A stretch of DNA of 41,759 nucleotides from Bernardetia sp. GTDB taxonomy: Bacteria; Bacteroidota; Bacteroidia; Cytophagales; Bernardetiaceae. Numbering within the stretch: position 1 is the stretch's first letter; each line of letters starts with the position of its first letter. The position numbers and the translations under genes were made by a program. This document shows positions 1 to 41,759 of this stretch, piece by piece. Below the pieces are notes generated by a model that was given only the letters and a program-made list of their open reading frames with translations, was not told where the DNA came from and searched no databases. The stretch is taken from positions 1-41,759 of the forward strand of contig NZ_JAHDIG010000042.1 of the NCBI RefSeq assembly GCF_020630935.1, written 5' to 3'.

Positions 1-197
1 CGGAAAAGATTGCTCTTGATTATGAGAAAGATCCATACATGATGTCTTTAAATAAAACCTTCAACAAACATCAAGAAGCAAGGATACAACATGATATCAG
101 CAAGGCTACTAAATCTTATACTAGCGATGAGGAAGCTGCTGAAAGAGAAATGGATGCTATTCTCAAGCAGTTGGGAATTAAAAAGCAACCTATCTAA
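1..197 (+). CDS. C-terminal part of an unrecognised protein (5' end outside window)
   Basis: An open frame runs from base 3 to a TAA at 195-197, giving 64 codons with no start in the window. The visible part is charged and helical, rich in Lys, Glu and Asp, and ends in KKQPI. There is no membrane segment and no motif I recognise. It lies 37 bp upstream of the next plus-strand gene, so it probably belongs to the same rightward cluster of small phage genes. The A/C-rich spacer after it shows no hairpin. Confidence 0.6.
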   Translation, partial: EKIALDYEKDPYMMSLNKTFNKHQEARIQHDISKATKSYTSDEEAAEREMDAILKQLGIKKQPI

Positions 198-234
198 ACA
201 AAACTAACTACCCAAACCCAAAACCCCTATAAAA

Positions 235-966
235 ATGGAAAATCAAACCCCCCATCCGAGTCCAGCTATTCAAGAAACACCTTCAAGAACAGCCGAACTG
301 TTGAAAGAATACTTTCAATCTGCCTCTAGCAGTAAGACAGCCTATAGCTTTCTCAAAGTTCTAGCTATTTTAGCTATTGCTTCATATCTCATTTCTAGTA
401 TGGCAGAAAGTGAAATGAGATTTACTTTCCCTATTGTTGCCTTGCTCTACATAGTGTTTGTATTTGGGCAGATTATCATCAAAGAAAATGATAGTAAGCT
501 CAAAAAAGCAAACATTTTGGCAAAGACACTTACTGCTGTAACGGCTCAATATAAAATGCTAGAAGAGAGCTTGGAGTCTTATAAAGAAGCCAATACAAAA
601 GGTATGGCTGTTCTCAAAGAAGTTGAAAAAGACCTTGCTTATTATAAAGCTGAAAATAAAAATCTAACAGAAAACTTCCACGGGTTAGAAAGTCATTACA
701 ATATGACTAAGGGACAATTAGAACAAGCTCAAAAGTCTATTGCTAAACATAAGTCTGAAAAAGAAAATTTTGATAAAATCATAAGTAAAAAACAGTATGA
801 AGCATACGTAAAGGGGTGTAATGATGTAGAGGAATTGAATAAGTTGAATCGTTCTATTCCTCAAACAAAAGATGAAGACAAAAAGAGCTTTGACACTAAA
901 GTAAGAGATGAATTAGATAAAAAAATAACTAAAGCCAAAGCTTGGGCTGCTGATAATCAAAAATAA
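235..966 (+). CDS. Membrane-anchored coiled-coil protein, unknown function
   Basis: 243 aa. A polar N-terminus of about 35 residues precedes two hydrophobic segments at roughly residues 38-55 and 63-82, followed by a long Lys/Glu-rich helical stretch at about 85-190 with heptad-like spacing. The predicted form is a double-spanning membrane protein with a soluble coiled-coil tail. I recognise no catalytic motif. It is the first complete gene of the plus-strand cluster, and its stop lies 27 bp before the next start. Related architectures occur in phage and conjugative-element cargo, but the role here is unknown. Confidence 0.75.
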   Translation: MENQTPHPSPAIQETPSRTAELLKEYFQSASSSKTAYSFLKVLAILAIASYLISSMAESEMRFTFPIVALLYIVFVFGQIIIKENDSKLKKANILAKTLTAVTAQYKMLEESLESYKEANTKGMAVLKEVEKDLAYYKAENKNLTENFHGLESHYNMTKGQLEQAQKSIAKHKSEKENFDKIISKKQYEAYVKGCNDVEELNKLNRSIPQTKDEDKKSFDTKVRDELDKKITKAKAWAADNQK

Positions 967-971
967 CCTTC

Positions 972-986
972 ACAAAAAAATATCAA
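972..986 (+). repeat. Leader repeat, copy 1 (ACAAAAAAATATCAA)
   Basis: This 15-bp sequence lies 7 bp before the ATG at 994 and is repeated exactly at 1249-1263, 2 bp before the ATG at 1266. It may act as a translation-initiation leader in a host that does not use Shine-Dalgarno sequences. A-richness makes some similarity expected, but an identical 15-mer at two adjacent gene starts is notable. Confidence 0.6.
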
Positions 987-993
987 CTAAAGT

Positions 994-1203
994 ATGGCAG
1001 ACTTTTCAGAAGCATATAAAGCCTTTTTAGATGGAAAAAGAATACGCAGCAGGGTAAACCCTATAACTTTGCGCTTATCAGAGAATAGAAAGTCATTTTT
1101 TGTCAGAAACTCTGCCTCAAACAGAGAATATCAATTTAATGACTTAAAAGAAAAGTACATCTCATTTGAGATGATGCTTAATGACTGGGATATTTTAAAC
1201 TAA
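994..1203 (+). CDS. Small protein with weak DUF2829/Tad2-like signature
   Basis: 69 aa. The N-terminus reads F-x-E-A-x-x-A-x-x-x-G-K-x-I-R and the C-terminus ends F-E-x-M-L-x-x-D-W-D. This is the begin-and-end pattern of DUF2829-like small phage proteins, the family that includes the Thoeris inhibitor Tad2. The middle lacks the Trp/Pro-rich segment usual in Tad2, so the assignment is tentative. The start is preceded at 972-986 by an A-rich leader that recurs before the next gene. The protein is soluble, with no membrane segment. Confidence 0.6.
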   Translation: MADFSEAYKAFLDGKRIRSRVNPITLRLSENRKSFFVRNSASNREYQFNDLKEKYISFEMMLNDWDILN

Positions 1204-1248
1204 AAAAATGAATAGCATACAGATGCTAGAATATTAAAAATAATTTTT

Positions 1249-1263
1249 ACAAAAAAATATCAA
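1249..1263 (+). repeat. Leader repeat, copy 2 (ACAAAAAAATATCAA)
   Basis: Exact second copy of the 972-986 sequence, immediately before the ATG at 1266. Just upstream, 1213-1228 forms a small hairpin (TAGCAT, loop ACAG, ATGCTA) after the stop of the previous gene; it lacks a strong T-run and may only be a weak pause site. Confidence 0.6.
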
Positions 1264-1265
1264 TT

Positions 1266-1709
1266 ATGGTTTTTGAAATATTTAATGTACTTCTACCTTT
1301 TGTAAGTGGAGTGATATGTTTTTTCGTTATTCTGTTTGTTATTGAAGACTACCTTTCTACCAAGTATTCAAATAAAAAGCCTGTCGTAATAATGGACGAT
1401 GAACTGAAAGATATTAATGGGATAGAATTCTTTGTGGATACATTATTACAAAGTATCTCCTCTGAATGGCTAAAAGACTACAGTAAAGGAAAAACCAACT
1501 CTGAAAAAGAGTGGGCTAAAAAATACTGGACGTTTGGCAAGATAGAAAGTGTATGTCTTCAGTATGCAAAAGAACATAATGCTTTTTCTATTTCTGTCAC
1601 AGCTAAAAAGTTAGGCAGCTATACAGGCTACCAAATGATTTGCTTAGACACAATGAATTTTGGGGAGATTGAATTTAGAGTTCACTCATTCGATAAACAT
1701 CTTTTTTAA
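1266..1709 (+). CDS. Single-pass membrane protein, unknown function
   Basis: 147 aa. One strongly hydrophobic segment at about residues 5-27 looks like an uncleaved anchor. The remaining 115 residues are soluble and mixed alpha/beta, with no recognised domain or metal-binding motif. It is part of the rightward small-gene cluster and separated by 62 bp from the gene before it. The exact function cannot be read from sequence. Confidence 0.7.
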   Translation: MVFEIFNVLLPFVSGVICFFVILFVIEDYLSTKYSNKKPVVIMDDELKDINGIEFFVDTLLQSISSEWLKDYSKGKTNSEKEWAKKYWTFGKIESVCLQYAKEHNAFSISVTAKKLGSYTGYQMICLDTMNFGEIEFRVHSFDKHLF

Positions 1710-1800
1710 CCTTCATTTTCAGTTACTTATATGTCTGACCATTATATTTCGGTAGCAGAGTTGAGAAAATTTGCTGATTATAAAATGGCTGTATAAAAAT

Positions 1801-2370
1801 ATGAAAAAACTATCAACGCTTTACAAAAAAGACCCTAATGATTTAGGACGAGTTATAAATGAAATTAATCCTCAAAATAAATGGATTTTTATTTCTGGAG
1901 TTCCCACACGAAAATTTGATGGAACGTCTTGTGCTATCATTGATGGCGAACTTTATAAGAGGTTTGATTTAAAAAAGGGAAGAAAACTTCCTCCTAATGC
2001 CATTCCTTGTCAAGAAGCAGATGAGAAAAGTGGACATCACCCTCACTGGATAAAGTGCCTAAGAGAAGATAAAAGTAATAAGTGGCACTTTATAGCTTTT
2101 GATAATTTAGAAAATAAAGAAGATGGTACTTATGAACTGTGTGGAGAAAAAGTGCAAGGAAATCCTGAATGTATTGAAGGACATCATCTAATTAAACACG
2201 GCTCTGAAATATTAGACATTACAGATTTCAGTTTTGAGGGGTTAAAATCTTTCTTGGAAATAAATGACATTGAAGGTATTGTGTTTCACGATTCAGAAAG
2301 CGATAAAATGTGTAAGATTAGAAAATCCGACTTTGGAATTAAACGAGTTATAAAAAAGCAAAATGAGTAA
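1801..2370 (+). CDS. RNA ligase, Rnl1/DUF5565-type nucleotidyltransferase
   Basis: 189 aa from the ATG at 1801; an upstream TTG at 1771 would add ten residues but leaves no better context. The protein has the covalent nucleotidyltransferase motif I, RKFDGT, with the AMP-accepting lysine at about residue 38. It also has a DGTYEL segment, motif IV (EGIVFHD) and motif V (CKIRKSDFG) near the C-terminus. These match the small RNA-ligase family often labelled DUF5565 or RNA ligase 1. Enzymes of this superfamily seal 5'-phosphate to 3'-OH RNA ends using ATP. The protein is a compact catalytic core with no extra domain. The last 8 bp overlap the next gene, implying translational coupling. A role in repairing cleaved tRNA would suit a prophage that carries a tRNA cluster, but that is inference. 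Confidence 0.85.
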   Translation: MKKLSTLYKKDPNDLGRVINEINPQNKWIFISGVPTRKFDGTSCAIIDGELYKRFDLKKGRKLPPNAIPCQEADEKSGHHPHWIKCLREDKSNKWHFIAFDNLENKEDGTYELCGEKVQGNPECIEGHHLIKHGSEILDITDFSFEGLKSFLEINDIEGIVFHDSESDKMCKIRKSDFGIKRVIKKQNE

Positions 2371-2761
2371 ATGGACGCACGTAAACGCAAGTATTAGATT
2401 TGATTCTATCTTGCACAAACACCCTCCTCTTCCTACTGAAAAAGAATTAGGTCTAATTTGTACGATAAACAATGGTTCAGAGTGGGAAAATTCATTTATA
2501 CCTTGCGGGAGTGAAGGAAGTTTGCGATATAATGTTATCAAAAATCCAAACATTTCTGACTCAGCAGCAATGCTGGTTGTATTTTATGGAGACTTGAGGG
2601 ATTATGATGATGAAAGAGAAATAATGCACTACTTCAAAGACTTAGTTGAAGGACAATCTATTCGTAGTGCTATCATTGAGATAGATATTGAAGAAGAAGG
2701 AAGGTATATCTACTCTTACAATCAAACAGATAAAGTTTTTGATTTAATAAAATGCCCATAG
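2363..2761 (+). CDS. Hypothetical phage protein
   Basis: 132 aa, overlapping the RNA ligase stop by 8 bp. It starts with a conserved-looking MSKWTHVNASIRFD segment and continues as a mixed alpha/beta soluble protein with many acidic residues. I recall similar openings in phage hypothetical proteins but know no function. The tight overlap suggests co-expression with the RNA ligase. The next gene starts directly after its TAG stop (TAGATG). Confidence 0.75.
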   Translation: MSKWTHVNASIRFDSILHKHPPLPTEKELGLICTINNGSEWENSFIPCGSEGSLRYNVIKNPNISDSAAMLVVFYGDLRDYDDEREIMHYFKDLVEGQSIRSAIIEIDIEEEGRYIYSYNQTDKVFDLIKCP

Positions 2762-3133
2762 ATGAACTTGTTATCAAAAATAAACAATCTCTTTTTTAAG
2801 AAAAAAGACAATTGGCATTGGAACAATCCTTTTGAGAAAGGAACAGAGAGTTATGAATTATACGAAAAGGGAGCAAATAATTATTCTAAATACACCTCAG
2901 GGTACGAAATGGTATTACCTACGACTTTTTATAAAGTTGAAGTTTGGATAGAAGGTTACAAACTAAAACAAAGTTATAGTAATCGTTTCTATCCAAGATT
3001 ATATTACGCAGATAAAGAGGAGGCAATTATCATAGCAATACAAACAGCATTATTTAGGAAGTCAGATATTGAAAATTATAGAATCATACTGTCAATACAT
3101 GGACAAGATAAAATGGAAATACCAATTTACTAA
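2762..3133 (+). CDS. Hypothetical protein
   Basis: 123 aa, beginning immediately after the previous stop codon. The composition is rich in Tyr and Lys, with a short hydrophobic N-terminus (LLSKINNLFF) that is too short to be a membrane span. No motif recognised. Position and spacing place it in the same operon as the RNA ligase. Confidence 0.7.
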   Translation: MNLLSKINNLFFKKKDNWHWNNPFEKGTESYELYEKGANNYSKYTSGYEMVLPTTFYKVEVWIEGYKLKQSYSNRFYPRLYYADKEEAIIIAIQTALFRKSDIENYRIILSIHGQDKMEIPIY

Positions 3134-3148
3134 TCAATCAATAATAAT

Positions 3149-3484
3149 ATGCCATTAATAGTCAAGTCAACAATGGGTTATTGGGTAGCTAAAGAAACTA
3201 GAAAAGGTTCTAGGTATATGCCATCGCATAGAGAGTTTTTCTTTAGAGTTTCAATGGAAGAATTAAAACCTATAACTAAAGAAGAACTGCTAGAAGCAGC
3301 CAGCAGATTCAAAATTTCCATACCAGAAAACCCTACTGAAAGTGATTTGTACAAAGTAGCTAGCGAAATTCACAATTCTATTTATGGAGCTGAATTTGCA
3401 AGTGCTGATGGCTTCCCATATAGAAAAGCTAAAATTTGTTTATCTGAAGAAAGAAAAAAAGAATTACCCTTAGATTTATTTTAA
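3149..3484 (+). CDS. Hypothetical protein
   Basis: 111 aa, soluble, with basic N-terminal and acidic C-terminal halves. The leader contains tandem TAATCAATCAATAATAAT just before the ATG. It ends 6 bp before the next gene. No recognised domain. Confidence 0.7.
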   Translation: MPLIVKSTMGYWVAKETRKGSRYMPSHREFFFRVSMEELKPITKEELLEAASRFKISIPENPTESDLYKVASEIHNSIYGAEFASADGFPYRKAKICLSEERKKELPLDLF

Positions 3485-3490
3485 AAGCCT

Positions 3491-3781
3491 ATGCAAATTA
3501 TATACAAACCTAGAGGAAGTGGAAAAACAACAGATTTGATAAAGGAGGCTGCAAAAACTTTCAGTTATATCGTTTGTCAAAATTATAAGGAAGCTGATAG
3601 AATAAGGAATAGGGCAAGAACCTTAGGTTTAGACATCTCTTACCCAATCACATACAGAGAATTTTTAGATGGGAGTTATAACTTAATAGGTTCAAAGAGC
3701 CTACTAATAGATAATGTTGAATCATTACTACAAATTATTTCGTCTGTGCCTATCAAAGCCATTACTTTAACAGAAGAATAA
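3491..3781 (+). CDS. Mini P-loop NTPase-like protein
   Basis: 96 aa. A Walker A-like P-loop, PRGSGKTT, lies at about residues 7-14 with the key lysine at 12, preceded by a beta strand (MQIIYK). A hydrophobic strand ending in Asp (LLIDN, about 71-75) could be the Walker B. At this length the fold has only the nucleotide-binding half of an ATPase and lacks helicase or AAA motifs. Similar small P-loop proteins occur in phage early or accessory regions; the role is unknown. Confidence 0.75.
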   Translation: MQIIYKPRGSGKTTDLIKEAAKTFSYIVCQNYKEADRIRNRARTLGLDISYPITYREFLDGSYNLIGSKSLLIDNVESLLQIISSVPIKAITLTEE

Positions 3782-3786
3782 AAATT

Positions 3787-4407
3787 ATGAATCCAATCAT
3801 CCATATTCTTGGCTACCTATTCCACTATGCCAACCGTGATATTCCATTGATAGCAAAACAAGAGTTTTATGAACTCAAACAAAAGCTACTCAAAAAATAT
3901 GGAACAAAGGTAGGACAGGATATACAACACATCAAAAAAGATTGCTATTCCTGCGATGCAACAGGCTGGTTCAGCAATGAATGGAAAGAAGAACCTTGTT
4001 GGAATTGTATGGGAACTGGTGTGTATGAGGAGTTTTGGACAAAGTTAGATAAGTACAAACTAGGTAAGTTTACATTTCATAATCCTGTAGAAAGAATCTA
4101 CAAACACTCTAAATCTTTTAGTGAAGAAATAAAGCCAAATATTGAAGGCTATATTTCTCACAAAAGACCAAAATACAGAGTAGGAACAGAATGTGCTTGG
4201 TGGCTCTTCTTATTTTTTGATAGAAAAACGTTCTTGAAAAGATTTGGCAAAACAGGTTATCCTTCACATAAACGAACACCTCTCGTCTTTTTGGGAAATT
4301 TGATTTTCCGTATTCGTTGTTTTAGGTGGAGGGATTTGTTTCCTAAAAAAGTTTCTCAGAATTCCTACTCTGACCTCTATTATACGGACGAGGAACTGCC
4401 GTTTTAG
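3787..4407 (+). CDS. Zinc-ribbon protein with DnaJ-like CxxC pairs
   Basis: 206 aa. Two CxxC pairs at about residues 53-56 and 71-74, the second followed by GTG, resemble one zinc-binding module of the DnaJ cysteine-rich domain (CxxCxGxG). There is no J domain, so this is not a DnaJ protein. The C-terminal half is basic and aromatic. The TAG stop at 4405-4407 directly abuts the stop of the convergent tail fibre gene with no gap, so any terminator must lie inside one of the two genes. Confidence 0.75.
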   Translation: MNPIIHILGYLFHYANRDIPLIAKQEFYELKQKLLKKYGTKVGQDIQHIKKDCYSCDATGWFSNEWKEEPCWNCMGTGVYEEFWTKLDKYKLGKFTFHNPVERIYKHSKSFSEEIKPNIEGYISHKRPKYRVGTECAWWLFLFFDRKTFLKRFGKTGYPSHKRTPLVFLGNLIFRIRCFRWRDLFPKKVSQNSYSDLYYTDEELPF

Positions 4408-5826
4408 TTACGGCATAGGCGTAACCGTCCAATGTCCTGTGGTAATCTGATAATGATTTCTTATAACCCACTGCGTGTTAGCACTCCTTTTAAAAGTGTT
4501 TTCATCTTGCTGTGCATATCCTGTTACGCTGCCTATTCTTTCAGAAATAATATTATAATTTGGCTTGGTACTGATAATAAAGCTAAGATTATCCGTTGCA
4601 TCAAATTCAAACACCTCATCAATTACATTGATTAGTATTTCGTGTCCGATAGGCTTTCCATCTTCAAACTTAAACATAGATACCTTTTCATAGATAGGGA
4701 TATTGTTTTTTAGTATCTCTACTCTTAGAAGACCATTGTTCGGAATAGCCACATTTGTTTCTCCAAACCACTTTCCCTCGGCATCACCAACTAATACATC
4801 ACTAGGAGGGAATGGGAAAGCATTTTCAGCGTTGATTGCTGCAAAATCTACAGCTTGTACACACGTCAATTTTAGAGTGTCTAGTAAAACTCTATAACTT
4901 CTTGTCTGAGGGGCAACCCAAATACGATTATTTACCCAAAATGTAGCAGGGTTGGGTAGATTGGTATCTGTATTGAACTCTAAAACATTGTGGTCTCTGT
5001 CTGTTGGACTTGCAGGGTCATAGACTTCTGCATTAGGTAGGTACTGCGCCTCTAAGATGCGTACCTCCATTTCGCCAGGACCCGAGAGGTTTACACCAAT
5101 GCCTTGCATCAAATCTCTCCACGCTGTATCATCTTCTCCTGCCCACTTCCATTGGATATTTATGCCGTCAAAACGCATTACAGGCTGATAGAAGTCTCTC
5201 CAATCTATCATTTCTTGACTTAGCGTATTGAAGTTAGATTGAAGGGTATTGAAATTATTTTGCAAAATGGCATACTGACTAAGCAGTTCTAAGAAACGAG
5301 CAGCCAAATCATTATTGCCGAGTTCTGGAATGGTAGCTTGCTCGTATTCTACATTTGGATTATCTAACTGTGTTGTTCCTGCTGGCAGAGTAAGTTTTCC
5401 AATAACGACTTGAAAGTTAGGATTATTCAGCGTTGGTTCTACTGGATTCTCACTTGGCGTTCCCTCAATAATAAAATACTCGGCATCTATTCCACCAGCA
5501 ATGGCTTGGTATTGATGCTCACAGACTACCAAATCTATGCGTGGATGAGATGAAGTATTAGCAGAAACTTGTAAACTCATCGGTTCATCTTCCATAATGC
5601 TAAGTCCCTGATGCGTTCGAATTACTCCAGAGAAAGGTGTAAGCTTTCCATCTGCTTTTGGATATTGAAATCCTGTGGTATCGTGAGTAAGCGAAAGAAA
5701 TAAATTATCTGTGGGGACAAAGTCAAATCCACGATAACGTCCTTGTGGCAGAATGCCATTCAAAAACGCATTGATTGAAAAACTTAAATCATCCGATAAA
5801 TACTCTAAAAATCTCTTCTGTGCCAT
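4408..5826 (-). CDS. Distal tail fibre or baseplate-associated protein
   Basis: 472 aa, the last gene of the leftward tail operon. The N-terminal third is strand-rich and looks like an attachment domain. About residues 175-210 form a helical linker with Asn/Gln-rich coiled-coil repeats (NNFNTLQSNFNTL), and the C-terminal part is again beta-rich. This layout and the place after gpI suggest a structural appendage involved in host recognition. There is no recognised enzymatic motif, and specificity cannot be inferred. Confidence 0.65.
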   Translation of the reverse strand: MAQKRFLEYLSDDLSFSINAFLNGILPQGRYRGFDFVPTDNLFLSLTHDTTGFQYPKADGKLTPFSGVIRTHQGLSIMEDEPMSLQVSANTSSHPRIDLVVCEHQYQAIAGGIDAEYFIIEGTPSENPVEPTLNNPNFQVVIGKLTLPAGTTQLDNPNVEYEQATIPELGNNDLAARFLELLSQYAILQNNFNTLQSNFNTLSQEMIDWRDFYQPVMRFDGINIQWKWAGEDDTAWRDLMQGIGVNLSGPGEMEVRILEAQYLPNAEVYDPASPTDRDHNVLEFNTDTNLPNPATFWVNNRIWVAPQTRSYRVLLDTLKLTCVQAVDFAAINAENAFPFPPSDVLVGDAEGKWFGETNVAIPNNGLLRVEILKNNIPIYEKVSMFKFEDGKPIGHEILINVIDEVFEFDATDNLSFIISTKPNYNIISERIGSVTGYAQQDENTFKRSANTQWVIRNHYQITTGHWTVTPMP

Positions 5827-5855
5827 CTTATACTATCTTTTTAAAACCTTATTTC

Positions 5856-6248
5856 TTACTCTTCTATGTAAATAAATGGTGTTTGTATCAGTCCAAATTC
5901 TCTCTGCATCGATTGTTGTATGAGCTGCATACATTGTTTGAGCGTATATTGTCCCATTAATTTGAGCCACATATCCATTTCGCCAATAAAGACTTTATTT
6001 CCATCTACATCGTGTTTGGGCGTCTGAGCAGAGGTATATACTTGAATCTTATTCTCATTTGAAATATCTATTGTTTTTACTTCTTTATGCCCTTCTGAAT
6101 TGAAGGGTGTTTTAGTATCCAATAAAACATCTACTTTGATCGCATTGGACAGAATAGCCATGTAAATATCAACTACACACGCCTCTATCTTTACATCTTC
6201 TGTTTCTTTCAAGAGAACAGGAAGAAAAATATCTTTTAAATGATTCAT
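5856..6248 (-). CDS. Hypothetical tail-region protein
   Basis: 130 aa, located between two fibre-like genes and probably co-transcribed with them. It is soluble with mixed alpha/beta character. The position suggests a fibre assembly chaperone or small baseplate component, but I recognise no family. Confidence 0.65.
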   Translation of the reverse strand: MNHLKDIFLPVLLKETEDVKIEACVVDIYMAILSNAIKVDVLLDTKTPFNSEGHKEVKTIDISNENKIQVYTSAQTPKHDVDGNKVFIGEMDMWLKLMGQYTLKQCMQLIQQSMQREFGLIQTPFIYIEE

Positions 6249-6263
6249 AACTTATTTTTTTTA

Positions 6264-7283
6264 TTAAACGACTCTTCTAAGTTCTCCTGTTGGAGTGCTG
6301 TACACTGTATTTACAGGAGCTCCTGCATTAACAGCTTCTGTATCATCGGCATAGATTTCTTTTATGTTCCATATCACACGAGCTTTGCCATCGGTACTGT
6401 TGGGATTGAGTTCTTGTATTGTCAAAACATCTACATCGACATTATTTCGCTGTGTATAACCTAGTTTTATCACACCACTCTTAAACGAATCTGTACCTCC
6501 TTTTCCTGCATAATAACCCATATCAAAGCCTTTAGAGTTTGCTCCTCCTTGTGAGCTTCGGAATAACATATTAGCTCCAGAAGTAATGCTAGTTACGTTT
6601 CTAATTTCAGAGACTAACAGAGGAACAGAAAGTGTTACAGAATCGTGTAGTACGTTCATTCTAACCACGCCATTCACAAAAACAGCAACACTTCCTGCTT
6701 GATAAAGAGTATAATTAGAAGCATTAAAACCTACTCTAGCAACCGTTGTACCTCCTAAAATATAGCCATCGTTTGTAATTCTCGCCAAAGTTGTGTTGGA
6801 GCTATTTTTAACCTCTAAAGCATTCCCTGTTGAACTTGCATTTGATTTTAGAAAAAAGCTACCATAAACAGAAAATACACCTGCAATAAAACTAAGCAAG
6901 TCGCTGCCGAAAAATCGTCCATTGGCATCTTTTAACTGAACACTTCCCTCTTCTCCAGACGGAGTTAGAGAGGGTAGAAACAGTTCAAAATCAGCACTCA
7001 CATCTGGAGTATCTCCACTGCTTGTGGTATTGTTGAGCTTGATATAGAGTTGGTCACTAAATCTAACCACATCATTTTTTGTGTAATCTGTATTTACATC
7101 AAACTCTGATTTCCAGTAAAAACTTTGTCCTTGTATATTTATCCATTCAATGCCATTCCAAATCAATCCTTCTTTTTCGTTTGTCAGCTGATTGATGGTC
7201 TTTAGCCACAACATATTTTTGTGTGGTGGCTCGGCATCATTGAGCCATATCGCTCCTACTTGTCCTAAATTTGTTTCTGCCAT
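6264..7283 (-). CDS. Tail fibre protein with carbohydrate-binding-like N-terminal module
   Basis: 339 aa. The N-terminus has a conserved-looking capsid or fibre entry segment. At about residues 55-85 the pattern W-x-S-x-x-x-Y-x-x-x-D-V-V-x-x-x-x-x-x-Y is reminiscent of the chitin-binding/CBM5-12 type module often found in tail fibres. The remainder is Ser/Thr/Asn-rich beta repeats. It lies directly downstream of gpI, the usual place of the fibre gene in P2-like baseplates. It probably binds a surface polysaccharide; the ligand is unknown. Confidence 0.7.
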   Translation of the reverse strand: MAETNLGQVGAIWLNDAEPPHKNMLWLKTINQLTNEKEGLIWNGIEWINIQGQSFYWKSEFDVNTDYTKNDVVRFSDQLYIKLNNTTSSGDTPDVSADFELFLPSLTPSGEEGSVQLKDANGRFFGSDLLSFIAGVFSVYGSFFLKSNASSTGNALEVKNSSNTTLARITNDGYILGGTTVARVGFNASNYTLYQAGSVAVFVNGVVRMNVLHDSVTLSVPLLVSEIRNVTSITSGANMLFRSSQGGANSKGFDMGYYAGKGGTDSFKSGVIKLGYTQRNNVDVDVLTIQELNPNSTDGKARVIWNIKEIYADDTEAVNAGAPVNTVYSTPTGELRRVV

Positions 7284-7323
7284 TATTCTATCAATTTAAA
7301 ACTATCTTATTCTATCCATCTCT

Positions 7324-8094
7324 TTATATCGTCCTCAAATAAATATTTCCATTTTCTATTCTAAATCTATGTGCATCGGGTCCTTGTGCGACTAACTCTT
7401 TGTTCTCATTCAATACAAAATCCACATCGTAGAGAGATAAATTTTCATAGAGTAAGTCTCCATTGTAAATTCTAAAGCGAATTAGACTAGCAAGTGCGTC
7501 TTCTCCATTGTATTTGAGAGCTGTCAATCGTGCATTTATCGGCTCGTTAAACTCTATCACTTCTCCTACAGCTCGCATAATTTCAGCTGTTAGTTCCAAA
7601 CTTCCTGTCAAATACAATTCATACGGCGAGCAGCTCTGACATCTCCCTCCACTATCTAATCTACGCACAGCATCATCCAGGGTCAAAGGAGAATCAAAAG
7701 AAGAGACGACCCAACTCTCTACAATTTCCACACTTTCAAACCCAAGCATTCGAAGGGGAACTTCATAGCCTAATGTTGTTCCTCTAATTTGATACAGCCT
7801 AAAAGCAAACTTTAAAACCTTTCGTCTTAAATCTTCGCTATTGGTTAGGCGCATTGTTATTCCGATAGTCTTTTCTAAAAGAGGAACAAAACGACTATAC
7901 ATCGTATCAGCAAGCATCGTATTTTCAATCAGATTATCCAGCAAGGGTTCAATATTATCATCAATGTCTTCTCCTATAATCTCATTGTACCTTTCAAACT
8001 CTCCTTTTCCATCTGCATCGACCACGCCTTGCCTATCTATTTCTTTGATAGCATCGCCAAAGTAGTTTATTATATTATCTGCCCAATATCCCAT
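7324..8094 (-). CDS. Baseplate protein gpI (tail protein I-like)
   Basis: 256 aa from the ATG, which shares its A with the TGA of the gpJ gene (TGATG); a TTG one codon upstream is less likely. The N-terminal half contains the Arg/Leu-rich segment L-R-R-K-V-L-K-F-A-F-R-L-Y-Q-I-R-G-T typical of P2 gpI-like proteins. In P2-like phages gpI joins gpJ and gp25/W to make the baseplate wedge and carries the fibres. Gene order gp25, gpJ, gpI, fibre is conserved here. Confidence 0.85.
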   Translation of the reverse strand: MGYWADNIINYFGDAIKEIDRQGVVDADGKGEFERYNEIIGEDIDDNIEPLLDNLIENTMLADTMYSRFVPLLEKTIGITMRLTNSEDLRRKVLKFAFRLYQIRGTTLGYEVPLRMLGFESVEIVESWVVSSFDSPLTLDDAVRRLDSGGRCQSCSPYELYLTGSLELTAEIMRAVGEVIEFNEPINARLTALKYNGEDALASLIRFRIYNGDLLYENLSLYDVDFVLNENKELVAQGPDAHRFRIENGNIYLRTI

Positions 8095-9752
8095 CAAAGT
8101 CCTCCTTCCGAATCTATCAGAACATCATCTGTGTAAGCCAGTACAATAGACGGTTCTTGTAACAACAAATTTTTAGAGTACGGATAGGTATAAAATTCCC
8201 ATTTTTTGCCTACAGCATACTCTGCACTAGGTAAAATCGTAAATTGAATTTCATTTTGTGTAATAGGTGTGCCTACACTTGCCGTACCCAAAGAAACTCT
8301 ATCTTTTGAAACTCTAAAAGAAGTAGCTGACACGAAGGTAATTACCCATTTTATGGTTTCTGATGAAGCTGGTAAAAGACTTTTATTCCAAAGCAGTTCC
8401 GTAGTGTTTTCAAGAAGTGGACGTGCAAATGGTTCTACATAGAAATATATCGTATCCGAACTATCCACACCTTCTGTCGTTTCGACAACCTCTACCAAGT
8501 CATTGATTTTGACTTTCCCTCTAATTACTTGCACGTCTGATGAGAGAAAATTCAAAAGATTTGCTCTCACAGCAGCCACTACATCAGCACGAACAAAATT
8601 AGAGCGCACTTGAATGACAAACTTGACTTTAGCTTGCAGCACCCCTGCACTCCTAACCGTTAGTTTGGTAGTAATAAGTCTTCGTGGTTCAAGAAAATCA
8701 GCGACATTGTCTAAGAGTGTTTGCGTAGCAGTTCCTCCTCCAAGTGGAGAAATATAAATATCTACATATTTTCCACATTCAAAGAAATGTCCTGCACTTC
8801 CTACACCAGCAGCTAAAAGAGGAACATCGTTATGGTCTTGCCCTGTTACCATATTATCCTGTGTGCGAATAAAAATTGGAATCTTTCTTTGCAAATCTTC
8901 TAAGGTCTCAACATCAGCCCCACCACTCGCACGGTCTGGATTAGTCACTTTTAATATAAATCCACTTGGCATTGCCACAGAAGAAATAATATCGGTAATG
9001 GTATTTTCAGATACATTCCCTGCACTTCCTTGTGAAACAGCATAATTTACAGTAATATCTGCTCCCACAAGTGGAATTTCTCCTTTTACACCATCTCCAA
9101 AAACAATTTCCATTTTACGACTTTGCCCTACACCATCTACAAAGTCTCTATCTAATTGGAATGATTTTAAAAAAGAATCTTTAGAAGTCCAACCCAGTCC
9201 ATCTACTAACACGGATACTGAGCCATCAACAATTTCCTCAATGAGTTCAAAGACTTGTGAAGCTGTGCCGTCAGAAGTTCCAACAGAGATATTGCTGAAA
9301 GAAATTTGCTGCACGGCATCGATAAAACCTTCTGTTTCTCCTGCTAGAATGATGAGGTTATCTGTAGTGGTATAAATAATTTCATCTGCTGTTTGAACTT
9401 CTGTTCCGATGGGAATAAGCACATCTGAAGGCAATGGACTTTCAACAAAAAAACGAAGCTCTACCGAAGCTGGAATCATTCCTTTGATTCGGTAGCCGAC
9501 CATCTTGGCAAACTTGACAACATTTTTGTAACGAGTAGCTGTAACTAAAAACGCTTCCTCTCCTTGTTTGTCGATGTAGTAATTCAGCATTCCTGCAATA
9601 GCACTCCAAACAAAGAGCATTTGTACCAGTGGCTCTGTTGGAGAATGGTCGGTATGACGTGGTAGTTTTGTAGAAAGTTTAGGCAAGACAGAATCCATTA
9701 TCTGTTCCTGACTTCTATCTGCATATCCTACCCATTCATTTTTGCTGTTCAT
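8094..9752 (-). CDS. Baseplate J/gp47-like protein
   Basis: 552 aa. The central region contains the typical gpJ pattern: a strand-rich domain leading into G-x-x-x-N-V-x-x-x-T-I, then NPDRASGGAD-x-E-x-x-E-x-L-x-R-x-I-P. This segment marks the Baseplate_J family. The protein forms the wedge arms that trigger sheath contraction. It overlaps the upstream gene by 4 bp (ATGA) and touches gpI downstream, showing tight coupling. The C-terminus is longer than in P2 gpJ. Confidence 0.9.
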   Translation of the reverse strand: MNSKNEWVGYADRSQEQIMDSVLPKLSTKLPRHTDHSPTEPLVQMLFVWSAIAGMLNYYIDKQGEEAFLVTATRYKNVVKFAKMVGYRIKGMIPASVELRFFVESPLPSDVLIPIGTEVQTADEIIYTTTDNLIILAGETEGFIDAVQQISFSNISVGTSDGTASQVFELIEEIVDGSVSVLVDGLGWTSKDSFLKSFQLDRDFVDGVGQSRKMEIVFGDGVKGEIPLVGADITVNYAVSQGSAGNVSENTITDIISSVAMPSGFILKVTNPDRASGGADVETLEDLQRKIPIFIRTQDNMVTGQDHNDVPLLAAGVGSAGHFFECGKYVDIYISPLGGGTATQTLLDNVADFLEPRRLITTKLTVRSAGVLQAKVKFVIQVRSNFVRADVVAAVRANLLNFLSSDVQVIRGKVKINDLVEVVETTEGVDSSDTIYFYVEPFARPLLENTTELLWNKSLLPASSETIKWVITFVSATSFRVSKDRVSLGTASVGTPITQNEIQFTILPSAEYAVGKKWEFYTYPYSKNLLLQEPSIVLAYTDDVLIDSEGGL

Positions 9753-9979
9753 ATCTCTTTAAAATTATTTTTTCCTTCTTCTTTCTGTGCTTCTTCAATC
9801 AATCCTTTCAGTTCGTACTCGTTGTTATTGTGTAAAAGCTTTATTAGAACGGCATTCAGTTCTGTATAGCTGATTTTAAAATCTTTCTCCTTACAAAACT
9901 TTCCTATTTCATTTTGTAGTCTTTTTTGCAGTTCTAAGATATTCCCCTTCTTTTCAATTTCTTTTTCTAATATTTCCAT
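9749..9979 (-). CDS. Small helical protein in baseplate operon
   Basis: 76 aa, almost wholly helical, rich in Glu and Lys with heptad-like Leu/Ile spacing. It overlaps gpJ by 4 bp and lies 8 bp after gp25. It may be a small wedge-assembly component. No family recognised. Confidence 0.7.
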   Translation of the reverse strand: MEILEKEIEKKGNILELQKRLQNEIGKFCKEKDFKISYTELNAVLIKLLHNNNEYELKGLIEEAQKEEGKNNFKEI

Positions 9980-9987
9980 AACTTTTT

Positions 9988-10377
9988 TCAGTAGTCTAAT
10001 TCACGATAAAAAGGATAGGTGTAAGTCCCTTCTTCATTGCTTCCTACAATTTGGTAGCTAATAATGCATTTGATTGTAGTTTCTGTAGAAGTTTCAAATA
10101 CTACATCTTTTACTCTGATTCTCTTCTCCCATCTTGTGATAGCATCAACGATAAACTCACGCAAAAGCGTTTGCAAAATCGTATCATTGGGTTCGTACCT
10201 AAACCGTTCTATCTGCGTTCCAAACTCTGGCATAAACGGTTTTTGATTCGTTGGTTGTGATAGAATAATTCCCAAAGATTGATTGATAAGCTCTTGTCCT
10301 GAAACATAGACAGAACGCCCTGCCGAATCTACTTCGAAGGGGAATGCCAGTCCAGTTCCTGTGATTTTTTGGCTCAT
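9988..10377 (-). CDS. Baseplate wedge protein, gp25/gpW-like
   Basis: 129 aa, the usual length for T4 gp25 and P2 gpW. It shows the family pattern of a G-x-G-x-x-F-P-F opening, an N-Q-S-L-G-I-I-L helix and the E-F-G-T-Q-I-E-R-F-x-Y-E-P-N loop, followed by a helix with W-E-x-R-I. The protein sits between spike and gpJ, as in other contractile systems, and nucleates the sheath at the baseplate. Confidence 0.92.
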   Translation of the reverse strand: MSQKITGTGLAFPFEVDSAGRSVYVSGQELINQSLGIILSQPTNQKPFMPEFGTQIERFRYEPNDTILQTLLREFIVDAITRWEKRIRVKDVVFETSTETTIKCIISYQIVGSNEEGTYTYPFYRELDY

Positions 10378-10378
10378 C

Positions 10379-11020
10379 TTATTTTAGTAATTGATTTACT
10401 TTAAAGCTCCAACTGCTTAATGATGCGATGGTATCTGGTGTCAAGCTATTGCTGAGAGGAGTTCCATTCATTGCTACTTTCAAAGTCAAGAGTATTTCCT
10501 TCAATTCATTCAATAATCCTTTTAGATTTTGAGTAGAGTTTTTCAATTCGATTTTTCCTCCTGTTGTGAAAACAGAAATATCAGCTTTGCCTACAATATC
10601 AATTTTACCATCCTCAAAGAGTTCAATACTTGCTTCTTTAGATTGAATGAATATTCTATCATGCTTCAAACTAATCCCATCCAAATAACGGTCTTTGAAC
10701 TCCTTCGGCATTGCTTTGTCTGAAAACCAACCCATTTCCCAAATCGGCATTGAAGCCTCTCCATTGACAAAACTAATCCAAACGCCACTTTTAGTAGAAG
10801 GAATAGCCCAAATACCAATAGTGTCTCCACTAAAAATAGACTTTCCATAGATCCATTCCTCTAAAACTTGGTCTCCAAAAATAGAAGGGACTTTTACCCT
10901 CAAGCGTCCTCGCTTTTCAGGGTCTTCATTCTCTACGACAATACCGTGATACAATCCATAAAATCTACCAGCTTCTTCTAAGCCTTTTTCTTGAACAACC
11001 TTTTTGAATTGTCTATCCAT
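10379..11020 (-). CDS. Baseplate spike protein (gpV/gp5 OB-fold)
   Basis: 213 aa. The N-terminal half has the OB-fold signature Y-x-G-I-V-x-x-x-D-P-x-x-R-G-R-x-x-V-x-V-P seen in VgrG, gp5 and gpV spikes, followed by W-x-x-P-x-x-x-x-G-x-W-x-x-F. The C-terminal part has short beta repeats suited to a trimeric needle, then a helical tail. It overlaps the gpD stop by 8 bp. There is no lysozyme insertion as in T4 gp5, so cell-wall entry must depend on another protein. Confidence 0.88.
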   Translation of the reverse strand: MDRQFKKVVQEKGLEEAGRFYGLYHGIVVENEDPEKRGRLRVKVPSIFGDQVLEEWIYGKSIFSGDTIGIWAIPSTKSGVWISFVNGEASMPIWEMGWFSDKAMPKEFKDRYLDGISLKHDRIFIQSKEASIELFEDGKIDIVGKADISVFTTGGKIELKNSTQNLKGLLNELKEILLTLKVAMNGTPLSNSLTPDTIASLSSWSFKVNQLLK

Positions 11021-12233
11021 TTTTTACCTCCTTTCCATTGGCATCAAAAACAAGAACTTTGCTTTGGGCTTCATTAACAGCTGTACTTCCTTGTGTTGTG
11101 TTCACTTGTTGTCTTTTCGAACTAGCCTTATCTGGCTGTACATTCGTAACTGATTTACTCGTTGCATTTTTCTTGAGCTCACAAGTGGTTTTATAATACG
11201 AACCTGCACTTACATCGTGTTTAGCTGACATTACCTTCCAGTTTCCTTCGTGCTTTTTTGCTACACCAGCTATTGTCAGAATATCATTAGCTTTGAGTAA
11301 TGGATTTCCCTCTACGACTAGCTTTGCCGTAACTCCTGCCAACGACTTATCTTCTTGTAATGTATTGACTAAGCCATCATTTTGACTTTTGTCTGTGCTT
11401 CCTTGCACTAGCTTTCCATCTTCTGACTTTTCGGATTCTGCTTTTTTCTTGGGGAACACTTTTTTAGCATTGCCATTAGCATCAACTTTTATATTATATT
11501 CTCCTAATTTTTCTTTCTCTTTATTCTCACTTTTAGCTTCGCTTTTCTGAATCTCATTTGTTTGAGGGTTGATAGAATAAGAAGTGATTTTTTGAGAAGA
11601 GGTATCTTGTTTAGTGTATTTGACTTTTGGTACAAAAGAAATAATATCTTTTCCCCAAGTATAAGTTTTGACAGCTTCTTTTAGAAGATTTCTCTTCTCT
11701 AAAATAAGCGTGTCACCACTTACACGAAAAACTAAATTTTCTCGTTTAGCTAGTTGCATCAAAAAATCAAAATCAGATTTTTGTGCTTGTGGTAAATACG
11801 GATACTTCTTTTTGGTTTGGATGACATCCGTTTTATACGAATATGTATCAGCCATTTCCTCTACTAATTCAGAAAGTGTTTTGTCTTTATGAATTTTGTT
11901 AGAAAATTCCTCCTTCATAAACTGTCCTACATCAACAGCATCAATTCTAACTTTGATAACTTCTCCGTACGAACTGGAAATATCCGAAATTTTGGCTACT
12001 CGTTCTTCCGTTTGAAGCCCACCGATATAACCAAACATAAATCGCAACTTCTCCCCAGCCACAAGCCAGTCTTCATCTAATTCAAATACATTTTTTAGAC
12101 TTACTGAAATGCGTAGTAGGTCGTCTTTTTCTATCGTATCTTCATACGAAAAGCTGTCCACCAAAGGAGTTATATCCTCTCCAGTAGGAGCTATGATTAT
12201 CTTATAAAAAGGAGAGCCTACTACACCACTCAT
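11013..12233 (-). CDS. Late control D-like baseplate hub protein (gpD)
   Basis: 406 aa from the ATG at 12233; a TTG two codons upstream also opens the frame. The N-terminal two thirds carry the gpD/VgrG hub fold, with the segment Y-P-Y-L-x-Q-x-x-K-S-D-F-D-F-L-x-x-L-A. A Lys/Glu/Ser-rich low-complexity stretch at about residues 215-300 precedes a conserved C-terminal domain and a second polar tail. gpD forms the tail hub between tube and spike. The 8-bp overlap with the spike gene supports co-translation. Confidence 0.88.
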   Translation of the reverse strand: MSGVVGSPFYKIIIAPTGEDITPLVDSFSYEDTIEKDDLLRISVSLKNVFELDEDWLVAGEKLRFMFGYIGGLQTEERVAKISDISSSYGEVIKVRIDAVDVGQFMKEEFSNKIHKDKTLSELVEEMADTYSYKTDVIQTKKKYPYLPQAQKSDFDFLMQLAKRENLVFRVSGDTLILEKRNLLKEAVKTYTWGKDIISFVPKVKYTKQDTSSQKITSYSINPQTNEIQKSEAKSENKEKEKLGEYNIKVDANGNAKKVFPKKKAESEKSEDGKLVQGSTDKSQNDGLVNTLQEDKSLAGVTAKLVVEGNPLLKANDILTIAGVAKKHEGNWKVMSAKHDVSAGSYYKTTCELKKNATSKSVTNVQPDKASSKRQQVNTTQGSTAVNEAQSKVLVFDANGKEVKNG

Positions 12234-12304
12234 TATCAAATCTCAATAAAATAGCTTTAAAATTATGATTTTATCAAAAATAATTGTTTTTATTGAAAAT
12301 ATAT

Positions 12305-12312
12305 CAAAATTA
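12305..12312 (-). promoter_or_regulatory. Possible -7 box for the gpD-baseplate operon
   Basis: On the minus strand the sequence is TAATTTTG, matching the Bacteroidota -7 pattern TAnnTTTG, 72 bp before the gpD start. No clear TTTG-type -33 box is seen about 20 bp upstream, so support is weak. Confidence 0.25.
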
Positions 12313-12340
12313 TAGAAATATTTTGCTAAGTTTGTATTGC

Positions 12341-12458
12341 TCGTAAACAATGATTTGTTTCAGTTCTGATTTTTCATTTGTTTGTAAAGGCTTGGTGTGC
12401 CTTTGTGGTTTACAAGTAGTTTTGGAAAGCTCTCATGTATTTGAGAGCTTTTTTTATT
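12341..12458 (+). ncRNA. Candidate small noncoding RNA with intrinsic terminator
   Basis: A plus-strand TAAGTTTG -7-like box at 12327-12334 is followed by about 115 bp that end in a strong terminator (12426-12457). In between is a second hairpin: TTGTAAA at 12382-12388 pairs with TTTACAA at 12409-12415, with inner GGC/GCC pairs and a TTGGTGT loop. No convincing coding frame fits; the only ATG frame (12349) reads straight through the terminator stem. The RNA would be antisense to the 3' end of the 76-aa gene at 12454. No known RNA family is recognised. Confidence 0.4.
12426..12457 (+). terminator. Intrinsic terminator
   Basis: AAAGCTCTCA (12426-12435) pairs with TGAGAGCTTT (12442-12451) around a 6-nt loop and is followed by a run of T on the plus strand. 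The T-run side shows that it ends a rightward transcript even though the annotated genes around it run leftward. Confidence 0.75.
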
Positions 12459-12684
12459 TCCTCAAAAGCCTTCTGAAATGATACAGCTTTGCTATAAGTT
12501 TCTTCTCATCAGTAGGGAGTTCTGGTGAGGGGTGTGTCGAGGCAAGACAAGTTGCGTCATCTATCATTTCCTCTATCTCATCTAATGTGAAAGAACTGAG
12601 AAGTTTTGTGCCTAATTCCAAGGCTTGTTTATTTTTTTGATTCACATCGATATTCGACTCTTGTTTTGATAAAAAAGAGAACAT
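12454..12684 (-). CDS. Small hypothetical protein
   Basis: 76 aa, helical and acidic in the middle with a basic end (RRLLRK). It is isolated: about 220 bp separate it from gpD and about 300 bp from the LysM gene. The stop codon lies inside the T-run of the plus-strand terminator. No family recognised; its isolation suggests a separately expressed cargo gene. Confidence 0.6.
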   Translation of the reverse strand: MFSFLSKQESNIDVNQKNKQALELGTKLLSSFTLDEIEEMIDDATCLASTHPSPELPTDEKKLIAKLYHFRRLLRK

Positions 12685-12991
12685 TTCTTTATTTGTTTGA
12701 ATAAGTATCTTAGTAGTTGTAATGTAGGACAGATAGATTTGCTATTATTTTTAGTGATTAACGAATATAAAGATACTAATATTTTTATTTATTGCTAATA
12801 TTATTAGGTTTATAAACAACTAGATTATCTGTGATAAATAGTAACCAATGCTGTTTCTTGTCGTGTAAATTAGTGTAAATAATTAATAATCAAACGTTTA
12901 TAATTCACACTATAAAAACTACACAAGAAATTATTGCTAAATTCAAAGAAGATTTTAAAAATGAGCCTTATAACTAATATGGTATTAACTT
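12685..12991 (+). other. 307-bp intergenic region without a clear gene
   Basis: AT-rich interval containing one copy of the GTAACC-N14-TCGTGTA element at 12841 pointing right. A rough inverted counterpart follows at about 12908-12930 (TTCACACT ... CTACACAAG). Downstream on the plus strand there is only a 12-codon ATG frame (12961) and a stop-bounded 30-codon frame without a start that ends near 12974. The latter may be the remnant of a gene formerly driven by the element. Confidence 0.6.
12841..12878 (+). promoter_or_regulatory. ECF-type promoter-like element, copy 1
   Basis: GTAACC (12841-12846), 14 bp, TCGTGTA (12861-12867), then a GTGTAA ending at 12878. Same arrangement as four other copies in the window. 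It points right into a stretch with no recognised gene. Confidence 0.6.
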
Positions 12992-13315
12992 TTAACTAAG
13001 TTTCCACTGATAAATATCTGGGATGATAATTTCTTCTCCAATCAACTCTTCCAAACGCCACGGTTTTTCAATATTATTGGCATCAGCAATGACATGCCAA
13101 TAGTTCTTAGCCTCTGTAACCAAAGAGCCATAATACTTATATGCTAAAATGGTAAGGTCATCCCCAGCAACTACAATATGGGTTTGAAATGCTTGATTTT
13201 TAGCAGGAGTTCTTTCTTTAGCTTCTAAAATTCTCCTACCATCATCAAAAATGGTAAGCGTTCCTCCTGCGTAGAGATTAGATTCGTGTAATCGTATTGG
13301 TTTTTCAGTAGCCAT
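12992..13315 (-). CDS. LysM-domain tail/baseplate protein
   Basis: 107 aa from the ATG at 13315; a TTG two codons earlier also opens the frame. The C-terminal half is a LysM-type fold: H-I-V-V-A-G-D-D-L-T-I-L-A-Y-K-Y-Y-G, then a W-x-x-I-A-x-A-N segment and an I-I-I-P ending. In contractile injection systems a LysM protein of this size sits next to the CIS tube-type gene and connects tube, hub and baseplate. The start is 2 bp after the stop of that gene. Confidence 0.85.
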   Translation of the reverse strand: MATEKPIRLHESNLYAGGTLTIFDDGRRILEAKERTPAKNQAFQTHIVVAGDDLTILAYKYYGSLVTEAKNYWHVIADANNIEKPWRLEELIGEEIIIPDIYQWKLS

Positions 13316-13317
13316 AA

Positions 13318-13800
13318 TCAAAATTGTCTAATGTCATTTATACTTCGGTTTGTTTCCATAGATAATTCAAAGGAAATACTTACTTCTGCTCTTCTCGCCT
13401 TCCAACCGTTTTGATTATCGAAATCTGTAAACTTGCTACTGACACTCTTTACAATATAGGTTTTATTAGAAAATAAATTACCGAAAATAACCTTCACTTT
13501 TCTTGTAGGGGCATTATAGGAATCGTTTGCTATCAGTCCTTCTAGCCAATTTATATCTCGTAGTACCGTATCTTCATTACTCCCATCATAAACGAACTGA
13601 CACGACATAGAAAAAGTGTCACCACCTCCTGTATAATGGTGCAATGGATTATTACGTCCTGGAACATCAACTGTTGCATAGTTTCCAGTACGTTGTTTCG
13701 CAATTTCTTTGGGTACTTCTTGTAATTCTAGTCTTCCAAATGGCTCGGATAATTCTAAGATGTAGATAGAACCATCAATGGCTGATAGTTGGTGCTGCAT
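13318..13800 (-). CDS. CIS tube-type tail protein
   Basis: 160 aa, strand-rich, with the G-G-G-D-T-F-S-M-S-C-Q-F-V-Y-D motif and a C-terminal R-A-x-V-S-I-S-F-E-L segment. These features and the immediately downstream LysM gene match the family annotated as contractile injection system tube protein (the N-terminal part of Afp7/Pvc7-like proteins). It probably builds the junction between inner tube and baseplate hub. Confidence 0.8.
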   Translation of the reverse strand: MQHQLSAIDGSIYILELSEPFGRLELQEVPKEIAKQRTGNYATVDVPGRNNPLHHYTGGGDTFSMSCQFVYDGSNEDTVLRDINWLEGLIANDSYNAPTRKVKVIFGNLFSNKTYIVKSVSSKFTDFDNQNGWKARRAEVSISFELSMETNRSINDIRQF

Positions 13801-13809
13801 AATATGTTA

Positions 13810-13998
13810 TTAGATCTTTGAAAACCATTCTGGATTATTCTTAACCTCTTCCTTAGTGAATTTATACATTTTTAAACTTCCCTCAATAGCCTCTTTGTCT
13901 GTCATAGAGTGAAAATAATCTCCATTGATATTTTGTTTGAAAACTCTACCTTTAGGACAATTAGGTAAATCTTTATTCAAAATAATTTTTGAGTTCAT
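13810..13998 (-). CDS. Small hypothetical protein
   Basis: 62 aa, soluble. Segments PNCPKGRVFKQ and EEVKNNPEWFSKI resemble the short Phe/Trp-containing proteins often found among phage tail genes. It lies 9 bp upstream of the CIS tube-type gene. No function known. Confidence 0.65.
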   Translation of the reverse strand: MNSKIILNKDLPNCPKGRVFKQNINGDYFHSMTDKEAIEGSLKMYKFTKEEVKNNPEWFSKI

Positions 13999-14071
13999 GA
14001 TACGTAGCCTTTTAGATTTAAGATGTTTTTTTTCTATTCAAAGATAAAACATTAAAAGGATTCATACTTCA

Positions 14072-14332
14072 CTATATCTTTTTATGTTTTTTAAAAATAA
14101 CAGCAAAGAGAACTACTAATAACATAGTTATTGGAACTATATAAAAAGTAGTCAATAAAGACTCTAAAAATCCTCTTATACAATATACAGATAGTATTGC
14201 GCCTATTAACATATCAAAAGCAAAATCGCTTAATACCCTTTTCTTTTTTATTTTAGAGTAAACTAAAGAACCTAAAACTAATACTGATAACAGTATCTGA
14301 ATGCTCCAAAAAATATTTATAATCATCTCCAT
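14072..14332 (-). CDS. Small membrane protein, holin candidate
   Basis: 86 aa with three hydrophobic stretches (about residues 5-24, 36-54 and 60-80), separated by a basic loop (KIKKKR) and ending in a basic tail (KKHKKI). Size, three spans and charged C-terminus are those of a class I holin. No other holin candidate is seen near the endolysin, which lies 18 kb away. The assignment is from topology only. Confidence 0.55.
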   Translation of the reverse strand: MEMIINIFWSIQILLSVLVLGSLVYSKIKKKRVLSDFAFDMLIGAILSVYCIRGFLESLLTTFYIVPITMLLVVLFAVIFKKHKKI

Positions 14333-14367
14333 TCAAGCCAAATTTATAATCTCAAAAATCTTCGTAT

Positions 14368-14691
14368 TCAGTGCTTTCTAACGTCTTTCTCTTCTAGTCT
14401 AGCGACCGTCTCCTCTGTACCTCCTAGTTCGATAATTTTCCAAATAACGTTTTTGAAATTCTCCCAACCACCTAAGTTTTCAATAAATACGATGAGCTGT
14501 ACAAGTTTTTCAGCAGTATCTAATATTTTCTTTACTCTCTTACGAGCAAAGAATTTCAACACTTTTACTGTTTTACTCTTGAGTATCTTCTCTAAGTCTT
14601 CTTTCCAATTATAAACTTGCTTCTCTTCTACGACTTGTACCTTCCTCAACCTATCTCGCAATCCCTCCTTATATACTTCTGAAAAAGCCAT
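14368..14691 (-). CDS. Helical hypothetical protein
   Basis: 107 aa from the ATG at 14691; a TTG three codons upstream also opens the frame. The protein is strongly basic in the middle (FFARKRVKKIL) and has a hydrophobic segment (LVQLIVFIENLGG) that could pack against a membrane. It lies 35 bp upstream of the holin-like gene and may share its transcript. No family recognised. Confidence 0.65.
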   Translation of the reverse strand: MAFSEVYKEGLRDRLRKVQVVEEKQVYNWKEDLEKILKSKTVKVLKFFARKRVKKILDTAEKLVQLIVFIENLGGWENFKNVIWKIIELGGTEETVARLEEKDVRKH

Positions 14692-14729
14692 ACACAACAA
14701 ATATTTTGATTAAAAGCGATTTATTTTAT

Positions 14730-14737
14730 CAAATTTA
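14730..14737 (-). promoter_or_regulatory. Possible -7 box upstream of the 107-aa gene
   Basis: TAAATTTG on the minus strand fits TAnnTTTG and lies 38 bp before the start at 14691. The surrounding TGTAAATTTGATAAAAT is also present, on the plus strand, upstream of the PAS gene at 31936-31952. This suggests a shared promoter type. No -33 box is obvious. Confidence 0.35.
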
Positions 14738-14790
14738 CAAAAATATAGCCTATTTATTAAAAATTTTATAAAATAGTGATTCATTATTTT

Positions 14791-14798
14791 TATATTTG
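14791..14798 (+). promoter_or_regulatory. Possible -7 box for the secreted-protein gene
   Basis: TATATTTG matches TAnnTTTG, 43 bp before the ATG at 14842. The -33 region is not clear. The divergent -7-like box at 14730-14737 makes this a two-way promoter region. Confidence 0.4.
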
Positions 14799-14841
14799 AC
14801 TTTAGATAATCAACAACCTTTTTAAACCAAATTTACCAACT

Positions 14842-15222
14842 ATGAAAAATTTTAAATTTTTATTCGTTTTAATTGTTGCTTGTATCCCTTGTTTTACTTT
14901 GTTGAGTTTAGAGAGCGAGCCATCAGATGACTCGCAAGATAACGTTGTATACTTTGTAGAGAGGGATACTCAAGAAACAAATCAGCTTACTGAAGAACTT
15001 GTCAATAACCACAGACTGGTGTACTTCAATTTTGATGAAGAGATGCCACCAAACAATACAGATGCTGTGGATATTAGTAGTCAGCATCATTTAGTTACTC
15101 CCTTTAATAAAATATCCGTCAGAGATTTAGCTGCTCATCAAACTCTCTTTCGGTTATTACATTTTCAAAACAAGACGTTTATTGCCAATAACTTGTCATC
15201 AGATAGGCAAGGTAAAGCATAG
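14842..15222 (+). CDS. Secreted or membrane-tethered small protein (cargo)
   Basis: 126 aa. The N-terminus has a basic start (MKNFKF), a hydrophobic core of about 15 residues and a possible cleavage region near residue 22-26, so a signal peptide is likely. The mature part is polar and acidic at first, with no recognised fold. It is the only plus-strand gene in a long leftward block, with its own promoter-like box and terminator, the hallmarks of a prophage cargo gene expressed in the lysogen. Confidence 0.65.
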   Translation: MKNFKFLFVLIVACIPCFTLLSLESEPSDDSQDNVVYFVERDTQETNQLTEELVNNHRLVYFNFDEEMPPNNTDAVDISSQHHLVTPFNKISVRDLAAHQTLFRLLHFQNKTFIANNLSSDRQGKA

Positions 15223-15246
15223 AAACGCTACTACACTTTTAAAGCG

Positions 15247-15280
15247 AATAGATGGACTTTAAATCCAGCCTATCTTTTTT
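15247..15280 (+). terminator. Intrinsic terminator after secreted-protein gene
   Basis: AATAGATGGA pairs imperfectly with TCCAGCCTAT around a CTTTAAA loop and is followed by a T-run, 24 bp after the stop codon. The loop resembles a tRNA anticodon arm, but no other tRNA parts surround it. Confidence 0.6.
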
Positions 15281-15356
15281 GAAGTTAGATAACAACAGAA
15301 TAGGCATAGGGCTTTTAGTTTAATCCAAGATTGCTGAAGCCGAATAAAAAAGAAAC

Positions 15357-15393
15357 AAAACGCATCAACTGGAGAAGGTGGATGCGTTTTTTT
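15357..15393. terminator. Second intrinsic terminator, between convergent genes
   Basis: AAAACGCATC pairs with GATGCGTTTT around a 14-nt loop and is followed by T7. It lies between the secreted-protein gene and dinB, which converge, and can act on the rightward strand and possibly both. Confidence 0.7.
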
Positions 15394-15442
15394 ATGGTAT
15401 AAACTTGATCGTATATGAAATGTAAATAAGTCAAAGCTTTCT

Positions 15443-16525
15443 TTAAAAAGATAAGGTAAGTTGCATACCTACTTTACTACTCATTTCTTGACTACTGAGG
15501 TTAGAAACCTGCAAACCCAATAATCGAACACCTTTTCTAAGAGGAAAAATACTTTTGAGCAAGGCAACATAAACCTTTGTAAAATCTTCTTTGGTCTGAA
15601 TATCCTCAATACTAGTCTGACTGCGAGTAATCTGTTTAAAGTCTGAATATTTTACCTTTAAAGTAACTGTTCTACCTTTTATATTTTTTTCTATGAGTAT
15701 AGAAGATAGTTTCTGTGTGATTTTTTCAAGAGCTTCTAGCATTTGCTGTTCTTCTAATAGATCTTCTGAAAAAGTACGCTCCGCACCAATAGACTTACGA
15801 GTGCGATTTGGATTGACAGGACGAGAATCTTCTCCACGAGCAATGTGATAGTAGAAGCCTCCTACTTTACCAAAATGCTTAAGCAAATCATTTTTTTTCC
15901 ACTTTTTCAAATCCTCACCTGTATAAATACCCAACTTATGCATCTTCTTTGCTGTTACCTTACCGATACCATGGAATTTTTTGATGGGAAGTTCATCGAT
16001 AAATTTAGAAGCATCAGCAGGTACAATAGTAAACAGTCCGTTGGGTTTATTGAAGTCAGAGGCTATTTTAGCCAAAAACTTATTGAAAGATATACCAGCA
16101 GAAGCAGTGAGGTTTGTTTTAGTTTTTATTTCTTCCTTGATTTGACGAGCAAGCAAAGTAGCAGAGGGGAACTGCTTTTTATTGTGTGTTACATCTAGGT
16201 AAGCCTCATCTAAGGAGAGAGGTTCTATTAAATCTGTATATTCTGAGAAAATTTCTCTAATCTGTAAAGAAACCTTTTTGTATTCTTCAAAACGAGGGCG
16301 AACAAAGATCAAATGAGGACATTTCTGCAACGCAATTTTGGAAGACATAGCTGAATATACACCGTATTTACGAGCTTCATAGCTGGCTGCTGCAACAACC
16401 CCTCGCTTACCATCTCCTCCAACAGCAAGAGGCTTCCCTTTCAGTTCTGGATGATCCCTTTGCTCTACTGAGGCATAAAAAGCATCCATATCGATGTGTA
16501 TTATTTTGCGAAGTGAAGCTGCCAA
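15443..16525 (-). CDS. dinB: DNA polymerase IV (DinB/Y-family)
   Basis: 360 aa. It has the Y-family core: IHIDMDAFYASVEQ (first catalytic Asp at about residue 12), Y-E-A-R-K-x-G-V, then S-L-D-E-A-Y-L-D with the catalytic Asp-Glu at 106-107. A helix-hairpin-helix segment (FHGIGKVTAKK) and a little-finger domain follow. The last residues, QLTLSF, resemble the beta-clamp binding tail QLxLF. No ATG lies upstream of the conserved core: a TAA stop is two codons before the TTG at 16525, so TTG is the likely start. Y-family polymerases copy damaged templates with low fidelity. This gene sits in a cargo segment between tail genes, as a passenger. Confidence 0.93.
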   Translation of the reverse strand: MAASLRKIIHIDMDAFYASVEQRDHPELKGKPLAVGGDGKRGVVAAASYEARKYGVYSAMSSKIALQKCPHLIFVRPRFEEYKKVSLQIREIFSEYTDLIEPLSLDEAYLDVTHNKKQFPSATLLARQIKEEIKTKTNLTASAGISFNKFLAKIASDFNKPNGLFTIVPADASKFIDELPIKKFHGIGKVTAKKMHKLGIYTGEDLKKWKKNDLLKHFGKVGGFYYHIARGEDSRPVNPNRTRKSIGAERTFSEDLLEEQQMLEALEKITQKLSSILIEKNIKGRTVTLKVKYSDFKQITRSQTSIEDIQTKEDFTKVYVALLKSIFPLRKGVRLLGLQVSNLSSQEMSSKVGMQLTLSF

Positions 16526-16607
16526 ATTCTTTTATTTTTTTTAAGACTTTGCAAATCTAAAACAAAAAAATATTAGAAAGGTTTAATTTTTGGAGACTTA
16601 TAATGTA

Positions 16608-16820
16608 TTAATTAAAATTACACTTCTGCCCCAATCTATCCAACAAATCCTCATACGCATACAAATTTTCTAACATCTGTTTTTTGCCTTCATCTTGTGG
16701 ATGGTTATTAAGTGTCAGTTTGGAGTACGTTGTAGCTATTTCTCTACTTTTTTCGGCAGCGAGTTTCAACGCTAGTTTGATAAGCTCTTTTTCTTTGTCA
16801 GTTACTTGTATAGTTTGCAT
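16608..16820 (-). CDS. Small helical protein, second gene of cargo pair
   Basis: 70 aa from the ATG at 16820; the open frame continues upstream but overlaps the preceding gene. It is almost entirely helical, with alternating Lys/Glu. It starts 7 bp after the stop of the 72-aa gene, so both should share the ECF-like promoter element at 17082-17119. No family recognised. Confidence 0.65.
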   Translation of the reverse strand: MQTIQVTDKEKELIKLALKLAAEKSREIATTYSKLTLNNHPQDEGKKQMLENLYAYEDLLDRLGQKCNFN

Positions 16821-16827
16821 ATTTTTT

Positions 16828-17046
16828 TTAGTAGATAAAAGTTTTGAGTAATCCGTACTGATTCTGTTGCAAAAAATCTTTACGGGTTGGACAGTCTGGT
16901 AGTTCATATTCCTTTATAGCCTCATCATATTTTTTACTCATTTCTTCTGTTTTCATCAGTAAAAAATGTGCTCTGCTAGGATTGGAGATAATAACTTCAA
17001 AAATTTCTTCTTTTGTCATTTTTGCAGGATCAAGTCGTTGTAACAT
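16828..17046 (-). CDS. Small protein, first gene of cargo pair
   Basis: 72 aa, acidic N-terminal helix (MTKEEIFEVIISNPSRAHFL) followed by a short Pro-containing region. The start lies 35 bp downstream of an ECF-like promoter element. No domain recognised. Expression is predicted to be linked to that of the DUF262, 99-aa and amidoligase genes through the shared element. Confidence 0.65.
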   Translation of the reverse strand: MLQRLDPAKMTKEEIFEVIISNPSRAHFLLMKTEEMSKKYDEAIKEYELPDCPTRKDFLQQNQYGLLKTFIY

Positions 17047-17081
17047 AATTTTTACATGATTTTAATTAGTTCGTGTTTAAT

Positions 17082-17119
17082 TTACACTACTCTACACGAG
17101 AACGTTTGGGAAGGGTTAC
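17082..17119 (-). promoter_or_regulatory. ECF-type promoter-like element, copy 2
   Basis: On the minus strand: GTAACC, 14 bp, TCGTGTA, then AGTAGTGTAA. It points at the 72-aa gene. Similarity to copy 3 extends into the spacer (CTTC at its start and ACGTT near its end), more than a chance match would give. Confidence 0.7.
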
Positions 17120-17154
17120 GATGTTTTGAGGGAAAGAAAGAGTTATTTTTTATG

Positions 17155-17192
17155 GTCTAACTTAGGTCTAAAAATCGTCTAAGTTGGTCTAA
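17155..17192. repeat. Phased GTCTAA array at the end of the tape measure gene
   Basis: Four exact GTCTAA hexamers start at 17155, 17166, 17177 and 17187, so they are spaced 11, 11 and 10 bp apart, about one helical turn. The third and its neighbour also form an inverted repeat (AACTTAG at 17160-17166 with CTAAGTT at 17179-17185). The array covers the tape measure stop codon. It could be a protein-binding array or, as RNA on the minus strand, a terminator-like hairpin. Confidence 0.55.
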
Positions 17193-19669
17193 CTTCTAGC
17201 ATCCTCTAGCTCTTTACGCTCTGTAATATTTCTATGTATTTTCTCTCCGTCCAAATCAACAGTAATGTGATTATGCACGACAGGAGCAGCTTGTGTGCTA
17301 GAATTTTGAGGAACAGGATTTTCTAAACTAAACTTAGCAGCTTCTCCAGCATAGTATTGAGCCTGTTTTTCTCTTGCGCTTGCATTATTTATGTTATCTA
17401 CTTTTTGAGAAAAGGAACTACGGACTTGTTGAGGAGCAATACTTGTATCTGACTGTGCTTGCCCTGCAAATCCTGCTTGAGATAAAGCCATTTGTTTGGC
17501 TGCACTTTCTCCAGTATCTCCAATACCAAAAAATCCTGCAATAGCCTCTCCCCCTGGCAGGGCTTTGATAGAACTAACTACAAAAGCTTGGAAAGATTGC
17601 CATTGAGCTTTGAAGGCTGTGTACAGATTGGTTACGATAGACGTTCCTATTTTAGTAAACAGCTCTGGCAGCGTAAGCATTCCACCTTTAAACTGGTCGA
17701 TGTAGCCATTTATTTCTGTAAAGGTATTTACAAAGAAGCTCCCAAAAATAGCTACGTTGTCTATTACGTAAACAATTCCATTTGCTAGTATCTCTAAAGT
17801 AGTGGCAACATATCTAATAGAAAGCGTTATAAAATCAAAGGCATAGCCACCTAACTGAGAAAATACACTTACGTCTCCTCCGAGTTTATCTATTGTAAAG
17901 CCAAATTTACCCAACAAATCAAAGATAGGATTCAGAGCTGTTCCTACTCTACCAAAAGCATCGAATACAGAACCAAATACATTTTTTAGGTTAGTGAACC
18001 GTTCGGCAGCTCCAACAAAAAAGGCTTTTATTCTGACTATCCATGTGCCAATATTTAGAGCAAATTCTCCCAATCCTACCGACTGTAAAGCCTCGTATAA
18101 CTTTCCACTTAAGGTAAATCCTTCGTTGGTGGCAGATTTCCAAATTTCTATAACAGCGTGGATAGCTCCTCCTACTTTTTGCATAAAACCTAAAAAGCCA
18201 GTTGCAGGAGCAGCATTACCTTCTAAAACATTGGTAAAACTTTGATAAGCTTTCACTAAACCATAAATGACACCAGCTACGGCAGCTCCCACAGCAATGT
18301 AGGGCAATAGTGGAACGAGTGTAGAAATGAGAGTTCCCTTGAGCATAACCAAAACAGGCTGCACGGCAAGCATAGCAAACTTGACAGCGTGAAAAGCAGA
18401 GACAAAACCACCTAAGGCGACTAAGCCTGTACCCAAAGCAGCCACAATTCCAATAATATAATCTCCGATTGGAGAGTGCATTACATTGGTCATCACACCA
18501 ACAAGCGAGGTAAACCTATCCACTACTTGTTTTATGATAGGTTCTAGCTTGTCCCCTATGCGAATAAGCAAACCATCGGTGGCTGATTGTAATTTTGTAA
18601 ATGACCCTGCAAGGTTATTGAGCTGCATATCAGCCATACGCTTGGCAGCACCTTCAGAGTTTTCCAATACTTTAGTGTAGGCTTCCATTGCAGCAGCACC
18701 TTTGAGAACTGTTCCGTTAGCATCTTTATAGGTAGCATTCATTAGAGAAACACCATTTTTGACTGCCATAGCACCAAAAACAGTAGAGTTTATCATAGTT
18801 CGCATCTTTGGTGTCATATTTTCAGAAGCCTTTGTAAGTTGTAATATCATATTTGGCATTCCAACAAACTCACCTTTAGCATCGAACATAGATATACCTA
18901 GCTTACCAAATAGTTCTTTCATTTCGGCAGTAGGCTTTGCAAATTTAGCCATAGCCGTAGAGAGAGCCGTCGTAGCCACAGAACCTTGCAAGCCAGCATT
19001 ACCCATAAGACCAATGGCAGCCGTAGCCTCTTCCATTGGTATTTTGTAGGTAGCAATAGCTCCAGAAAAATATTTGATAGATTCGCCTAACGATTGAACC
19101 GTAGTATTAGAGCTTGTAGCAGCAGCAGCCAAAACATCAGCAGCCTTCTGAGCTTCTGAGCCTTTCATTCCAAAAACTGCCATTGCATTAGAGGCAATAT
19201 CGGCAGCACGAGCAAGGTCTAAATTCCCAGCCGAAGCAAGAGACAACATTCCTCTCATTCCAGCCATCGTATCGGTAACATCAAAGCCAGCCATAGCAAG
19301 GAATTTCTGACCTTCAGCAACTTGTTTGGCAGTAAATTCAGTTTCAGAACCTAATTTTATAGCCTGTTCTTTAAGCCTAGTCAAATCTTGAGCAGAGGCA
19401 TTAGAGACTGCACCTACAGCCGAAATAGCTTTGTTAAACTCCATCGACTTGGAGACAGCCAAACCCAAAGGAGCAAGAAGTGCAGCCCCTGCTCCCATCA
19501 TCTTAAAGCCAGTACCAATTCCCTTCAATGAAGATTCCATTCTAGCAGCCGTTTCCGACGACACATAGTCTAATTGTTTAAACTTCTGTGTCATCTGTTG
19601 GGCTGCATTTGAAACTTCGTCTTTGAGCGTGAAGACTAAACCTATCCCTAAAATATTTGCTGCGTTCAT
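17189..19669 (-). CDS. Tail tape measure protein (TP901 type)
   Basis: 826 aa. The N-terminal third shows the TP901-type tape measure domain (KLGSETEFTAKQVAEGQKFLAMAG-like region, then SLASAGNLDLARAADIASN). The middle has several long hydrophobic stretches that help membrane insertion, and the C-terminus is polar with Gln/Ala-rich repeats. It sets tail length and passes through the cell envelope during ejection. It follows the tail chaperone genes, as in nearly all tailed phages. Confidence 0.92.
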   Translation of the reverse strand: MNAANILGIGLVFTLKDEVSNAAQQMTQKFKQLDYVSSETAARMESSLKGIGTGFKMMGAGAALLAPLGLAVSKSMEFNKAISAVGAVSNASAQDLTRLKEQAIKLGSETEFTAKQVAEGQKFLAMAGFDVTDTMAGMRGMLSLASAGNLDLARAADIASNAMAVFGMKGSEAQKAADVLAAAATSSNTTVQSLGESIKYFSGAIATYKIPMEEATAAIGLMGNAGLQGSVATTALSTAMAKFAKPTAEMKELFGKLGISMFDAKGEFVGMPNMILQLTKASENMTPKMRTMINSTVFGAMAVKNGVSLMNATYKDANGTVLKGAAAMEAYTKVLENSEGAAKRMADMQLNNLAGSFTKLQSATDGLLIRIGDKLEPIIKQVVDRFTSLVGVMTNVMHSPIGDYIIGIVAALGTGLVALGGFVSAFHAVKFAMLAVQPVLVMLKGTLISTLVPLLPYIAVGAAVAGVIYGLVKAYQSFTNVLEGNAAPATGFLGFMQKVGGAIHAVIEIWKSATNEGFTLSGKLYEALQSVGLGEFALNIGTWIVRIKAFFVGAAERFTNLKNVFGSVFDAFGRVGTALNPIFDLLGKFGFTIDKLGGDVSVFSQLGGYAFDFITLSIRYVATTLEILANGIVYVIDNVAIFGSFFVNTFTEINGYIDQFKGGMLTLPELFTKIGTSIVTNLYTAFKAQWQSFQAFVVSSIKALPGGEAIAGFFGIGDTGESAAKQMALSQAGFAGQAQSDTSIAPQQVRSSFSQKVDNINNASAREKQAQYYAGEAAKFSLENPVPQNSSTQAAPVVHNHITVDLDGEKIHRNITERKELEDARS

Positions 19670-19734
19670 CTATTCTCTACTTATGCTATCCTTTTTATCC
19701 TATCAAATTATTCTATCGCTATCCTTATCCTTAT

Positions 19735-19759
19735 GTTTCCGACATCAATGTCGGGAACA
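19735..19759. other. Stem-loop between tail chaperone and tape measure genes
   Basis: CCGACAT (19739-19745) pairs perfectly with ATGTCGG (19748-19754) around a two-base CA gap; flanking TT/AA pairs extend it with one bulge. The tight loop may fold as a shorter stem in RNA. No clear T-run follows on either strand, so it may be a processing or pausing site rather than a terminator. The rest of 19670-19877 is T/A-rich with no gene. Confidence 0.5.
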
Positions 19760-19877
19760 TACTTTTCTATTCTATCAAAATCACATTACCATCACATAAA
19801 AAATGCTTATCTGAACATTGCAAACAAACATTTTATAAATATTTCATTGCCTCAATCACATAAGCATTACATAAAAT

Positions 19878-20045
19878 TTATTTTTCTAACTCTGCCTGTT
19901 CCTTCGCTTTCTGATTATTGAGCCAGTCTATCATTCTTATTATTTTCTTGACTGTTTTTTTATAAAATTCTTCTTCTGTAATAGTTATTCCTCCATAATT
20001 CACAGAGAGCCAAGTTTCAAACAAATCTACGTCAGCGAAGGGAAC
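19878..20045 (-). CDS. Tail chaperone -1 frameshift extension (gpGT/E'-like)
   Basis: A 55-codon frame in the -1 register relative to the gene at 20027-20785 continues from the slippery site to a TAA at 19878-19880. It has no suitable start of its own. It encodes a helical Lys/Glu-rich segment with the W-L and I-D-W-L motifs that recall chaperone extensions. Together the fused product would be about 302 aa: 247 from the zero frame and 55 from this one. Such G/GT or E/E' pairs precede the tape measure gene in many tailed phages. Confidence 0.8.
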   Translation of the reverse strand, partial: VPFADVDLFETWLSVNYGGITITEEEFYKKTVKKIIRMIDWLNNQKAKEQAELEK

Positions 20046-20785
20046 AAAAAACCAAGACTATTTACAATATCAACTGTTTGTTTTGGTAGAAAAGCAAGTT
20101 CTTTAATGGGATGTGTAAACTCATACGAAGTATTTATCTTGCCTTCTTTTAGATTGACTTGTTTTTGCAGAAAAGATAAATCTCTAGCAATGAGTTTTTT
20201 GAGGTCGCATTTGTTTGGTCTTTCGACTTCTTTTCCATCTGTATTTGTATCTATTGTGATGATACGTGGTTTTCTCCATTCCAAAAGTGTATTCAAATGG
20301 ACATCTTGCAGATTTATAGTTCCACCTAGTTTGTCTAAATCGCCTTGTGTAAGAACTTTCAAACGCACTTTTGCTTTAGAAACAGGAAGCTGAACATCGT
20401 ATTCATATTCCAAATCATCGTAAGAAGTTATGAGCTTTTCAGGAGCTTGTTTTTCAAAGAAGTCTTCGGTAAGCTCAATTTTATGTTCATGCTTAAACTT
20501 GTTTTTTTCTTGGTTTTCCCATTCCAAAACAAAGGCTATTTCTGGGTCGTAACAATCTAAGCGAAGTTGAATCATCAAATCAGTAACATCATTGATAGGC
20601 ATTTTCTCAATATCAGAAAGTTTGATATTCTTGTTATCGCCTATTCGTTTGACAAGGGCAAGTAACATTTTTGTTTTGTTGTTTTTTGTGCCTTGTTTAC
20701 TGAAAATTTCTAAATGATTACCTGTGATAAACTCTGATTCTACTTCTACTCCTGATTGGAGGGTATATACTTTTGTTGCGTTCAT
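20027..20785 (-). CDS. Tail assembly chaperone (gpG/E-like)
   Basis: 252 aa, soluble and mixed alpha/beta, ending in FLFPSLT. It lies between the tail tube gene and the tape measure gene, the conserved place of the tail assembly chaperone. Near its end the minus-strand sequence T-TTT-TTG is in the correct frame for a -1 slip. The protein binds the tape measure protein during assembly; the extended form recruits tube subunits. It is longer than lambda gpG or P2 gpE, so it may include an extra N-terminal domain. Confidence 0.75.
   Translation of the reverse strand: MNATKVYTLQSGVEVESEFITGNHLEIFSKQGTKNNKTKMLLALVKRIGDNKNIKLSDIEKMPINDVTDLMIQLRLDCYDPEIAFVLEWENQEKNKFKHEHKIELTEDFFEKQAPEKLITSYDDLEYEYDVQLPVSKAKVRLKVLTQGDLDKLGGTINLQDVHLNTLLEWRKPRIITIDTNTDGKEVERPNKCDLKKLIARDLSFLQKQVNLKEGKINTSYEFTHPIKELAFLPKQTVDIVNSLGFLFPSLT
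20045..20051 (-). other. Slippery heptamer T-TTT-TTG (-1 frameshift site)
   Basis: The heptamer TTTTTTG on the minus strand is read as T-TTT-TTG in the chaperone frame, the same type used by the P2 E/E' frameshift. Slipping by -1 gives GTT as the next codon and joins the 55-codon extension. The zero-frame stop follows six codons later. Confidence 0.8.
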
Positions 20786-20829
20786 TTTTTATCTATTCTA
20801 TTCTTTTTATGAAATTTGATGCAAAGATT

Positions 20830-21282
20830 TTATAGTGATATTACCTTCATACGGCTTACAGAAAACTCTATGGTTTCATACATTAAGTCAGAAGACATTC
20901 GAACGTGGTTATCGACAGAGATTTTAGTTGGGAATATTTCTCCTAAGTCATACGATTTTACAGGTGTTTTTTCATCAGGAGCTAATTGCACCAAAACTGC
21001 AAAACGAGCATAAGCTTGGCGAGGTAATTTTAATACGTCTTCGTGCCATTTATCAAGGTAAGCATCTGGACTTCCAATGGGTACGAGCTTTTTTGCAGTC
21101 ATTCTTCCTAACTTTGCTTTTGTAGGAATTTCTTTATCATATTCATCAGTAGGTCTTCTCATTGTGGCTACCTCAATTTCTCTTTCTGGTATTTGGACTT
21201 CTTGAAAAAGCACTTCATCAATACCACTTATTTCTAGCCTAAATTTGGCTGCTGTTAAATAATTTCCTGTATTTGCTGACAT
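20830..21282 (-). CDS. Tail tube protein (gp19-like)
   Basis: 150 aa, usual length for the tube subunit of contractile tails. It has the typical N-terminal F-R-L-E-I-S-G-I-D strand, a central acidic loop and a C-terminal D-L-M-Y-E-T-I-E-F-S-V-S-R strand. It lies just downstream of the sheath gene, as expected. It forms the inner tube through which DNA passes. Confidence 0.9.
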   Translation of the reverse strand: MSANTGNYLTAAKFRLEISGIDEVLFQEVQIPEREIEVATMRRPTDEYDKEIPTKAKLGRMTAKKLVPIGSPDAYLDKWHEDVLKLPRQAYARFAVLVQLAPDEKTPVKSYDLGEIFPTKISVDNHVRMSSDLMYETIEFSVSRMKVISL

Positions 21283-21337
21283 ACTATTTTTTTTTTATGA
21301 TTATCATTTTTTTATCAAAAACTTTCAAAAAGCTATT

Positions 21338-22822
21338 CTACGTTAGAACAGCAGAGGCAGAACTAACACCTTGTGTAAGAACTGTTTCAATTCCAATTTG
21401 CTCAAGAGAACCAGTAGGAACTACATAATTTTCAACTTTGTAATTTCCTAGTTGAAATTGAGTCTTATCGTTTAACACGAGTTCATCAAGTGTATTTGCT
21501 TCTTGGTCTCCGACCCAAGTATATTCAGTAATTGCTCTGCGTGCTACTAAATCATTTAAGTTTTCCAATGCCTCTCTATGTATTTCACGAATAGTTTGAA
21601 TATCAGCAGGCTTATCTAAGTATTTATCACCTAATAGCTCTGTCCAACGAAGGTTATAGATTGTCAAATCGCCAATATTTCTTTTGCTAGACAGTTTAGA
21701 TTTATCTAAGAAAAGCGAATTATTACCATTCAATTTTATTCCTAAACCAGACTTGCGAGAAATAAAGTTGATTCCTGCATCATAAATTTGGTCAAGCTCT
21801 GAGTCTGTGAATTTACGAGCATTTAATACATCTCCATCTAACAAACCATAGTCAGCAGCCGAGGCACTCAACCATTGACCGATTGCATCTTTTTTTGTAA
21901 TGGCAGCCATAATATCAGCCATTGGGTGCAAGTCTATAATTTGAGTAGGGTCTTGAATACTTCTAACTTCAATCTGTCCAATCCAATATTCAGCAAACAA
22001 TGAATTGATAGGTTGGTGGGTAAATGTCCCTGTTCCTTCTCGTTGTGCAATGGCATTAGCAACCGTAACATGTAAAGGTAAAGGCAAATGAACGGATAGT
22101 TTTTTTGCTTCTCCTAGCGCAACAAAGGCAGCATCTACTTCAAAATCTGTATAATAAAGATTGACTAAATGAAAAACTTCGCCAAAATCAAAGTCTTGGT
22201 ACGCTGCACTTACTGCTGCAACAATATCAGCAGGAAGCAAAGCACTAGAATCTTTTACTCCTGATACAAGTGTTCCTGTGAGAGCATTTGTGAGTGTAAG
22301 TGTAGCAGAAATCGACAAGGAAACATTGATTAATTTCTTATTTATATTTATAACTTCTGCATCTGTAAGAGAAACTGGTACATCATAAATATTCTCATCA
22401 AACTCAGTTCCTTTTGAGATTTTCAAATCTACAACATTTGCTTTTCGACTTCTTGGAGAGGACGTTTTTACTACAATTCCGTTATAACCTTCACCGACTT
22501 CCTTTGCTGTAACTGTCAAGGTTTCTGCTCCAACCGTAATGGCTACACTTGCTTTTGTTCCGACAGTTTCTCCTGCTGTAAATTTATAAAGTGGATTGAT
22601 GATAAGAATTGCTCCTTTTCGCAATGCACGAACGGCTTCTTCTGCTGTTGGATGTGTAACTTGTCCGAAATACCTAATAAACTCTCTTTCCGTTCGGACT
22701 TCTTTTGGCTCATTTGCAACACCTCGTTCGGTTACAACTTGAACGGCAAACTTTGCAGTTCCTAAACTGAATGCTTTTTGAGTATCTTCCCTAAAAGATA
22801 CGGTAGTTTGTGGTTTTGGCAT
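21338..22822 (-). CDS. Tail sheath protein
   Basis: 494 aa. The protein begins with a T-V-S-F-R-E-D/F-region and a G-V-A-N-E-P-K-E-V segment. The C-terminal domain contains the conserved G-I-N-x-I-x-R-K-S-G-x-G-I pattern and the R-E-I-H-R-E-A-L-E-N-L helix typical of contractile sheath proteins. The order sheath, tube, chaperone, tape measure is that of myoviruses. Start chosen at the ATG with a TTGATA-like leader. Confidence 0.92.
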   Translation of the reverse strand: MPKPQTTVSFREDTQKAFSLGTAKFAVQVVTERGVANEPKEVRTEREFIRYFGQVTHPTAEEAVRALRKGAILIINPLYKFTAGETVGTKASVAITVGAETLTVTAKEVGEGYNGIVVKTSSPRSRKANVVDLKISKGTEFDENIYDVPVSLTDAEVININKKLINVSLSISATLTLTNALTGTLVSGVKDSSALLPADIVAAVSAAYQDFDFGEVFHLVNLYYTDFEVDAAFVALGEAKKLSVHLPLPLHVTVANAIAQREGTGTFTHQPINSLFAEYWIGQIEVRSIQDPTQIIDLHPMADIMAAITKKDAIGQWLSASAADYGLLDGDVLNARKFTDSELDQIYDAGINFISRKSGLGIKLNGNNSLFLDKSKLSSKRNIGDLTIYNLRWTELLGDKYLDKPADIQTIREIHREALENLNDLVARRAITEYTWVGDQEANTLDELVLNDKTQFQLGNYKVENYVVPTGSLEQIGIETVLTQGVSSASAVLT

Positions 22823-22854
22823 TTTATTCTATCATTTAAAATTATCAAAATAGT

Positions 22855-23487
22855 TTATTCGTTGTCCTGCTCGTTTATCGTTTCAATATCTATTTGTTTC
22901 AACGTTCCAATGCTATCACTTTCTAATGAGTCAGGAGTTATAAAAACATTTGATACTTGGTATCTAAATATTTTCTCAAAATAATCTCCATCTGAATTAT
23001 CTTTGAAATCTACTTGCTTATAATCAAAATAGTTTTCTGTTTTTGTAAAGTCTTCTTTTATTCCATTTTTGCAGCCCATTGCGCCAAAAGTGGACAAAAT
23101 GAGGTTCAAAAGTTTTCTTTCTTCTCTCGTACTATCTGTAACAAACCCTATTTGATAGGTTACATTATAGGTGGCTGGAGGACGTTTGTATTTATTATAT
23201 GCTGTTTCATTTTTTTGATAACGAACTGTTCCCCAAGCACCAATATCAGCAGGAGAAAGGTCAATCCTATCAATGACAATCTTATTTACATCCACTCTAC
23301 CCCGTGCTTGTACTGAACCTACACCAAAAATTTCAACCACTTTTTGATTAGTAGTCATTGACATCATTTGAGCTTTATAATCTGATTCTGAAAGTGTAGA
23401 AATATCTGGCAAATAGCCATTTTCTACGAGTCTCCTTCGCAGATAGTCGTAAAAAGCTCGGTCTAGTTGTGATAGTTCGAAGTACAT
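22855..23487 (-). CDS. Tail completion/terminator-like protein
   Basis: 210 aa, located directly upstream of the sheath gene and downstream of a gp10-like protein. It contains a helix-rich start (LDRAFYDYLRRRLVENGYLP) and a strand-rich remainder with an R-P-P-A-T-Y-N-V-T-Y segment. The position is that of the tail terminator or neck completion protein; sequence alone does not prove it. Confidence 0.6.
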   Translation of the reverse strand: MYFELSQLDRAFYDYLRRRLVENGYLPDISTLSESDYKAQMMSMTTNQKVVEIFGVGSVQARGRVDVNKIVIDRIDLSPADIGAWGTVRYQKNETAYNKYKRPPATYNVTYQIGFVTDSTREERKLLNLILSTFGAMGCKNGIKEDFTKTENYFDYKQVDFKDNSDGDYFEKIFRYQVSNVFITPDSLESDSIGTLKQIDIETINEQDNE

Positions 23488-23501
23488 TTTTTCGTATTAA
23501 T

Positions 23502-24038
23502 TTATTTCACTCCTCTAAGCAAAGCTCCTTTCATTTCTTTAGGTATTTCTGGAGAAGTTAGAATATAGTTTCTCACTTGATTTTTTACGGGTAGCCATAC
23601 AGGACGAGCTGGAATGTTTCTTTTAGTAGAACCGTACTCGTGAATCGCTGCTATTTTAGCTACGCTCTCTCCGTTATCGTATTTTGCATTCTTAGGAACA
23701 CCTGCATACGCCACCAAAGAATTACTCACATTGGAAGTTATAGAATTGATATAGGTAGAACTAGAAATCAAAATTTTTTCTGACCTATTTTTAAATCTTC
23801 GGTCTCTTTTTCCATCCTTCCTAATTCTTCCCCAACTGCCTCCTAATTTTCTTTTCAGATAAGCAGGACTGAGTCGTTTCCACTCACTCGGTTGCGATTT
23901 TATTCTATCCACAGCAAGTTGTTCAGCTTTTGAGGCTATCCTAGCCAAGATGTTTTTTTCAGCTTTAATGAGGTTTTGATTTAAGTTTTCAAAAACCTTA
24001 TTGACCTTTCCAAAATCTCCAAACTTCCTAACTGGCAT
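23502..24038 (-). CDS. HK97 gp10/virion morphogenesis (gpG)-like protein
   Basis: 178 aa, very basic. It contains W-x-x-L-S-P-A-Y-L-K-R-K and a conserved A-A-I-H-E-Y-G-S-x-K-R-N-I-P-A-R-P-V-W segment. This last stretch (H-E-x-G, then I-P-A-R-P) is the mark of gp10/Mu gpG-like head-tail joining proteins. The gene lies 6 bp from the upstream connector gene. Confidence 0.85.
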   Translation of the reverse strand: MPVRKFGDFGKVNKVFENLNQNLIKAEKNILARIASKAEQLAVDRIKSQPSEWKRLSPAYLKRKLGGSWGRIRKDGKRDRRFKNRSEKILISSSTYINSITSNVSNSLVAYAGVPKNAKYDNGESVAKIAAIHEYGSTKRNIPARPVWLPVKNQVRNYILTSPEIPKEMKGALLRGVK

Positions 24039-24044
24039 AACTCA

Positions 24045-24500
24045 TCATTTTTTGGGTCTGATGTTATCTCTGTAACTTATCCTAACATAAGTCTTCAAAT
24101 CATTTAGATCAGCCACTTGTGTTACAGCAGTCACTTCATAGCGATTACCTCTCACAGAAATACAATCAGCATTCGGCTGCATTAAAAGCTCTCTGTTTCC
24201 ATCTACTAAACCATTACTTTCTAGCTGGGCAAAATTGATACTGACATAATGTTCTGACATATCTGTTCTACCCATCTGAGTAAACCTCACTTGTGCATCT
24301 TGCTTGGAATCCGAATCTACAATCAGTCCTTTGAGTGGAATATCTGTAAAATTCGTATCGGTATTACTCTCCATAAATGGATCATATATCTGCCCTGCTA
24401 AGTGGTAGATAATATCGTTTTTCAAAAAGGTATCTGGAAGATCTTTTTGAAAAGCCTTATCGATTTGACCTAGGTCATTTGGAGAAAGTAAATTAGCCAT
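24045..24500 (-). CDS. Head-tail connector protein
   Basis: 151 aa. It has a strand-rich core with the D-x-K-Q-x-x-Q-V-R-F segment and R-G-N-R-Y-E-V-T-A-V near the end, the pattern of head-closure or stopper proteins (gp16/Mu gp36 neighbours). The place between the adaptor-like and gp10-like genes supports it. The exact family is uncertain. Confidence 0.65.
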   Translation of the reverse strand: MANLLSPNDLGQIDKAFQKDLPDTFLKNDIIYHLAGQIYDPFMESNTDTNFTDIPLKGLIVDSDSKQDAQVRFTQMGRTDMSEHYVSINFAQLESNGLVDGNRELLMQPNADCISVRGNRYEVTAVTQVADLNDLKTYVRISYRDNIRPKK

Positions 24501-24515
24501 AACTTCAACTTTTGA

Positions 24516-25007
24516 TTACCATTGATTGACACGAAAAGCAAAAGGTAAACCCTTCTTGCATACTTGACAAATCACTAAAGTAATCCCTAAAAGTGCTGCT
24601 GTATCACAAATTTCCTTTTTTAGTGAAGCAAGTAATGTTTCGGTATCCAATTGGATAGAAGAGCCATCACTTGCCTTACTGATATGAAATTCAGCTTCTA
24701 CTACATCGGCTTTTGCCTTCTTCAAGGTTTTGGCAGAAGCCTCTTCCGAAGTTTCTGTATCTCCTGCTAAAGTTGTAAATGCCTTTCTAAGAACAACCAA
24801 ATATGCCACATACACACCAATCAAAATAATTTCTTGCTGCGAATAACTCGCCTCCAATTCCACATCTGCATCGTCCTTACCTAAAGGTTTTTGCAGTGTC
24901 CATTGGACTTCTGAAATTATTTTATCCAAACGTGCATCTACCGTAGTATCTGAATAATTCAGAAACGGTAAACGGTTTTGGATAATATCTTTGATGGTAA
25001 GTGGCAT
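24516..25007 (-). CDS. Head-tail adaptor-like protein
   Basis: 163 aa, helical: an N-terminal I-K-D-I-I-x-x-R-L-P-F-L segment, then long helices. It lies downstream of the capsid genes and before the connector, the place of gp6/DUF1320-like adaptors that ring the portal. The C-terminus contains a Cys pair (CQVC) not usual for the family. Confidence 0.6.
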   Translation of the reverse strand: MPLTIKDIIQNRLPFLNYSDTTVDARLDKIISEVQWTLQKPLGKDDADVELEASYSQQEIILIGVYVAYLVVLRKAFTTLAGDTETSEEASAKTLKKAKADVVEAEFHISKASDGSSIQLDTETLLASLKKEICDTAALLGITLVICQVCKKGLPFAFRVNQW

Positions 25008-25017
25008 ACTTCAGTAT

Positions 25018-25308
25018 TTACTTTTTAGTGGTACTAGAACTTGTTTTGGCAGCAGGTTTTTTATCCTCTGCTTTTGGTTTTTCAACAGGCTTTTGTTCTC
25101 TCACAGGTTTTTCTGTGTTGGCAGCTTCTTGTCTATCAAATTCCTCTTTTGACGATTTTGATAACGCCCCACTAGCAATACCTTGCTGAATGACTGCTGT
25201 AGATTGAACTTCGAAAATACCTCTACCCACAAGCATTTTTGTTTTCTTATTGCTAGGGTCCCAAAACTGATTGGCGTGAGGGGCAATCGTAACAAATAAT
25301 GTTTCCAT
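25018..25308 (-). CDS. Small capsid-region protein with Lys/Pro-rich tail
   Basis: 96 aa. A compact strand-rich N-terminal half (L-F-V-T-I-A-P-H-A-N) is followed by a disordered tail of about 35 residues rich in Lys, Pro, Glu and Ser. Similar small proteins lie after the capsid gene in many phages and may join the capsid or connector. No named family. Confidence 0.65.
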   Translation of the reverse strand: METLFVTIAPHANQFWDPSNKKTKMLVGRGIFEVQSTAVIQQGIASGALSKSSKEEFDRQEAANTEKPVREQKPVEKPKAEDKKPAAKTSSSTTKK

Positions 25309-25339
25309 ACGTGTAACTTAATTTTATGTAGTAATTGTA

Positions 25340-25378
25340 AAAAGAAAATAGCACCCATTAGACAGCTTCTAATGGGTG
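25340..25378 (-). terminator. Hairpin terminator overlapping the major capsid stop codon
   Basis: CACCCATTAGA (25352-25362) pairs perfectly with TCTAATGGGTG (25368-25378) around a CAGCT loop. On the minus strand it is followed by a T-rich run. The capsid TAG (25371-25369) is inside the stem. It should reduce read-through from the capsid gene into the connector and tail genes. Confidence 0.75.
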
Positions 25379-26676
25379 TAAAATTCAGCTAAAAGAGCAT
25401 CTACATCCATATAAGACGGGAAGCCTGTAGTAGAAAAAGCTGCTGTCTTGTCTAAAATCACCCTTCCATTACGACGAGCAATAGCAAAACCTACATTCAT
25501 TGAAACAACTCCTACAACCGTCTGATTGACAATGTTTTTATCTTGCTCAATCATAATTCCTGTTTCCTCTAATTTTACCATCGCCTTGTTGGGGTCAAGT
25601 AGAAGCACTTGATTTTCAGAAGGCATCGTGAAAATTTCACGAGTAAAATCTTGTGGAACGCCCAGTGGAGGCAAACGAAACTGCTTTGTCTGACCACTAA
25701 ATCCTTTGAATTCTGGTAGCTCATCAATCTCCATTCCTGCATCTAATCCTGTAATCATACGGCTAGAAGAGTAGGAAAGGCGAGCCATTTGAGCGATGAC
25801 TCGTTTGATGTCTTTTGAAGAAAATGCTCCTGCCGAATCTACTCCAATCACAGGAGCAGATTCACTCCCATCAGCCATATCTCCACTAATCAAGACTTTC
25901 ATTGCCATAGCATCGGCTTTCATTGCCATTTGTTCTCCAATATAAGAGAGTGCATCGGCTAAATTAATCAGTGTGGTGCTTCTGAGTACCTCATAGGTCA
26001 TTTTGATACCTCCCATGAGCTTGGTGGTTTTTGGACGCTTCTGACCTACTTCCACATCTGTGAATTTGGCATCAGCTCCCTCTGCTGTTTCCCCTACAGC
26101 ACCATTTCCCATAATAATATAAGGGAATGTAGCACGGTCTTGACCATTGGTGCTTTGCGTACGAATAATCCAATTGAGGTGCATTCCTCCTTTTGCATAC
26201 CCCAAATAAATGGCATCTAAAATAACTTGTGGTAAGAGAAAGGCAAACTCTGGATTGTAATCGCCTCGCTGCGCTCCATACATCGTATGAAAGCTTTGTG
26301 CCGTCAGCATATCCATCACTTGAGAAGGATTCAAGGTAAAGCTCTCTTTTCCTGTCAGTTTGCGAGCCATTCCTTCTAGCGTATCTGTTTGAGGATTTAC
26401 ACCAAAGAGTTGTAGAAACTCAAAGGTAGATTCAGCACCATAAAAACTCTTTAAAGCAGCATCTGTTGAGAGATTTACAGGAGCGTGTTTCTCATTTTTT
26501 TCATCTGTCCAGCCACTACGCACTTTGTAAACAAAGTCAGTAAACTGTGCAAAACTCTTTCGTGCAGCCTCTGCTGTCTCTTCTACTGCTTTTTGTGAAA
26601 GACTCTCTTTATTTTCTCGCTTGGTCGCAAAGAATTGATGGGTTAGCTCGCAGCCAATCGTTTTTTTCTTATCCAT
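25369..26676 (-). CDS. Major capsid protein
   Basis: 435 aa from the ATG at 26676; a TTG two codons upstream also opens the frame. The helical N-terminal arm, a long central beta-rich region and the C-terminal N-V-G-F-A-I-A-R-R-N-G-R-V-I segment are those of an HK97-fold capsid subunit. The gene lies between a decoration-like gene and the connector genes, in the normal head order. A strong hairpin covers its stop codon, which fits a gene expressed above its downstream neighbours. Confidence 0.85.
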   Translation of the reverse strand: MDKKKTIGCELTHQFFATKRENKESLSQKAVEETAEAARKSFAQFTDFVYKVRSGWTDEKNEKHAPVNLSTDAALKSFYGAESTFEFLQLFGVNPQTDTLEGMARKLTGKESFTLNPSQVMDMLTAQSFHTMYGAQRGDYNPEFAFLLPQVILDAIYLGYAKGGMHLNWIIRTQSTNGQDRATFPYIIMGNGAVGETAEGADAKFTDVEVGQKRPKTTKLMGGIKMTYEVLRSTTLINLADALSYIGEQMAMKADAMAMKVLISGDMADGSESAPVIGVDSAGAFSSKDIKRVIAQMARLSYSSSRMITGLDAGMEIDELPEFKGFSGQTKQFRLPPLGVPQDFTREIFTMPSENQVLLLDPNKAMVKLEETGIMIEQDKNIVNQTVVGVVSMNVGFAIARRNGRVILDKTAAFSTTGFPSYMDVDALLAEFYTH

Positions 26677-26753
26677 ATTCAATTAAAATTATTTTAAGCG
26701 TTTACATTATTTTTTATCCTATCCTATTTTATCACTATCCAATTCAGATTATC

Positions 26754-27191
26754 TTATGCGTAAGTAGAAATTCTAGGTGTATATAAAATACCTAAACAAG
26801 TATTTGCAGGGTCTGAATTATCCAAAATTACAGCTGCATAATGGTTACCCATATCAGCAATAGCATATACAGGTTTGCCATTCAAGACTGCACCTGTTGA
26901 TTTGACACCAATGCCATTTGCTCCTAATGATGTTGTACCATCTGCACTTGTAGCATACGTCTCAGCTAGGAAAGCTGTACGAATTCCTACTTTACCATTT
27001 TTTGGCAAAGAATCTACAATACCTACATAGTTATCAAGCGTATTGCCTGTGCGAGCAACAACTGTATTAGAAGCACTCAACATTACTTCTTGTCCTTTGA
27101 TTAAAGTAGAGTCAGTTGCACAATTGAAAGTCATCACAATACCTACACCTGCGTAGGTAGATTTTTGGGTTGATTGAATATCTCCTGTCAT
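26754..27191 (-). CDS. Capsid decoration or head-fibre-like protein
   Basis: 145 aa, strand-rich and Gly/Ala/Thr-rich with the Y-V-G-I-V-D-S segment. This is the pattern of DUF2190-like or head decoration proteins, which bind the surface of the capsid. It lies between the protease/scaffold gene and the capsid gene. No catalytic motif. Confidence 0.65.
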   Translation of the reverse strand: MTGDIQSTQKSTYAGVGIVMTFNCATDSTLIKGQEVMLSASNTVVARTGNTLDNYVGIVDSLPKNGKVGIRTAFLAETYATSADGTTSLGANGIGVKSTGAVLNGKPVYAIADMGNHYAAVILDNSDPANTCLGILYTPRISTYA

Positions 27192-27192
27192 C

Positions 27193-28548
27193 TTATTTTA
27201 AAGTTTGGTTTAAGTAAAAATTATCTAAAGCATCTTCTGATGTTGAGTTTTTTGACTCTCGTTCATCAGGCAAATCGGTATGTTCAGAGTTGCGAATTAC
27301 AAATTCTTGGCTGCCACATTTAGTGCATTTAGGAGTTCCATACGTTCTCATAGCTTCGCCTCCAAATTCTTCTATCAAATCATTAAGGGTATTAAAATCA
27401 GACTTGTCAATGATAGCTTCTATGCTTGAAGGAAGTTCCTTGCCTTGCTTGATATAGACTTCTTTGGCATAATTGCGTGTTTTGTCTAAGAGGTTTTTTG
27501 AAAAAGTAATCAACTCCTCATTTTCTTTAGCGTGCTTTTGAGCAAGTTCTAACTTGGAGGTGAGGTCTTGGATTTCTACCTTCTTCTTTTCTACTTCTAC
27601 TTGTAGCTTTGTGATGGTAGTCGTTTTTTCTTTGAGGTCAGATTCAAAAGTTTTTAGTTTTTCTTCTAAATCTGTCATACCTTGCTCTTTTTGGCTTTCT
27701 GCTTTTGCAGCAATATGCTCTGCTTCTGATACGATTTTAGCATTGAACTCCCCTTCTTTCCCAAAACCTTTACTATCAGTTCCTGCTTGAGGATTGACCA
27801 CAAAAGTCATCTTAGCAAAACGACCAATACCTTTAGGCATTTCTTTTTTAAACTCAGCTTTGAAATTTGCTACATTTTCAGTTTTTGCCTTGAGAGCTTT
27901 TAGATTCTCTTCATTCAATACCTTATGTGTTTTAAGGTATTTATAAATTATCTCATCATTTTCTTCTCCCAACATCACAGCACAAGGGTCTGCTCCTTCC
28001 CAAACTAAAGACTGCTCAAAGACTTCGTCTATTTTAGTAATCTTGAAATGAACAAACTCGCCATTGATGGTCTGTCCAACGTGCCACCAAAAATCCCAAT
28101 CTTCTTCAAACTCGTGAGAAGGCTCAAACTCAAAGGAAATACCTGCACTCGTGTAGCGAATGCCAGCAGGTTCAGATTCTAATAGCTCTACTTCTTTGCT
28201 AAATTCTTTACGAGAAACTTTGAAAAAACCATTCACACCAGCAGGAAGACGAACCCCATCTTGGATGCTCCCCTCATCAAACCATACTTGTACTACTGTA
28301 CCTACAATTTCTCTAGTAGCCAGTTTATGGTCTAGGCGAAGGACATTTTCTTCCCATAAATGAGCTGCTTTTTGGAGTACCTCTTTAGGACAGTAGGAAC
28401 AGTTCCATCCACCTGCTCCTATAATAGAGTCAGCAGAGAAAAGCCGAAAGGGAATGTAAGCATAAGCAGCATCAAAGTTTTTGATAGATGGCAGCGTTCC
28501 CTTAAGTACCTGCACGTTGAAAGGGCGTTTTGTTTTATTCTTATCCAT
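27193..28548 (-). CDS. Prohead protease with C-terminal scaffold region
   Basis: 451 aa. The first 220 residues resemble prohead proteases: an R-L-D-H-K-x-x-x-R-E-I-V-G-T-V segment supplies a candidate catalytic His, and the Y-T-S-A-G-I-S-F-E-F-E-P-S-H segment a candidate Ser. About residues 265-380 form a long coiled coil, as in scaffolding domains. Close to the C-terminus a CxxC pair (CTKCG) is a possible half zinc site. It lies between the portal region and capsid genes, where protease and scaffold are usual. The catalytic residues are inferred from pattern only. Confidence 0.7.
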   Translation of the reverse strand: MDKNKTKRPFNVQVLKGTLPSIKNFDAAYAYIPFRLFSADSIIGAGGWNCSYCPKEVLQKAAHLWEENVLRLDHKLATREIVGTVVQVWFDEGSIQDGVRLPAGVNGFFKVSRKEFSKEVELLESEPAGIRYTSAGISFEFEPSHEFEEDWDFWWHVGQTINGEFVHFKITKIDEVFEQSLVWEGADPCAVMLGEENDEIIYKYLKTHKVLNEENLKALKAKTENVANFKAEFKKEMPKGIGRFAKMTFVVNPQAGTDSKGFGKEGEFNAKIVSEAEHIAAKAESQKEQGMTDLEEKLKTFESDLKEKTTTITKLQVEVEKKKVEIQDLTSKLELAQKHAKENEELITFSKNLLDKTRNYAKEVYIKQGKELPSSIEAIIDKSDFNTLNDLIEEFGGEAMRTYGTPKCTKCGSQEFVIRNSEHTDLPDERESKNSTSEDALDNFYLNQTLK

Positions 28549-28564
28549 TTATTTTATCAATTTA

Positions 28565-29092
28565 TTATCTACTCTTTTCAAAAAAAATATGATCATTTAT
28601 CTTTTTAACATCAGTTTTTACTTCTTTCAATGATTCGGAGATGTACCCTAGACCAGTATTAAGCTCTGTAATACCTTTGCCATAGCCTTCGCTTATTTTG
28701 ATAAACCTTTCTATATTCAATGAGAAGTTATTTTCTATTTTCTCAATAATAGACTTTAAGTCTTTAATTTCTTTATCAGCAGCCTCTAATTTAGACTTAT
28801 CTACTTTATCAGCTTCTAACCTAGAAATATCTGATTTAACAGCCTCCAACTTAGATTTATCTACTTTATCAGTTTTAAGTTCAGCAATACTTTTTTCAGT
28901 ATTTTTTATATCATTTTTTATTGTAATAATATCTTTTTCTATAGCATCTACTTTGCCTTTTACGGTGGGAAACTCTTCTTTAAAAAGGTCTGCTACCTTC
29001 ATAATCCGATATATCCAAATACCGATTCCAGTATTGGCTAAGAACATAACTCCAATAACGATTGCTCCAACTATTTTTAATTCTGCTTCCAT
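28565..29092 (-). CDS. Membrane-anchored coiled-coil protein with internal repeats
   Basis: 175 aa. One membrane segment at about residues 7-28 precedes a continuous coiled coil. The motif DKVDKSKLEA occurs twice (about 74-83 and 94-103). It starts close to the stop of the portal gene (2 bp) and ends before the protease gene. A membrane protein among head genes is unusual: it may be a spanin-like or superinfection-exclusion protein, but no lipobox or named family is visible. Confidence 0.65.
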   Translation of the reverse strand: MEAELKIVGAIVIGVMFLANTGIGIWIYRIMKVADLFKEEFPTVKGKVDAIEKDIITIKNDIKNTEKSIAELKTDKVDKSKLEAVKSDISRLEADKVDKSKLEAADKEIKDLKSIIEKIENNFSLNIERFIKISEGYGKGITELNTGLGYISESLKEVKTDVKKINDHIFFEKSR

Positions 29093-29094
29093 TT

Positions 29095-31467
29095 CTAATT
29101 TATAACAGCTACAATTCTTCCTCTACATTTAGGATGCGCTGCTTGCGCTCCTATACCTGCTGCTTGCCTTTCGGCTGCACTCATACTTTTAAAACTATCA
29201 ATGTCTATTGTTGTAGCAAAAGGACTTATATCTACAATCTCTTCTGGAGTAGACGATACAAATACTTCTGCTTTTCTGATTTCTGTTGCTACTTCGTAAA
29301 TATCTCCGTCCATTGCTTGGCAATAAGAACAGGTCAATCTATCTCCTATTTCTACTCGTCTGAACTGCTTGATTTCGGCTTGATGCAAATACTTGATGTG
29401 TGCAAAATTTCTTGCATTGGTCATCGTCGTCTCTACAATTCTTCGAATTTGAAACTCTTCTATTTCCATCTGCTCCTGCATCAGCTCAGTAAACTCTCTT
29501 AGTGTATCGCTATTTCCAATCTCGCCATCGTTGGCAACATAGAAATCCAAGAGCATTTGTGTAATTCTACGTTTTGCAGCTTCATCAGTAATGAATTTAC
29601 CCAAGTAGAAACTATCTGATTCTGCCAAATACTCTATCAAACGAATATCTAAAAAATCTTCTACCACTTCTGGAGGAGTAACAAAATGAGCTAAATTTCT
29701 TGTATTTTCTGTTTTTTGCTCTTCTTCCTTTGGAAAGATGGATGTGTCTTTACGATATTTTCTATACACCTTCTGTGTATAGTTTTCAATGTCAGTTTGG
29801 ATATTCTCTGTAAAGAGCGTTTCCCAGTTTTGCTCAAGTGTCAAGAAGAAAATGGTAACTAAATCAGTTTCATTTTGAAGCCTTATAACTTCTATATTTT
29901 CCTTGACTAATTTTATCAGCTTCTTACTAGCTGATTTGTATTTTCGCTCTAAGACTTTTGAATAATTACTGGCATTTTTTGTCAAGTAATCATCTCCAAA
30001 GTCAGTTCTTCCAAAATCTTTTTTTTTAGATAATGATACATCCACATCCTTATCTGGATTCGTATTATTATCTGGTTCAACCTCTACTTTCGGAGACCGA
30101 GTTGGAGATTCTTGCTTTATTCCAGATGCTTTTTCGTAACCGAGTTCTTGCGCTGCCATATCATCATCAATGATTCCAGCAGTTACTTTACTGATAACAT
30201 TGCTAATGCGTGTGGCTTCGGTTTGCGCTTCTTTTAAGCTATCGCCAATCAAAGGTTTTTCAAAAACTACTTTTACCCAGTCTAACTTGGTAAAACCTTG
30301 TAACTTCAAATGAAGTAAGAAAACATCACTTAAAATGGAGGCAACTGTTTTTTGAATACTATCAATATTACCTATCAAAACTTGTAAAAGAACTCTTGCA
30401 AAGGTTTCAGAGGTATTGTTATTATGGTTCATAAATACACCGTCTGTATTCAGACCATTATTCAGCAGTCGATTGATGATTTCAAATGCCTTTTCTGCTC
30501 CTCCAAAATTGATGTTGGTAGCATTCATTTTGAATTCCGATGCTGGAACATACTTCTTGTCGCCATCCAAAGTTTTAAAACCAACAGCAAAACCATTGTC
30601 AAGTCCTTGCTGTATTTCTCTTCCTGCTTGATAAATATGGTCTTCACATCTTTTATAGTACGCTTCATCTGTTTCTCCTTTTTCTTGAGTAGGTGCTGTA
30701 ATTAAAACCTCCAAAAACCCCATCATTCCTAGTTTTTTGATGATGATTTTGAAGTTCTCTAACATATCCTTTTGCGTGATGATGTCTTCTATGGCTGATA
30801 GAAGCATTGGTACAGGATAAGGACTTTCGTCTAGCTGATTGACACACTCATAAAAGAAAGTTTCTTTTCTCAAGATAATTTCAGACTTTCCAGCAATGCT
30901 TACATTTATCTGCTTTGGAATAAACTCATCTGTTTTTGGATTGTAATTGAAACGAATATTGGTGATATCCAAAATAGCTAGTCTCTTTACTGCCGAAGCA
31001 TAAGGATTTCCAACCAGCACGCCCTCCACAGCAATACCTCCTGCATACATTACCGTTCGGATAGCATTTCTTGTAAAAGCATCTATCTTGGCATCTCTTT
31101 CAAAAATGCGTAGCGTTTCCATGATGTTTTTTCTATCCCTTTTGGATAGATTATCTGGCAATTCGATTTGATAAGACGTTTGAGCAAGTGAAACACTATT
31201 GTTTACAGCTCTACCTACATTCCTATCATAAACAGAAAGATTTTTTAAAATAGGAATCCACTCTAAAGCAAACTCTGGATAAATTTCTCGTTCCTTATCT
31301 CCAAATCCAAAACCTTTAGTAGAAACAGAAGAACTACGAAGACCACCACTGATTGGATACTTAAAGCTCTTTATCTCTTTCTCGCTTCCTTCTTGGGCTA
31401 CCTTCTTACTCTCATCCTCGCCCTGCTTTTTTCTCCAAAAAAATAGTTTTTCTAATCCTTGCAGCAT
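29095..31467 (-). CDS. Portal protein fused to MuF-like head morphogenesis domain
   Basis: 790 aa, about 300 longer than a normal portal. Residues 1-450 are portal-like, with an acidic loop and the long K-D-M-L-E-N-F-K-I-I-I-K-K helix. A linker follows, and the last 130 residues contain I-R-R-I-V-E-T-T-M-T-N-A-R-N, then C-S-Y-C-x-x-M-D-G and A-A-H-P-K-C-R-G-R-I. These are the marks of the Mu gpF/SPP1 gp7 (MuF) family: CxxC and H-P-x-C-R. The portal forms the packaging channel; MuF proteins enter the head in low copy. Both are here in one chain with no frameshift. Confidence 0.85.
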   Translation of the reverse strand: MLQGLEKLFFWRKKQGEDESKKVAQEGSEKEIKSFKYPISGGLRSSSVSTKGFGFGDKEREIYPEFALEWIPILKNLSVYDRNVGRAVNNSVSLAQTSYQIELPDNLSKRDRKNIMETLRIFERDAKIDAFTRNAIRTVMYAGGIAVEGVLVGNPYASAVKRLAILDITNIRFNYNPKTDEFIPKQINVSIAGKSEIILRKETFFYECVNQLDESPYPVPMLLSAIEDIITQKDMLENFKIIIKKLGMMGFLEVLITAPTQEKGETDEAYYKRCEDHIYQAGREIQQGLDNGFAVGFKTLDGDKKYVPASEFKMNATNINFGGAEKAFEIINRLLNNGLNTDGVFMNHNNNTSETFARVLLQVLIGNIDSIQKTVASILSDVFLLHLKLQGFTKLDWVKVVFEKPLIGDSLKEAQTEATRISNVISKVTAGIIDDDMAAQELGYEKASGIKQESPTRSPKVEVEPDNNTNPDKDVDVSLSKKKDFGRTDFGDDYLTKNASNYSKVLERKYKSASKKLIKLVKENIEVIRLQNETDLVTIFFLTLEQNWETLFTENIQTDIENYTQKVYRKYRKDTSIFPKEEEQKTENTRNLAHFVTPPEVVEDFLDIRLIEYLAESDSFYLGKFITDEAAKRRITQMLLDFYVANDGEIGNSDTLREFTELMQEQMEIEEFQIRRIVETTMTNARNFAHIKYLHQAEIKQFRRVEIGDRLTCSYCQAMDGDIYEVATEIRKAEVFVSSTPEEIVDISPFATTIDIDSFKSMSAAERQAAGIGAQAAHPKCRGRIVAVIN

Positions 31468-31498
31468 CTTCTGTTTTTACCTTAAAAATTTCGTCAAT

Positions 31499-31879
31499 TT
31501 ACGCTTGCGCCTCTTTCTTCTTATTTCTGAGCTTTTGAATAGAGGTCTTGAGTTCCCAAACAGCATCCAAAACACTCACAGCATTTTCTGCAACTTCCTC
31601 TACACCATCATCGATAAGGTCAAGGTCTTGCTTGAGAAACTCTACCAGCTCTTGACGTTGTTCTTTTTCATTGATAAGATGACGTTGTTCGTATGCTTTT
31701 TTAGCATAAAAGAGTTTGGTTGACTTGGGAGCTAGGTTCATTAGCTCTTCAAAAATCTCCTCAGCTTCAATTTCGCCATCTTCGAAGACTCTATCCCCTG
31801 ACTCTGCTACATCACACACAAAAGAAGCTGTCTGTTTCATTGCGTGAATATCTTTCTCTTGCACTTCTTTCTCTGCCAT
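31499..31879 (-). CDS. Acidic helical protein upstream of the portal
   Basis: 126 aa, highly acidic and helical, with a basic end (RNKKKEAQA). It opens the leftward head gene block and lies 31 bp from the portal. No family recognised. It could be an assembly factor, but that is inference from position only. Confidence 0.65.
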   Translation of the reverse strand: MAEKEVQEKDIHAMKQTASFVCDVAESGDRVFEDGEIEAEEIFEELMNLAPKSTKLFYAKKAYEQRHLINEKEQRQELVEFLKQDLDLIDDGVEEVAENAVSVLDAVWELKTSIQKLRNKKKEAQA

Positions 31880-32056
31880 TTTCTTAAAAAATTAAGTGGT
31901 TTATTATAAAATTTTCAATAAAACTATCTATCAGATGTAAATTTGATAAAATTATTTGAATTATTTTTCAAATCTCATAATAAAAAGCAAGTATTTTTTT
32001 AATTTTATCAAAAAAAATATTGATTCATTGAAAAATCTTCAAAAAAATAGAAAGCT
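31880..32056. promoter_or_regulatory. Divergent promoter region between head genes and PAS-endolysin genes
   Basis: 177 bp, AT-rich. A plus-strand TAAATTTG (31938-31945) fits TAnnTTTG, within TGTAAATTTGATAAAAT (31936-31952), which recurs on the minus strand at 14730. A 7-bp inverted repeat, ATTTGAA/TTCAAAT, follows within 31953-31975. It could be an operator. Confidence 0.4.
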
Positions 32057-32461
32057 ATGCCTGAAAAAGAACGAAAAATAAGGAGCTATGAAAGGATGGC
32101 GAATCTATTCTCTTTACAGTTTTCATTTGCTCAAGTAGTTGATGAGATGATAAAAGATTTGTTTTTAGTGGTAGAGATAGGGACAGGAAAAATACTTATC
32201 GTAAACAAGGCTTGGGAAGATAGACTAGGTCTTGACTATGTGATGATGACTGGCGATTGCTTTATTGATTATGTAGCAGAAAGAAGCAAAGAAGAAACAT
32301 GGGCATTATTTACAGGAGAAAAAAAAGGCGAAGTGTCAGACTTTGAATTTAGTAACTATTATAAAAACGCTGCTGGAGAAGATGTGCTGTTGGAATGGCA
32401 TAGCGCAGCCGATACAGAAAGAAATATTGTTATTGCAACAGCTAGAATTATAAAAAAATAA
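32057..32461 (+). CDS. Stand-alone PAS-domain protein
   Basis: 134 aa. Residues 30-134 follow the PAS pattern: a D-x-x-L-V-V-E-x-x-T-G-K-I-L-x-V-N-x-A-W strand-helix, L-G-L-D-Y-x-x-x-x-G, an F-I-D-Y-V helix, then E-F-x-x-x-Y-K-N-A-A-G-E-D-V-L-L-E-W and a final strand. No kinase, GGDEF or DNA-binding domain is attached. The N-terminal helix may dimerise. It starts the rightward pair with endolysin, 4 bp apart. PAS domains sense small ligands or redox state; a stand-alone one could act by binding a partner. The partner here is unknown. Confidence 0.8.
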   Translation: MPEKERKIRSYERMANLFSLQFSFAQVVDEMIKDLFLVVEIGTGKILIVNKAWEDRLGLDYVMMTGDCFIDYVAERSKEETWALFTGEKKGEVSDFEFSNYYKNAAGEDVLLEWHSAADTERNIVIATARIIKK

Positions 32462-32465
32462 AATT

Positions 32466-33350
32466 ATGATTTGGAGAAATATAAAGTCGCTATTGATTTG
32501 GTTTGGGTTTTTAACTCAAAAAAAAGAAGAAGTTAAAATTATCTATGTTCCGATTGTTATTTCTGATGAAGAGATAGGAGAAGATACAGAAGATGAGAAA
32601 GAGCTTATTGAGGTTTTGATTGAAGAAACTGAAAAAGAACAACCAAAAGAAACTAAAGAACCAAAAATACCTAAAAACGGAGATGTTATCATTTGGCGAT
32701 TTGGACACAGCTTAAATACAAGTGGAAAAGAAACTCCAAAACAAGATGATGGAACTATCATCAAAGAATACACGCTCAATAAGCAAATAGGAACAAAAGC
32801 GATTGCCGAAGGAGATAAACTAGGGTATGAGTCTATCATTGCCAATCCGTATGACTTTGAAGACCCAAATGAAGACAGGGCTTTAGATATTGTAGTAGGG
32901 CATATCAATAGAATCAATAACAAAGCTCTAACAGAAAAGAAAAGAGTAATCTGTATTGATTTACATTGTAACGCTCATCAACCCAATAAAAATAAAGTAG
33001 AGTTTACTTCTGCTTCTGGAACAGTAACTTTCTATTTTGAGAGAAGAATAAAAAACGCTGAAGGAAAAGAGCTTGTACAGTATAGCAAAAAAGGAAAACA
33101 ACTTGCTATCTCCATTCACGAACAAATGGTCAAACGAACAGGCTTACCAGATCGTGCGTGGAGTTTTAATAGAGGAAAAGCTGTAGGAGCAAATTTTCAA
33201 GCCCTTAGAGAAACGCTTTGTGTAACAGCAACAGTAGAATGTGCTTTTATGACGAATCGTAGCGATTTGGAATACTTAAAAAGTGAAGAAGGACAAGCTA
33301 CGATTGCTAAGGCTATTATTAAGGGAGTTGACAATTACTTTTCTTTGTAA
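32466..33350 (+). CDS. N-acetylmuramoyl-L-alanine amidase endolysin (Amidase_3)
   Basis: 294 aa. A short hydrophobic N-terminus (residues 6-16) is followed by an acidic linker with many Glu (35-65). The amidase_3 domain spans about 72-294: H81 in F-G-H-S, E101 (K-E-Y-x-x-N), H167 in D-L-H-C-N-A as zinc ligands, and E258 in T-V-E-C-A-F-M-T-N as the catalytic residue. It cleaves the bond between N-acetylmuramic acid and the stem peptide. The short N-terminal segment is not a standard signal peptide, so release may depend on a holin. The tRNA cluster follows 41 bp later. Confidence 0.9.
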   Translation: MIWRNIKSLLIWFGFLTQKKEEVKIIYVPIVISDEEIGEDTEDEKELIEVLIEETEKEQPKETKEPKIPKNGDVIIWRFGHSLNTSGKETPKQDDGTIIKEYTLNKQIGTKAIAEGDKLGYESIIANPYDFEDPNEDRALDIVVGHINRINNKALTEKKRVICIDLHCNAHQPNKNKVEFTSASGTVTFYFERRIKNAEGKELVQYSKKGKQLAISIHEQMVKRTGLPDRAWSFNRGKAVGANFQALRETLCVTATVECAFMTNRSDLEYLKSEEGQATIAKAIIKGVDNYFSL

Positions 33351-33391
33351 AAGGAACTTTCTACATTTTGATAGGGTTGATAGAAGCACAT

Positions 33392-33464
33392 AAGATGATA
33401 GCTCAGTCGGTAGAGCATCTGTCTGATGCACAGAAAGTCATAGGTTCGAGTCCTATTCATCTTA
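33392..33464 (+). tRNA. tRNA-Ile (GAT)
   Basis: Complete cloverleaf: acceptor AAGATGA/TCATCTT, D arm GCTC/GAGC, anticodon stem TCTGT/ACAGA with loop CTGATGC (anticodon GAT), T arm with TTCGAGT, discriminator A. CCA is not encoded. First of seven tRNAs in 580 bp. Confidence 0.9.
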
Positions 33465-33470
33465 CGATTT

Positions 33471-33542
33471 GCTCCATTAGTCAAGTGGTTAAGATACTCG
33501 GCTTTCTACCGAGTGGCAAGAGTTCGAGTCTCTTATGGAGTA
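33471..33542 (+). tRNA. tRNA-Glu (TTC)
   Basis: Acceptor GCTCCAT/ATGGAGT with a G-U first pair, anticodon stem CTCGG/CCGAG with loop CTTTCTA (anticodon TTC), T arm AAGAG/CTCTT with TTCGAGT, discriminator A followed by CCA in the DNA. Spaced 6 bp from the previous tRNA. Confidence 0.88.
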
Positions 33543-33549
33543 CCACAAT

Positions 33550-33631
33550 GGGAATGTTGTAGATATGGCAATCTGCACCAGACTGTAAATCTGGAGCTTC
33601 GGCTTTCTAGGTTCGACTCCTAGTATTCCCA
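33550..33631 (+). tRNA. tRNA-Tyr (GTA)
   Basis: Acceptor GGGAATG/TATTCCC, anticodon stem CCAGA/TCTGG with loop CTGTAAA (anticodon GTA), a long variable arm as expected for tRNA-Tyr, T loop TTCGACT, discriminator A. Confidence 0.88.
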
Positions 33632-33650
33632 CAGCATAAAAAATACATAT

Positions 33651-33723
33651 TGCCTTGTGGTGTAATGGGTAACACGTCTGACTTTGGTTCAGAAGAGTTT
33701 AGGTTCGAACCCTAACGAGGTAA
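33651..33723 (+). tRNA. tRNA-Gln (TTG)
   Basis: Acceptor TGCCTTG/CGAGGTA (G-U pairs in the stem), anticodon stem TCTGA/TCAGA with loop CTTTGGT (anticodon TTG), T loop TTCGAAC, discriminator A. Confidence 0.88.
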
Positions 33724-33731
33724 CAAAATAA

Positions 33732-33802
33732 ACGCCTTTAACATAGTGGTAATGTACTGGTCTCCAAAACCAATGACGTGAGTTCGATTCTTACAGGGCG
33801 TG
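33732..33802 (+). tRNA. tRNA-Trp (CCA)
   Basis: Acceptor ACGCCTT/AGGGCGT, anticodon loop CTCCAAA (anticodon CCA), stem CTGGT/ACCAA with one C-A mismatch at its base, T loop TTCGATT, discriminator G as usual for tRNA-Trp. Confidence 0.85.
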
Positions 33803-33809
33803 CAATAAC

Positions 33810-33881
33810 GAGAGAGTAGCTTAGTGGTAGAGCAATCGGCTGTTAACCGATAGGTCGTAGGTTCGAAACCTACCTTTCTCG
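33810..33881 (+). tRNA. tRNA-Asn (GTT)
   Basis: Acceptor GAGAGAG/CTTTCTC, D arm AGTGGTAGAGC, anticodon stem ATCGG/CCGAT with loop CTGTTAA (anticodon GTT), T arm GTAGG/CCTAC with TTCGAAA, discriminator G. Confidence 0.9.
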
Positions 33882-33895
33882 CTAGAATATAACAA

Positions 33896-33967
33896 TGAGG
33901 TATAGGTCAAATGGTTAAGATATTACACTGTCTCTGTAAACGGAATGGGTTCGAGTCCCTCAATCAG
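33896..33967 (+). tRNA. tRNA-Asp-like (GTC) with degenerate acceptor stem
   Basis: The anticodon stem TTACA/TGTAA with loop CTGTCTC (anticodon GTC) and the T loop TTCGAGT between GGG and CCC are clear. The best acceptor pairing, TGAGGTA with TCAATCA, has three mismatches in the middle. Discriminator G fits Asp. It may be decaying or depend on an unusual structure. Confidence 0.6.
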
Positions 33968-33970
33968 CAC

Positions 33971-34013
33971 AAAAAACACCTTTCAAACTTACATTTTTGA
34001 AAGGTGTTTTTTT
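33971..34013. terminator. Strong intrinsic terminator after tRNA cluster
   Basis: A stem of about 17 bp: A6 CACCTTTCAAA pairs with TTTGAAAGGTG T7 around a short loop. It ends the rightward endolysin-tRNA transcript. It also covers the last bases of the convergent DUF262 gene, so it works in both directions. Confidence 0.9.
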
Positions 34014-34533
34014 ATACTTGAGCATTTCTATACTCAATAGCTATTTTTAAATCTTCTTCTGTGTGTACACTGCCTCCTGTGTTCATCCCTAAGTACCAAT
34101 CCACAACTTCCGTTTGAGTTTGTAAATTGTTGATATTCATTTTGAAATATAAATCAGAACCTTTTAGCATTGTATCTGCATCTTCAAACTCGTTGTAGAA
34201 ATATCCAAAGGTTTTTACTTCATTTCTCAAAAATCCTAAAATGGCACTTAGTCTTTGTTTCCCATCGACTAACTCAAAATTTAGGTCGTTACTTGCCGTA
34301 TCATACGCTGGGCAGTTCCAGTAAATATCTCTGCCTGATTGTCCTCCTTTTAATACATATTCTACAAACTCTGTTTTTTGTTTGTCGGTCCAAACGTAAC
34401 CTCTTTGATAAGCAGGGTCTGTATTTACTTCATAATCTTTTCCTTGTCTTTCTAGCCATCTTTCTAATCTTCCAAAAGGAACATGTGTGTGGTAGTTTGT
34501 TGTGGGTAATTTTTTAATGCTTGAAAATTTCAT
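34012..34533 (-). CDS. DUF262 (ParB/Srx-like) protein, stand-alone
   Basis: 173 aa. It contains the DUF262 signature: D-P-x-Y-Q-R-G-Y-V-W-T-D-x-Q-K-T-E-F-V-E-Y-V-L near residues 40-62 and F-E-L-V-D-G-K-Q-R-L-S-A-I near 87-99. In GmrSD/type IV restriction proteins this domain binds or hydrolyses nucleotides and is fused to DUF1524, an HNH-like nuclease. That second half is missing here. An ECF-like promoter element lies 23 bp upstream of the start. Phage copies could act as antirestriction or regulatory factors; this is inference. Confidence 0.82.
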   Translation of the reverse strand: MKFSSIKKLPTTNYHTHVPFGRLERWLERQGKDYEVNTDPAYQRGYVWTDKQKTEFVEYVLKGGQSGRDIYWNCPAYDTASNDLNFELVDGKQRLSAILGFLRNEVKTFGYFYNEFEDADTMLKGSDLYFKMNINNLQTQTEVVDWYLGMNTGGSVHTEEDLKIAIEYRNAQV

Positions 34534-34556
34534 TTTGTTATTTTTTGAGGTTCAAT

Positions 34557-34594
34557 TTACATTACTGTACACGACAACGTGTATGAAGGGTTAC
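34557..34594 (-). promoter_or_regulatory. ECF-type promoter-like element, copy 3 (DUF262 gene)
   Basis: On the minus strand: GTAACC, 14 bp, TCGTGTA, then AGTAATGTAA. It ends 23 bp before the DUF262 ATG. The spacer shares CTTC and ACGTT with copy 2. Confidence 0.7.
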
Positions 34595-34600
34595 AGTACT

Positions 34601-34900
34601 TTAGTTATATATCTGAAAGTATCTATCTGATGCAAATTCTATTTCTTGGTGAGCAGCTCTGAACATCTCACTTTTTCTAAACTCTGATTCTTTCCAAAAA
34701 TACCCATTGTTTACTATCTCATATTTTTCTGAATTACGCATCAAGAAGATGGCAACATCTGTCAATGTGATAGATCTTTCATACGCTTCAAACTGCTCAG
34801 CTAACTTTTCTTCTAGTTCTACAGAAGAACCCAAATGTTTTACTAAAATAGCTTCGTGCTGCAAGTCTTCATGGATGTAGGTGATAATAGTTGTTGTCAT
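34601..34900 (-). CDS. Hypothetical 99-aa cargo protein
   Basis: 99 aa, soluble, with an acidic helix (VELEEKLAEQFEAYE) and an aromatic C-terminus. No family recognised. Its start lies 29 bp after ECF-like element copy 4, and it is divergent from the amidoligase gene. It ends close to copy 3, so it is a separate transcription unit from the DUF262 gene. Confidence 0.65.
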   Translation of the reverse strand: MTTTIITYIHEDLQHEAILVKHLGSSVELEEKLAEQFEAYERSITLTDVAIFLMRNSEKYEIVNNGYFWKESEFRKSEMFRAAHQEIEFASDRYFQIYN

Positions 34901-34929
34901 TTTTTTATCTGTTATGGTTAGCGTTTTAA

Positions 34930-34967
34930 TTACACTACTCTACACGATAGTTGTTTATATAGGTTGC
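34930..34967 (-). promoter_or_regulatory. ECF-type promoter-like element, copy 4 (99-aa gene)
   Basis: On the minus strand: GCAACC (one change from the others), 14 bp, TCGTGTA, AGTAGTGTAA. It is divergent from copy 5, with 66 bp between them, so the intergenic space is a two-way control region. Confidence 0.65.
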
Positions 34968-35033
34968 AATAAAACAGATATATTTTTATATACTTTAATA
35001 TTACAATTATTATTTATTTTATTACTTTGTTTC

Positions 35034-35070
35034 GTAACCATTCAGAGGGTGTGTCGTGTAGAGTGTGTAA
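35034..35070 (+). promoter_or_regulatory. ECF-type promoter-like element, copy 5 (amidoligase gene)
   Basis: GTAACC (35034-35039), 14 bp, TCGTGTA (35054-35060), then GAGTGTGTAA, which is one base shorter than in the other copies. The ATG follows 25 bp later. Confidence 0.7.
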
Positions 35071-35095
35071 TTCAACTACTTAAAAAACAATACAC

Positions 35096-36010
35096 ATGAT
35101 AGAGCAAATATTAGCCTTACAGACAACCAAAACCGAAAAAATAAAGCAACTTTTAGAACTGGGATTTACAAGGACACAAGTAGCCGAACTTATGGGAGTG
35201 GGATATGGATTTGTTCAAAATGTATATGCTAAATACGTTTCAAACCAAACAAGCACTAGAGGCAATACTAAATTTAAACCTATCCATTTCAACAGACAGT
35301 TTGGAGTAGAAATAGAAGCCTATAATGTAACGAAGGCAAAATTAAAGAGAGAACTTATCAAATTAGGAATTAGAGTTGAGATTGAAAATTACAATCACAC
35401 CACCAAAACGCATTGGAAAATTATAACAGATGCCAGTATCAGAGGAGCAAACGGATTTGAAATTGTCAGTCCGATTTTGAAAGGAGAGGACGGACTGGAA
35501 CAACTTAAAAAAGTCTGTCAAGCTCTTAAAAACTGTAATGCCTATATCAACAAAAGTTGTGGCTTGCACATTCATTTTGATGCGAGTCAGTTCAAACTAA
35601 AGCAATTCAAAAATATCCTTTTAAACTATGCCAGTTTAGAAAATGTGATTGATATGTTTTTACCCAATAGCAGAAGGGCAAATAATAATAATTATTGCAA
35701 ATCCATAATCAACCACAAGTCAGCCATAGAAAATGCTTCTACCATCCATCAACTCACGGCTGCCATACCACAACGCTACAATAAACTCAATACAAAATCA
35801 TATACAAAATATAAAACCATAGAATTTAGACACCATTCAGGCACAGTAGAATTTGACAAAATTCATAACTGGATAGTATTTTTACATAACTTGGTGGAAT
35901 ATTCAAAAGATAAAAGAGTAAGCCAAGTACATTTTGAAACTCTCAAAACCTTTAATCAACCAAAAGTTTATACGTATTTAAACAATCGCAAGGAAGAACT
36001 AGCAGCCTAA
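35096..36010 (+). CDS. HTH-amidoligase (COOH-NH2 ligase family)
   Basis: 304 aa. A helix-turn-helix of about residues 13-45 (G-F-T-R-T-Q-V-A-E-L-M-G-V-G-Y-G-F-V-Q) precedes an amidoligase_2-like domain: F-G-V-E-I-E (69-74), W-K-I-I-x-D-x-S-I, G-F-E-I-V-S-P-I-L (120-128), C-G-L-H-I-H-F-D-A (155-163) and T-I-E-F-R-H-H-S-G-T (241-250). The family is related to glutamine synthetase-type and gamma-glutamyl-cysteine ligases, using ATP to form amide bonds, with acidic residues binding metal. Most family members have no DNA-binding domain. The HTH may target it to DNA or a partner. An 82-aa protein follows 90 bp later and could be a substrate; that is inference. Confidence 0.85.
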   Translation: MIEQILALQTTKTEKIKQLLELGFTRTQVAELMGVGYGFVQNVYAKYVSNQTSTRGNTKFKPIHFNRQFGVEIEAYNVTKAKLKRELIKLGIRVEIENYNHTTKTHWKIITDASIRGANGFEIVSPILKGEDGLEQLKKVCQALKNCNAYINKSCGLHIHFDASQFKLKQFKNILLNYASLENVIDMFLPNSRRANNNNYCKSIINHKSAIENASTIHQLTAAIPQRYNKLNTKSYTKYKTIEFRHHSGTVEFDKIHNWIVFLHNLVEYSKDKRVSQVHFETLKTFNQPKVYTYLNNRKEELAA

Positions 36011-36100
36011 AACCTAGCTATGACCTAGCTCAACCTATCCTAACTTAGCTTGCACCTTGCTTATACCTTTCTCAACTAACCTCAATACTACCTCAAAACT
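36011..36100 (+). other. ACCT-rich leader between amidoligase and 82-aa gene
   Basis: 90 bp without a gene. CT-rich on the plus strand with several ACCTAGCT, CTTAGCTTGC and ACCT units, unlike the A/T-rich leaders elsewhere. No stable hairpin or promoter box is seen. The bias may reflect local repeat growth. Confidence 0.4.
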
Positions 36101-36349
36101 ATGAAAACCTACATAACTAGCGATGATGACCAAATCATAAAAGCCTCCTCTGCTTTAGACATTGTAAATCAACTTAAAAATGGAGGCAGATTTACAGCCG
36201 ACCAACCCCCACAAGAATACATAAGAGAATTTGCTGAAAGAATGAAAGAATATGATGGAAGTCAAATTCGCTCTGATTCGGTAGAGCATTTTGTAGAAGA
36301 TTTACTTTCCATTAAATATCTCAAGGAAATCAGCGACCTCCAAAAATAG
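36101..36349 (+). CDS. 82-aa protein downstream of amidoligase
   Basis: 82 aa, soluble and mostly helical, with a strand at the start (MKTYITSDDDQIIKAS) and F-A-E-R-M-K-E-Y-D-G-S-Q-I-R in the middle. The C-terminus overlaps the convergent large terminase gene by 20 bp. A recognised function is lacking; it may be co-transcribed with the amidoligase. Confidence 0.65.
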   Translation: MKTYITSDDDQIIKASSALDIVNQLKNGGRFTADQPPQEYIREFAERMKEYDGSQIRSDSVEHFVEDLLSIKYLKEISDLQK

Positions 36350-37595
36350 GCATTGGCTTGGAGACTGGCTTTCTATTTAGCTCTTCAAACTTTCTATACG
36401 CCAAAGCTAATGCACACACGGTATCATCATGTTTTCCAGCAGGAGCAGAGTAGCGAGTGGAAGTCCGTGTATGTTCGTATTGAAAACTATCTAATTCATA
36501 CCTCAAGATGCCATCAGGGAAACCTAGAGCTTGCTGTTGGATGCCGACAGCCAAGCCCTCCATCAGTTGTTGCTTGCTCTTGCTTGAGAAGTGATAGCCT
36601 TCAGCAAAGTCAAACACATCTTGAAGTTGCTCCACGATAGGGTCGCCCACTCCTGTGCTATCTACGAGCATCTCAATATTTTCAAGACCTTGCAATTTCC
36701 TAAGTGTCGTTTTCCACGGAGCTTGCCATCTTTCAAAGTAAGCAAGGTGTCCATCTTCATCTAATCCAATGACTACGGTATAGTCTACCGACTTGGCAAG
36801 GTCAATTCCGTAGCATACAGGAGGTTTTTTGGAAAGTGAAGGCACAAGGCAAGCAGCAATGTGACTAAGCCCAAATGGATTCCCTCCATCGTCTGGAGGT
36901 TCTACCAAATACAAGGCTTTGAACTCCATTTCAGATATATCTTTCTTAGCTTGCTCTACCTCTTCTAGCGCAAGCACTCCTGCTTCCACAGCATCGTAGG
37001 CTGTAATCTTGAAGTATTCAAACTCAGGATTTTCTATATCCTTTCCTTCATTTTCTTTGGTGTAAACTTTTGCTTTGGTAATCAGCTCACCGTGCCAGGA
37101 CTTAAGACCTACACAGTTACCAATAAATTTGATTTTTCCTTTTGTTTTGGTAACGACCGAACGAATGGCTATCCAAGCCGCTTCCTTGGCTCTAGTAAAC
37201 TCATCGAAGACAATTGCTTGCACATCATCACCATACAAAGAATCTGGATTGTCGGCAGACTTAAACCAGATATGTACGCCATTGGGTAAGGTAAGTTTGA
37301 GCTTGGAGATATTGACCTTGAAAAAATTGGGCAAGGTAATTTGAGACTTCATTCGATTAAAAGCAATCTCGGCTTGTGAAAAAACAGGCGCAACCCACCA
37401 AAAGTTATCTCCTTTCTTGCCTTGCAAGGCTTGTTCGAAAAGCCATATAATATGAGAGGCTGTTTTTCCTGCTTTAGTAGAGGCTTCCGTAACTGTATAG
37501 CGAGCAGGGCTATCAAGAATCGCCTTCTGATAGCTCGTTATCCACGGACGTTTGTAACGGAATGATAATGTTTTGCTCCCCTTCTTGCTGATCAC
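36330..37595 (-). CDS. Large terminase subunit (TerL)
   Basis: 421 aa from a GTG at 37595; no better ATG is present before the conserved F-R-Y-K-R-P-W-I-T-S-Y-Q start. ATPase: Walker A T-E-A-S-T-K-A-G-K-T (lysine at about 44) and Walker B A-I-V-F-D-E (Asp-Glu at 131-132). Nuclease: Y-G-I-D-L-A-K-S-V-D-Y-T-V near residue 275 supplies the first metal-binding Asp of the RNase H fold. It cuts and packages phage DNA. It overlaps the upstream gene by 83 bp and shares 20 bp of its end with the convergent 82-aa gene. Confidence 0.93.
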   Translation of the reverse strand: MISKKGSKTLSFRYKRPWITSYQKAILDSPARYTVTEASTKAGKTASHIIWLFEQALQGKKGDNFWWVAPVFSQAEIAFNRMKSQITLPNFFKVNISKLKLTLPNGVHIWFKSADNPDSLYGDDVQAIVFDEFTRAKEAAWIAIRSVVTKTKGKIKFIGNCVGLKSWHGELITKAKVYTKENEGKDIENPEFEYFKITAYDAVEAGVLALEEVEQAKKDISEMEFKALYLVEPPDDGGNPFGLSHIAACLVPSLSKKPPVCYGIDLAKSVDYTVVIGLDEDGHLAYFERWQAPWKTTLRKLQGLENIEMLVDSTGVGDPIVEQLQDVFDFAEGYHFSSKSKQQLMEGLAVGIQQQALGFPDGILRYELDSFQYEHTRTSTRYSAPAGKHDDTVCALALAYRKFEELNRKPVSKPMPIFGGR

Positions 37596-38067
37596 TGGTT
37601 TCTCCTAAATCTAATGTTATCTCTATCGTTTCTGTGTGCTCAGTCTTGGCACTAATATGTATTTTCTCTTCGTATAATCCCTCTAAACTCGCTATATCTT
37701 TCAAAACACCTAGAGCTAAAGTGTATCGCTCTCTAGCTTTCAATTCCTTGTCTTCCAAAATGCTTTTATACATGCGCATTCGTGTAGCAATATGAAATGA
37801 CAGTCGTTCTTTAATCGTTTGCTCAATGGATTTTTTAAATAAATCCAACGCCCATTGAACATAAGTATAAGGCTGGCGAGCTTTCAAGCCCCACATAGTG
37901 CGAATCTGACTCATAATATCTTCTACACTATTGCCCTGCATCATCCATTCTGCCACCATCCGAACTCTTCTCTGTTTCTCTACTTGATCGACGGTTCTTT
38001 TCGCTCTATTCTTTGTTTTTACTGGTTTATCAGTTACTGACTCCTGTTTCGTATCATTTTTTGCCAT
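37513..38067 (-). CDS. Probable small terminase subunit (TerS)
   Basis: 184 aa. The N-terminal Lys/Arg-rich part and an HTH-like segment (V-A-E-W-M-M-Q-G-N-S-V-E-D-I-M-S-Q-I) are followed by helices and an acidic C-terminus. These are features of small terminases, and the position just upstream of TerL, with an 83-bp overlap, fits. DNA binding is inferred from pattern, not tested against profiles. Confidence 0.75.
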   Translation of the reverse strand: MAKNDTKQESVTDKPVKTKNRAKRTVDQVEKQRRVRMVAEWMMQGNSVEDIMSQIRTMWGLKARQPYTYVQWALDLFKKSIEQTIKERLSFHIATRMRMYKSILEDKELKARERYTLALGVLKDIASLEGLYEEKIHISAKTEHTETIEITLDLGETSDQQEGEQNIIIPLQTSVDNELSEGDS

Positions 38068-38070
38068 TTT

Positions 38071-38490
38071 TTATGCTATAATATTTCTAATCACTGCCTC
38101 CACTCGGCTCAACAGCTCACATTCAATATCTACTCGTTCTACTTTCTTTAGATACTCCTCTAATTCATTGCCCTTATAAAAAGGAGGACTAGGGATAGGA
38201 TGTCCTTCTTGCTTTTCTTTTAGAATATCCAATTCTTCTTTGATGTATTTCTTTAAAGCAACAGGATCATTTTTTTCTGAGAAGGCAGTCTCAATAATCC
38301 TTTTGATTCTAAAGAGCAGCTCATACTCTATTTTGTACCTATCTGCCTGTTTCATATAGAAATGAATTTCTACATCGGAGAGCATATTCGGATAAGGTAG
38401 AGGATAGCGTTTACTTTTCTGAGTTATTAGTTCTATCTCAGTATGGATGTAATCAAAAATGCGTTGCCCTTGCGATATTTCATTATTCAT
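38071..38490 (-). CDS. Hypothetical helical protein, first gene of terminase operon
   Basis: 139 aa with an internal duplication: the segment starting K-S-K-R-Y-P-L-P-Y-P-N-M-L is echoed by K-Q-E-G-H-P-I-P-S-P-P-F-Y. In both cases it is followed by a helix with (D/E)-x-x-(Y/I)-x-x-E-x-E-L-L-x-R. Two alpha-helical repeats are therefore likely. It lies 3 bp from TerS. Function unknown. Confidence 0.65.
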   Translation of the reverse strand: MNNEISQGQRIFDYIHTEIELITQKSKRYPLPYPNMLSDVEIHFYMKQADRYKIEYELLFRIKRIIETAFSEKNDPVALKKYIKEELDILKEKQEGHPIPSPPFYKGNELEEYLKKVERVDIECELLSRVEAVIRNIIA

Positions 38491-38523
38491 AACTATATTT
38501 TTAATAAATTAGCTGTATAATTA

Positions 38524-38531
38524 CAAATTTA
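38524..38531 (-). promoter_or_regulatory. Possible -7 box for the terminase operon
   Basis: TAAATTTG on the minus strand fits TAnnTTTG, 33 bp before the start at 38490. A TTG lies upstream but at a spacing of about 24 bp, longer than usual. Support is weak. Confidence 0.3.
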
Positions 38532-38580
38532 ATAAAAATAGTGTATTATTATTATCAATATCATAATTAAAAAGATAGCT

Positions 38581-39948
38581 ATGCAGGAGAAAGAAATAAG
38601 AGATAGGATCTTGAAAATGGAAAAAATAAACTGGCAAGAGCTGGAGTTTATACAACAAGAAGATTTTAAAGAGCTTCCTAAAACGGAAAGACAACGTCTC
38701 AAAGCCAGTTTTGTAGAGAATAACTTTGCTGATCCCTTCAAGATATGGGAAGACCAAGACGGAAAAAGGTATTGTTTGGATGGCAAACACAGAACGCTAC
38801 TTTTAAAGGAACTCATTGAAGAAGGAGTAGATGTGCCTTTACTACTTCCTGCGCTCTTTATGGAGTGTGAGGATAAAAAAGATGCTGCTCGTTTAGTTTT
38901 GGTGTATTCATCATCGTATGCTAGTATTACCTATGATGGAATGAATGCCTTTGTGCAAAATTATGATTTAGAGCTTAGTGAGCTCAAAGAGTTTATCAAC
39001 CTTCCCAAACTCTCCTTTGACAAACTAGAGCAAAAGTTTGATTATCATAACCTCAGTGATACAACCAAAGAAGAAGAGGAGGAAGACCCAACAGAAAAAA
39101 TGGAAGCACTCTCCGATCTAGAATTATGGGTACAAGCAGGAGATATATATGAGTTGGGAGGCAAGCATCGTCTGTATTGTGGTTCATTCAAAGATGAGAA
39201 AGAAGTGGCTATACTTATGGATGGAAAGCAAGCCAGAGTCGTATTTACTGATCCTCCTTACAATCTACCTACTAATTTCTTTAGTGGAAAGGGAAAAGTA
39301 ACCCATACCGATTTTGCAGAGGGAGCAGGAGAGATGTCAGATGATGAGTTTGCCTTGTTTATTCAGCAGATTTATGAAACAGCTGTAAAACATAGTGTGG
39401 ATGGAGCTATTATTTATTTGTGTATGGATTTTAGACACGCTTGGCACGTTTGTCAAGGAGCTTATCCAGTTTTCAAAACAAGAGAACCCAAGCAGTTATT
39501 GGTATGGAATAAATCACAGGCTGGCAATGGCAGTTTTTACAGAGCCAAGCACGAGCTTATTTTTATCTATAAAAAAGGAAAAGCAAAACACACTTCTAAA
39601 CTAGGACTAGCTGACAGGTTCAGAGCTAATGTAGTAGAATACCCTATTGCCAGTAGTTTCTCCAACCCAGATAGAGAGGTATTGGAAAATCATCCTACGC
39701 CAAAGCCTGTACAGATGGTTTCAGATGTGTGTCTTGATGTTTCAGATGAAAAAGAAATTATTATTGATTGGTTTATGGGTTCAGGCACTACTATTATGGG
39801 AGCAGAAGCAACAGGTCGTATTGCTTATGGAACGGAAATAGAACCAAAGTATGTCCAATTGATTCTAAATCGTTACCACAAAAAATATCCTGACCAAGAA
39901 ATCAAGTGTTTAAACAGAGAGAATGTAGAAATGAAGTGGACACTTTAA
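38581..39948 (+). CDS. ParB-like/DNA methyltransferase fusion protein
   Basis: 455 aa. Residues 15-160 form a ParB/Srx-like domain with the L-D-G-K-H-R motif at about 66-71. An acidic linker (EEEEED) leads to a methyltransferase with DPPY at 224-227 (catalytic, motif IV) and F-M-G-S-G-T about 170 residues later (motif I, S-adenosylmethionine binding). DPPY before FxGxGT is the beta-class order for N6-adenine or N4-cytosine methylation. No restriction enzyme gene is adjacent, so it is probably a phage protective or regulatory methylase. It reads away from the terminase operon. Confidence 0.9.
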   Translation: MQEKEIRDRILKMEKINWQELEFIQQEDFKELPKTERQRLKASFVENNFADPFKIWEDQDGKRYCLDGKHRTLLLKELIEEGVDVPLLLPALFMECEDKKDAARLVLVYSSSYASITYDGMNAFVQNYDLELSELKEFINLPKLSFDKLEQKFDYHNLSDTTKEEEEEDPTEKMEALSDLELWVQAGDIYELGGKHRLYCGSFKDEKEVAILMDGKQARVVFTDPPYNLPTNFFSGKGKVTHTDFAEGAGEMSDDEFALFIQQIYETAVKHSVDGAIIYLCMDFRHAWHVCQGAYPVFKTREPKQLLVWNKSQAGNGSFYRAKHELIFIYKKGKAKHTSKLGLADRFRANVVEYPIASSFSNPDREVLENHPTPKPVQMVSDVCLDVSDEKEIIIDWFMGSGTTIMGAEATGRIAYGTEIEPKYVQLILNRYHKKYPDQEIKCLNRENVEMKWTL

Positions 39949-40011
39949 CTTCTAACATTCATTTTTTTTTGAAGTGCTAATTTTTAGCATGATCTATTTT
40001 CTGAGGTAAAG

Positions 40012-40051
40012 AAAAAAAATAGCTTGAGCATACTGTCTCAAGCTATTTTTT
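40012..40051. terminator. Bidirectional intrinsic terminator between methyltransferase and integrase
   Basis: A8 TAGCTTGAG (40012-40028) pairs with CTCAAGCTATTTTTT (40037-40051) around an 8-nt loop. A-run and T-run on the two sides let it end both convergent genes. Confidence 0.9.
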
Positions 40052-40068
40052 GCAGTATATTGTAACTT

Positions 40069-41565
40069 TTACCAAGAAATAGTATGATACATCCCTTTCA
40101 ATTTTTCTATGGGAGAAGTATCTTGAATCACAAAACCTTTTTGTTCAAGACTTGAAACAGTATTCTCAGAGAGTGGATAGGAAATGGTTAGCTTTCCCTG
40201 CCCTGCTTCATTGGCTTTTAGGATTTGATTTGTCAGCTCTTCAAGATTAACTTCTTTCTGGACTTGCTCCATTTTTTTTGAACCATCCTTACTATCTTTT
40301 TCTTCATTATCGTTATTCCACGTTTTCAAAAGTTGGTCGTGTTGGAAAGTATCAACTACTTTTGCATAAATCATAGTTTCTTCAATTCTTCTATGACCAA
40401 GAATTTTTTGTAAAACTGCTAATGGCATTCCTCTTTGTAAGCTAAGTGTTGCAAAAGTATGACGAGCTTTATGGAATGTAAGCAATTCATATTTTGGAAC
40501 AATAACTTTCACAGGTTCTCCTTGTTGGTAAACTATTTTTTCTACTGGAGTGTCAATTTCGGCTATTCTTCCTAAATCCTTGAGATAAGCATTCAGCTTT
40601 TGATTGGTTATAACAGGTAAAAAATGCTTGTTTTTTTGGGAGCGCAATACATTGTATTTATACTTATTCATAATCTCAACAGCTTTATTGGATAAAGCTA
40701 TTGAGATTTTTTTATTTGTTTTTTCTTGTATTAACTCTAATATATAATTACCCTCTACTAATTGAATATGGTCTAAAGTTAATTTTTCTATGTCAGAGTA
40801 TCTTAACCCTGTATAACAAGAAAATAAAAAGCAGTCTTTTGTTTTTTCTAGATATGATTCAACTTGTATATCTTCTATTTTTTTTAACTCATCTTCATTA
40901 AGAAAAATCATCTCTGCATCAACCTTTTTTATTTTTATGGATTTATAATAAGGGTGTACATTTGCTTCATTTCTCTCACAGAAAGCAAAGAAGGCTTTTA
41001 TAAATCCATTTCTTTTTCCTATCGTGCTAGGAGCATTATCCAAATCATAAATACACCAATTAATAAACTTTGTATGAGTAATCTCATCAAATGTTGATAA
41101 ATCTATTTTTTCCTTCTTTTCTCTTTGATATTTAGAAAACATACGTTGTAAAGTACGGTATTTATATTTTGTACTTCTTGAGCGTCTCTGTGAAATCAAG
41201 TGTCTCTCAAATAAATCGAAATAGTCTGCCATAGAGATTTTCGTTCCATTTATTAATTCTTTTTTCTCTTTTGGTTTTACAGCACTTCTAAGTTCTTGAA
41301 CAGAAGGTACTTTTCCCTTAGCTATAAATTGTTTGTAATGGGATTCTACACTTTCACAGAGATTGTTTAATATAGAATTTGTTTCAATTTGGAATGGGTG
41401 CTTTTTGTTTACCCTTTGTTTTTTTTTATCAAAATGTTCTGGTAAACATCTTTCTCCAGTAGTCATCATTAAACGTTTTCCTTTGTAGGAAAAGAAAAGC
41501 ATGAGTTTACAAGCCCCTTGTTTATTAGGCTCATTTTCTATAATATAGATATTTGCATTTGCCAT
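40069..41565 (-). CDS. int: Tyrosine recombinase integrase, Bacteroidota phage/CTn type
   Basis: 498 aa from the ATG at 41565; the open frame continues 20 codons to a TTG at 41625 but the conserved start is at MANANIY. Domains: an arm-binding domain (about 1-110), a SAM-like core-binding domain (about 110-210) and a catalytic domain. Catalytic residues are R255 (T-G-L-R-Y-S), K near 282, H365 and R368 (H-K-A-R-H), H391 (L-G-H-R-R) and Y400. It carries out integration and excision. The C-terminal extension of about 90 residues is polar. It faces the ssrA-like gene at the window edge, the probable attachment site. Confidence 0.93.
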   Translation of the reverse strand: MANANIYIIENEPNKQGACKLMLFFSYKGKRLMMTTGERCLPEHFDKKKQRVNKKHPFQIETNSILNNLCESVESHYKQFIAKGKVPSVQELRSAVKPKEKKELINGTKISMADYFDLFERHLISQRRSRSTKYKYRTLQRMFSKYQREKKEKIDLSTFDEITHTKFINWCIYDLDNAPSTIGKRNGFIKAFFAFCERNEANVHPYYKSIKIKKVDAEMIFLNEDELKKIEDIQVESYLEKTKDCFLFSCYTGLRYSDIEKLTLDHIQLVEGNYILELIQEKTNKKISIALSNKAVEIMNKYKYNVLRSQKNKHFLPVITNQKLNAYLKDLGRIAEIDTPVEKIVYQQGEPVKVIVPKYELLTFHKARHTFATLSLQRGMPLAVLQKILGHRRIEETMIYAKVVDTFQHDQLLKTWNNDNEEKDSKDGSKKMEQVQKEVNLEELTNQILKANEAGQGKLTISYPLSENTVSSLEQKGFVIQDTSPIEKLKGMYHTISW

Positions 41566-41702
41566 ACATTCGTGTTGTTTTAAAAGGTAACACTCAATCG
41601 TTAATGGTAATAATTTAGGTAACAAAATCTAACAACAAATACGACTTTTTATGTTGTTAAGTTTGAGTAAATATACCTAAAAACACGCTTTAAAGCAAAA
41701 GT

Positions 41703-41730
41703 AAAGGCATATACGGGTGTATATGCCTTT
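41703..41730 (-). terminator. Hairpin terminator downstream of the ssrA-like gene
   Basis: AAAGGCATATAC (41703-41714) pairs perfectly with GTATATGCCTTT (41719-41730) around a GGGT loop. It lies 7 bp after the tmRNA-like 3' end on the minus strand and probably terminates it. Confidence 0.75.
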
Positions 41731-41737
41731 AACTCTG

Positions 41738-41759
41738 TGGAGCTGGTGGGAGTCGAACC
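41738..41759 (-). other. ssrA: 3' end of a tmRNA (ssrA)-like gene; probable attachment site
   Basis: On the minus strand the last 22 bases visible are a T arm (GGTTCGACTCC) followed by CAGCTCC and discriminator A. CAGCTCC is the 3' acceptor strand usual for tmRNA (pairs with GGGGCTG); a tRNA-Ala with a similar stem cannot be excluded. The gene continues outside the window. Phages often integrate at the 3' end of ssrA, and the integrase is adjacent. Confidence 0.6.

What the first reader, a model, noticed from the sequence alone, without database searches (positions are those of the whole stretch)
34012..36349. Candidate undescribed system: HTH-amidoligase, 82-aa protein, 99-aa protein and DUF262, each under the shared element
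Three adjacent transcription units carry the same promoter-like element. One encodes an ATP-dependent amide-bond ligase fused to a DNA-binding HTH, followed by a small protein; another encodes a DUF262 domain without its nuclease partner. Amidoligases are predicted to modify peptides or proteins. A DNA-targeted ligase with a small partner and an NTP-sensing DUF262 protein in prophage cargo could be a defence or exclusion module. Components and joint control are seen; function is inferred.
Basis: partly seen in the sequence, partly recalled or inferred. Interest (0 to 1): 0.7.

Follow-up and report, generated by a model that had tools for sequence, protein, structure and literature searches.

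The report
Phage ligase with unrecognised small partner
A phage-like stretch of a bacterial genome carries a two-gene cassette, an enzyme predicted to forge amide bonds and a small unnamed protein, that many other phages also carry as a pair; the other two genes in the reported "system" look like mere neighbours under the same switch.

Summary
All four ORFs are real and correctly placed. The HTH-amidoligase has a full Amidoligase_2 domain (E 6e-44), a glutamine-synthetase-like predicted fold and invariant catalytic-type residues. The shared element is real: three adjacent units carry it, as does a gene 17 kb away. The 82-aa gene has none of its own; it follows the ligase.

As a four-gene system the finding fails. 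DUF262 is absent from the sibling prophage, where another small gene sits under the same element. The 99-aa gene was found only in this genus and also occurs without the ligase.

What is conserved is ligase + 82-aa protein (p82). In IMG/VR, 33 of 34 HTH-amidoligase loci have p82 beside the ligase; the 34th ends 31 bp after it. A search from p82 alone found an HTH-amidoligase upstream in 24 of 25 loci. p82 matches no PHROGs family (0 of 50).

Best reading: phage cargo, a variant of known phage amidoligase cassettes (GAT-II/GGCT) thought to modify the host surface; the HTH probably serves self-regulation and p82 is a dedicated partner. Substrate and phenotype are untested.

The parts
35096..36010 (+). 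HTH-amidoligase, 304 aa: helical HTH-like N-terminus (about residues 10-57) and Amidoligase_2 domain (residues 66-266)
   Evidence: PF12224 E 6.3e-44; AF2 mean pLDDT 91.9; glutamine-synthetase fold, Z 13.7 to 5dm3_C over 204 residues at 3.4 A, YbdK 1r8g Foldseek E 9.3e-4; E72, E74, D112, E122, H158, H160, R193, R227, N232, E243, R245 invariant in all 37 rows of A7 and all 44 rows of A5
36101..36349 (+). p82, 82-aa partner protein, predicted beta-beta-alpha-alpha-alpha-beta
   Evidence: homologue beside the HTH-amidoligase in 33 of 34 IMG/VR loci; HTH-amidoligase upstream in 24 of 25 loci found from p82 alone; AF2 mean pLDDT 85.7
35034..35076 (+). shared promoter-like element in front of the amidoligase
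34928..34946 (-). shared element (core) in front of the 99-aa gene
34555..34594 (-). shared element in front of the DUF262 gene
34601..34900 (-). 99-aa gene (p99), neighbour cargo; not part of the conserved pair
   Evidence: relatives at 77% and 67% identity in G003 only among 390 genomes of the order; two further weak hits at E 0.02-0.04 in the genus search; none in phages or viral contigs
34012..34533 (-). short DUF262 (GmrSD_N) gene, neighbour cargo; not part of the conserved pair
   Evidence: PF03235 E 2.6e-14; same-length relative (171 aa, 48%) in a 137-kb viral contig, L003; absent from sibling prophage L013
16828..17119 (-). further copy of the composite element (17093-17119) with its 72-aa ORF (16828-17046)

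Best explanation
The island is a set of separate phage cargo genes behind copies of one phage-specific promoter-like element. The conserved unit in it is a two-gene cassette: an ATP-dependent amidoligase of glutamine-synthetase fold with an HTH-like N-terminus, and its partner p82. Shown by computation: the fold prediction, invariant catalytic-type residues, the very regular pairing with p82, the changing surroundings, and upstream elements of its own. Inferred: the ligase activates a carboxylate as an acyl-phosphate and joins it to an amine on a cell-envelope peptide or a host or phage protein; p82 binds the ligase or its target as a non-catalytic adaptor; the HTH controls the cassette's own transcription; the benefit is altering the host surface, for example to exclude other phages. 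DUF262 and the 99-aa gene are exchangeable neighbours.
For: Ligase. Clustered at 70, 60 and 50% ligase identity, all 18, 11 and 6 HTH clusters have p82; at 90%, 30 of 31. Starting from p82: 24 of 25 loci, 12 of the 25 on contigs not in the first set (11 of these 12 with the ligase). p82 also occurs in 15 of the 46 loci without a detected HTH; in 12 of those 15 a GGCT-like ORF, by a sequence pattern, lies within 3 kb. GAT-II is in 15 of 80 loci, never with p82. Exchangeable cargo: sibling prophage L013 keeps the gene order from head genes to integrase but has 75- and 81-aa ORFs where DUF262 sits here, the first under the same element. The composite element occurs 8 times in 7 congeneric genomes, only in the window contig (3) and in G003 (5), none for the reversed pattern, with an ATG ORF 61-73 bases from its first base at all 8. 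Before many other HTH-amidoligases of IMG/VR another element, ACTTGCRYGTTCC, lies 55-79 bp ahead of the start: 13 of 33 loci at up to 1 mismatch, none elsewhere in 528,552 strand-bases, and 0 of 45 non-HTH loci at up to 2.
Against: No substrate, activity or phenotype is known. p82 has relatives without a ligase in sight: L137 (311 bp upstream held) and genomes G081 and G382 (none in the 19 kb fetched). ACTTGCRYGTTCC was read off the same sequences; in 15 held-out loci only 3 have it exactly and 4 at up to 2 mismatches. The inverted-repeat test before the ligase reached only 4 loci because of a faulty pattern: nothing above shuffles in the window or L013, terminator-like repeats in L061 and L062. 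The HTH is below Pfam cut-offs. Profile comparison with two glutamine synthetases did not align the catalytic regions, so the residue correspondence rests on the fold and on recall. The 80 loci are the nearest relatives, not a random sample.
Confidence: 0.5

Rival explanations
1. BirA-like reading: the ligase modifies p82 itself (p82 as acceptor or carrier), and the HTH represses the operon according to how much unmodified p82 is present.
For: HTH plus ligase plus a fixed neighbour of about 80 aa, as in BirA with its acceptor (recalled); upstream elements of its own.
Against: No lysine or C-terminal acid of p82 is invariant in 50 sequences; the best columns include F64 (47), L68 (45), M41, A45 and R47 (43 each), D67 (39 D plus 5 E); C-termini vary. 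p82 also occurs without a ligase in sight.
Confidence: 0.15
2. The four genes form one anti-phage defence or exclusion system.
For: Shared element on three adjacent units; DUF262 domains occur in defence models.
Against: DUF262 absent from the sibling prophage, replaced by other cargo; p99 found only in this genus and present without the ligase (L133); element also on other cargo.
Confidence: 0.07
3. Modification of the phage's own virion proteins rather than of the host.
For: In the window and L013 the cassette lies beside the large terminase gene, in L014 beside a terminase-like ORF (by eye), and in Porphyromonas phages between head and neck genes.
Against: Neighbours vary: of 95 neighbouring ORFs scanned (of 130 selected), the structural families among the 25 shown of 94 match 2-3 members each; the cassette has upstream elements of its own.
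Confidence: 0.15
4. Peptidoglycan or envelope modification exactly as proposed for the phiEco32/RIO-1 cassettes, p82 being incidental.
For: Same ligase family; literature proposes superinfection exclusion (PMC5498523 and PMC11318856, passages read).
Against: No GAT-II profile hit and no credible GGCT pattern hit in the window; pairing with p82 is too regular to be incidental.
Confidence: 0.13

Closest known systems
Phage amidoligase cassettes with GAT-II and/or GGCT (phiEco32, RIO-1, tf, LUZ24-like; Iyer et al. 2009, paper not held, cited through PMC5498523, PMC11318856, PMC10580990)
   Same: Amidoligase in phage cargo next to one or more small partner genes; p82 itself also occurs in GGCT-type loci
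   Different: HTH-like N-terminus; p82 beside the ligase and no GAT-II or GGCT found; upstream elements of its own
YbdK / GCS2-type ligases and glutamine synthetase
   Same: Predicted fold; acidic and His/Arg residues invariant
   Different: No convincing sequence match to a solved chain (best E 0.035 with the single protein, none with the profile); substrate unknown
BirA (HTH plus protein ligase, autoregulated; recalled)
   Same: Architecture: HTH plus ligase, with a fixed small neighbour
   Different: Different ligase fold and chemistry; p82 lacks an invariant lysine
GmrSD-type DUF262 proteins, PD-T4-2_A
   Same: DUF262 N-terminal domain in the 173-aa neighbour
   Different: Single short domain of 171-173 aa; no partner nuclease found among the ORFs scanned

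Membership tests
Amidoligase_2 (PF12224) | Curated profile match over cut-off | tested here: met
   151.1 bits against 22, profile 2-244 of 245
Amidoligase_2 (PF12224) | Glutamine-synthetase/GCS-like fold with invariant metal/ATP-type residues | tested here: met
   Z 13.7 to 5dm3_C, rmsd 3.4, 204 aligned; invariant ExE, HxH and ExR positions; mapping to glutamine synthetase residues recalled, not aligned
Amidoligase_2 (PF12224) | ATP-dependent amide ligation | not testable with these tools
   needs enzymology
Phage amidoligase/GAT-II/GGCT cassette | GAT-II or GGCT gene beside the ligase | tested here: not met
   No GAT-II profile hit in the window; the only hit of the GGCT sequence pattern is an antisense stretch at 3293-3439; no GAT-II in any of 34 HTH loci with up to 4 kb on each side
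Phage amidoligase/GAT-II/GGCT cassette | Envelope modification or superinfection exclusion | not testable with these tools
   proposed, not shown, in the passages read
Known anti-phage defence systems (PADLOC-DB) | Model match of the core genes | tested here: not met
   0 hits at E 0.01 for ligase, p82 and p99; partial DUF262 hits only
GmrSD / DUF262 restriction systems | DUF262 domain | tested here: met
   PF03235 E 2.6e-14
GmrSD / DUF262 restriction systems | Partner nuclease domain (recalled: GmrSD C-terminal part) | tested here: not met
   the protein matches only the N-terminal model; no such family among the 45 window ORFs scanned with Pfam, which are not all ORFs

The most novel reading that the evidence does not exclude
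A phage-borne ligase-regulator: the HTH-amidoligase binds the shared elements, so that a cargo regulon (ligase-p82, p99, DUF262, small ORFs) is tuned by its ligation activity, and p82 is its dedicated protein acceptor or adaptor. That would be an amide-ligation system of phages with enzyme and transcription switch in one chain. Fitting facts: the composite element is found in both congeneric genomes that hold a complete HTH-amidoligase and in none of the four without one (the seventh, G006, lacks the upstream DNA).
Probability: 0.15. Interest if true: 0.75.

Novelty: new variant of a known kind. Interest (0 to 1): 0.5.

Why it matters
Phage amidoligases recur in many phages and are unexplained. 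A small protein that accompanies them so regularly, but is in none of the family libraries searched, is a concrete handle: co-purification, co-expression and mass spectrometry could show what these ligases act on. It also shows how a shared promoter-like element can make unrelated cargo genes look like one system.

Tried and rejected
Four-gene system: rejected on synteny. Element as an island-specific regulator: rejected, it also heads other cargo. p82 as a Pup-like or carrier tag: disfavoured, no invariant lysine or terminal acid. Inverted-repeat operator before the ligase: tested in 4 loci only, because the script's start pattern failed on the rest; nothing above shuffles in the window or L013; in L061 and L062 repeats that look like terminators by eye (0 and 1 of 20 shuffles as good). 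Terminators upstream of the ligase: 2 of 33 IMG/VR loci by a simple scan of 150 bp. Fold relatives of p82 in the PDB: none of note (best Foldseek E 0.4; best Z 2.6); one viral model of similar fold, A0A516M232 (TM 0.87 by query, E 3.7e-5), with no name at hand. Sequence relatives of p82 in the PDB: none below E 0.2. p82 in host genomes: 3 of 395 phylum genomes, own included; ligase 2 of 395, own included; the first look may miss short proteins. Motif-first search of viral contigs: 4 stretches; 3 precede an HTH-amidoligase, two of them on contigs already in the set, and 1 does not. p82 queries from non-HTH loci found in 'phages' only contigs already seen.
Full report
WHERE IT IS. The window is the whole contig C42 of a 4.75-Mb, 153-contig genome. 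A ligase 85% identical to its own lies in a record titled Bernardetia sp., which matches same-genus genome G006, so the host is probably of that genus. The contig carries phage genes: terminase, portal, tape measure, baseplate, head maturation protease, endolysin and a tyrosine integrase, and six tRNAs.

OBSERVATION. The ligase has a full Amidoligase_2 domain and the DUF262 a clear GmrSD_N match; the 99-aa and 82-aa proteins match no Pfam family over its cut-off. The promoter-like element is real and beyond chance, but no copy was found before the 82-aa gene, and the element also heads a 72-aa ORF 17 kb away.

THE FOUR GENES ARE NOT ONE SYSTEM. A sibling prophage in G003 (L013) keeps the window's order from the head genes through the endolysin, p99, ligase, p82, terminase and methyltransferase to the integrase. 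Where the window has DUF262, L013 has 75- and 81-aa ORFs, the first under the same element. The best DUF262 match in G003 lies elsewhere and is weak (E 4.4e-4). p99 has clear relatives only in G003, among 390 genomes of the order: one beside the ligase, and one under the element in another region (L133) without a ligase. It had no match in the phage records (E up to 1) and no relative in viral contigs. DUF262 relatives occur in 284 of 50,697 phage records, all under 60% identity.

THE ELEMENT. The composite form GTAACCNTNC-N(4-14)-TCGTGTA occurs 8 times in 7 congeneric genomes: 3 in the window contig, 5 in G003, none for the reversed pattern. At all 8 sites an ATG ORF begins 61-73 bases from the first base: ligase (2), DUF262, 72-aa (2), 75-aa, p99 and 68-aa. 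The two p99 genes beside the ligases carry a less exact copy. I read this as a promoter for exchangeable phage cargo, possibly the target of a phage regulator.

THE CONSERVED PAIR. With an HTH profile, 34 of 80 have the N-terminal domain; 33 of these have a p82 homologue beside the ligase, and the 34th (L051) ends 31 bp after it. Clustering at 90, 70, 60 and 50% ligase identity gives p82 in 30 of 31, 18 of 18, 11 of 11 and 6 of 6 HTH clusters. A scan that began from p82 alone returned 25 loci: 24 have an HTH-amidoligase just upstream; L137 has none in the 311 bp before p82. Of these 25 contigs 13 were already in the first set and 12 were new, 11 of the 12 with the ligase. Four Porphyromonas phage records (ORFs) and two Bernardetia relatives show the same order. 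Of the 46 IMG/VR loci without a detected HTH (L079 is cut at its N-terminus), 15 have p82, 15 have GAT-II and 16 neither. GGCT-like ORFs, by a sequence pattern and up to 2.9 kb away, accompany 12 of the 15 p82 loci, and Pfam finds GGACT in 21 of 71 downstream ORFs scanned, chosen from 132. p82 and GAT-II never occur together in the 80 loci; the loci are related by descent, so this is suggestive only. In Bacillus phage 035JT001 and Geobacillus phage GR1 the best p82 hits, weak at E 3.5e-4 and 2.3e-4, are small ORFs just after the ligase and just after its GGCT neighbour.

THE LIGASE. AF2 gave mean pLDDT 91.9. The best structural relatives are glutamine synthetases (Z 13.7, rmsd 3.4, 204 aligned, 5dm3_C) and YbdK (Foldseek E 9.3e-4; Z 12.0, rmsd 3.9, 214 aligned). 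E72, E74, D112, E122, H158, H160, R193, R227, N232, E243 and R245 are invariant in all rows of two alignments of 44 and 37. The likeness to the metal, ATP and glutamate ligands of glutamine synthetase is recalled; a profile alignment with two glutamine synthetases did not cover this part. The N-terminus is HTH-like by model and by weak profile hits, with I5, K12, K15, L19, G23, R26, Y37, G38 and N42 invariant in 21 rows.

p82. About 70-90 aa as trimmed in most loci (129 aa in two), predicted beta-beta-alpha-alpha-alpha-beta, mean pLDDT 85.7. 0 of 50 members match PHROGs at E 0.01; Pfam at E 0.1 gave scattered hits to one or two members each (best E 3.6e-4, 2 of 50, N_formyltrans_C) and none for the window's own; the window's p82 has no NCBIfam or PADLOC hit. 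No PDB fold match worth the name. The most constant positions are mostly hydrophobic or structural, with no invariant lysine or terminal acid, which argues against a covalent tag and for an adaptor. p82 also occurs in two genomes of the phylum without a ligase in the 19 kb fetched (G081, G382), and L070 and L154 have a second copy upstream of the ligase.

A SECOND, LIGASE-SPECIFIC ELEMENT. In the IMG/VR HTH loci, ACTTGCRYGTTCC lies 55-79 bp before the ligase start (sites at up to 2 mismatches): 13, 15 and 22 of 33 loci at up to 1, 2 and 3 mismatches, against 0, 12 and 151 hits elsewhere in 528,552 strand-bases; 30 permuted patterns gave 0, and 0 of 45 non-HTH loci have it near the ligase start. 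It was read off these sequences; in 15 held-out loci 3 have it exactly, 4 at up to 2 and 8 at up to 3 mismatches. Its first bases may be the -33 box of a Bacteroidota promoter (recalled). It fits autoregulation by the HTH but does not show it.

COMPARISON WITH THE LITERATURE. Phage amidoligase cassettes with GAT-II, GGCT and ATP-grasp genes are described as peptidoglycan-modifying and possibly superinfection-excluding (PMC5498523, passage; PMC11318856, passages; PMC10580990, passages); amidoligase with glutamine amidotransferase is also noted in phage tf (PMC3517423, passage). The founding paper (Iyer et al. 2009) is not held. Searches for amidoligase with phage, gamma-glutamyl cyclotransferase, Amidoligase_2/PF12224, phiEco32, Porphyromonas gingivalis/prophage, superinfection, helix-turn-helix, bacteroidetes with phage, and Bernardetia with prophage were read as listings (10 of 333 listed) apart from the passages named; in PMC7824862 the word stood only in the reference list and PMC10367356, on Porphyromonas phages, does not hold it. 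No title or opening abstract concerned an HTH-amidoligase with a small partner. Papers outside the library, or text I did not open, may hold one.

VERDICT. A real, recurrent two-gene phage cassette with an unannotated partner family, inside an over-grouped cargo island; a new variant of a known kind.

Noticed in passing
window 33392-33882; L013 11450-12689: Array of 6 tRNA genes between endolysin and cargo; the sibling prophage has 14 in the same place, and a tRNA-Arg beside its integrase.
   Followed up: partly
window 33896-33972: tRNA-like stretch after the array (T-loop and anticodon-stem look) not called by ARAGORN or Rfam; read by eye, maybe a decayed tRNA.
   Followed up: no
window 33974-34009: 14-base inverted repeat with a T-run on either side, read by eye: a possible two-way terminator between the tRNA array and DUF262. 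The pattern scan did not list it.
   Followed up: no
window 1771-2370 (assignment by its KFDG motif, by eye): RNA ligase: one window ORF matches phrog_14301 (E 3.4e-64) and one RLIG1 (E 3.9e-5). With the phage tRNAs this suggests tRNA repair.
   Followed up: no
window 15443-16525 (-): Y-family DNA polymerase (IMS, E 9.4e-55; assignment to this ORF by eye) in a phage contig, near a copy of the shared element.
   Followed up: no
window 38581-39948 (+): DNA methyltransferase with a ParB-like N-terminal match (phrog_498, phrog_1033), 80% identical in L013.
   Followed up: no
window 32057-32461 (+): Weakly PAS-like 134-aa ORF just before the endolysin gene, 71% identical in L013.
   Followed up: no
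L059, L062: p82 with a similar N-terminal extension of about 50 aa (129-aa proteins).
   Followed up: no
L134: In another genome of the phylum (G127) a divergent amidoligase lies beside a GAT-II gene, the known pairing.
   Followed up: no
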